Assembly (NCBI GenBank): GCA_900545625.1
Contig: UQZS01000019.1
Span: 1-31,374 of the forward strand
From: an uncultured Oscillospiraceae bacterium
GTDB lineage: Bacteria > Bacillota > Clostridia > Oscillospirales > Acutalibacteraceae
Length of the DNA: 31,374 bases
Direction: 5' to 3'
The notes beneath the pieces were generated by a model. That model saw only the letters and a list, made by a program, of their open reading frames with translations. It was not told where the DNA came from and ran no database searches. Each line of letters begins with the position of its first letter. The first letter of the stretch is position 1. Shown one piece after another: positions 1 to 31,374 of the stretch. The position numbers were made by a program, and so were the translations under genes.

Positions 1-1
1 C

Positions 2-460
2 GTTATTCTCGACGAGCCGATCAACGGGTTGGACCCGCAGGGGATCGCCGAGGTGCGCGAAACGCTCTCCCGGCTCAACCGGGAACGCGGCATCACGCTG
101 ATCGTGTCGAGCCACATTTTGGAGGAGCTTTCCAAAATCGCCACCCGTTACGGCATCTTACACGACGGCGTATTGCTACAGGAACTGGATCGGGAAGAAC
201 TGCTTGCCAAATGCAGCGAGCATATCGAGCTGAAAACCGACAATGCCCGCGCGGCATGCGTTCTGCTTGAAAACATGGGGTTTTCAAACTTCAAGGTCAT
301 CGATGCCGACACCATCCATATTTTTGAACGTCTCCAAGACGGCGGCGAGATCGCCGCATGCCTTGCGAACCATCAGATCAAGATTTTAGGGCTTACCGTG
401 CAGAATGAGGCGCTGGAGGAGTACTATCTGAATTTGACGGGAGGGGCAAAGCATGTTTAA
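2..460 (+). CDS. ABC transporter ATP-binding protein, C-terminal part (5' truncated by window edge)
   Basis: This is the nucleotide-binding subunit of an ABC exporter, which hydrolyses ATP at the inner face of the membrane to drive the permease encoded next. The frame is open from base 2. It begins inside the Walker B motif (VILDEP) and continues into the D-loop (NGLDPQG) and the H-switch (IVSSHILEEL). The remaining roughly 110 residues resemble the regulatory tail of drug/bacteriocin-type exporters (BcrA/CcmA-like). Walker A and the signature motif lie upstream of the window. The stop overlaps the permease start by 8 nt, which indicates translational coupling. The substrate is unknown; lantibiotic or bacitracin-type self-protection is common for this ATPase-permease-kinase arrangement but is inference here. 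Confidence 0.9.
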   Translation, partial: VILDEPINGLDPQGIAEVRETLSRLNRERGITLIVSSHILEELSKIATRYGILHDGVLLQELDREELLAKCSEHIELKTDNARAACVLLENMGFSNFKVIDADTIHIFERLQDGGEIAACLANHQIKILGLTVQNEALEEYYLNLTGGAKHV

Positions 461-1313
461 CTTGTTGAAAATGGATTTTCATCGGCTCACACGCACCGTG
501 TCTACGTGGATCTTTCTTGTGCTTGCTGTCTGCCTTGCCGTGTTCTGTGTGGCGATGACCGATACCGATATCAGCGCGCTTGCCGCCGAGGGCGCAGGCG
601 CCGCACAAACGCAGACCGAGATCACGCGCAACGAAGACCGCAGCATCGGCTTTTCTGTGGAAGCGAATCCCGAATGGGTAGCGGGCGATATGGACATCGG
701 TGAAGTTGCCGTTATGGAGATGCAAAGCGGCTTGCCTTTGCTGATCTGCATTCTGTTTACGGCTGTTTTTGTCAACGCGGAGCAGAAAAACGGCTATATC
801 AAAAATATTGCGGGCCAATTCCCAAATCGGGGTCTGCTCGTCCTTCCCAAGTGGCTGACGGTCGCATTTTGGGTGCTTGTCCTGCTCCTTGCGTTCGTTG
901 TGACCACCGTGTTGGCGGGCTTCCTGCTTTGGGGCGACCGGTTCAACATGGGCTCTGTTTCTGAGCTTTTGCGGGTCCTCGGCGTGCAGTATCTGCTGCA
1001 TTTGGGCTTTGCGTCTCTGATTCTGTTCCTGTGTATCTTAACAAAAAGTACAGCGGGCGGCATGGTGCCGGGGATCCTTGTGAGCTTTGGGCTTTGCGTA
1101 CCGCTGTATTCCGCGGTCAACAAAGCGGTCACTATGCTGTTCCCCGCCGCGGACTTTGATTGCAGCCGCTACATGCTCGACGGCAATATCAGTATGGCGG
1201 GGTTCGGCGCGCCGTCCGAAGTTCTGCTACGGGCAGGCCTTGTCGGCTGTGCGTTCGCAGTCGTATGCACAGCACTTTCCGCGCTGGTCATGCAAAAACG
1301 CGATATCAGATAA
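453..1313 (+). CDS. ABC-2 type transporter permease subunit
   Basis: This 286-residue polytopic membrane protein is the likely partner of the preceding ATPase. A first hydrophobic segment lies near residues 17-36 (STWIFLVLAVCLAVF). A long extracytoplasmic stretch without hydrophobic character follows (about 40-95). Then come at least five further membrane segments (LPLLICILFTAVFV, VAFWVLVLLLAFVV, YLLHLGFASLILFLCI, GMVPGILVSFGLCVPL, AGLVGCAFAVVCTALSALVM). This is the usual layout of ABC-2 permeases of about 250-300 residues. It overlaps the ATPase gene by 8 nt, and the kinase gene starts 14 nt after its stop, so the three belong to one operon. The exported substrate cannot be read from the sequence. 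Confidence 0.85.
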   Translation: MFNLLKMDFHRLTRTVSTWIFLVLAVCLAVFCVAMTDTDISALAAEGAGAAQTQTEITRNEDRSIGFSVEANPEWVAGDMDIGEVAVMEMQSGLPLLICILFTAVFVNAEQKNGYIKNIAGQFPNRGLLVLPKWLTVAFWVLVLLLAFVVTTVLAGFLLWGDRFNMGSVSELLRVLGVQYLLHLGFASLILFLCILTKSTAGGMVPGILVSFGLCVPLYSAVNKAVTMLFPAADFDCSRYMLDGNISMAGFGAPSEVLLRAGLVGCAFAVVCTALSALVMQKRDIR

Positions 1314-1327
1314 AGGAAGTGTCCGCC

Positions 1328-2266
1328 ATGGTGATTTGGGCGAGCTTGGCGACTGCCGCGGCAGTCGGGCTGTTGATCCTTTTGATCGTCTATCGGCGAC
1401 AGGTCGTTCTGACCTGCCGCCGGTTGGCGTTTATTCGCACGCAGAAAACCAACCAACGCCTGACCGCCGATCTGCCGTTTCGGGAACTCGGCACACTCGC
1501 GGACAGCGTCAACGACCTGCTCGACCGTTTTGACGAAGCGCAGCAAACCACACGGCACAGCGAAGCGGTCTTGAAAGAGACGATCACTAACCTTTCGCAT
1601 GACATCCGCACGCCGCTGACGTCTTTGGACGGCTATTTCCAGCTTTTGGTGCAAAGCGATTCCGAGGAGGAGCGGCGGCATTATCTGGAGGTCATCCAAA
1701 ACCGCCTGCAAAGCCTGAAAGATATGCTCGAAGAATTGTTTACCTATACCAAATTGCAGGATGCCGAGTACGATTTGGAACTTGCCCGCATGGACTTCAC
1801 ACAATGCGTGTGCGACACAGCCTTTTCCTTTTACGATGCGTTTCAAGACCGGTCTGTCACATCACATGCGGATTTTACGGAGGAGCGGCTGTTGATCGAC
1901 GGCAACGAGCAGGCGGTGCGGCGCATCGTGCAGAATATTCTCAAAAATGCCTTAACGCACGGCAAGTCGCAGATCTCGCTTGCCCTGTTCCAAACGGGCG
2001 GTGCAGTCTGCTTCCGCTGTGAAAACGATGTCGAGCACCCCGAGGAGATCGACGTCGAGCAGGTGTTCAGCCGCTTTTACAAGGCGGATTCCGCCCGCAC
2101 GCGCGTGTCCTCGGGGCTGGGCTTATCCATTGCAAAAGGCCTTGCGGAAAAAATGAACGGAACCATCTCCGCCGCGCTGCAGGACGACCGCTTCTCCGTC
2201 GAGCTGCGCTTCCCCGAAGCAAACTCTACGCACGGAAACGGGGAACAGGAAAAATCAAGCCAATAA
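1328..2266 (+). CDS. Sensor histidine kinase with a single N-terminal membrane segment
   Basis: This is a membrane-anchored two-component sensor kinase of 312 residues. One membrane helix (about residues 3-22) is followed directly by a cytoplasmic linker. A HisKA dimerisation helix carries the phospho-acceptor in NLSHDIRTPL (His91). The HATPase domain shows an N-box (QNILKNALTH) and a G-box (SGLGLSIAKGL). There is no extracytoplasmic sensor domain, so it probably senses through the membrane or through the exporter encoded just upstream. I place the start at ATG 1328, after AAGGAAG at about 1315-1320; a longer reading upstream lies inside the permease gene. No response regulator is visible downstream, so its partner is presumably encoded upstream of the window, as in many ABC-exporter/two-component operons. 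Confidence 0.88.
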   Translation: MVIWASLATAAAVGLLILLIVYRRQVVLTCRRLAFIRTQKTNQRLTADLPFRELGTLADSVNDLLDRFDEAQQTTRHSEAVLKETITNLSHDIRTPLTSLDGYFQLLVQSDSEEERRHYLEVIQNRLQSLKDMLEELFTYTKLQDAEYDLELARMDFTQCVCDTAFSFYDAFQDRSVTSHADFTEERLLIDGNEQAVRRIVQNILKNALTHGKSQISLALFQTGGAVCFRCENDVEHPEEIDVEQVFSRFYKADSARTRVSSGLGLSIAKGLAEKMNGTISAALQDDRFSVELRFPEANSTHGNGEQEKSSQ

Positions 2267-2320
2267 AAAGAAGCGCGCACAGCGCGCAGCGAAAAAAGCA
2301 AATAAATTTTCAAAAAAACC

Positions 2321-2348
2321 TTGACAAAGGGTTTTATTTTGCTATAAT
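2321..2348 (+). promoter_or_regulatory. Sigma-A promoter of perR
   Basis: TTGACA (2321-2326) and TATAAT (2343-2348) are separated by 16 bp, both perfect hexamers. The predicted start lies at about 2355, just before the palindrome at 2361-2380. Confidence 0.85.
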
Positions 2349-2360
2349 AACAGTAACGAT

Positions 2361-2380
2361 TATCATTATTGTTAATGATA
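2361..2380. promoter_or_regulatory. Fur/PerR-family operator-like palindrome
   Basis: TATCATTA-TTGT-TAATGATA is a perfect 8-4-8 inverted repeat placed just downstream of the -10 box and transcription start. Its AT-rich GATTATCATTA-like character matches operators of the Fur superfamily. Position and sequence suggest that the perR product represses its own gene. The centre differs from the usual 7-1-7 PerR box, so binding by PerR itself is inferred. Confidence 0.65.
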
Positions 2381-2414
2381 GTTCTGTGAAGCACCCTGAA
2401 AGGAGGTTTTTCCC

Positions 2415-2807
2415 GTGCAGCAATCCAGAAAGAGCCGCCAACGCGATGCAATTCTCAATAATCTGCGCGCACGCTGCGACCACCCCACGGCGATGGAGCT
2501 GTATTTATCTGTGCGTGAGGAGATTCCTTCTTTGAGCCTCGGTACGCTGTATCGAAATCTAAAGGGGCTTTGTGACAGCGGGCAGATCATCCGCCTTTCC
2601 GACGGCGGTGAGGAGCATTATGACGCCTGCACCGCGCCGCATTGGCACATCAAGTGCGACTGCTGCGGCAGGTTTTATGATCTCCCCGTGTCGCCCGAAG
2701 CGGTTTCCGCTGTGCCGATCCCCGAATACGACGGCGAGATCCGCGATTACAGTTTGATTTTTTTCGGCGTCTGCGCGCATTGCGCCCGTACCGCCGGCGA
2801 AAAATAA
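2415..2807 (+). CDS. perR: Fur-family transcriptional regulator, PerR type (peroxide sensing)
   Basis: This 130-residue DNA-binding repressor probably senses peroxide by metal-catalysed oxidation. The N-terminal winged helix contains SLGTLYRNLKGL (about 41-52). All five ligands of the Bacillus PerR regulatory metal site have counterparts: His23 (DHPTA), Asp70, His76, His78 (HWH) and Asp89 (FYDL). Asp rather than Glu at the last position favours PerR over Fur. The structural zinc site is present as C81-x2-C84 and C120-x2-C123. The start is GTG 2415, about 8 nt after AAGGAGG (2400-2406). Rubrerythrin follows 30 nt downstream, which fits peroxide defence in an anaerobe. The operator-like palindrome at 2361-2380 suggests autoregulation. 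Confidence 0.88.
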   Translation: MQQSRKSRQRDAILNNLRARCDHPTAMELYLSVREEIPSLSLGTLYRNLKGLCDSGQIIRLSDGGEEHYDACTAPHWHIKCDCCGRFYDLPVSPEAVSAVPIPEYDGEIRDYSLIFFGVCAHCARTAGEK

Positions 2808-2837
2808 AGGAAATATTATAGTTTGGAGGAAACAACC

Positions 2838-3386
2838 ATGAAAAAATTCGTATGTCCCGTTTGCGGTTATGTCCATGAGGGCGACACCCCGCCCGAAAGA
2901 TGCCCCCAGTGCGGCGTGCCCGGCTCGAAGTTCACTGAGGTGAAGGAAGACAGCAAGACTTGGGCTGCCGAGCATGTTGTCGGCGTCGCAAAGGGCGTTC
3001 CCGAGGATATCCTGGAGGGGCTTCGCGCCAACTTCAACGGCGAGTGCTCCGAGGTCGGTATGTACCTTGCCATGGCGCGCGTGGCGCACCGCGAGGGCTA
3101 TCCCGAGATCGGGCTTTACTGGGAAAAGGCCGCGTATGAAGAGGCGGAGCATGCCGCGAAGTTTGCGGAGCTCTTGGGCGAAGTCGTGACCGACTCCACC
3201 AAGAAGAATCTCGAAATGCGCGTTGAAGCCGAGAACGGCGCGACCATGGGCAAATTTGAGCTTGCCAAGCGTGCGAAGGAAGAGGGGCTTGACGCCATCC
3301 ATGACACCGTGCACGAAATGGCGCGTGACGAAGCACGGCACGGCAAAGCGTTTGAGGGCCTGCTCAACCGTTACTTCGGGAAATAA
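2838..3386 (+). CDS. rbr: Rubrerythrin, reverse type (rubredoxin domain first)
   Basis: This is a cytoplasmic non-haem iron peroxidase of 182 residues that reduces hydrogen peroxide in anaerobes. Unlike classical rubrerythrin, the rubredoxin-like [Fe(SCys)4] domain is N-terminal (C6-x2-C9 and C22-x2-C25). The ferritin-like di-iron four-helix domain follows, with Glu/His ligands in [30 protein letters not shown] and DEARHGKAF. The start is ATG 2838 after GGAGG; a TTG 15 nt earlier overlaps the ribosome binding site and is unlikely. It lies 30 nt after perR with no terminator between them, so the two are probably co-transcribed and both controlled by PerR. The terminator at 3405-3436 ends the unit. 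Confidence 0.92.
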
Positions 3387-3404
3387 GAAACGACAAAAAG
3401 CAAG

Positions 3405-3436
3405 GCACCTGCCGAAAGACAGGTGTCTGTTTTTGT
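3405..3436 (+). terminator. Rho-independent terminator after rubrerythrin
   Basis: A 7-bp stem GCACCTG/CAGGTGT (one G-U pair) with an 8-nt loop is followed by CTGTTTTT. Confidence 0.8.
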
Positions 3437-3447
3437 ATATCCAAAAG

Positions 3448-3487
3448 AAAAGGTATGCGGAAAACAAAAATTTCCGCATACCTTTTT
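3448..3487. terminator. Bidirectional terminator at the end of the XRE gene
   Basis: AAAGGTATGCGGAAA and its complement TTTCCGCATACCTTT form a 15-bp perfect stem around a 7-nt loop, with T-runs on both strands. The minus-strand XRE gene ends at its edge (3486), so it mainly terminates that gene. Confidence 0.8.
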
Positions 3488-3809
3488 ATTTTTTCTCGTT
3501 CAAACGGTAATCCACCAGCATTTCGATCATTTTATAATCCGACTCTGATAATTGTACAATCTTGCTCGCCAAATGATCATAATCAGCATTTGTCCGTTTG
3601 CCGGTCAATATATAATCGGTGCTTGTTTGGAGTGTATCACACAGCTTCAAGAGGTTGTCGATTTTTATAGCCTTGTTGCCCCGTTCAATGTTGGAAATCA
3701 TTTGGATAGAGACATTCATACGCTCGGCAATTTGCTCTTGCGTGAATTTCAATTCTTTTCGCCGATTTGCAATGCGAACACCGATTTTTTTCAAATCCTC
3801 TGTTTTCAT
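3486..3809 (-). CDS. XRE-family helix-turn-helix transcriptional regulator
   Basis: This 107-residue protein has an N-terminal Cro/C1-type HTH at about residues 10-65 (IANRRKELKFTQEQIAERM, then VSIQMISNIERGNK and LLKLCDTL). A short helical C-terminal tail follows and may mediate dimerisation. AGGTGG lies just upstream of the ATG. The gene is visibly more AT-rich than its neighbours and is divergent from a small Cys-rich gene with which it shares a 124-bp intergenic region. A pair of TTTCAGGT/ACCTGAAA sites flanks that region, so it probably controls itself and the divergent gene. The ligand or signal is unknown. Size and composition resemble regulators of phage or small mobile modules. Confidence 0.85.
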   Translation of the reverse strand: MKTEDLKKIGVRIANRRKELKFTQEQIAERMNVSIQMISNIERGNKAIKIDNLLKLCDTLQTSTDYILTGKRTNADYDHLASKIVQLSESDYKMIEMLVDYRLNEKK

Positions 3810-3846
3810 ATACGCACCACCTATCCTGTGGTTTTAGTATATGGTT

Positions 3847-3924
3847 TTTCAGGTTTATTTATAAGCACCTAAAGATTTACATATTTAATCTATAGATGTA
3901 TAATAATGGAAATTATACCTGAAA
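3847..3924. promoter_or_regulatory. Divergent control region with paired candidate operators
   Basis: TTTCAGGT (3847-3854) and ACCTGAAA (3917-3924) are inverted copies that extend to TAWACCTGAAA on the appropriate strands, one near each gene start. Between them lies a plus-strand promoter, TTTACA (3876-3881), 17 bp, TATAAT (3899-3904). Assigning the repeats to the XRE protein is inference. Confidence 0.45.
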
Positions 3925-3933
3925 GAGGTTTTC

Positions 3934-4146
3934 ATGATGCGATATTTTGATTTTATAAATTTTTTTAGGGATTCATTTGAATGGATAATTTCCGATGAAG
4001 AAAAACGCAACTATTTGAATCATGTTCCGCGGTATTGCAGACAATGCGAATTGTTAGGAATTTGCAGGAATAAAAACAATCGTTGGAAATGTTATCACGG
4101 TTGTATGGTGTTGCACTCGGAACGAAAGAGAGATGACGGAGAATAA
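3934..4146 (+). CDS. Small Cys-rich protein of unknown function
   Basis: I do not recognise a family for this 70-residue protein. An N-terminal half rich in aromatic residues (MMRYFDFINFF, SFEWII) precedes a Cys/His cluster: C35-x2-C38-x5-C44-x8-C53-x3-C57, with His55 and His61 nearby. The spacing recalls metal-binding knuckles (zinc or Fe-S; the C-x2-C-x5-C part is reminiscent of SPASM-type auxiliary cluster motifs), but the protein is far too short for a radical-SAM enzyme. The ribosome binding site is GAAAGAGG before the ATG (MM start, so ATG 3934 or 3937). It has its own promoter at 3876-3904 and a strong terminator downstream. The AT-rich composition is shared with the divergent XRE gene, suggesting that they travel together. 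Confidence 0.6.
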   Translation: MMRYFDFINFFRDSFEWIISDEEKRNYLNHVPRYCRQCELLGICRNKNNRWKCYHGCMVLHSERKRDDGE

Positions 4147-4190
4147 AAGCTTCTTTGTGCCCATTCTGATATGCAGAACGCAGAACCGAG

Positions 4191-4222
4191 GACAGGCGGG
4201 CATGATTCCCGTCTGTCTTTTT
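4191..4222 (+). terminator. Rho-independent terminator
   Basis: GACAGGCGGG/CCCGTCTGTC form a 10-bp stem (one G-U) with a 7-nt loop followed by TTTTT. Confidence 0.85.
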
Positions 4223-4302
4223 GTGCATAGCCCCCCCGACGCGCCAAACGATTTCTATTCAAAATATCTAAACGCGCGCTTTGGATTTCGTCAATCTGCA
4301 AC

Positions 4303-4331
4303 GTGACTTTTTTTTGGTGTTCCGTTATACT
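4303..4331 (+). promoter_or_regulatory. Candidate promoter of the GH43-symporter-GH3 operon
   Basis: GTGACT (4303-4308) and TATACT (4326-4331) are spaced 17 bp apart, about 30 nt before the GH43 gene. The -35 match is only moderate. Confidence 0.45.
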
Positions 4332-4363
4332 TATGTATAGATTGCCGAAAAGGGGAGACTGTT

Positions 4364-5374
4364 ATGGCGCTATCCAAACCGAAAAAGATCCTTGCGGCGG
4401 CTGTCGGAACGCTTGCTGTCGCGGCGGGCGTGACCGTCGGTGTGCTGTACGCTACGGGCGTGCTCAAATTCGCAAAGCCTGCCGAAAGCACATCGGGGGC
4501 TTATTTGTTCTGCTATTTTGTGGGCAACGAACCGGAGCAGGAACGCATCCATTTTGCGGTGAGCACCGACGGCTACAATTTTGAGCCGCTCAACCAAAAC
4601 GAGCCTGTCATTTTCCAAACACTTGGGAAACAGTCCGTGCGCGACCCGTATATCCTGCGCGGGGAGAATGGGTATTTTTACATCATCGGCACAGATATGA
4701 AAAGTGAGGAGGGATGGACGTCGAACCATGCGCTCGTCACTTGGAAGTCTGCGGATCTGATCACATGGACGGACGAAACCATCATCGACATCCGCGATTT
4801 CGGCGGCGAATTTGCCGCCACCACGCGCGCGTGGGCGCCGCAGGCGATCTGGGACGAAGAAAAGCAGGCGTATATGGTCTATTGGGCAAATTCCACCGAA
4901 GAGAATGACATCGCGGCGATGTATTATGCCTATACCACCGATTTTAAAACGCTCACGACCCCGCAGCCGCTGTATGTGCGCGAAGGCATCCAGACCATAG
5001 ACGGCGATATCGTCTATAACGCGCAAAACGGTAAGTATTATATGTACTTCAAGCACGATGAGGATCAGACCATCGCTTATGTCACGGCAGACAGCCCCGC
5101 AGGACCCTATACGGACGAACCCGTCGTTGTATCGCTCGCGCCGTCAGGCGTGGAGGGCAGCTCCATGTATCCCATCACGGGGACAAACACCTGGGTGATG
5201 ATCATGGATGAATACGGCGAGGGCCGCTTTTTTGCGCAGCAGACCACGGATTTTGAAAACTTCCTGAAGCTGCGCCGCAGCGATTATGCTATGGATTTCA
5301 ACCCGCGGCACGGCTCGGTCGTCGCCATCACGGCGGAAGAATATGATGCGCTTGTGGCGGCATTCGGAAAATAA
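4364..5374 (+). CDS. Membrane-anchored glycoside hydrolase family 43-like protein
   Basis: This 336-residue protein has an N-terminal hydrophobic segment (about 9-33) preceded by Lys residues and with no clear cleavage site, so it is probably anchored outside the membrane. The rest reads as a five-bladed GH43 propeller. RDPYI (Asp94) is the candidate catalytic base, WAPQAIWD (about 157-164) is the conserved second-blade motif, TIDGD (Asp213/215) the candidate pKa modulator, and GVEGSS (Glu264) the candidate acid. GH43 enzymes cleave alpha-L-arabinofuranosyl, beta-xylosyl or beta-galactosyl linkages; the exact substrate cannot be told. AGGGGAG lies before the ATG. A GPH symporter and a GH3 enzyme follow, which suggests surface cleavage, uptake and intracellular hydrolysis in one pathway. 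Confidence 0.82.
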   Translation: MALSKPKKILAAAVGTLAVAAGVTVGVLYATGVLKFAKPAESTSGAYLFCYFVGNEPEQERIHFAVSTDGYNFEPLNQNEPVIFQTLGKQSVRDPYILRGENGYFYIIGTDMKSEEGWTSNHALVTWKSADLITWTDETIIDIRDFGGEFAATTRAWAPQAIWDEEKQAYMVYWANSTEENDIAAMYYAYTTDFKTLTTPQPLYVREGIQTIDGDIVYNAQNGKYYMYFKHDEDQTIAYVTADSPAGPYTDEPVVVSLAPSGVEGSSMYPITGTNTWVMIMDEYGEGRFFAQQTTDFENFLKLRRSDYAMDFNPRHGSVVAITAEEYDALVAAFGK

Positions 5375-5400
5375 AACGGCGCAAAGGGGAGATTTTCGGT

Positions 5401-6879
5401 ATGGCGAACAAGCGTAGTCTGCGCACCTTTCTGCAAGCACCGGTTCTAAAAGACGGCGGCTGTGTGCCGCGCCGGGAAGGGCTTTTATACGCCATTGGTA
5501 TCGCGGGACAAAACGTCTCGTGCGGCATGGTGGGCTGGTTTTATTATTTCTGCACGGATGTCGCGTATTATGACATGCGCGTCATTGCCGTCGTTCTGAC
5601 CGCCGCGCGCATCTGGGACGCGGTCAATGACCCGCTTATGGGTGTACTTGTGGACCGTCATCGCTTTAAAAACGGGGAAAAGCTTCGCCCGTGGCTGCGG
5701 ATCACGCCGATCGCCGCGGGTATTTGCGCTTTTTTGATGTTCGTAAAGCCCGGCTTTACCGAAAACAGCTTGGCGCTGCAATCGGCGTTTATCGCGATCA
5801 TTTACTTGATCTATGACATGACCTTCACCATGCAGGACATCACCATGTGGGGGATGACCGCCGTTATGTCGCCGCATTCCGAGGAACGCAGCCGGCTTGC
5901 GCAGTGGGGACGCATCGGCGGCACGGTCGGTTCGTGGCTGCCGGGGCTTATTACCGTGTTTATGTCTATCGCCAACCGTATCGGGCTTTCTCAGCGCATT
6001 TTGTTTGCGGTTCTGGGGCTTGTTTTGGGGCTCGGCGGCATGCTTTTGTCCATCTGCTCGTCGTGCGGGCGCGAACGTGTGCTTTCCGTGCCCGAAAAGG
6101 GCGCGGCGGGGCTTCGCGATAACCTCGGCGATCTGTTCAAAAACAAAATGGTCATGCTCGTCCTGCTCGGCAGCATTTTAAGCGGGCTTTCGCTGACGGT
6201 CCCGCAGATCTACTTTTTCAAATACAAGATCAGCCTTACGCTGTTCGGATTTAATATCGACGGCGAGACCGCATCATTCCTTTACGGTATTTTCGCCGGG
6301 CTGCCCGGCACGCTCGCCATGCTGTTCGTCCCGCAGTTCGCCAAAAAAGTCGGCGGCATGAAAAATATCCTGATCCTGTCGTGCCTTGCCGCCATCGTTA
6401 TGCGCGTGATCTGCTTCTTTGTCGGCTATGAGGGCTATAATATTTTGATCGTCATGGTGCTCATGGGGATCGCCAGCATCCCCTCGGGCATGACCGGTAT
6501 TGCCATGACGGCGCTGTTCGGCGACTCGATCGACTATATGGAGTATAAGACCGGACGCCGCGCCGAGGCGATCACCTTTGCCGCGCAGACCTTTTGCAGC
6601 AAGATCGTCGGCGCGATCAACACGGGCGTGACCACGGTGCTGTTCATTCTGCTGAATTACAGCGCCGAAGCATACGACGCGGGGCAGCCGCTTTCCCCCG
6701 AATTCGACCACTGGGTCTGGCCGCTGTTCATTCTCGGACCGATCGTCGGCAGCGTTTTGAATCTGATCCCGCTGTTGTTTATCCACTATCCCGACAGCCT
6801 TAAAAAGCAAGTGGAAGCGGAACTGCAAAAGCGCCGCGAAACAGAGAACTCTGTAAACGAAGCGGCGTTACACGAATAA
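5401..6879 (+). CDS. MFS transporter, glycoside-pentoside-hexuronide (GPH) cation symporter family
   Basis: This 492-residue polytopic membrane protein probably imports a glycoside together with a cation. Features typical of the MelB/XynP-type family are the early GMVGWFYYFCTDVA, the conserved ARIWDAVNDPLMGVLVDRH loop (about 62-80) and a second-half GDSIDYMEYKTGRRAEA motif near residues 377-395. About 12 hydrophobic segments can be read. The start is ATG 5401, preceded by AAAGGGGAG. It sits 26 nt after the GH43 gene and 22 nt before GH3, in one operon. The neighbouring enzymes suggest an oligosaccharide substrate containing arabinose, xylose or glucose/galactose. The C-terminal tail is charged and cytoplasmic. 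Confidence 0.9.
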   Translation: MANKRSLRTFLQAPVLKDGGCVPRREGLLYAIGIAGQNVSCGMVGWFYYFCTDVAYYDMRVIAVVLTAARIWDAVNDPLMGVLVDRHRFKNGEKLRPWLRITPIAAGICAFLMFVKPGFTENSLALQSAFIAIIYLIYDMTFTMQDITMWGMTAVMSPHSEERSRLAQWGRIGGTVGSWLPGLITVFMSIANRIGLSQRILFAVLGLVLGLGGMLLSICSSCGRERVLSVPEKGAAGLRDNLGDLFKNKMVMLVLLGSILSGLSLTVPQIYFFKYKISLTLFGFNIDGETASFLYGIFAGLPGTLAMLFVPQFAKKVGGMKNILILSCLAAIVMRVICFFVGYEGYNILIVMVLMGIASIPSGMTGIAMTALFGDSIDYMEYKTGRRAEAITFAAQTFCSKIVGAINTGVTTVLFILLNYSAEAYDAGQPLSPEFDHWVWPLFILGPIVGSVLNLIPLLFIHYPDSLKKQVEAELQKRRETENSVNEAALHE

Positions 6880-6901
6880 AACATAAAGCAAGGAGTATTC
6901 T

Positions 6902-9352
6902 ATGCGTCTGAAACAAAAGGTGATCTCGACGGCGGAAGCGATCGCCGCCCATTTTAACGGACTATCGCAGGAGGAAAGCGCCCGCGCGCAGGCGGAAAAG
7001 GTCGTAACGCCCGGCATGCCCGAGCTTCTTCGCCGTGCCGCGGCAGAGGGCGCCGTACTTTTGAAAAACGAAAATATACTGCCTTTCCCGAAGGGCAGCC
7101 GCGTATCCGTGTTCGGACGCGGGCAGACCGAGTGGTTTTATACGGGCTACGGCTCCGGCGGCGACGTCAACAAGCCCTATGCCGTGGATCTGATCACGGG
7201 TTTACGAAATTGTGCAGACCTGCAACTGAACGAAACGCTTGCCGAACAGTATGCAAAGTGGAATGCCGAAAATCCGATCGACCATGGCTTTTGGGGGCAT
7301 TGGCCGCGCTTTTATCCGGAAATGCCCGTTTCAGACGCCTTGTGTGCTGCGGCGGCGGAAACATCCGACTGTGCGGTGGTCGTCATCGGGCGGTCTTCAG
7401 GGGAGGATCGGGAAAACGCGCTGGAAAAGGGAAGCTATTATTTGACGGATGAAGAAACAAGGCTGCTTGCCGCCGTGACGGACCGTTTCGACAAAGTTGC
7501 CGTTCTGCTCAATATCGGCAGTATAATGGATTTTTCATGGCTTGACGGTTTTTCCGGGAAGATCGGAGCGGCGCTGCTCGTTTGGCAGGGCGGCATGGAA
7601 AGCGGGAATGCCGTCGCGGATCTGCTGTGCGGCGCGGCCACACCGTGCGGGCGGCTTGCCGATACAGCGGCACGCAGTTACAACCTGTATCCGTCGGCAG
7701 AAAACTTCGGGGGCCGCGATTTCAACAACTATACGGAAGATATCTTTGTCGGCTACCGCTGGTTTGAGACCTTCCAGCCCAACGCCGTGCAGTATCCGTT
7801 TGGCTTTGGCTTGAGCTATACGAAATTTTCGATGAAATTTCAAAAGCTGTCGGAAACCGCGCAGGGCTTTACGGTCGCCTGTACGGTCAAAAACGCCGGC
7901 AAGACCTACACGGGCAAGACCTCGGTGCAGGTGTATTTGAAAAAACCGAACGGCGTGCTCGGCAACCCCGCACGCATTTTAGGAGGCTTTGCAAAAACAA
8001 AGCCGCTTGCCCCCGGCAAGCAGCAGACTTTGGAAATTTTTGTCCCGCGCGAGCGGCTGTCCTCCTATGATGAAAGCGGCGAAACGGGTTATCCCCATGC
8101 CTATGTTATAGAAGCGGGCGAATATGAATTTTTCCTCGGCGGCAGTGTGCGCGAAGCCCAAAAGGTCGGTTCTTTTGTCCAATCCAAAACCGAATCGGTC
8201 GCGACGCTTCGGGAAGCATGCGCCCCGCGTGCGGCATTTGATGTGTATCGCGCGAAAGAGACGAACGGTGTGCGCACGGCGGTCAAAGAGCCTGTACGCA
8301 CCGCGCGCAGCGATCTGAAAAAGCGCATCCTGCACAGCCTGCCCAAAGCCGTGCCGATGACGGGCGACAAGGGACTAAAGCTTTCCGATGTGTTGAACGG
8401 TAAAGCGACCATGGATGCGTTCGTCGCACAGTTCGATTTGACGGAGCTGGAAGCCATTTCACGCGGCGATTATACGATGAACAGCTCGCTCGGCGTGCCG
8501 GGCAACGCCGGTGCGTTCGGCGGGGTGCTTGAATCTCTGCGTGCAAAGGGTGTGCCGCCTGTCACGACGACCGACGGCCCTTCGGGCATTCGGCTGTATA
8601 GCTGCTGCTCGCTTCTGCCCATTGGAACCTTGCTTGCCTGTACCTTTGATACGGCGCTCGTCGAAGAGGTCTATGCGCTTCTCGGACAGGAAATGCGTGA
8701 ACGCGGATCGGATGTTCTCTTGGGCCCCGGCATGAATATCCATCGCAATCCGCTTTGCGGCCGCAATTTTGAGTATTTTTCCGAAGACCCCTATTTGACG
8801 GGCAAGATCGCCGCTGCCTGTGTGCGCGGCGTGCAGAGCGCGGGCGTTTCCGCCTGCCCCAAGCATTTTGCCTGCAACAATCAGGAATTTCGCCGCAACC
8901 GCAATGATTCGCGCGTTTCCGAACGCGCGCTGCGTGAAATTTATCTGAAAGGCTTTGAGATCTGTATAAAGGAAGCAAGTCCGAAGACCATTATGACCTC
9001 GTACAATAAGATCAACAGCGTGTACGCACATTATAATTACGACCTTTGTACCACGATCCTGCGTGGGGAGTGGGGCTACAGGGGGCTTGTGATGACCGAC
9101 TGGTGGATGCGCCCGCAGCATTCGCCGGAATTCCCGCAAATGCGCGACAACGCCTATCGTGTGCGTGCCCAGGTGGATCTCCTGATGCCCGGCGGCAGCC
9201 GCACAGGCAAGCGCAAAAGCGACGGCACACTGCTGAAAACCTACGGAAAGCCGGAGGGGATCACCTTAGGCGAAATGCAGCGCAGTGCGGAAAATGTCCT
9301 GCGCTTTGCGATGCACAGCCCCGCCATGGAGCGGCTGAAGCCGAAAGAATAA
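6902..9352 (+). CDS. Glycoside hydrolase family 3 with swapped domain order
   Basis: This 816-residue exo-acting beta-glycosidase (glucosidase or xylosidase type) has no signal peptide, so it is cytoplasmic. The order is reversed relative to classical GH3. The alpha/beta-sandwich domain comes first (EGAVLLKNENILPF about 50-61, VVVIGRSSGEDREN). An FnIII-like segment follows after PFGFGLSYTKF (about 300). The TIM-barrel domain is C-terminal, with TTDGPSGIR (about 557), CPKHFACNNQE (K654-H655) and the nucleophile in VMTDWW (Asp733). This permuted arrangement is known from rumen beta-glucosidases of Ruminococcus and Butyrivibrio. The ribosome binding site is AAGGAG. It is the last gene of the GH43-symporter-GH3 operon and probably hydrolyses the imported oligosaccharide. 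Confidence 0.92.
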   Translation: MRLKQKVISTAEAIAAHFNGLSQEESARAQAEKVVTPGMPELLRRAAAEGAVLLKNENILPFPKGSRVSVFGRGQTEWFYTGYGSGGDVNKPYAVDLITGLRNCADLQLNETLAEQYAKWNAENPIDHGFWGHWPRFYPEMPVSDALCAAAAETSDCAVVVIGRSSGEDRENALEKGSYYLTDEETRLLAAVTDRFDKVAVLLNIGSIMDFSWLDGFSGKIGAALLVWQGGMESGNAVADLLCGAATPCGRLADTAARSYNLYPSAENFGGRDFNNYTEDIFVGYRWFETFQPNAVQYPFGFGLSYTKFSMKFQKLSETAQGFTVACTVKNAGKTYTGKTSVQVYLKKPNGVLGNPARILGGFAKTKPLAPGKQQTLEIFVPRERLSSYDESGETGYPHAYVIEAGEYEFFLGGSVREAQKVGSFVQSKTESVATLREACAPRAAFDVYRAKETNGVRTAVKEPVRTARSDLKKRILHSLPKAVPMTGDKGLKLSDVLNGKATMDAFVAQFDLTELEAISRGDYTMNSSLGVPGNAGAFGGVLESLRAKGVPPVTTTDGPSGIRLYSCCSLLPIGTLLACTFDTALVEEVYALLGQEMRERGSDVLLGPGMNIHRNPLCGRNFEYFSEDPYLTGKIAAACVRGVQSAGVSACPKHFACNNQEFRRNRNDSRVSERALREIYLKGFEICIKEASPKTIMTSYNKINSVYAHYNYDLCTTILRGEWGYRGLVMTDWWMRPQHSPEFPQMRDNAYRVRAQVDLLMPGGSRTGKRKSDGTLLKTYGKPEGITLGEMQRSAENVLRFAMHSPAMERLKPKE

Positions 9353-9360
9353 GCCAAAAG

Positions 9361-9396
9361 CGGGGAGACGCTTTCCTGCAAGGTCTCCCCGTTTTT
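9361..9396 (+). terminator. Rho-independent terminator after GH3
   Basis: CGGGGAGAC/GTCTCCCCG form a 9-bp perfect stem with a 13-nt loop, followed by TTTTT. Confidence 0.9.
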
Positions 9397-9428
9397 GCAC
9401 TTTCTCCGTGCACGGCGCGGATTTCGGA

Positions 9429-9457
9429 TTGACAACTGCCCGTGTTTTGACTATAAT
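9429..9457 (+). promoter_or_regulatory. Consensus promoter of tRNA-Leu
   Basis: TTGACA (9429-9434), 17 bp, TATAAT (9452-9457): a perfect sigma-A promoter 16 nt before the mature tRNA 5' end. Confidence 0.92.
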
Positions 9458-9473
9458 AGAGTTCGTCACAAAC

Positions 9474-9560
9474 GCCGCTGTGGCGAAATCGGCAGACGCA
9501 AGGGACTTAAAATCCCTCGGTGGCAACACCGTACCGGTTCAAGTCCGGTCAGCGGCACCA
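9474..9560 (+). tRNA. tRNA-Leu (anticodon UAA)
   Basis: An 87-nt class II tRNA. The acceptor stem is GCCGCTG/CAGCGGC, the anticodon loop CTTAAAA gives UAA, the variable arm is long (CGGTGGCAACACCG), and the T arm is CCGGTTCAAGTCCGG. The discriminator A and CCA are encoded. It stands alone with its own promoter and terminator. Confidence 0.97.
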
Positions 9561-9585
9561 GCGGCAAGCTGCCGCTTCCAAGTCG

Positions 9586-9619
9586 CGCACTTCACGTTTG
9601 TGGAGTGCGTTGCTTTTTT
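9586..9619 (+). terminator. Terminator of tRNA-Leu
   Basis: CGCACTTCAC/GTGGAGTGCG pair over 10 bp (one wobble) around a 4-nt loop, followed by TTGCTTTTTT. A second dyad, AAAGCTGAAAT/ATTTCAGCTTT, lies at 9670-9716 and could be a back-up. Confidence 0.8.
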
Positions 9620-9784
9620 GCCCGCGTTTTTTATCGGTACTTATTTTGTCAACATGACCCATGAAACGTAAAGCTGAAATTCGGAGCAGGGAAGGCGCGA
9701 TTCGGATTTCAGCTTTTAGATTGTAATTCTTAACGATATGGTTTTGCACAATTTGAGTTTTCCTTCAAAGGGGGCTTGTTTTCC

Positions 9785-10765
9785 ATGTACAGAAAGATCA
9801 CGGCCGTTGTTCTTGTAGGGGTGTTGCTGCTTGCCTCGTTCGGCTGCATGCACACGGCAGAGCAGACGGTAGACTATGGCCTTGCAGAAAACTGGGCTTA
9901 TCTTGAGATCGACGAAACCGGGCGCGCGGATGTGTTCTTCGTTTGCCCGACCGTTTACGGCGGCAGCGCGGATAGCTTCAATATGCCTTTGGATGACGCT
10001 TCGGCGAAAGCAGATTTTGTCGGGGCTACCAACATGGAAAAAGGGATATATGACGCGGGGTGTCGTTTCTTTGCACCGTACTATCGGCAGGCGGGGCTGA
10101 ATGCTTATGCGCTGTCCGCGCAGGAGCGGGAGGAATACCTGGCTTTTGCCTATGCGGATGTGAAAAATGCTTTTCTTTACTATATGGAGCATTATAACGA
10201 GGGGCAGCCCATTATTTTGGCGGGCTTTTCCCAAGGGGCAGATCTATGCCTGCGGCTTTTGAAGGATTGCTTTGCCGACGAAGCGACAGCGTCTTTGCTT
10301 GTCGCCTGCTATGCGATCGGCTGGAGCATTTCCGAAGAAGAGCTGGCGGCATATCCGCATATGCAGTTCGCCTCCGGCGAGCGGGATACCGGGGTGATCG
10401 TTTCTTTTAACAGCGAAGCGGAAGAAATTGACGATTCTCTGATCATACCTGCCGGTACGCATACGCTGGCGATCAATCCGCTCAATTGGAAAACCGATGG
10501 CACGCCTGCGGATAAATCCGAAAACTTGGGCGCTTGCTTCACGGATTATGAGGGGAATATCCAAACAGAGATCCCGCATTTGACCGGTGCCTATATCGAT
10601 CCGGAGCGCGGCGCATTGAAAATAACGGATGTTTCCGCGCAGGAGTATCCCGCGGGATTATCTATATTCCGGGACGGCATATATCATATCTATGATTACC
10701 AATTCTTTTACCGTAACCTCCAGGAAAATGTCGGCGTGCGGTTAGACGCCTATTTTGCCGCATAG
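9785..10765 (+). CDS. DUF3089-like alpha/beta hydrolase, probable lipoprotein
   Basis: This 326-residue exported protein has a signal peptide (about 1-20) ending in ASFGC. Cys21 is a probable lipidation site, although the lipobox is not canonical at -3 and -2. The mature part resembles the DUF3089 family: VFFVCPTVYGG near residue 50, a nucleophile elbow GFSQG (Ser149), and the family-like C-terminal YHIYDYQFFYRNLQENV. Hydrolysis of an ester or peptide bond is likely from the GxSxG elbow; the substrate is unknown. I choose ATG 9785 because AAAGGGGG ends 10 nt upstream; the in-frame TTG at 9776 is too close to that site. It is a single gene between the tRNA-Leu terminator and the CRISPR locus, with no evident functional link to cas genes. 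Confidence 0.78.
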   Translation: MYRKITAVVLVGVLLLASFGCMHTAEQTVDYGLAENWAYLEIDETGRADVFFVCPTVYGGSADSFNMPLDDASAKADFVGATNMEKGIYDAGCRFFAPYYRQAGLNAYALSAQEREEYLAFAYADVKNAFLYYMEHYNEGQPIILAGFSQGADLCLRLLKDCFADEATASLLVACYAIGWSISEEELAAYPHMQFASGERDTGVIVSFNSEAEEIDDSLIIPAGTHTLAINPLNWKTDGTPADKSENLGACFTDYEGNIQTEIPHLTGAYIDPERGALKITDVSAQEYPAGLSIFRDGIYHIYDYQFFYRNLQENVGVRLDAYFAA

Positions 10766-11060
10766 CGAGCCGATTGGATTCATTTCTCCAAATCGCTTCA
10801 CGCGATGCGGGCACAACCTTTTCAAAAGCCGGCAGATAGGATGCTTCCCGCCTTTTTCAAAAAAGCATCTTGCGATTTATTTATTTGATACGAGCGTTGC
10901 AGAGCATATTGAACCTTCGTTCCATTTTGCAGATCTTGGTTCAATATGCTCTGTTTTTTCGCAGTCTTTTTCCCGGGCAATGCGGTAAAGTCCGTATTAT
11001 GGGACTTAGTATGTGCTATGCTGTGGCTATGTGGGGAAAGTACTGCGGCAGGGATATATT
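10766..11060. other. Intergenic stretch without a recognisable gene
   Basis: I see no credible coding sequence here. It holds the strong terminator at 10900-10959 and, before it, a dyad GGATGCTT/AAGCATC. The part at about 10990-11060 has short near-repeats (GCTATGCTGTGGCTATG) but nothing I can name. Confidence 0.5.
10900..10959 (+). terminator. Long-stem terminator downstream of the DUF3089 gene
   Basis: CAGAGCATATTGAACC and GGTTCAATATGCTCTG form a perfect 16-bp stem around a 22-nt loop, followed by TTTTTT. Confidence 0.85.
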
Positions 11061-11067
11061 GAAAACG

Positions 11068-11100
11068 CAAAGGGCAGCAGGAAATTCCCGCTGCCCTTTG
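11068..11100 (-). terminator. Terminator-like hairpin closing the crRNA-like RNA
   Basis: CAAAGGGCAGC and GCTGCCCTTTG form a perfect 11-bp stem that extends inward (GG/CC) towards a small loop. On the minus strand it is followed by CGTTTTC, a weak T-tract. It occupies the place where a second CRISPR repeat would stand. Confidence 0.55.
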
Positions 11101-11131
11101 GGCTTTCGGCATAGCCGCAATAAAAATTCTT

Positions 11132-11164
11132 TTTTCTATCCACATCAACGGAGCGCCTGATGAC
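11132..11164 (-). repeat. Degenerate type I-C CRISPR repeat, solitary, upstream of cas3
   Basis: It is 33 nt, the same length as the array repeats. Positions 1-3 (GTC) and 22-32 (GTGGATAGAAA) are identical to them. The 18-nt centre is ATCAGGCGCTCCGTTGAT, which can still pair ATCAG with TTGAT (four Watson-Crick pairs and one G-U) directly before the conserved G22, the expected Cas5c cleavage site. Confidence 0.8.
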
Positions 11165-11170
11165 AAATAT

Positions 11171-11199
11171 ATTATACACATTTTTTAATACAGTGACAA
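11171..11199 (-). promoter_or_regulatory. Promoter of the crRNA-like RNA
   Basis: On the minus strand TTGTCA (plus 11194-11199) and TATAAT (plus 11171-11176) are 17 bp apart. The predicted start, 7 nt after the -10 box, is 11164, the first base of the degenerate repeat. Confidence 0.8.
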
Positions 11200-11225
11200 G
11201 ATATTTCAAAATGTTAGAAAAACAC

Positions 11226-11286
11226 TTGACAAATGTTATTTTTTGCCCCATTATTATATTGTGATGTTTTATAACCTCACTATAAC
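11226..11286 (+). promoter_or_regulatory. cas operon promoter region (two candidate promoters)
   Basis: Candidate 1 has TTGACA (11226-11231) with a weak -10 such as CATTAT (11249-11254, 17 bp). Candidate 2 has TTGTGA (11259-11264), 16 bp, TATAAC (11281-11286). Sequence alone does not decide between them. The region is strongly AT-rich. Confidence 0.6.
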
Positions 11287-11291
11287 TTCTT
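11257..11291 (-). promoter_or_regulatory. Candidate protospacer for the crRNA-like RNA in the cas3 promoter/leader
   Basis: Read on the minus strand from 11291, AAGAAGTTATAGTGAGG pairs with the guide at positions 1-5, 7-8, 10-11, 13-14 and 16-17, and TAT at 19-21 also matches. Mismatches fall at 6, 9, 12, 15 and 18. The adjacent PAM-side triplet is TTT, compatible with relaxed I-C PAMs (TTC preferred). Cascade bound here would cover candidate promoter 2 and the transcribed leader up to the ribosome binding site. Confidence 0.6.
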
Positions 11292-11312
11292 AAATAAAAA
11301 AGGAGGGTATAC

Positions 11313-13739
11313 ATGGAGTCTATTCCGCTCGCACACACGCGCCAGGGGAGCGGCGAAGCCGGTGTTCAGACGCTGCAGGAGCACAGCCGCCATGTCGCCG
11401 AGATTTGCGCGGCGCTGAGCGGCAGGATCGGGCTTCGTAACTTAGGGTATTTAACAGGCCTTTTGCACGATGCGGGCAAGGCGCATCCAAAATGGCAGAC
11501 ACATTTGCGCGAAAACACATCCGAAAAGCCGGGGCATGCTTACGCGGGGATGCTCTGGCTCTGGGAAAACCGCACAGGCGGCGGGGATTCACAAAACCTT
11601 GCCGCGCAGTTTGCCACGCTGGCGATCGGCTGTCACCACAGCGGCAGGTGCGATATGATCTCGCCGGATGGAATCGATTGCTTCAGAGAACGTATGGCTG
11701 CCGCGCATGCCGATTCGATGTATATGGAAAGCATGAATCATTTTTTTGCGCATTGCTGCACAAAAGCCGAAGTTTATGCGCTGCTGGAAAGCGCCGCAGA
11801 GGAACTGCACGCGTTGTGCGGGCGCGTCGCGGCGGCGTTTCCGTTACAGGGCGAGGATAGGCAGGCGAACAAGCGGTATGCAAACAGCGTCCGTTTTGCC
11901 ATGGGTCTTGTCCAGCGCTTTTTATTCAGCGCCTTGGTGGATGCTGACTGGACCGACACCGCCTGTTTTATGCAAAACCGTCCGCTGCCAAAAGAGCCGG
12001 ACGATATACAGCGGCAAGGAACTTGGGACAAGCTGTCAGAACATACCGAGCAGTTTGTGACGGCATTGCCGGCGCTTTACCCCATAGATCGTCTGCGCCG
12101 GGATATCTCAGAACGATGTATGCGTGCCGCTGAGCGCTGCGGCGAGGGGGTCTATCGCCTTTGTGTGCCGACCGGCGGCGGAAAAACCTATGCGGGACTG
12201 CGCTTTTGTATGCAGATGGCAAAAAAGCACAATGCGCAGCACGTGTTTTATTTCTCACCGTATAAATCGATCACCGGACAAAACGCCGCCTGTATTCGGC
12301 AGGCGCTTGGCAGCGTGGATGCGGTGCTGGAACACCATTCCGACGTTCTCGCACCCGAAGAGAACACGGAAAGCGAACGCTTTTTAGCGCAGTCGCAGCG
12401 CTGGCAGGGGGTGCCGGTGATCTGTACGACGATGGTGCAGTTCCTGAATACATTGTTTGCCGCACCGCGGCAAAACGTGCGCCGGCTGTGTGCGCTTTCA
12501 AACAGTGTGCTGCTGTTTGATGAGATCCAGGTGTTGCCGCTGCAGCATACCTACCTGTTTAATTTGGCCGTCATGACGCTGTCTGAATTATTGCACTGTA
12601 CGGTCGTGTTGTGCACCGCCACACAGCCGACGCTGGAGCGCGCTGCCTACCCGCTGCGTTTTTCCGAACCTGTAGATCTGGTGGAAAACAGCAAAGACCT
12701 GTTCCTTCCGTTTTGCCGGACGCGTCTCATCCCAAAGTTGATCCCCGGCGGTATGCACGCACCGCAGCTTGCCGATTTCATTTGTGCGCAGGCACGGAAT
12801 AATCGAAGCATTTTGATCGTGCTCAATACGAAAAAAGCCGTCAACAGCCTGTTTGATGCGCTGCAGGGGCAGACACCGGCAGATACGAAGCTGTTTTGTC
12901 TGACGACTTATCTCTGCAGTCAGCACCGACGCGATGTGCTTACACAAATATCAAAAGCTTTGCGCAGCGGAGAACGGCTGATCTGCGTCAGCACCCAGCT
13001 GATCGAAGCGGGCGTGGACTTGAGTTTTGACTGTGTGGTGCGCAGCCTTGCAGGACTGCCGAATATCGCACAGGCTGCCGGACGCTGCAACCGCCACGGG
13101 CAGGGCGGCGTGCGCGATGTGTATCTGGTCGTGTGTGCCGATGAGGATCTGCGCCATCTGCCGGAGATCGACGATGCGCGGCGGATCACACGCGACTTAC
13201 TCGACACGTGCGATCCAAACACCGACCTGCTTTCCCCGCAAATGATGGACGCCTATTTCCGGCAGTATTACGAGAACGCGGCGCAGTCGAACAAGGCGGC
13301 GTATCCCGCACCGGGGCGTGACTTACCGCAAAATACCACGCTTTTGGATCTGCTGTCGAGTAATACTTGCGGTGTGCGGGCGTTCGTGGAAAGCGGGCAT
13401 AAAAGGCCCGGAACATGGAGTCTGTGCCAAGCATTCGGCACGGCGGAGCGCCTGTTTGAAGCCATAGCCGACGCTGCGGTTCCCGTGCTGGTGCCGTATA
13501 AAGAAGGCGTACGAAAAATCGCAGAGCTGTTTTCCTTGTCGCCGGATAAGGTGCGGTTGTCCGATCTGCAGCCCTATACCGTATCGCTTGGGAAAAGAGA
13601 TGTGGACAGGCTCGAACAAGCGGGCGCGGTTTATCCTGCCCTGCAGGGTGCGGTGCGCGTCTTGCGGGAAGAATTCTATGACAGCGAGAAGATCGGTGTT
13701 CGCATACAGGCGGAGGCTGTGCCGCCCTGTTTCGTATAA
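11313..13739 (+). CDS. cas3: CRISPR-associated nuclease-helicase Cas3 (type I-C)
   Basis: This 808-residue effector nuclease is recruited by Cascade to unwind and degrade target DNA. The N-terminal HD nuclease domain shows LQEHSRHV (His24/27), LLHDAGK (His52-Asp53) and GCHHSG (His108-His109). The SF2 helicase follows: Walker A PTGGGKT (286-292), Walker B DEIQ (403-406) followed by VLPLQHTYLF, motif III CTATQPT (434-440), and motif VI QAAGRCNRHGQ near 590. Length and order are normal for I-C and no key residue is missing. The ribosome binding site is AAGGAGGG at 11300-11307. It heads the cas operon, so repression at its promoter would affect all downstream cas genes. Confidence 0.96.
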   Translation: MESIPLAHTRQGSGEAGVQTLQEHSRHVAEICAALSGRIGLRNLGYLTGLLHDAGKAHPKWQTHLRENTSEKPGHAYAGMLWLWENRTGGGDSQNLAAQFATLAIGCHHSGRCDMISPDGIDCFRERMAAAHADSMYMESMNHFFAHCCTKAEVYALLESAAEELHALCGRVAAAFPLQGEDRQANKRYANSVRFAMGLVQRFLFSALVDADWTDTACFMQNRPLPKEPDDIQRQGTWDKLSEHTEQFVTALPALYPIDRLRRDISERCMRAAERCGEGVYRLCVPTGGGKTYAGLRFCMQMAKKHNAQHVFYFSPYKSITGQNAACIRQALGSVDAVLEHHSDVLAPEENTESERFLAQSQRWQGVPVICTTMVQFLNTLFAAPRQNVRRLCALSNSVLLFDEIQVLPLQHTYLFNLAVMTLSELLHCTVVLCTATQPTLERAAYPLRFSEPVDLVENSKDLFLPFCRTRLIPKLIPGGMHAPQLADFICAQARNNRSILIVLNTKKAVNSLFDALQGQTPADTKLFCLTTYLCSQHRRDVLTQISKALRSGERLICVSTQLIEAGVDLSFDCVVRSLAGLPNIAQAAGRCNRHGQGGVRDVYLVVCADEDLRHLPEIDDARRITRDLLDTCDPNTDLLSPQMMDAYFRQYYENAAQSNKAAYPAPGRDLPQNTTLLDLLSSNTCGVRAFVESGHKRPGTWSLCQAFGTAERLFEAIADAAVPVLVPYKEGVRKIAELFSLSPDKVRLSDLQPYTVSLGKRDVDRLEQAGAVYPALQGAVRVLREEFYDSEKIGVRIQAEAVPPCFV

Positions 13740-13772
13740 AGATAAAGTAAACGGATTAAAGGAGGAATCTGT

Positions 13773-14516
13773 TTGGAACACGCCAATTCTATTTCCCTGC
13801 GGGTTTGGGGGCGGTATGCGCTGTTCAGCGACCCCATCACCCGCCTCGGCGGTGAAAAGTGCAGCTATCCGATCCCGACGTATCAGGCGATCAAAGGGAT
13901 CTTGGAAAGCTGTTACTGGAAGCCGACATTCGTCTGGGTGCCGGACGAGATCCGCATCCTGCGCCCCATTGAGACCGAGTCTAAAGGGGTGCGCCCGATT
14001 CAGTACAACAACGGGAAAAACGACCTGTCCATCTACACCTATTTGTCCGATGTCGAATATCAGGTGCGTGCGCATTTTGAATGGAATCTGCATCGCCCCG
14101 ACCTTGTGGGCGACCGGAACGAAAATAAGCACTATTTTATTGCAAAGCGCATGCTTGAGCGCGGCGGGCGCCGGGATGTTTTCCTCGGGACGCGCGAATG
14201 TCAGGGGTATATTGAACCCTGCGAATTCGGCGCGGGAACGGGCGCGTATGACAACACACCGCCTATGCCTCTGGGGCTGATGCTGCATGGCATCACCTAT
14301 GCGGATGAGTCCGGCGACGGGCATATGTACGAGCGTCTCTGGCGGCCCGTTATGCGCGCGGGCGTGGTGCAATTTGTACGCCCGGAAGACTGCCCGGTCG
14401 TGCGGCCCATCCGCAAACAAAATATTAAGACTTTCACGCTCGGCGAAACGGTCGAGCCTGTCGAACGTCTGTTTAAGGAGGTGGCGCCGCGTGGGATGGA
14501 TGGAACGCTGCTTTGA
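13773..14516 (+). CDS. cas5c: Cas5c (Cas5d), crRNA-processing endonuclease of type I-C Cascade
   Basis: This 247-residue RAMP protein takes over pre-crRNA cleavage in I-C systems, which lack Cas6, and stays bound to the 5' handle. The catalytic triad described for the Bacillus halodurans enzyme (Tyr46, Lys116, His117) has counterparts in Tyr48 (ESCYWKP) and Lys119-His120 ([12 protein letters not shown]). A C-terminal glycine/arginine-rich part (RGMDGTLL) ends the protein. The start is TTG 13773, 8 nt after a strong AAAGGAGG (13758-13764), with no ATG nearby in frame. It lies 33 nt after cas3 and overlaps cas8c by 26 nt. Confidence 0.93.
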
Positions 14517-16464
14517 AACCTATGAAAACAACCGGGATCTGATCGGCGTGCCTGCCCAAAAAGCGGTGAAGGATACCGGCAGGCGTGAAGCACCCATCCT
14601 GCTGCCGGTTGCCCATACGACCCAAAAAGCCCATGTCGAGGTGAATCTCTCGGATGACGGCGTTTTTCAATCGGCTTGGGTGCTTCGCCCGGACGAGATG
14701 ACCACGATCATCCCCTGTACCGAAGAATCCGGTTCGCGTACCTCCGGCGCAGTTCCGCACCCGCTTGCGGATAAGCTGCAATATATCGCGGGAGATTACA
14801 AGGCGTTCGGCGGTCCGAAAGCAAGCGCGTGGGAACCGTATCTGGAGCAGCTTCGCGCATGGTGTGCCTCACCGTACAGCCACCCAAAGGTGCGCGCGGT
14901 GCTGACTTATTTGGAAAAAGGCTGCCTGATCGCTGACCTTGTGCGCGAACGTATCCTGTACACAGACGCAGCGGGACATTTGCTGCAAAAGTGGGATGGC
15001 ACAAAAGACGAAACCCCCGCCATATTTGGAGTTTTGACCGGCGGCGACGAGTTCGAGACCTTCGTGCGTTTCCGCGTCGGCGGCGTAGCGCTCGCAGGGA
15101 ACAAAGCAGTACAGGAAAGCTACATCCGCTATTATCTTTCCGCCATGCAGCAAACGGATTTCTGCTATGTGCAGGGGGAAAGCATGCCGGTCTCACGCTT
15201 AAGCCCCGCAAAGATCCGCAACGCGGGCGATAAAGCCAAGCTGATCTCCAGCAACGATAGTCAGAATTTCACATATCGTGGACGCTTTGAAAATGCCGAA
15301 CAGGCGCTGAGTGTCGGCTACGAGACCACGCAAAAAGCACATAACGCGCTGCGTTGGCTTTGCGGGCGGCAGGGCGTGCAGAACGGCGACCAGACCATCC
15401 TGGTCTGGGGTACGGAAAACGAGCCGATCCCCGCCGTTACGGCAGATACTTTGGAACTTACCGAAAACGCACCCGGCCTATCCGACCTGCCGACACTGCC
15501 AAACGATTTTGAGACGGAAAAGGCGCAGCCGACCACGCGGGAGGCTTTTGCCCTGCAATTCAAAAAAGCGGTGCAGGGGTATCGCGCAAAGCTGGGCGCA
15601 CATTCCAAGATCACCGTCATGGTGCTGGATTCCGCAACGCCGGGTCGGCTGTCCGTCCGCTATTATCGGGAGCTTTCCGGCTCGCGGCTCGTCGATTGCG
15701 TGGAGGATTGGCATCAAAGCTTTGCTTGGGAGCTGCGCTACCGTAAAGTCGAAATTCCGCAGTCCGGCGGCAAGCCGGCCTTAAACCCCATAACCTTTCT
15801 CGGCGCGCCTGCACCTGCGGATATTGCCAAAGCAGCATACGGCGAGCGCGTCGACCAAAAGCTCAAGCAGCAGACCATTGAACGGCTGCTGCCCTGCATC
15901 ACGGAGGGCAGGCGATTCCCGCGCGACCTAATGCTTTCCGCCGTACACCGCGCATCCAACAGCGTCGCTCTGGACACTTGGGAAGCGAACAAGACGCGCA
16001 GCATTGCCTGTGCCTTGGTGCGCGGCTATTATCACCGAAATCTAAAGGAGGATTTTTCTATGGCAGTTCAAAACGATTGCAACGACCGCAGCTATTTGTT
16101 CGGACGCATCCTTGCCTATGCCGAACAGATCGAGTATACCGCCTCGCGCGCGCAGGATATCGCACCCGCCGACCGGCGGCCGACCAACGCGCTGCGTTAT
16201 GAGGTCGCGTTCACGATCCATCCCGCCAAAACGACCGCGCTGCTTGAAACACAGCTTCAACCGTACCTGACCCGTTTGGCAAGGGCGGGAAAATCTTCTT
16301 ATCTGCACGATCGGATGCTGGAACTTATGGATCGGCTGAAATTGGATGGCTTTACAAATCAACCGCTTTCAGAACTGTATCTGCTGGGCTATGCCGCGCA
16401 GCGTATGGAATTTATCAAAAAACACGATGCCGAAAACGACGCCCAATCTACTGTTTCTGAATAA
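14491..16464 (+). CDS. cas8c: Cas8c (Csd1), large subunit of type I-C Cascade
   Basis: This 657-residue large subunit recognises the PAM and helps to recruit Cas3. Family-like features are the N-terminal [12 protein letters not shown], the [19 protein letters not shown] region (here [16 protein letters not shown] near residue 175), and the late LGRYYHRN-like segment (VRGYYHRN). The frame is open further upstream, but GTG 14491 lies 9 nt after AAGGAGG (14475-14481) inside the end of cas5c and gives the usual N-terminus and length. The last 134 codons can be translated separately as Cas11c from an internal start with its own strong ribosome binding site (see 16060-16464). Confidence 0.93.
16044..16464 (+). 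CDS. cas11c: Cas11c small subunit from an internal start within cas8c (gene begins at ATG 16060)
   Basis: The coding part is 16060-16464 (134 codons), in the same frame as cas8c; the interval starts at its ribosome binding site. AAAGGAGG (16044-16051) sits 8 nt before the ATG ([15 protein letters not shown]), a signal as strong as those of the independent cas genes and without purpose for cas8c itself. Production of a small alpha-helical subunit by internal initiation within cas8 is established for type I-C and related systems. Cas11c lines the Cascade backbone and supports R-loop formation. Existence as a separate protein is inferred from the signal and position. Confidence 0.85.
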
Positions 16465-16484
16465 AACATTTTTGGAGGTATATC

Positions 16485-17339
16485 ATGAAAACTTTACAGA
16501 ACAAAATCGACTTTGCACTTGTCCTTGCCGTCCGACACGCCAATCCGAACGGCGATCCGCTCAACGGCAACCGCCCGCGTGAGACCTATGAGGGCTTCGG
16601 CGAAATTTCGGACGTCTGTCTCAAACGAAAGATCCGCAACCGCCTGATGGACATGGGCGAATGTGTTTTCGTACAATCCGATGACCGCTGTACAGACGGC
16701 CTCCACAGCCTCAAAGAGCGCGCAGATGCCTGCCCCGAGCTTGTGGCAGCGAGCAAAGCGAAAGACCGCGAGGCCTATGCGCAGGCTGCCTGCGAGACTT
16801 GGCTGGATGTGCGCAGCTTCGGACAGGTGTTTGCATTTAAATCGAAAGGAGATGGTGTTTCCGTCGGCGTGCGCGGCCCGGTTTCGATCCACCCTGCGTT
16901 CAGCGTGGATCCCATTACCATTGACAGCCTGCAGATCACAAAAAGTGTGAATGGTGAACCCGGCGATAAAAAATCGAGCGATACCATGGGCGCCAAGCAC
17001 CGCGTTGGTTTCGGCGTATATACCACGTTCGGCAGCATCAACTGCCAGCTTGCTGAAAAGACGGGCTTTACCGACGCGGACGCAGAAAGCATCAAACACG
17101 CGCTCTGCACGCTGTTTGAAAACGACGCTTCCTCCGCGCGTCCCGACGGCAGCATGGAGGTGCTTCGCGTATATTGGTGGCGGCACAACTGCAAAAGCGG
17201 GCAATATCCGTCTGCCAAAGTCCACCGCTTGCTGAAGGTGGAGAAAAAAACGGATGCGCCGCGCACGATCGAGGATTACAATATCACCTGCGATACGCTG
17301 CCTGATCTCGCGGTGGAAGTCTATGGCGACGAATCCTGA
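16485..17339 (+). CDS. cas7c: Cas7c (Csd2), backbone subunit of type I-C Cascade
   Basis: This 284-residue RAMP protein polymerises along the crRNA spacer. Typical features are the N-terminal LVLAVRHANPNGDPLNGNRPR, then DVCLKRKIRNRLMDMG (about 45-60), GVRGPVSIHPAFSVDP, and MGAKHRVGFGVYTTFGSIN around residue 165-185. The C-terminal YWWRHNCKSGQYPSAKVHRLLKVE is also characteristic. GGAGG lies before ATG 16485, 20 nt after cas8c. It overlaps the cas4 start by 17 nt. The segmental kinking of Cas7 every sixth base explains why guide positions 6, 12 and 18 need not pair, which matters for the crRNA-like RNA at 11061-11164. Confidence 0.95.
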   Translation: MKTLQNKIDFALVLAVRHANPNGDPLNGNRPRETYEGFGEISDVCLKRKIRNRLMDMGECVFVQSDDRCTDGLHSLKERADACPELVAASKAKDREAYAQAACETWLDVRSFGQVFAFKSKGDGVSVGVRGPVSIHPAFSVDPITIDSLQITKSVNGEPGDKKSSDTMGAKHRVGFGVYTTFGSINCQLAEKTGFTDADAESIKHALCTLFENDASSARPDGSMEVLRVYWWRHNCKSGQYPSAKVHRLLKVEKKTDAPRTIEDYNITCDTLPDLAVEVYGDES

Positions 17340-18000
17340 CGATTACCTCCCGCTGTCCGGCATCCAGCATTTCTGTTTTTGCCGGCGGCAGTGGGCACTG
17401 ATCCATCTTGAACAGCAGTGGGCGGAAAACCTGCGCACAGCACAGGGGCGGCTTCAGCATGCGCGCTGTCATGACGATACATATTCGGAATCGCGCGGAA
17501 ACTTACGCATTGTGCGCGGCATGCGCGTAGCTTCTCAAACACTGCGGCTGAACGGCGTATGCGATGTGGTGGAATTCCGCGCAGATCCGAACGGGATAGA
17601 GATCCAAGGGTGGTCGGGGACCTGGCACCCTTCTCCGGTGGAATATAAGCACGGTGTCCCGAAAGAACACGACGCTGACCGTTTGCAGCTTTGCGCGCAG
17701 GCAATGGCGCTGGAAGAAATGCTGGTTTGTACGATCCCGCGCGGCGCACTGTATTATGCGGGCACGCGGCGGCGCGAAGCAGTGGAACTGACTGCGGAGC
17801 TTCGACTGAAAACACAGACAATGGCGGACGAAATGCACGAACTGTATGCCCGCGGATACACGCCGAAGACCCGTCCCGGTAAGCATTGCAATGCCTGCTC
17901 CCTGAAAGAGCTCTGCTTGCCGGCACTTTGCCGCCGCGGTAATGTGTCGGGTTATATTCGCACACATCTTGAAGAAGCACAGCGGGGAGGGGAAACATGA
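17323..18000 (+). CDS. cas4: Cas4, Fe-S RecB-like exonuclease for spacer acquisition
   Basis: This 225-residue adaptation protein trims prespacers and helps to select the PAM and orientation. RecB-nuclease motifs are GRLQHARCH (His46), NGVCDVVEF (Asp81), PVEYKHG (Glu107-Lys109) and DADRLQLCAQA (Gln122). Cysteines for a [4Fe-4S] cluster are Cys18/Cys20 near the N-terminus and C189-x2-C192-x5-C198 (KHCNACSLKELC). I choose ATG 17323 (MATNPDDYLPLSGIQHF), which gives the normal N-terminus and overlaps the end of cas7c by 17 nt. Its stop overlaps cas1 by ATGA, so cas4 and cas1 are translationally coupled. Confidence 0.94.
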   Translation: MATNPDDYLPLSGIQHFCFCRRQWALIHLEQQWAENLRTAQGRLQHARCHDDTYSESRGNLRIVRGMRVASQTLRLNGVCDVVEFRADPNGIEIQGWSGTWHPSPVEYKHGVPKEHDADRLQLCAQAMALEEMLVCTIPRGALYYAGTRRREAVELTAELRLKTQTMADEMHELYARGYTPKTRPGKHCNACSLKELCLPALCRRGNVSGYIRTHLEEAQRGGET

Positions 18001-19028
18001 GAAAACTGCTCAATACGCTGTTTGTCCTAACCGAGGACAGCTACCTTACCCTGGATGGTGAAAACGTTGTGGTGCGCCGCGGCGAAGCGGAAACTGCTCG
18101 CTTTCCGCTGCATACTCTGGAGAGTATTCTATGCTTTTCTTATCCCGGCGCATCGCCTGCTTTGATGGGTGCATGTGCCGCGCACGGGGTGGATCTGGTC
18201 TTTTTCTCCCCGCGCGGAAAATTCCTGGCGCGCACGGTAGGCGAAACGCGCGGCAATGTCTTGCTGCGCCTGACGCAATGCCGCATAGCGGACAAAGAAG
18301 CAGAAAGCTGTCGGCTGGCGCGCAGCTTTATTCTCGGTAAGGTTTATAACGCCCGTTGGGTGCTCGAACGCGCTACGCGTGACCATCCGCAGCGGGTGCC
18401 TGTGGAACGGCTCAAAACAGTTTCCGCACAGCTCGCAGAAGCGCTCCCACGCATTGAAGCGTGCGCAGCACCGGAAGAACTGCGCGGGCTGGAGGGGGAG
18501 GCGGCACAGCGATATTTTGACGCGTTTGACAGCCTTATTTTGCAGCAGAGGGACACATTTGCGTTCCATGGGCGCAGCCGCCGCCCGCCACTCGACCCCA
18601 TCAATGCGCTTCTGTCCTTTGCCTATACTCTTTTGGCGCGGGATTGCACAGCCGCGTTGGAGGGCGTCGGGCTTGACCCGTATATCGGATTCCTGCACCG
18701 GCAGCGACCGGGTCGCTGCAGCCTTGCGCTTGACTTGATAGAGGAGCTGCGCTGCCCCTACGCCGACCGTTTTGTGCTTTCGTGTGTAAACCGAAAAATC
18801 GTAACAGACAGGCATTTTCAAAAACAGGAAAGCGGCGCCGTTCTGCTCAATGACGAGGGCAGGCGTGCATTTCTCGGCGCCTGGCAGCGCCGAAAACAGG
18901 AAACCTTGCAGCACCCGTTCCTGCACGAAAAGATCCCATGGGGATTGGTGCCCTATGTGCAGGCGCTGCTGTTGGCGAGAATGCTGCGCGGGGATCTGGA
19001 ACGTTATCCGCCATTTTTTTGGAAGTGA
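17997..19028 (+). CDS. cas1: Cas1, CRISPR integrase
   Basis: This 343-residue metal-dependent integrase inserts new spacers at the leader-proximal repeat. The catalytic residues are visible: Glu166 in RGLEGEAAQRYF, His234 in YIGFLHRQRPG, and Asp246 in SLALDLIEE. The N-terminal beta domain (LLNTLFVLTEDSYLTLDGENVVVR) is typical of I-C Cas1. Start and preceding stop overlap as ATGA (17997-18000). Nothing is truncated, so the adaptation module looks intact, which agrees with the uniform leader-proximal repeats in the array. Confidence 0.96.
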   Translation: MRKLLNTLFVLTEDSYLTLDGENVVVRRGEAETARFPLHTLESILCFSYPGASPALMGACAAHGVDLVFFSPRGKFLARTVGETRGNVLLRLTQCRIADKEAESCRLARSFILGKVYNARWVLERATRDHPQRVPVERLKTVSAQLAEALPRIEACAAPEELRGLEGEAAQRYFDAFDSLILQQRDTFAFHGRSRRPPLDPINALLSFAYTLLARDCTAALEGVGLDPYIGFLHRQRPGRCSLALDLIEELRCPYADRFVLSCVNRKIVTDRHFQKQESGAVLLNDEGRRAFLGAWQRRKQETLQHPFLHEKIPWGLVPYVQALLLARMLRGDLERYPPFFWK

Positions 19029-19037
19029 GGGAACGGA

Positions 19038-19328
19038 ATGCTGGTGCTTGTAACGTATGACGTTAATACGGAGACTGCGGCCGGGCGCAAGCGGCTGCGG
19101 CAGGTGGCAAAGCAGTGCGTAAATTACGGACAGCGTGTGCAGAATTCGGTGTTTGAATGTTTATTGGACGCTGCACAGTATGCAATGCTGAAGGCGCGCC
19201 TGACCGCGCTTATCGACGAGCAGATCGACAGCCTCCGTTTTTACAGGCTCGGAAATGCGTACCAAAGCAAGGTGGAACACGTCGGCAAAAGCCCGCGCTT
19301 CGCACAGGACGATGTTTTATTGTTGTGA
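19038..19328 (+). CDS. cas2: Cas2, CRISPR adaptation protein
   Basis: This 96-residue ferredoxin-fold protein forms the Cas1-Cas2 integration complex. The N-terminal strand MLVLVTYDVNTE carries the conserved Asp8. RLRQVAKQCVNYGQRVQNSVFECLLD matches the I-C Cas2 core, and the tail ends in FAQDDVLLL. The start is ATG 19038, 9 nt after the cas1 stop and preceded by GAGGGAACGG. It is the last cas gene; the leader and array follow on the same strand. Confidence 0.96.
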   Translation: MLVLVTYDVNTETAAGRKRLRQVAKQCVNYGQRVQNSVFECLLDAAQYAMLKARLTALIDEQIDSLRFYRLGNAYQSKVEHVGKSPRFAQDDVLLL

Positions 19329-19517
19329 TGTGCGGTGCGAACGTCAAGAGCACAGCCGTATGGCGTGCCTTTCGCACCGGAAAAATGAGGGTTGATGTGC
19401 AAACCGAAATCCAACAAATGCTTTTTATTTCGGTTTGTGGACAGTTTCAGAGTAAGATTTGTATAATCTGTCTATGATTTTGCCAATTTAATGCCTTTTG
19501 CCTTGGCACATTTTGCT
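19329..19517 (+). promoter_or_regulatory. CRISPR leader
   Basis: This is a 189-bp AT-rich stretch between cas2 and the first repeat. It holds a 9-bp inverted repeat CGGTGCGAA/TTCGCACCG (19334-19342, 19372-19380), an 11-bp inverted repeat CAAACCGAAAT/ATTTCGGTTTG (19400-19410, 19427-19437), and a promoter candidate TGGACA (19438-19443), 18 bp, TATAAT (19462-19467), about 50 nt before the array. This orientation agrees with array decay at the far end. Confidence 0.75.
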
Positions 19518-20771
19518 GTCGCTCCCCGCCCGGGGAGCGTGGATAGAAATTGTACAAGTCAATGTTAAAAACTTCGTGTGCGGTGGTCGCTCCCCGCACG
19601 GGGAGCGTGGATAGAAATATTACTATAATTGGCATTGTCGGGGGTATTGCCTGTCGCTCCCCGCACGGGGAGCGTGGATAGAAATTCTTTATCCTTGTAA
19701 AGAGGGGACAGGGGAGAAGCGCGTCGCTCCCCGCACGGGGAGCGTGGATAGAAATTGTTTTGATGTCTCGGGAAGTAGACAATGAACATGTCGCTCCCCG
19801 CACGGGGAGCGTGGATAGAAATCTAAACCATTGCGAATATCGCCGACAATACAAGAGTCGCTCCCCGCACGGGGAGCGTGGATAGAAATACCTTGCCGAA
19901 GCTCGTTTTCTCTATGTACGGATGAAGTCGCTCCCCGCACGGGGAGCGTGGATAGAAATAACTGCCGTCTCCCCGTCTATCGCCTTGTTGAACTGGTCGC
20001 TCCCCGCACGGGGAGCGTGGATAGAAATAATCACTATGACAATAAGCAACAAAGTCTTTGCAGTCGCTCCCCGCACGGGGAGCGTGGATAGAAATACTGC
20101 GTAATTACTACTTGAATAATTGTTAGTACGTCGCTCCCCGCACGGGGAGCGTGGATAGAAATTTGTCGGTTCGCGTTTTCTGCTCCATGAACCGCCCGTC
20201 GCTCCCCGCACGGGGAGCGTGGATAGAAATGCTCGGTAGGAGGGTGCGCGGCTAATGTTTGATTGGGTCGCTCCCCGCACGGGGAGCGTGGATAGAAATA
20301 TATATGACACTAAAGACGAACGGGAAAGCAACTGTCGCTCCCCGCACGGGGAGCGTGGATAGAAATCTTGTATAGTTATGTGCATTTGGTATGATGATTT
20401 TGGTCGCTCCCCGCACGGGGAGCGTGGATTGAAATCATTTTCTCGGTCCGAAAAATACTCAAGCGCATCCGTCGCTCCCCGCACGGGGAGCGTGGATTGA
20501 AATAACAGGCGAAATAACAAAGCGGTCAACGACGAAAGTCGCTCCCCGCACGGGGAGCGTGGATTGAAATATGGCGACGGTCATTGAAGTGCTACCACAA
20601 CACAAGTCGCTCCCCGCACGGGGAGCGTGGATTGAAATTTGACGCTGACCATGCGAAACTGCGTAGCGCGCGTCGCTCCCCGCACGGGGAGCGTGGATTG
20701 AAATTCGGACTGATCCGCACTTCATCTGATTTTGACATGTCGCTCCCCGCACGGGGAGCGTGGATTGAAAT
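19518..20771 (+). CRISPR. Type I-C CRISPR array: 19 intact repeats of 33 nt, 18 spacers of 33-37 nt
   Basis: Each repeat is GTC, then the hairpin GCTCCCCG-CA-CGGGGAGC, then a 12-nt 3' end GTGGATAGAAAT or GTGGATTGAAAT. Repeats start at 19518, 19586, 19653, 19723, 19790, 19857, 19927, 19996, 20063, 20130, 20198, 20267, 20334, 20403, 20471, 20538, 20606, 20672 and 20739. Repeat 1 has CC instead of CA in the hairpin loop. Repeats 1-13 end in ATAGAAAT and repeats 14-19 in ATTGAAAT. Cas5c cleavage after G22 would leave the handle TGGATAGAAAT. Spacers all differ, and I saw no match to this window by eye. Transcription runs on the plus strand from the leader. Confidence 0.98.
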
Positions 20772-20990
20772 TTCGGCGGGGACGATTCGATTCGTGAAAT
20801 TCTCGGCCACACCCCACACGGGTGTGCGGATAGAAACAAAATTTCCTTTTCGGTGTGGATTTAGGCCAACGGATGCCGCGCCGTTGCAAAGCTGCACAGG
20901 CCGCAAGGGCGCGCGGGTAGAAAAATTATAATTATATCGGTTTATGGGCGCTTCTTTATCGCGTCGAATCGGCGCGCGGATAGAAAAAAT
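20772..20990 (+). repeat. Decayed leader-distal end of the array with three degenerate repeats
   Basis: After a normal-length spacer (20772-20805), a 32-nt degenerate repeat (20806-20837) keeps a 7-bp stem CACACCC/GGGTGTG and ends GCGGATAGAAAC. A second ends GCGGGTAGAAAA at about 20924. A third (about 20958-20987) keeps CGCGTCG/CGGCGCG and ends CGGATAGAAAA. The last two are 63 nt apart, close to one repeat-spacer unit; the step between the first two is 87 nt. Confidence 0.7.
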
Positions 20991-21104
20991 ATCCTGGTTT
21001 TGGTTGGGGCTGTCAAAATGGCGGCCATGCATGTGGGGCAGGTGGGAAATACATAACCCCTGCCGCCCGCGCAATAAAATTCCACGCAAAACGCAGATTT
21101 TCAG

Positions 21105-21133
21105 TTGCTATCGCAGCGTCGTTTTGCTATAAT
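21105..21133 (+). promoter_or_regulatory. Promoter of the small unknown gene at 21169
   Basis: TTGCTA (21105-21110), 17 bp, TATAAT (21128-21133). Confidence 0.7.
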
Positions 21134-21168
21134 CAGCATAACCAAACAGAAAAGGACAGAAGTTGGCT

Positions 21169-21558
21169 ATGATTACCACGGAACTTTACGAAAACGAAAA
21201 TCAGGATCTGATTGCGATCGTGTATGAAAACGGTACCTGTACGAATTATATCCCAGACCCGATCATGGCTGCATTGGACGGGGATAGCTTTTTGGAAGAA
21301 GCGCGTCTCGGCTTCCCGGAGGCGATCCTTTACGATGACGATTTCCACTTCGCGGGCAATACCGCATTCGATCCCGTTGTTCAGCAGGAAAAACGCGACA
21401 GCGTGCTGATCGCGGAGATCGGGGAAGAAATTTTGCTGTATCCGAATCGGATGAGCGAACAGCAGCGGGAATTCTTCGCAATGGAGCTCGGGGAGGATGT
21501 TTTGGAGGATGCGCTTGCACGTGCTGTAGGAGACGAAGGCGTAGTTGTAGATCTGTAA
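21169..21558 (+). CDS. Small acidic protein of unknown function
   Basis: I do not recognise a family for this 129-residue soluble, strongly acidic protein (for example YENENQDLIAIVYENGT, YDDDFHFAGN, MELGEDVLEDALA). It has no signal peptide, no membrane segment and no cysteine apart from one near Thr24. Codon use is like that of the chromosomal neighbours. The start is ATG 21169 (MITTEL), with AAGGA at 21152-21156; a TTG at 21163 is possible. It has a good promoter at 21105-21133. The GH28-like gene starts 35 nt after its stop, so the two may be co-transcribed. It follows the CRISPR array but shows no cas-like motif. Confidence 0.7.
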   Translation: MITTELYENENQDLIAIVYENGTCTNYIPDPIMAALDGDSFLEEARLGFPEAILYDDDFHFAGNTAFDPVVQQEKRDSVLIAEIGEEILLYPNRMSEQQREFFAMELGEDVLEDALARAVGDEGVVVDL

Positions 21559-21593
21559 CATCGGGCACGGTCATGAAAGGGGAACAACAGACG

Positions 21594-22952
21594 ATGCTTT
21601 TTTTCTACCCGGAGGATTTCGGCGCGGTCGGCGACGGCGCACACAACGATGCGGCGGCGATCCAAAACGCCCTTGACGCAGCGCACCAAAACGGCGGCGG
21701 TACGGTCGTGCTCACAAGCGGCAAAACCTATTACAGCGATTCCCTGCACCTTCGCGCACAGGTCGAACTGCATCTGCAAAAGGGCGCGCGGCTCAAAGCG
21801 ACGGCGGATATCAACGGCTACATCCGTCCGTGCGAGACAATCAACGACCCGAAAACCGCGCTGATCGGCAATCCCGTCACAGGTAAGCCTTCGTTTGCAT
21901 TCCTGTACGGCTTCGAAGCGGACGGCTGCTCCGTAACGGGCGAGGGCGTGATCGACGCCAACGGTCACGCGTTCGTCGAGCGCAAGGATCAATATTATGT
22001 CACGGGCAATTTTTATCCGCGCCCGACGGTCATCTATATTGAAAAAAGCAACCACATCTCGTTTCGGGATATCACCATTACGGACGCACCGTTTTGGACG
22101 CTGCACCCGGCAGGGTGCGATGATGTCCTGATCTCGCAGATCCGCATCCTCAACGATCTGGACGTAGCAAATTCCGACGGCATAGACCCCGACCACTGCA
22201 CGAATGTGCGCATTTTGTGCTGCCACATTGAATGTGCAGACGACTGCATCTGCCTGAAAACCTCTAAAGGCAACGCGGAATACGGGCCGTGCGAAAATAT
22301 CCTGATCAGCGGCTGTACGCTCATTTCCACCTCCGCGGCGATCAAGATCGGCACGGAGGGCGTGGGAGATTTCCGCAACGTCCTTGTGGATAACTGCATC
22401 ATCAGCCGTTCCAACCGCGGATTGTCTATTCAGATCCGCGACGGCGGCAACGTGGAAAACGTGCAGTATTCCAACATTATGATCGAAACGCGCCGTTTTT
22501 GCCCGGATTGGTGGGGCACGGCCGAGCCGATTGTGTTGACCACCTTTGACCGCGACGAGAACACGCGCTCCGGCAAGATCAAAAACGTGCGGTTTTATAA
22601 CATCGGCTGTAAGGGTGAAAACGGCGTGCTGATCCATGGCAACGCGGAGAATGCGATTGAGGACGTGACCTTTGAGAATGTCCGTGTGACGCTTTCCAAG
22701 ACCTCCAAATGGGACTGCGGGCTGTATGACCTGCGCCCCTGCAAGGATCACGGCGTGGAGCAGCACAAGAATTCGGGCTTTTTCCTGCGGTACGCGAAGG
22801 ACGTAACGCTTGACAAGGTCAAGGTGCGCTTCGAGAACGTCTGCGACGACTATGCCCATGCGCTCGACGCCGCACATTGCGAGAACATCGAATTGATCCG
22901 TTTCGACGGCGAAGCGGCAAAAGCAGACCTCGAAGCGGTGAAGATGGGATAG
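21594..22952 (+). CDS. GH28/pectate-lyase-fold right-handed beta-helix protein
   Basis: This 452-residue protein has the family opening YPEDFGAVGDGAHNDAAAIQ and repeated beta-helix coils (NISFRDITI-like segments). Two GH28 polygalacturonase motifs are present: NSDGID (Asp195) and ADD (Asp216-Asp217). The GHG histidine motif is replaced by SAA (247-249, before IKIGTE), and the RIK motif by RGLSIQIR (from Arg275). It may therefore act on another substrate or by an altered mechanism. There is no signal peptide, so it is cytoplasmic, acting on imported oligosaccharides. I prefer ATG 21594 because AAAGGGG ends 11 nt upstream; ATG 21573 overlaps that site. A strong terminator follows. Confidence 0.82.
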   Translation: MLFFYPEDFGAVGDGAHNDAAAIQNALDAAHQNGGGTVVLTSGKTYYSDSLHLRAQVELHLQKGARLKATADINGYIRPCETINDPKTALIGNPVTGKPSFAFLYGFEADGCSVTGEGVIDANGHAFVERKDQYYVTGNFYPRPTVIYIEKSNHISFRDITITDAPFWTLHPAGCDDVLISQIRILNDLDVANSDGIDPDHCTNVRILCCHIECADDCICLKTSKGNAEYGPCENILISGCTLISTSAAIKIGTEGVGDFRNVLVDNCIISRSNRGLSIQIRDGGNVENVQYSNIMIETRRFCPDWWGTAEPIVLTTFDRDENTRSGKIKNVRFYNIGCKGENGVLIHGNAENAIEDVTFENVRVTLSKTSKWDCGLYDLRPCKDHGVEQHKNSGFFLRYAKDVTLDKVKVRFENVCDDYAHALDAAHCENIELIRFDGEAAKADLEAVKMG

Positions 22953-22998
22953 GGCGGCAATAGGACGCACACGCGCGTCACGGATTGAATCCTGCATA

Positions 22999-23042
22999 AA
23001 AAAGCACACAGAAGCAGAAAAGTCCGCTTCTGTGTGCTTTTT
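22999..23042. terminator. Bidirectional terminator between the GH28-like gene and the tRNA cluster
   Basis: AAAAGCACACAGAAGC/GCTTCTGTGTGCTTTT form a 16-bp perfect stem flanked by A and T runs, serving the plus-strand gene and the minus-strand tRNA-Gln. Confidence 0.88.
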
Positions 23043-23116
23043 GGCTGGGGTGGCAGGATTCGAACCTACGAATGCAGCAGTCAAAGTGCTGTGTCTTACC
23101 GCTTGACGACACCCCA
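23042..23116 (-). tRNA. tRNA-Gln (anticodon UUG)
   Basis: A 75-nt tRNA on the minus strand with acceptor TGGGGTG/CACCCCA, anticodon loop CTTTGAC (UUG), T arm GTAGGTTCGAATCCTGC, discriminator G and encoded CCA. Confidence 0.96.
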
Positions 23117-23124
23117 ATATGGAT

Positions 23125-23168
23125 TTGAAAAAACTCCGCCCTTGCCTTACGGGCTTGCGGCGGAGTTT
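23125..23168 (-). terminator. Terminator between tRNA-His and tRNA-Gln
   Basis: AAACTCCGCC/GGCGGAGTTT form a 10-bp stem. On the minus strand it is followed by a run of Ts (GTTTTTTC), so most transcripts of the upstream tRNAs should end here and some may read through to tRNA-Gln. Confidence 0.8.
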
Positions 23169-23174
23169 AAAAAG

Positions 23175-23252
23175 TGGGGTGGATAGTCGGATTCGAACCG
23201 ACGGTCTCCAGTGCCACAAACTGGCGCTTTAACCAACTAAGCTATACCCACC
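23175..23252 (-). tRNA. tRNA-His (anticodon GUG)
   Basis: A 78-nt tRNA on the minus strand, including the His-specific extra 5' G (G-1) opposite C73. The acceptor is GTGGGTA/TATCCAC, the anticodon loop TTGTGGC (GUG), and CCA is encoded. Confidence 0.96.
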
Positions 23253-23333
23253 ATATAAAAGACTTTGCGCAAAAGTCAGGCAAACGAAGGTATCAAACCG
23301 CATTTGCTTTTCGCTCAATCTCTCGCGCAAAAG

Positions 23334-23410
23334 TGGCGCGCTGAGAGGGACTCGAACCCCCGACCCTCTGCTTAGAAGGCAGATGCTCTATCCAACTGAG
23401 CTATCAGCGC
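23334..23410 (-). tRNA. tRNA-Arg (anticodon UCU)
   Basis: A 77-nt tRNA on the minus strand with acceptor GCGCTGA/TCAGCGC, anticodon loop CTTCTAA (UCU), discriminator G and encoded CCA. Confidence 0.96.
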
Positions 23411-23645
23411 AAATTCAAATGCTTGAATATTATATATGGCGCGCCACGGTTTGTCAAGAGAAATTCCAAGATTTTTGCAGGATTTCGACACGGCGGATTT
23501 AAAAAATGGCGCGCGTAGGAAAAGGCGCGTATCAAGAGACGGTTATCGCGCGTTGAAAGAGCATACCGCAGCGTGTAGGTGTTACAATGATGTGTGACAA
23601 ATAAGAAAATCAGGCTTTATTCGGTTTGCAAAAATTGTAATCTGT
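23411..23645. other. Intergenic region upstream of the tRNA cluster
   Basis: Apart from the tRNA promoter at 23429-23457 I see no gene. The middle has several GGCGCGC-type short words (GGCGCGCCA, GGCGCGCGT, GGCGCGTAT) but no clear repeat unit. Confidence 0.5.
23429..23457 (-). promoter_or_regulatory. Consensus promoter of the tRNA-Arg-His(-Gln) cluster
   Basis: On the minus strand TTGACA (plus 23452-23457), 17 bp, TATAAT (plus 23429-23434), 19 nt before the tRNA-Arg 5' end. Confidence 0.92.
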
Positions 23646-23709
23646 AATAAGACAAAAGAGAACGGTTCTGCGCCTACTAAGACACAGAACCGTTCTCTTT
23701 TGTCTTATT
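23646..23709 (-). terminator. Terminator of the cell-wall operon, 25-bp perfect stem
   Basis: Left arm 23646-23670 and right arm 23685-23709 are perfect complements over 25 bp (core AGAGAACGGTTCTG/CAGAACCGTTCTCT) around a 14-nt loop. The outer part is A-rich on one side and T-rich on the other, giving the T-tract TTTTGTCTTATT on the minus strand, 16 nt after the PBP stop. Confidence 0.85.
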
Positions 23710-23724
23710 TATTTGTACCCAAAT

Positions 23725-25125
23725 TTATTCCCCATACAAATCGTCTACAGCCTGCATGACCTCGTTTGCCACGGGGATGGCGGTCGAGCTGCCGCCGCCG
23801 CCGTTTTCCACGACCACGACGATCGCGTAGGGCAGATCCTCGCGCTGCGAGTACCCCACGAACCACGCGTGCGGGTCATCGCCGCCCTCTTCGGAGCTGA
23901 CCTCCGCCGTACCGGTTTTGCCGCACATCTCAAGACCGCGGAAGCGCCGGTCGCCGTAGTAGTTTTCGACATTCGAGCGCAGCAGCTCCTGCAGCCGCGC
24001 GGCGGTAGATTCCGAAAACATCTGTGCGCCGAGCGTGGTCTCCGCCTCCAAGACCGTGTCGCCGTTTTGGGTGGTGATGCGTTCGACAAGGTACGGCATG
24101 ACCGCCTGCCCGTCGTTCGCGATCGCGCCGACGATCATCAGCATATGGCAGGGGTTGACAAGCGTCGTGTATTGCCCGACACCTGCCCAGCCGAGATCGA
24201 GCTGCGACGCTTCGGAAAGATCGAATCGGCTTTGCGCAAGCCGGATGTTCCCCAGTGTATAGCGCTGGTTGAAGCCAAGCGCGTTGGTGGTCGCCGTGAG
24301 ATTTTCCGTGCCGACCTGCAAGGCGATCTGCGCGAATGCACTGTTGCACGAAACGTTCAGCGCGCGCTCAAATCCGATCGTGCCGTGTGTGCCAAGACAC
24401 TTGACCGAGCCGCCGTCAATGCCGTAGCTGCCTGTGCAGCGGAAGCGCTGGTCATCAATGTCTGAGATGTTGTCGATCGCCGAAGCGGCGGTGATGATCT
24501 TAAAGGTCGAACCCGGCGTATAAAGTCCCGAAAAGAAGCGGTTCATATATACGCCCTCGTATTCGCCGGTCGTGTCATTGTTGATGTTTTCGGTGGGCTT
24601 ATTTGCAATGTCGAAAGCGGGTTTTGAGACCACGCAAACGAGCTGTCCGGTCTCATAATTGAAAACACCGACCGTGCCTTTTTCGTCGCCGAGCGCATCA
24701 TACGCCGTTACGCATAGATCCGCGTTTACGGAAAGCTGCAAATCGTTGCCTTTTCCGTATCTTTTGACGTCATATACGCCGTCCACAAAATTGTAGCCGG
24801 TCAGTTCCTCCTGATAGGCGGTCTGCACGCCGGTTGCGATATACCCCTCGGAGTCGCCGACCACGTGCAGCGTCGCCGTGCGCACGTCGCGGTCGGCGTT
24901 ATACTGCCGCTCGCCGTTTACGGTCTCGGCAAGCACAGCGCCCGTTTCGTCTGTAATGGAGCCCGCGGCGGTGAGCGTGTCGCCTGCATACAGGTGGCGG
25001 TTCGCATGGCGCATGGCCCAGTCGTCCGCGTTTGACCAGAAGGTATAGAAAAGGATGCCGAGCCCCGCTACAAACAGGGCGGCAAGGGCGTACAGGATCC
25101 ATGCTCTGCGGGATAGCGTTTTCAT
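23725..25125 (-). CDS. Class B penicillin-binding protein (peptidoglycan transpeptidase)
   Basis: This 466-residue enzyme forms peptide cross-links in peptidoglycan outside the membrane. One N-terminal membrane anchor (about residues 8-30) is followed by a short dimerisation domain (GSITDETGAVLAET) and the transpeptidase domain. The three active-site motifs are STFK (Ser206 nucleophile), SCN (259-261) and KTGT (403-406). It is shorter than typical PBP2 and resembles PbpA-type partners of SEDS polymerases. AAAGGAG lies upstream of ATG 25125. It is the last gene of a four-gene minus-strand operon, 18 nt after a SEDS gene, so the two probably form a polymerase-transpeptidase pair. Confidence 0.93.
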   Translation of the reverse strand: MKTLSRRAWILYALAALFVAGLGILFYTFWSNADDWAMRHANRHLYAGDTLTAAGSITDETGAVLAETVNGERQYNADRDVRTATLHVVGDSEGYIATGVQTAYQEELTGYNFVDGVYDVKRYGKGNDLQLSVNADLCVTAYDALGDEKGTVGVFNYETGQLVCVVSKPAFDIANKPTENINNDTTGEYEGVYMNRFFSGLYTPGSTFKIITAASAIDNISDIDDQRFRCTGSYGIDGGSVKCLGTHGTIGFERALNVSCNSAFAQIALQVGTENLTATTNALGFNQRYTLGNIRLAQSRFDLSEASQLDLGWAGVGQYTTLVNPCHMLMIVGAIANDGQAVMPYLVERITTQNGDTVLEAETTLGAQMFSESTAARLQELLRSNVENYYGDRRFRGLEMCGKTGTAEVSSEEGGDDPHAWFVGYSQREDLPYAIVVVVENGGGGSSTAIPVANEVMQAVDDLYGE

Positions 25126-25143
25126 ACGGCCGTCTCCTTTCCC

Positions 25144-26421
25144 TCAGCTTCGCTCGATCTTGTCATAGCGCCTGTAGGTGCGCACGTCGATCGCCTTGAT
25201 AAATGCCACCAAGCCCCAGCAGCACATCATGCTGCTGCCGCCGCGGCTGATAAAGGGGAGCGTCACGCCCGTCCACGGCAGCAGGTCCGTTACGCCGAAT
25301 ACGTGCAGCGCCGCTTGGAACAGCAGCAGCGACGATGCGGCGAGCGCGGCAATGGAATAAAACGTGGAGCGTGCCGCTACCGAATAGCGGATGGAATAGA
25401 CCACCAGCGCCACAAAGGTCAGAAGCACGGTAAAGGCGATGATGATGCCGAATTCCTCGCACACCATACCGAATGCGAGGTCCTCCGTCGCCGCATAGAC
25501 CGAACGCAGCCTGCCGTTGCCGATGCCGAGCCCGAACAGCCCGCCGCTTACCGAATAGATGAGCAAACGCACCTGCTGGTAGCCGCCGCCGTTGGAATAT
25601 TCCCAAACATGGCGGTAGGTCTGGAAACGATTTGCAACATAGGGGCGGAACGTAAGAATGCCAAGGCCCCCCAACAGCGCCGCCGTGCAGACGAGGAATA
25701 TCGTCTTGATATCGCCCGAACGCAGAAATGCGATGATGATAAAGGTAAAGAAGAAGATCAGTGCCGTACCGAAATCTTTCATTAGGAACAGCATGCCGAT
25801 GCATGCGCCCGCGAACAAAATGTATTTGGTCAGGCTTCTTGTGGACTGCAAGTGCTCGAGCGTCGCCGCGCCGACAAATACGAACGCGACCTTGACGATC
25901 TCGGACGGCTGGATGGACAAAAGACCGTCGCCGATCACGATCCAGTTTCTTGCACCGTTGATCTCATCGCCTATGATCAGCGTGATGCCGAGCGCCGCCA
26001 ACGCGAGGATCGCTACGGGCGTGCGCAGCTTAATGACACGCTTTGTGTCGCTTAAGATCCAAAGCATCACGATAAAGACGATCATGCCCATGAGTACTGC
26101 AACAAGCTGGGTATAGGCGCGGTCGGGATAGACGCTTGTTGTAAGCGTAAGTCCGATTCCGGTTAAAAAGAACGTGATCAGCTCAATCTCAAAGCTTTTT
26201 CGCCGCAGTATGATGCCAAACACAAAAAAGTAGATCCATTCCGCCGCAATGTATACGCCGTATACCGTAAACAGCGTGACCATGCTTTCCTGTGTGCCGT
26301 TGATGTAAATTTGCAGCATGCACGAAAGCTGGAACAGCGTCATCAAAAGCAGCCAAAACGGCCATTTAACGGGCTTTCTGTAACGGCGCGCATGCGTCGC
26401 TTTTTTCTTTTTGGTTGCCAT
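25144..26421 (-). CDS. SEDS-family peptidoglycan glycosyltransferase (FtsW/RodA/SpoVE), second copy
   Basis: This 425-residue membrane protein has about ten hydrophobic segments and would polymerise lipid II into glycan strands. Family motifs are GARNWIVIGDGLLSIQPSEIVKVAF (around the conserved SIQPSE), KDFGTALIFFFTF with the catalytic-type Asp, the SGGLFGLGIGNG loop and the C-terminal LPFISRGGSSMM. The cytoplasmic N-terminus is very basic (MATKKKKATHARRYRK). I choose the ATG at 26421 after AAGGGGG; the frame extends 22 codons upstream into the FHA gene without a start signal. It lies between the FHA gene and the PBP gene, and the PBP is the likely partner. Confidence 0.92.
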   Translation of the reverse strand: MATKKKKATHARRYRKPVKWPFWLLLMTLFQLSCMLQIYINGTQESMVTLFTVYGVYIAAEWIYFFVFGIILRRKSFEIELITFFLTGIGLTLTTSVYPDRAYTQLVAVLMGMIVFIVMLWILSDTKRVIKLRTPVAILALAALGITLIIGDEINGARNWIVIGDGLLSIQPSEIVKVAFVFVGAATLEHLQSTRSLTKYILFAGACIGMLFLMKDFGTALIFFFTFIIIAFLRSGDIKTIFLVCTAALLGGLGILTFRPYVANRFQTYRHVWEYSNGGGYQQVRLLIYSVSGGLFGLGIGNGRLRSVYAATEDLAFGMVCEEFGIIIAFTVLLTFVALVVYSIRYSVAARSTFYSIAALAASSLLLFQAALHVFGVTDLLPWTGVTLPFISRGGSSMMCCWGLVAFIKAIDVRTYRRYDKIERS

Positions 26422-26434
26422 ACGCTGCGCCCCC

Positions 26435-27166
26435 TTACTCTCTGAACATGAAGCTGTACGCGCCGACGGAGATGATGTCGCCGTCATACAGCGGATACGC
26501 GCCGAAAACCAGCTCGCCGTTTAAGTACGTCCCGTTTTCCGACTGCAGGTCGGCGACCATCCAGCCGTCGCGCGTCAAATATACCTCGGCGTGCTCGCCG
26601 GAGATGTCGCGCATCGGCAGGCAGATGTTGCAGTGGCGTTCGCGTCCTATAAGGCAGCTGCCGCGCAGGTAAAACGCGCTGTTGTCGGCAAGGTTCACAA
26701 GCCGCGCCGCATTCGTGAAGTCGGCGACCTCGCCGTTTTCGTCCTCCTGTGGCTCGCCGTAGCCGTTGGAATTGAATTTCATCACGACGTTGCCGAATGA
26801 GATGGTGTCGCCGTCCGTGATCTGCCGCGCCCGGCGGATCTGCTCGCCGTTGACGTATACGCCGGTCTTAGACTCGGTGTCAAAGATGAACCAGCCCTCC
26901 TTGCGCAGTGCGAGCACCGCATGAAAGCGCGAGACCGTGCCGTATTTGCGCAGCGCGATGTCGCATGAGCGGCTGCGCCCGATGGAGGTCTCCCAATTCG
27001 AGATCTCGATCTCACTGTCGTCCGCCAAATTAACGAGCGTCGCCATGACCTCCCGGCGCGGGCGCAGACGAAACAGCGAAAATACGCACCGCAGGATCAG
27101 CAGCACGGCAATGCCCGTGAGTACATAGCGTGAAAGGTATTCAAACTGTGAAAAAAAGGCTTCCAA
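26435..27166 (-). CDS. Membrane-anchored protein with two FHA domains
   Basis: This 243-residue protein has one membrane helix at about residues 14-31 (VLTGIAVLLILRCVFSLF). Two forkhead-associated domains then face the cytoplasm. FHA1 (about 45-130) has TSIGRSRSCDI, SRFHAVL and TGVYVNGEQI. FHA2 (about 155-240) has CLIGRERHCNI, SGEHAEV and NGTYLNGELV. The G-R-S, S-x-x-H and N-G residues for phosphothreonine binding are present in both. FHA proteins next to SEDS/PBP genes probably link Ser/Thr kinase signalling to wall synthesis, as in Actinobacteria; no kinase lies in this window. The start is TTG 27166 after AAAGGAG, with no ATG nearby. Confidence 0.9.
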   Translation of the reverse strand: MEAFFSQFEYLSRYVLTGIAVLLILRCVFSLFRLRPRREVMATLVNLADDSEIEISNWETSIGRSRSCDIALRKYGTVSRFHAVLALRKEGWFIFDTESKTGVYVNGEQIRRARQITDGDTISFGNVVMKFNSNGYGEPQEDENGEVADFTNAARLVNLADNSAFYLRGSCLIGRERHCNICLPMRDISGEHAEVYLTRDGWMVADLQSENGTYLNGELVFGAYPLYDGDIISVGAYSFMFRE

Positions 27167-27197
27167 ACTTTCCGCACTCCTTTCGTTTTAAAGGGAG

Positions 27198-28370
27198 TTA
27201 CTGTACATTCTTTAAGGAATCATAAACGCGTATATTCACCGCACCCTGATCGCAGTTGTGCCGGTAAATGCTCAGCGCAAGGCCGATGCCGAGGTAAACG
27301 CCGAGGTTCGACGATCCGCCCGCTGAGAAAAAGGGGAGGGTGATGCCGATGACGGGCATGAGCATTAAGCACATGCCGACGTTGATGACCGTCTGCGAAA
27401 TGATCATCGCCGCCATGCCGCAGCAAATGAGGTTGGTCGAACGTTCCCGCGATTTTCTGCCGATGAGGATGAGCCGCACCGAAATCAGACACAAAAGTCC
27501 GAGCGCCGCAAGGCAGCCGATGAAGCCCAATTCCTCGCCGATGACGGTGAAAATAAAGTCGTTCTGGCTTTCGGGCACGGTGCCCGCCTGCGTATAAGCG
27601 CCCTGAAACAGCCCTTGCCCCGTGATACCGCCGGAGCCTATGGCGTTGATGCCGTTTTGTTGCTGATAGATGATGTTGGGGTAAAGCTCAGGGTAGATCA
27701 GGGCAAGGAAGCGGTTTTTCTGAATGGAAGAAAACACGAACGTCCATACCAGAGGCACCGCCGCGCACAGCAGCGCGAAGCCGCCTAAGAAGTACCCCCA
27801 GTGCACCCCGCCGATGAACAGCATGATGATCGCGATGATCAAAAAGATGACCGCCGAGCCCATGTCACCCGTCAGCAGGACGAGCGCAGTGGGCACCAGT
27901 GCGTGCAGCCCCAACTGCACAACGCTCCAAAAGCGGTTGAGCTTGTCCCGCAGGCGCTCCAGATGCACGCTGAACGTGATGATAAAGCCGATCTTGACAA
28001 ATTCCGAGGGCTGGATGCTGAACACACCGAAGTCGAGCCAGGTGCGCGCGTCGGGACGCGACGAGGGGGCAGATCCGAACGGGAACAGCAGTAGCAGCGC
28101 CAAAATGCATATGCCGCCGATGATCAGCCAATAGCGGGTAAAGACCTCGTAATTGAAATATGAGATCACAAGGCACATCCCTATGCCTAAAAACACGGCA
28201 ATGAGCATCGTAAGAAAATCCCGTGAGAAAAGCTCGCCTTCCGCAAGGTCACAGCGTGTGGCGCTGTATACCATCAATAACCCGAACAGCGACGCGGCAA
28301 TGCACGAGAAAAACAGCAGCTTATCGGTTTCTTTTATAAAAAGGCTCACGGCGCCTAAGCGTTTTTTCAT
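27198..28370 (-). CDS. SEDS-family peptidoglycan glycosyltransferase (RodA/FtsW-like), first copy
   Basis: This 390-residue polytopic membrane protein is the first gene of the cell-wall operon. Motifs are ARTWLDFGVFSIQPSEFVKIGF (conserved SIQPSE), TGDMGSAVIFLII with the catalytic-type Asp, INAIGSGGITGQGLFQG, EELGFIG, and ITLPFFSAGGSSNLG near the end. The SGGITGQGLFQG loop and the short N-terminus are closer to RodA than to FtsW. AAGGAG stands before ATG 28370. It shares the operon with a second, clearly different SEDS gene. The promoter is at 28456-28484. Confidence 0.92.
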   Translation of the reverse strand: MKKRLGAVSLFIKETDKLLFFSCIAASLFGLLMVYSATRCDLAEGELFSRDFLTMLIAVFLGIGMCLVISYFNYEVFTRYWLIIGGICILALLLLFPFGSAPSSRPDARTWLDFGVFSIQPSEFVKIGFIITFSVHLERLRDKLNRFWSVVQLGLHALVPTALVLLTGDMGSAVIFLIIAIIMLFIGGVHWGYFLGGFALLCAAVPLVWTFVFSSIQKNRFLALIYPELYPNIIYQQQNGINAIGSGGITGQGLFQGAYTQAGTVPESQNDFIFTVIGEELGFIGCLAALGLLCLISVRLILIGRKSRERSTNLICCGMAAMIISQTVINVGMCLMLMPVIGITLPFFSAGGSSNLGVYLGIGLALSIYRHNCDQGAVNIRVYDSLKNVQ

Positions 28371-28455
28371 GACGGCTCCTTATATAACAGCTTGTCCGAC
28401 CGTATATTACGGCGGGCACTCTGTATTCCATCGTTTCCTGTATATTCCTATGGCT

Positions 28456-28484
28456 ATTATAGTATGCCGCCCATGGTTTTTCAA
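28456..28484 (-). promoter_or_regulatory. Promoter of the SEDS-FHA-SEDS-PBP operon
   Basis: On the minus strand TTGAAA (plus 28479-28484), 17 bp, TATAAT (plus 28456-28461). It is back to back with the tsaE promoter; the two -35 boxes are 11 bp apart. Confidence 0.85.
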
Positions 28485-28495
28485 GGAAAAAAGTA

Positions 28496-28524
28496 TTTAC
28501 GCCGAAATAAAAGCGTGGTATACT
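28496..28524 (+). promoter_or_regulatory. Promoter of tsaE-tsaB-rpiB
   Basis: TTTACG (28496-28501), 17 bp, TATACT (28519-28524). The predicted start at about 28531 leaves only about 9 nt before the tsaE ATG. Confidence 0.7.
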
Positions 28525-28539
28525 TGTCTCGGTGATGGC

Positions 28540-28965
28540 ATGCAGCAGTTTGTAACAAAAAACGCGGCGCAAACGCTCGCGCTCGGCGAACGGCTCGGTG
28601 AAACGCTTTGCGGCGGCAGGGTCGTGGCGCTGTTCGGCCCAATGGGCATGGGCAAGACCGTGTTCGTCTCAGGTGTCGCGCGCGGTATGGGGCTTTCGGA
28701 CGCGGTCAGCAGCCCGACCTTTGCCATTGTCAATGTCTACGGCGCGAACGATGCACTTTGCCATTTTGATATGTATCGGGTGAGCACCTGGGAGGATCTT
28801 GCTTCCACGGGCTTCTTTGAGTATATGGACGCAGGCAGCGTGCTTTGCATCGAGTGGAGCGAGAACATCGAAAACGCTCTGCCCGACGACGCGATCCGCG
28901 TAACTCTCGCGCCCGGCGCCGAGGAAGACGAACGCATCATCACGATAGAGGGGGTAAAGCTTTGA
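28540..28965 (+). CDS. tsaE: tRNA threonylcarbamoyladenosine biosynthesis ATPase TsaE
   Basis: This 141-residue P-loop ATPase works with TsaB and TsaD in making t6A37 on ANN-decoding tRNAs. Walker A is GPMGMGKT (33-40). VSSPTFAIVNVYG, HFDMYRV and LCIEWSE follow as in the family. I choose ATG 28540 (MQQFVTKNAAQT) for the normal N-terminus and length. No good Shine-Dalgarno sequence precedes it, and the promoter at 28496-28524 would leave a leader of only about 9 nt, so translation may be near-leaderless. The stop overlaps the tsaB start by 4 nt (TTGA). Confidence 0.93.
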   Translation: MQQFVTKNAAQTLALGERLGETLCGGRVVALFGPMGMGKTVFVSGVARGMGLSDAVSSPTFAIVNVYGANDALCHFDMYRVSTWEDLASTGFFEYMDAGSVLCIEWSENIENALPDDAIRVTLAPGAEEDERIITIEGVKL

Positions 28966-29672
28966 GGATTTTGGCGCTGGAATGTGCAAGCGTTTCGGCA
29001 AGCGCCGCGCTGACGGACGATGACAAGCTGTTGGGCGAGAGCTTTTTGGCGACCGCGCTCAAGCACAGCCGCACGCTCATGCCCATGACCGAGGCGCTGC
29101 TTTCGGTGAGCGAAACGCCGATCTCTTCCGTCGACCTGTTTGCTGTGACCGTAGGACCCGGCTCGTTTACGGGCGTACGCATCGGTGTGGCGGCTGCAAA
29201 AGGCATGGCGGATGCAGCGGGCAAGCCCTGCTTCCCCGTTTCGGCGCTTGAAGCTGCCGCCTACCCGTTTTTGGAAACCTCTGAAACGGTCTGCGCGGTC
29301 ATGGATGCGCGCTGTATGCAGGTCTACACTGCACTTTTCCAAAACGGCGAACGCCGAACGCCCGACGAAGCGCTGACGATTGAAGCGCTCGGCGAGAGGC
29401 TCGGGCAGATCACGGGGCAAATCCTGCTCGTCGGCGACGGCACAGAGCTCGTATACAATACCCTGCAAGAAAAACTCGGTGAACGCCTTTTGATGTCGCC
29501 CGCGCAGCTTCGGCTGCCGCGCGCGTCCAGCGTTGCCTTTTTGGCAGGGGCGCACATGGCGCGCGGGGAAGCCCCCGTGAAAGCGGCCAAGCTCAGCCCT
29601 ATCTATCTCCGGCTGCCGCAGGCGCAGCGGGAGTTGAATCAAAAAATGAAGCAAAAGGAGCAAACGGTATGA
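28962..29672 (+). CDS. tsaB: tRNA threonylcarbamoyladenosine biosynthesis protein TsaB
   Basis: This 236-residue actin-fold partner of TsaD in t6A synthesis is probably cytoplasmic. The N-terminal strand ILALECASVSASAAL and the signature VTVGPGSFTGVRIGVAAAKGMA (about 57-78) are typical, as is the LMPMTEALL helix. The start is TTG 28962, inside the tsaE stop (TTGA overlap), with AGGGGG 7 nt upstream; no ATG fits. Its end overlaps rpiB as ATGA. tsaD is not in the window. Confidence 0.93.
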   Translation: MRILALECASVSASAALTDDDKLLGESFLATALKHSRTLMPMTEALLSVSETPISSVDLFAVTVGPGSFTGVRIGVAAAKGMADAAGKPCFPVSALEAAAYPFLETSETVCAVMDARCMQVYTALFQNGERRTPDEALTIEALGERLGQITGQILLVGDGTELVYNTLQEKLGERLLMSPAQLRLPRASSVAFLAGAHMARGEAPVKAAKLSPIYLRLPQAQRELNQKMKQKEQTV

Positions 29673-30130
29673 TCTATCTCGGTGCCGATCACGGCGGCTA
29701 TACACTCAAAGAAGAGATCAAGGCGTATCTCACGGAACAGGAGATCCCCTTCGTTGACTGCGGCACGGATTCCAAGGACTCGGTGGACTATGCGCCCATC
29801 GCGCAGAAGACCTGCTTGAAAATGCTTGCAGATCCTGATAAGGCAAGCCGCGCAGTACTTTGCTGCGGCACGGGCATCGGCATTTCCATGGCGGCAAATA
29901 AAATACACGGTATACGCGCAGCGTGCTGCTCGGACTATTTTGCCGCCAAGTACACAAGGTTGCACAACGACGCGAACGTGCTGTGCCTCGGCGGGCGCGT
30001 GGTCGGCGCGGGGCTTGCATGCGAGCTTGTAGATGTGTTCCTGCATACGGATTTTGAAGGGGGCCGGCATCAGCGCCGCATCGACCAGATTGCCGCGCTG
30101 GAAAACGGCGAGGATCTGAACCGGGCATAA
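29669..30130 (+). CDS. rpiB: Ribose-5-phosphate isomerase B (RpiB/LacAB family)
   Basis: This 153-residue cytoplasmic sugar-phosphate isomerase interconverts ribose 5-phosphate and ribulose 5-phosphate in the pentose phosphate pathway. Visible motifs are LGADHGGYTLK (His8), SVDYAPIAQK, the active-site Cys66 in CCGTGIGIS, and RLHNDANVLCLGGRVVG. Length is normal. The start overlaps the tsaB stop (ATGA), so it is translated from the tsaEB transcript, and AAAGGAG lies 10 nt upstream. Allose-6-phosphate isomerase activity cannot be excluded, but housekeeping RpiB is likelier in this context. Confidence 0.93.
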   Translation: MIYLGADHGGYTLKEEIKAYLTEQEIPFVDCGTDSKDSVDYAPIAQKTCLKMLADPDKASRAVLCCGTGIGISMAANKIHGIRAACCSDYFAAKYTRLHNDANVLCLGGRVVGAGLACELVDVFLHTDFEGGRHQRRIDQIAALENGEDLNRA

Positions 30131-30159
30131 CTTATAATACCGAAACCCTTGAAAAATCC

Positions 30160-30188
30160 TTGTAATTTTTTGTCGGACAGGCTATAAT
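30160..30188 (+). promoter_or_regulatory. Promoter of upp
   Basis: TTGTAA (30160-30165), 17 bp, TATAAT (30183-30188), 35 nt before the upp start. Confidence 0.85.
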
Positions 30189-30223
30189 GAAATACGATAT
30201 GAATAAACTCTCGGAGGCGTTTT

Positions 30224-30853
30224 ATGGGAAAGGTTACCATCACCAATCATCCGCTGATCCAACACAAACTCACACTTCTGCGCGACAAAAATACGGGTTC
30301 TAAGGAATTCCGTTCGCTCGTGCAGGAGATCGCCATGCTCATGTGCTATGAGGCAACGCGCGATCTGCCGCTGCAGGAGGTCGAGATCGAAACGCCGGTT
30401 TCCATGGCGAAAACCAAGGTGATCTCCGGCAAAACGCTTGCATTTGTGCCGATCCTGCGTGCGGGCATGGGCATGCTCGGCGGCGTACTGGAATTGGTGC
30501 CATCCGCAAAGGTCGGGCATATCGGTATGTATCGTGACCCTGAAACGGTCAAGCCCGTTCCGTATTACTGCAAGCTGCCGTCGGATATCTCGCAGCGCGA
30601 GGTCATTGTGCTTGATCCGATGCTTGCCACGGGCGGTTCCGCGGTGGACGCGATCAGCCAGATCAAGACCTATCATCCGAAGTCCATTAAATTCATGGGT
30701 ATCATTGCCGCACCCGAGGGGCTCGAGGCGCTTACGAGCGCGCATCCGGACGTGGATATTTACTGCGCCGCGCTGGACGAAAAGCTTGATGAGCACTGCT
30801 ACATCGTGCCGGGTCTCGGCGACGCGGGCGACCGTATTTTCGGCACAAAATAA
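30224..30853 (+). CDS. upp: Uracil phosphoribosyltransferase
   Basis: This 209-residue pyrimidine salvage enzyme makes UMP from uracil and PRPP. The PRPP loop is [13 protein letters not shown] (128-140). [12 protein letters not shown] (about 74-85), [10 protein letters not shown] and the uracil-binding C-terminal [17 protein letters not shown] are all standard, and the length matches the family. GGAGG stands 8 nt before ATG 30224. It has its own promoter and a terminator at 30861-30897, so it is monocistronic. Confidence 0.97.
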
Positions 30854-30860
30854 ATACATA

Positions 30861-30897
30861 AGCGGGCAGGGGCAAAGCGCCTTTCTGCCCGCTTTTT
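30861..30897 (+). terminator. Terminator of upp
   Basis: AGCGGGCAG/CTGCCCGCT form a 9-bp perfect stem around a 15-nt loop, followed by TTTTT. Confidence 0.9.
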
Positions 30898-30912
30898 GCA
30901 GGGAGGAGAAAC

Positions 30913-31374
30913 ATGGGATTCCGAAAAATTCTTGTGGGACTTTGTGTGCTCGGAGGGCTGATCTTTATGCTGACGGCGTGTGACAAAGACGGGCAGAACG
31001 TGATCTCTGTCGATACCGGCAAGACCTATCAGACCGTGCAGGGCTTCGGGGCGAGCGCCGCGTGGTGGGCGCAGGACGTCGGCGGCTGGACAGAATCCGG
31101 TGAGAGCGGCGAAGCGGTGCGCGACGAGATTTTGACGCTTCTCTACGGTGATACGGGTATTGATCTCGACATTTACCGCTACAACCTCGGCGCCGGCTCC
31201 AAGGCAGAGGACAGCTCCTACTATTCCGACCCTTGGCGCAAGACGCAGAGCTTTATTGCCGCCGACGGTACCGTGGATTATTCGCTGGACGCAAACGCCG
31301 TCTGGTGTATGCGAAAAGCGACCGAGCTCGGCGTACCGAGCGTGGTGTTTTTTTCCAACAGTGCGCCCGACACC
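30913..31374 (+). CDS. GH30-like glycoside hydrolase lipoprotein, N-terminal part (3' truncated by window edge)
   Basis: The frame runs open to the window end (154 codons). A lipoprotein signal peptide ends in a canonical lipobox LTAC (Cys23), so the enzyme is anchored outside the cell. The mature start VISVDTGKTYQTVQGFGASAAWWAQDVG, then DIYRYNLGAGS and VVFFSNSAPDT, resemble the early beta-strands of GH30 (TIM barrel; glucosylceramidase, xylanase or beta-1,6-galactanase activities). QGFGASAAWW is most like endo-beta-1,6-galactanases, but the acid/base and nucleophile Glu residues lie beyond the window. GGGAGGAG stands before ATG 30913, just after the upp terminator. Confidence 0.75.
   Translation, partial: MGFRKILVGLCVLGGLIFMLTACDKDGQNVISVDTGKTYQTVQGFGASAAWWAQDVGGWTESGESGEAVRDEILTLLYGDTGIDLDIYRYNLGAGSKAEDSSYYSDPWRKTQSFIAADGTVDYSLDANAVWCMRKATELGVPSVVFFSNSAPDT

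Follow-up and report, generated by a model that had tools for sequence, protein, structure and literature searches.

A solitary repeat-guide unit upstream of cas3 as a predicted type I-C counterpart of the CreR autorepressors

Type I-C CRISPR-Cas systems are compact and in use for genome editing. The locus studied here lies in 31,374 nt of DNA from an uncultured Oscillospiraceae bacterium (contig UQZS01000019.1, positions 1–31,374, referred to below as the window) and raises the question of what a single degenerate CRISPR repeat with a predicted promoter of its own is doing upstream of cas3. The genes that follow stand in the order cas3, cas5c, cas8c, cas7c, cas4, cas1c, cas2 and array, which is a type I-C set (Table 1). 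Judged from its sequence, the unit is quite probably the I-C counterpart of CreR, a crRNA-like RNA by which the cas operon would repress itself.

The whole unit occupies positions 11199–11068 of the minus strand, divergent from cas3. A first-pass annotation had described four aligned elements, namely a promoter, a 33-nt repeat, a guide at 11131–11101 and a hairpin, and all of them were found where it had placed them. The first base of the repeat (11164), which it gave as the predicted transcription start, is the seventh past the −10 box. When the degenerate repeat was compared with the array repeat, 19 of 33 positions were identical, made up of the 5' GTC, the whole GTGGATAGAAA handle and five bases in the middle. 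The rest of the middle has been rewritten, in such a way that pairing is still possible (ATCAG with TTGAT). Handles of type I-C crRNAs are 11 nt long, and the exact core TGGATAGAAA occurs a single time in the window outside the array region (19400–20900). The unit is not an ordinary CRISPR array, which needs at least two near-identical repeats, as it holds one repeat with 19/33 identity to those of the array. As patterns alone, the promoter-like sites (3 in the unit region vs 1.7 in shuffles) and terminator-like sites (1 vs 0.9) are at chance level; what carries weight is their line-up with the repeat, seen both in this locus and in others. The 107-nt unit RNA was predicted to fold better than 200 of 200 shuffled sequences (z −5.0). 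Most of this excess stability is due to the terminator hairpin, and the minimum-energy structure of the RNA does not contain the short repeat stem.

Some features of the surroundings may be recorded here. Within the array (19518–20771), the first 13 repeats end in GGATAGAAAT and the last six in GGATTGAAAT, and the solitary unit has the A version. Three degenerate repeat-like stretches (repeat family D7) lie behind the array at 20821–20992. A long inverted repeat at 10900–10953 (AGAGCATATTGAACC ... GGTTCAATATGCTCT), followed by T's, is by eye probably a terminator.

Table 1. Positions of the solitary unit, its predicted target and the type I-C genes in the window
Feature	Positions	Strand	Basis or remark
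Unit promoter: TTGTCA (11199–11194), 17 nt, TATAAT (11176–11171)	11171..11199	−	sigma-70-like, 11/12 consensus positions
Degenerate type I-C repeat, 33 nt	11132..11164	−	GTC, rewritten stem-loop (ATCAG / TTGAT), GTGGATAGAAAA
5' handle (11 nt) predicted to remain after Cas5c cleavage	11132..11142	−	same as array handle except last base
Guide, 31 nt ahead of terminator stem	11101..11131	−	sequence
Terminator-like hairpin, 15 pairs, where a second repeat would stand	11068..11100	−	
Predicted target (protospacer), cas3 leader	11271..11291	−	16/21 bases equal guide
PAM position, TTT	11292..11294	−	sequence
cas3 promoter: TTGACA, 17 nt, CATTAT	11226..11254	+	10/12 consensus
cas3	11313..13739	+	TIGR01587 and TIGR01596 over cut-off
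cas5c, predicted processing enzyme	13773..14516	+	TIGR01876, 239 bits
cas8c, open frame, true start probably further down	14287..16464	+	TIGR01863
cas7c	16485..17339	+	TIGR02589
cas4, cas1c, cas2	17254..19328	+	TIGR00372, TIGR03640, TIGR01573
CRISPR array, 19 repeats found	19518..20771	+	repeat family D1

The guide was scanned against positions 10700–11420 and then against the whole 31,374-nt window. Its best match in the entire window was at 11291–11271, with a score of 13 compared to 9.5 for the runner-up, and this score was attained by 3 of 20,000 dinucleotide shuffles of 11165–11342. The earlier statement that the guide partly matches the cas3 promoter or leader thus stood as regards the match, while its vague wording can be replaced by a defined minus-strand site flanked by 5'-TTT, which lies between the cas3 promoter and the AGGAGGG ahead of the start codon, at −22 from cas3. 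Guide and target are identical at positions 1–5, 7, 8, 10, 11, 13, 14, 16, 17 and 19–21 and mismatched at 6, 9, 12, 15 and 18. According to the available text of PMC11127173, class 1 complexes flip every sixth base of the guide out, and three of the five mismatches (6, 12 and 18) would therefore be free of cost, as Cascade flips these very positions; 9 and 15 are non-flipped positions. For the I-C system of Neisseria lactamica, already employed as a repressor, the accessible part of PMC10865793 gives TTT and TTC as consensus PAMs. In the sister genome G001 (CAKMIX010000010.1, uncultured Clostridia), a single base differs over 11061–11312, at 11286, which corresponds to the flipped guide position 6, and the G001 guide matches its target at positions 1–8 without a gap.

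Type I-C loci were gathered by Cas3 or Cas5 hits in searches at the family, class and phylum levels and among plasmids. The searches contributed 21 of 54 matching genomes (longer flanks), 32 of 61 places and 43 of 55 places; the genomes of the 54-genome search that were set aside had for the most part only weak hits, which were assigned to other subtypes. Five of 37 plasmid records were taken, and L146 was scanned for handles only. From the 95 loci scanned, 10 without a cas5 or cas8 homologue were dropped. Of the 85 that remained, 79 including the window were accepted as I-C; in 74 of these the stretch ahead of cas3 measured 250 nt or more, and in five it was shorter. A minus-strand handle with no more than one mismatch, before cas3 or between cas3 and cas5c, was taken as the mark of a unit. 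In this way 19 units were found, and with one plus-strand unit (L115), identified by a match search that did not depend on the handle, the total came to 20 of the 79 loci. The carriers belong to nine families of the genome collection, plus one Paenibacillus plasmid. Nine of the 19 minus-strand units, including that of the window, are placed at −142 to −232 from cas3, and ten at −116 to −672 from cas5c. No unit was found in the other 59 of the 79 loci (the set of 79 including the five with less than 250 nt before cas3), nor in L032, whose cas3 is 83% identical to that of the window, and the unit is therefore dispensable. When the unit DNA was used as a query, 51 of 295 genomes showed matches at E up to 0.01, which were full-length only in G001 and no longer than 61 nt in the others. 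No relative of the window's cas3 turned up among the viral contigs.

In 18 of 19 units a stem of at least three pairs directly adjoins the handle, compared to a mean of 7.7 and a maximum of 14 in 500 shuffles, and the stem sequences are unrelated among units (e.g. GTATC-AATC-GATAC and AGC-GAAA-GCT). As raw counts, 15 of the 19 have a −10 hexamer with at most one mismatch 5–8 nt ahead of the repeat, and 12 of the 19 a terminator-like hairpin behind the guide.

Each guide was then scored against the DNA lying between its unit and the gene, or upstream of the unit in the case of L115, and neither the PAM nor positions 6, 12 and 18 counted towards the score. A match of at least 10 to the own locus was obtained for 17 of the 20 units and of at least 12 for 15 of them, all beside TTC or TTT. 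Among 1850 array spacers from 60 loci, used as a control, none reached 12 and nine reached 10, two of these with TTC or TTT. When the guides were swapped among the 19 minus-strand loci, only 6 of 342 combinations scored at least 10, four of them within two kin pairs; that swapped guides so rarely match means that guide and target change together. The two kin pairs, window/L101 (one lineage) and L060/L061, were each counted once in the position counts. This left 16 non-redundant units with a match, including L054 and its distant target. At guide positions 1–18 these matched in 16, 16, 16, 15, 16, 3, 16, 16, 14, 14, 16, 5, 15, 15, 15, 14, 10 and 6 cases, i.e. in 14–16 of the 16 units at the pairable positions up to 16, though in only three at position 6 and five at position 12, and beyond position 18 matches were near chance. 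The PAM was TTC in 15 of the 16 and TTT in one, the window. The clearest case is L084, whose cas3 is approximately 35% identical, with TTC, identity at 1–5, 7–11 and 13–18, and mismatches only at 6 and 12. Handle, seed and PAM are thus conserved jointly with a matching target in other I-C loci. The handle-independent search, which covered 116 segments of 81 loci, returned 17 hits with 0–1 handle mismatches, none with 2–3 and 434 with at least four. One of the 17, L124, with a 0-mismatch handle, was an edge artefact and was rejected.

The first-pass annotation had asked for a comparison of related loci to see whether repeat end, guide seed and target are conserved together. This was borne out by 17 of the 20 guides and failed in L095, where repeat and stem are kept while the guide match (5.5) is at background. 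The latter, together with the lack of a unit in L032 and with the TTT PAM and two non-flipped mismatches in the window, would fit a former autorepressor in decay, i.e. a real family of which the window's copy no longer represses. We consider this unlikely, as the promoter retains 11 of 12 consensus positions and the handle core and terminator-like hairpin are intact. Moreover, G001 matches at all of positions 1–8, and the one base changed in the window falls on flipped position 6, as expected under continued selection. Within the non-redundant set of 16, five units have a lower score than that of the window. The window's pairing, with its score of 13, its mismatches at 9 and 15 and the sole TTT, is nevertheless only mid-table in the family, which counts against an active autorepressor.

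The features of the matches also bear on how an active unit would recognise its target. The window's guide is the complement of the coding strand of cas3, so a simple antisense mechanism might be envisaged, in which the RNA pairs with the leader of the cas3 mRNA and has no need of Cascade. Four matching units out of the 17 (L060, L061, L085 and L113), however, carry a guide that equals the coding strand and cannot pair with the mRNA, and a TTC or TTT neighbour combined with free mismatches at every sixth base is a mark of Cascade on DNA. DNA targeting is favoured for these reasons, and antisense pairing appears extremely improbable. The same can be said of a Racr-type repeat mimic serving as a decoy that binds Cas proteins, the model for which is a solitary I-C repeat-like RNA of a Bifidobacterium prophage that acts against a I-C system (PMC10651486, from the text available). 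A decoy has no need of a guide match, yet guide, PAM and target have been kept together, and the unit adjoins a full set of host cas genes, which leaves this idea hardly credible for the window.

Most targets lie close to a cas gene start, 14 of the 17 matched sites being within 152 nt of that of cas3 or cas5c. Relative to cas3, eight sites fall between −14 and −152 (L084 at −14, L077 at −19, window and L101 at −22, L113 at −94, L060 at −105, L061 at −112 and L085 at −152); relative to cas5c, six fall between −8 and −58 (L056, L059, L072, L076, L094 and L118). Together with the 17 guides matching their own locus beside TTC or TTT, this distribution supports the autorepressor reading put forward in the first-pass annotation. 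The more distant targets are those of L078 (−301) and L109 (−600 from cas5c, as for L078) and of L115, which lies at −251 from cas3, directly ahead of its own repeat. In the latter locus, the stretch 220–275 nt upstream of cas3 shows TTC and a match at 15 of 15 pairable bases, as if the unit controlled itself. In L054, the only match is at −362 from cas3, on a TTGACA...TATATT promoter beyond its unit; no clear ORF stands behind this promoter, which might belong to a long cas3 leader or to an RNA gene. Several handle hits were rejected as units or left uncounted. Plus-strand hits before cas3 (L059, L117, L119, L122, L125, L132 twice and L143) and near cas5c (L087, L095, L112 and L140), as well as a second one in L118, had no guide match, and L002 (GTAGATTGAGAG) was dropped for lack of a target match.

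Two loci raise the prospect of a different client. In L109 (3850–4250), the target precedes a 79-aa ORF that matches DUF4062 (1.4e-10) between cas3 and cas5c, and the unit there possibly controls cargo or a toxin. In L143 (8480–8900), on a plasmid of Paenibacillus amylolyticus, a marginal TTC-flanked match, whose score of 8.0 was reached by 35 of 342 swaps, stands ahead of an 82-aa ORF without a Pfam match over the cut-off. As the best match in both loci precedes a small ORF between cas3 and cas5c, and as the unit has the same parts as CreA in the available descriptions, it could be asked whether the window's unit is a CreA-type antitoxin RNA that keeps a neighbouring toxin (CreT or CreP), and not cas3, repressed. 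For the window this seems very unlikely, since the match to the cas3 leader stands far ahead of all others, and within 10700–11420 no other site flanked by TTC, TTT or CTC agreed with the guide at over 7 of its first 12 positions. A non-coding block with an AAGTCC...GGGACTT palindrome at 10981–11045 is conserved in L032 although the unit is absent there, and is for that reason unlikely to be a toxin in need of the unit RNA.

In the preferred reading, that of a CreR counterpart acting on the cas operon, a short transcript is predicted to start at 11164 and would be trimmed by Cas5c, which leaves the handle. The trimmed RNA would be loaded into the type I-C Cascade, and this complex would then bind the cas3 leader to a depth of 17–21 bases and block transcription of cas3-cas5c-cas8c-cas7c-cas4-cas1-cas2 without cleavage by Cas3. 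The fading of the pairing behind guide position 17–21 would explain how binding could occur without destruction by Cas3. By analogy with CreR of other subtypes, abundant crRNAs or an anti-CRISPR might draw Cascade away and so release the operon.

On a wider scale, we regard it as fairly probable that I-C systems across the phylum repeatedly build one-repeat self-silencing genes de novo, each with a guide of its own and mostly directed at cas3 or cas5c promoters, in which the readable positions are kept and every sixth drifts, a trace of selection at the level of single bases. A minority would be directed elsewhere, as in L109 and L143, where the guide would address a promoter ahead of a small ORF that is not a cas gene (possible I-C addiction modules), and in the self-control suggested by L115. 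If the operon is indeed held down by a built-in guide RNA, cas levels would be set by the array load and by anti-CRISPRs, and deletion of the short unit could raise cas expression. The 16 non-redundant guide-target pairs can in addition be taken as a natural record of how I-C Cascade reads DNA, with TTC as PAM, pairable positions within 1–16 and positions 6 and 12 free.

It remains to place the unit among known systems. CreR, a crRNA-like RNA that regulates cas genes, was reportedly presented by Liu et al. in Cell Host & Microbe in 2023, and a survey by Shmakov et al. in NAR, also of 2023, is said to cover standalone repeats and mini-arrays that are crRNA-like and partly match cas promoters, mostly in type I systems. 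A literature search found no I-C autorepressor among the matches listed, as far as their available text goes, and an earlier entry in either of these two works is possible. A paper on E. lenta was rejected as a precedent, the autoregulation in its accessible text being a different one. RacrIC1 resembles the unit as a solitary I-C repeat-like RNA but is a prophage-encoded inhibitor, for which the available portion of the paper describes no guide-target match (PMC10651486). The long tracrRNA of Cas9 is alike in that a repeat-derived RNA turns the effector into a regulator of its own genes, though in type II and with another RNA and enzyme (PMC8730458, available text). Closer in build is the creA of Haloarcula hispanica, which in the accessible text of PMC8501985 has a one-repeat form with a terminator and gave more RNA with a second repeat. 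A TTC PAM is moreover given for the module of Halobacterium hubeiense in the available parts of the CreTA papers (PMC8501985, PMC9458426). CreA, however, represses a toxin, while the target in the window is the cas3 leader and not a toxin promoter as in CreTA.

The closest likeness is to CreR, which reviews, in the passages available, describe as a crRNA-like RNA with limited complementarity to its own cas promoter that exerts autorepression (PMC12737573, PMC12948488, PMC13131331). A 2026 review lists CreRs from I-B, I-E and V-A (PMC13131331), and another speaks more broadly of type I and V-A (PMC12737573). The doubt of the first-pass annotation as to whether an I-C example had been described is thereby settled in part, in that I-C is missing from the former list in the text available. 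The window shares with CreR a repeat-like sequence outside the array with an intact handle and, beside a PAM (TTT), a partial match of the guide to its own cas promoter region; these parts and the match are seen, while repression is predicted. It differs in belonging to a I-C locus, in the predicted processing by Cas5c, and in the single repeat with a terminator-like hairpin in place of the second. As its cas genes are of type I-C and thus outside the list of I-B, I-E and V-A, the unit is best called a predicted I-C counterpart of CreR, not a member of a tested subtype.
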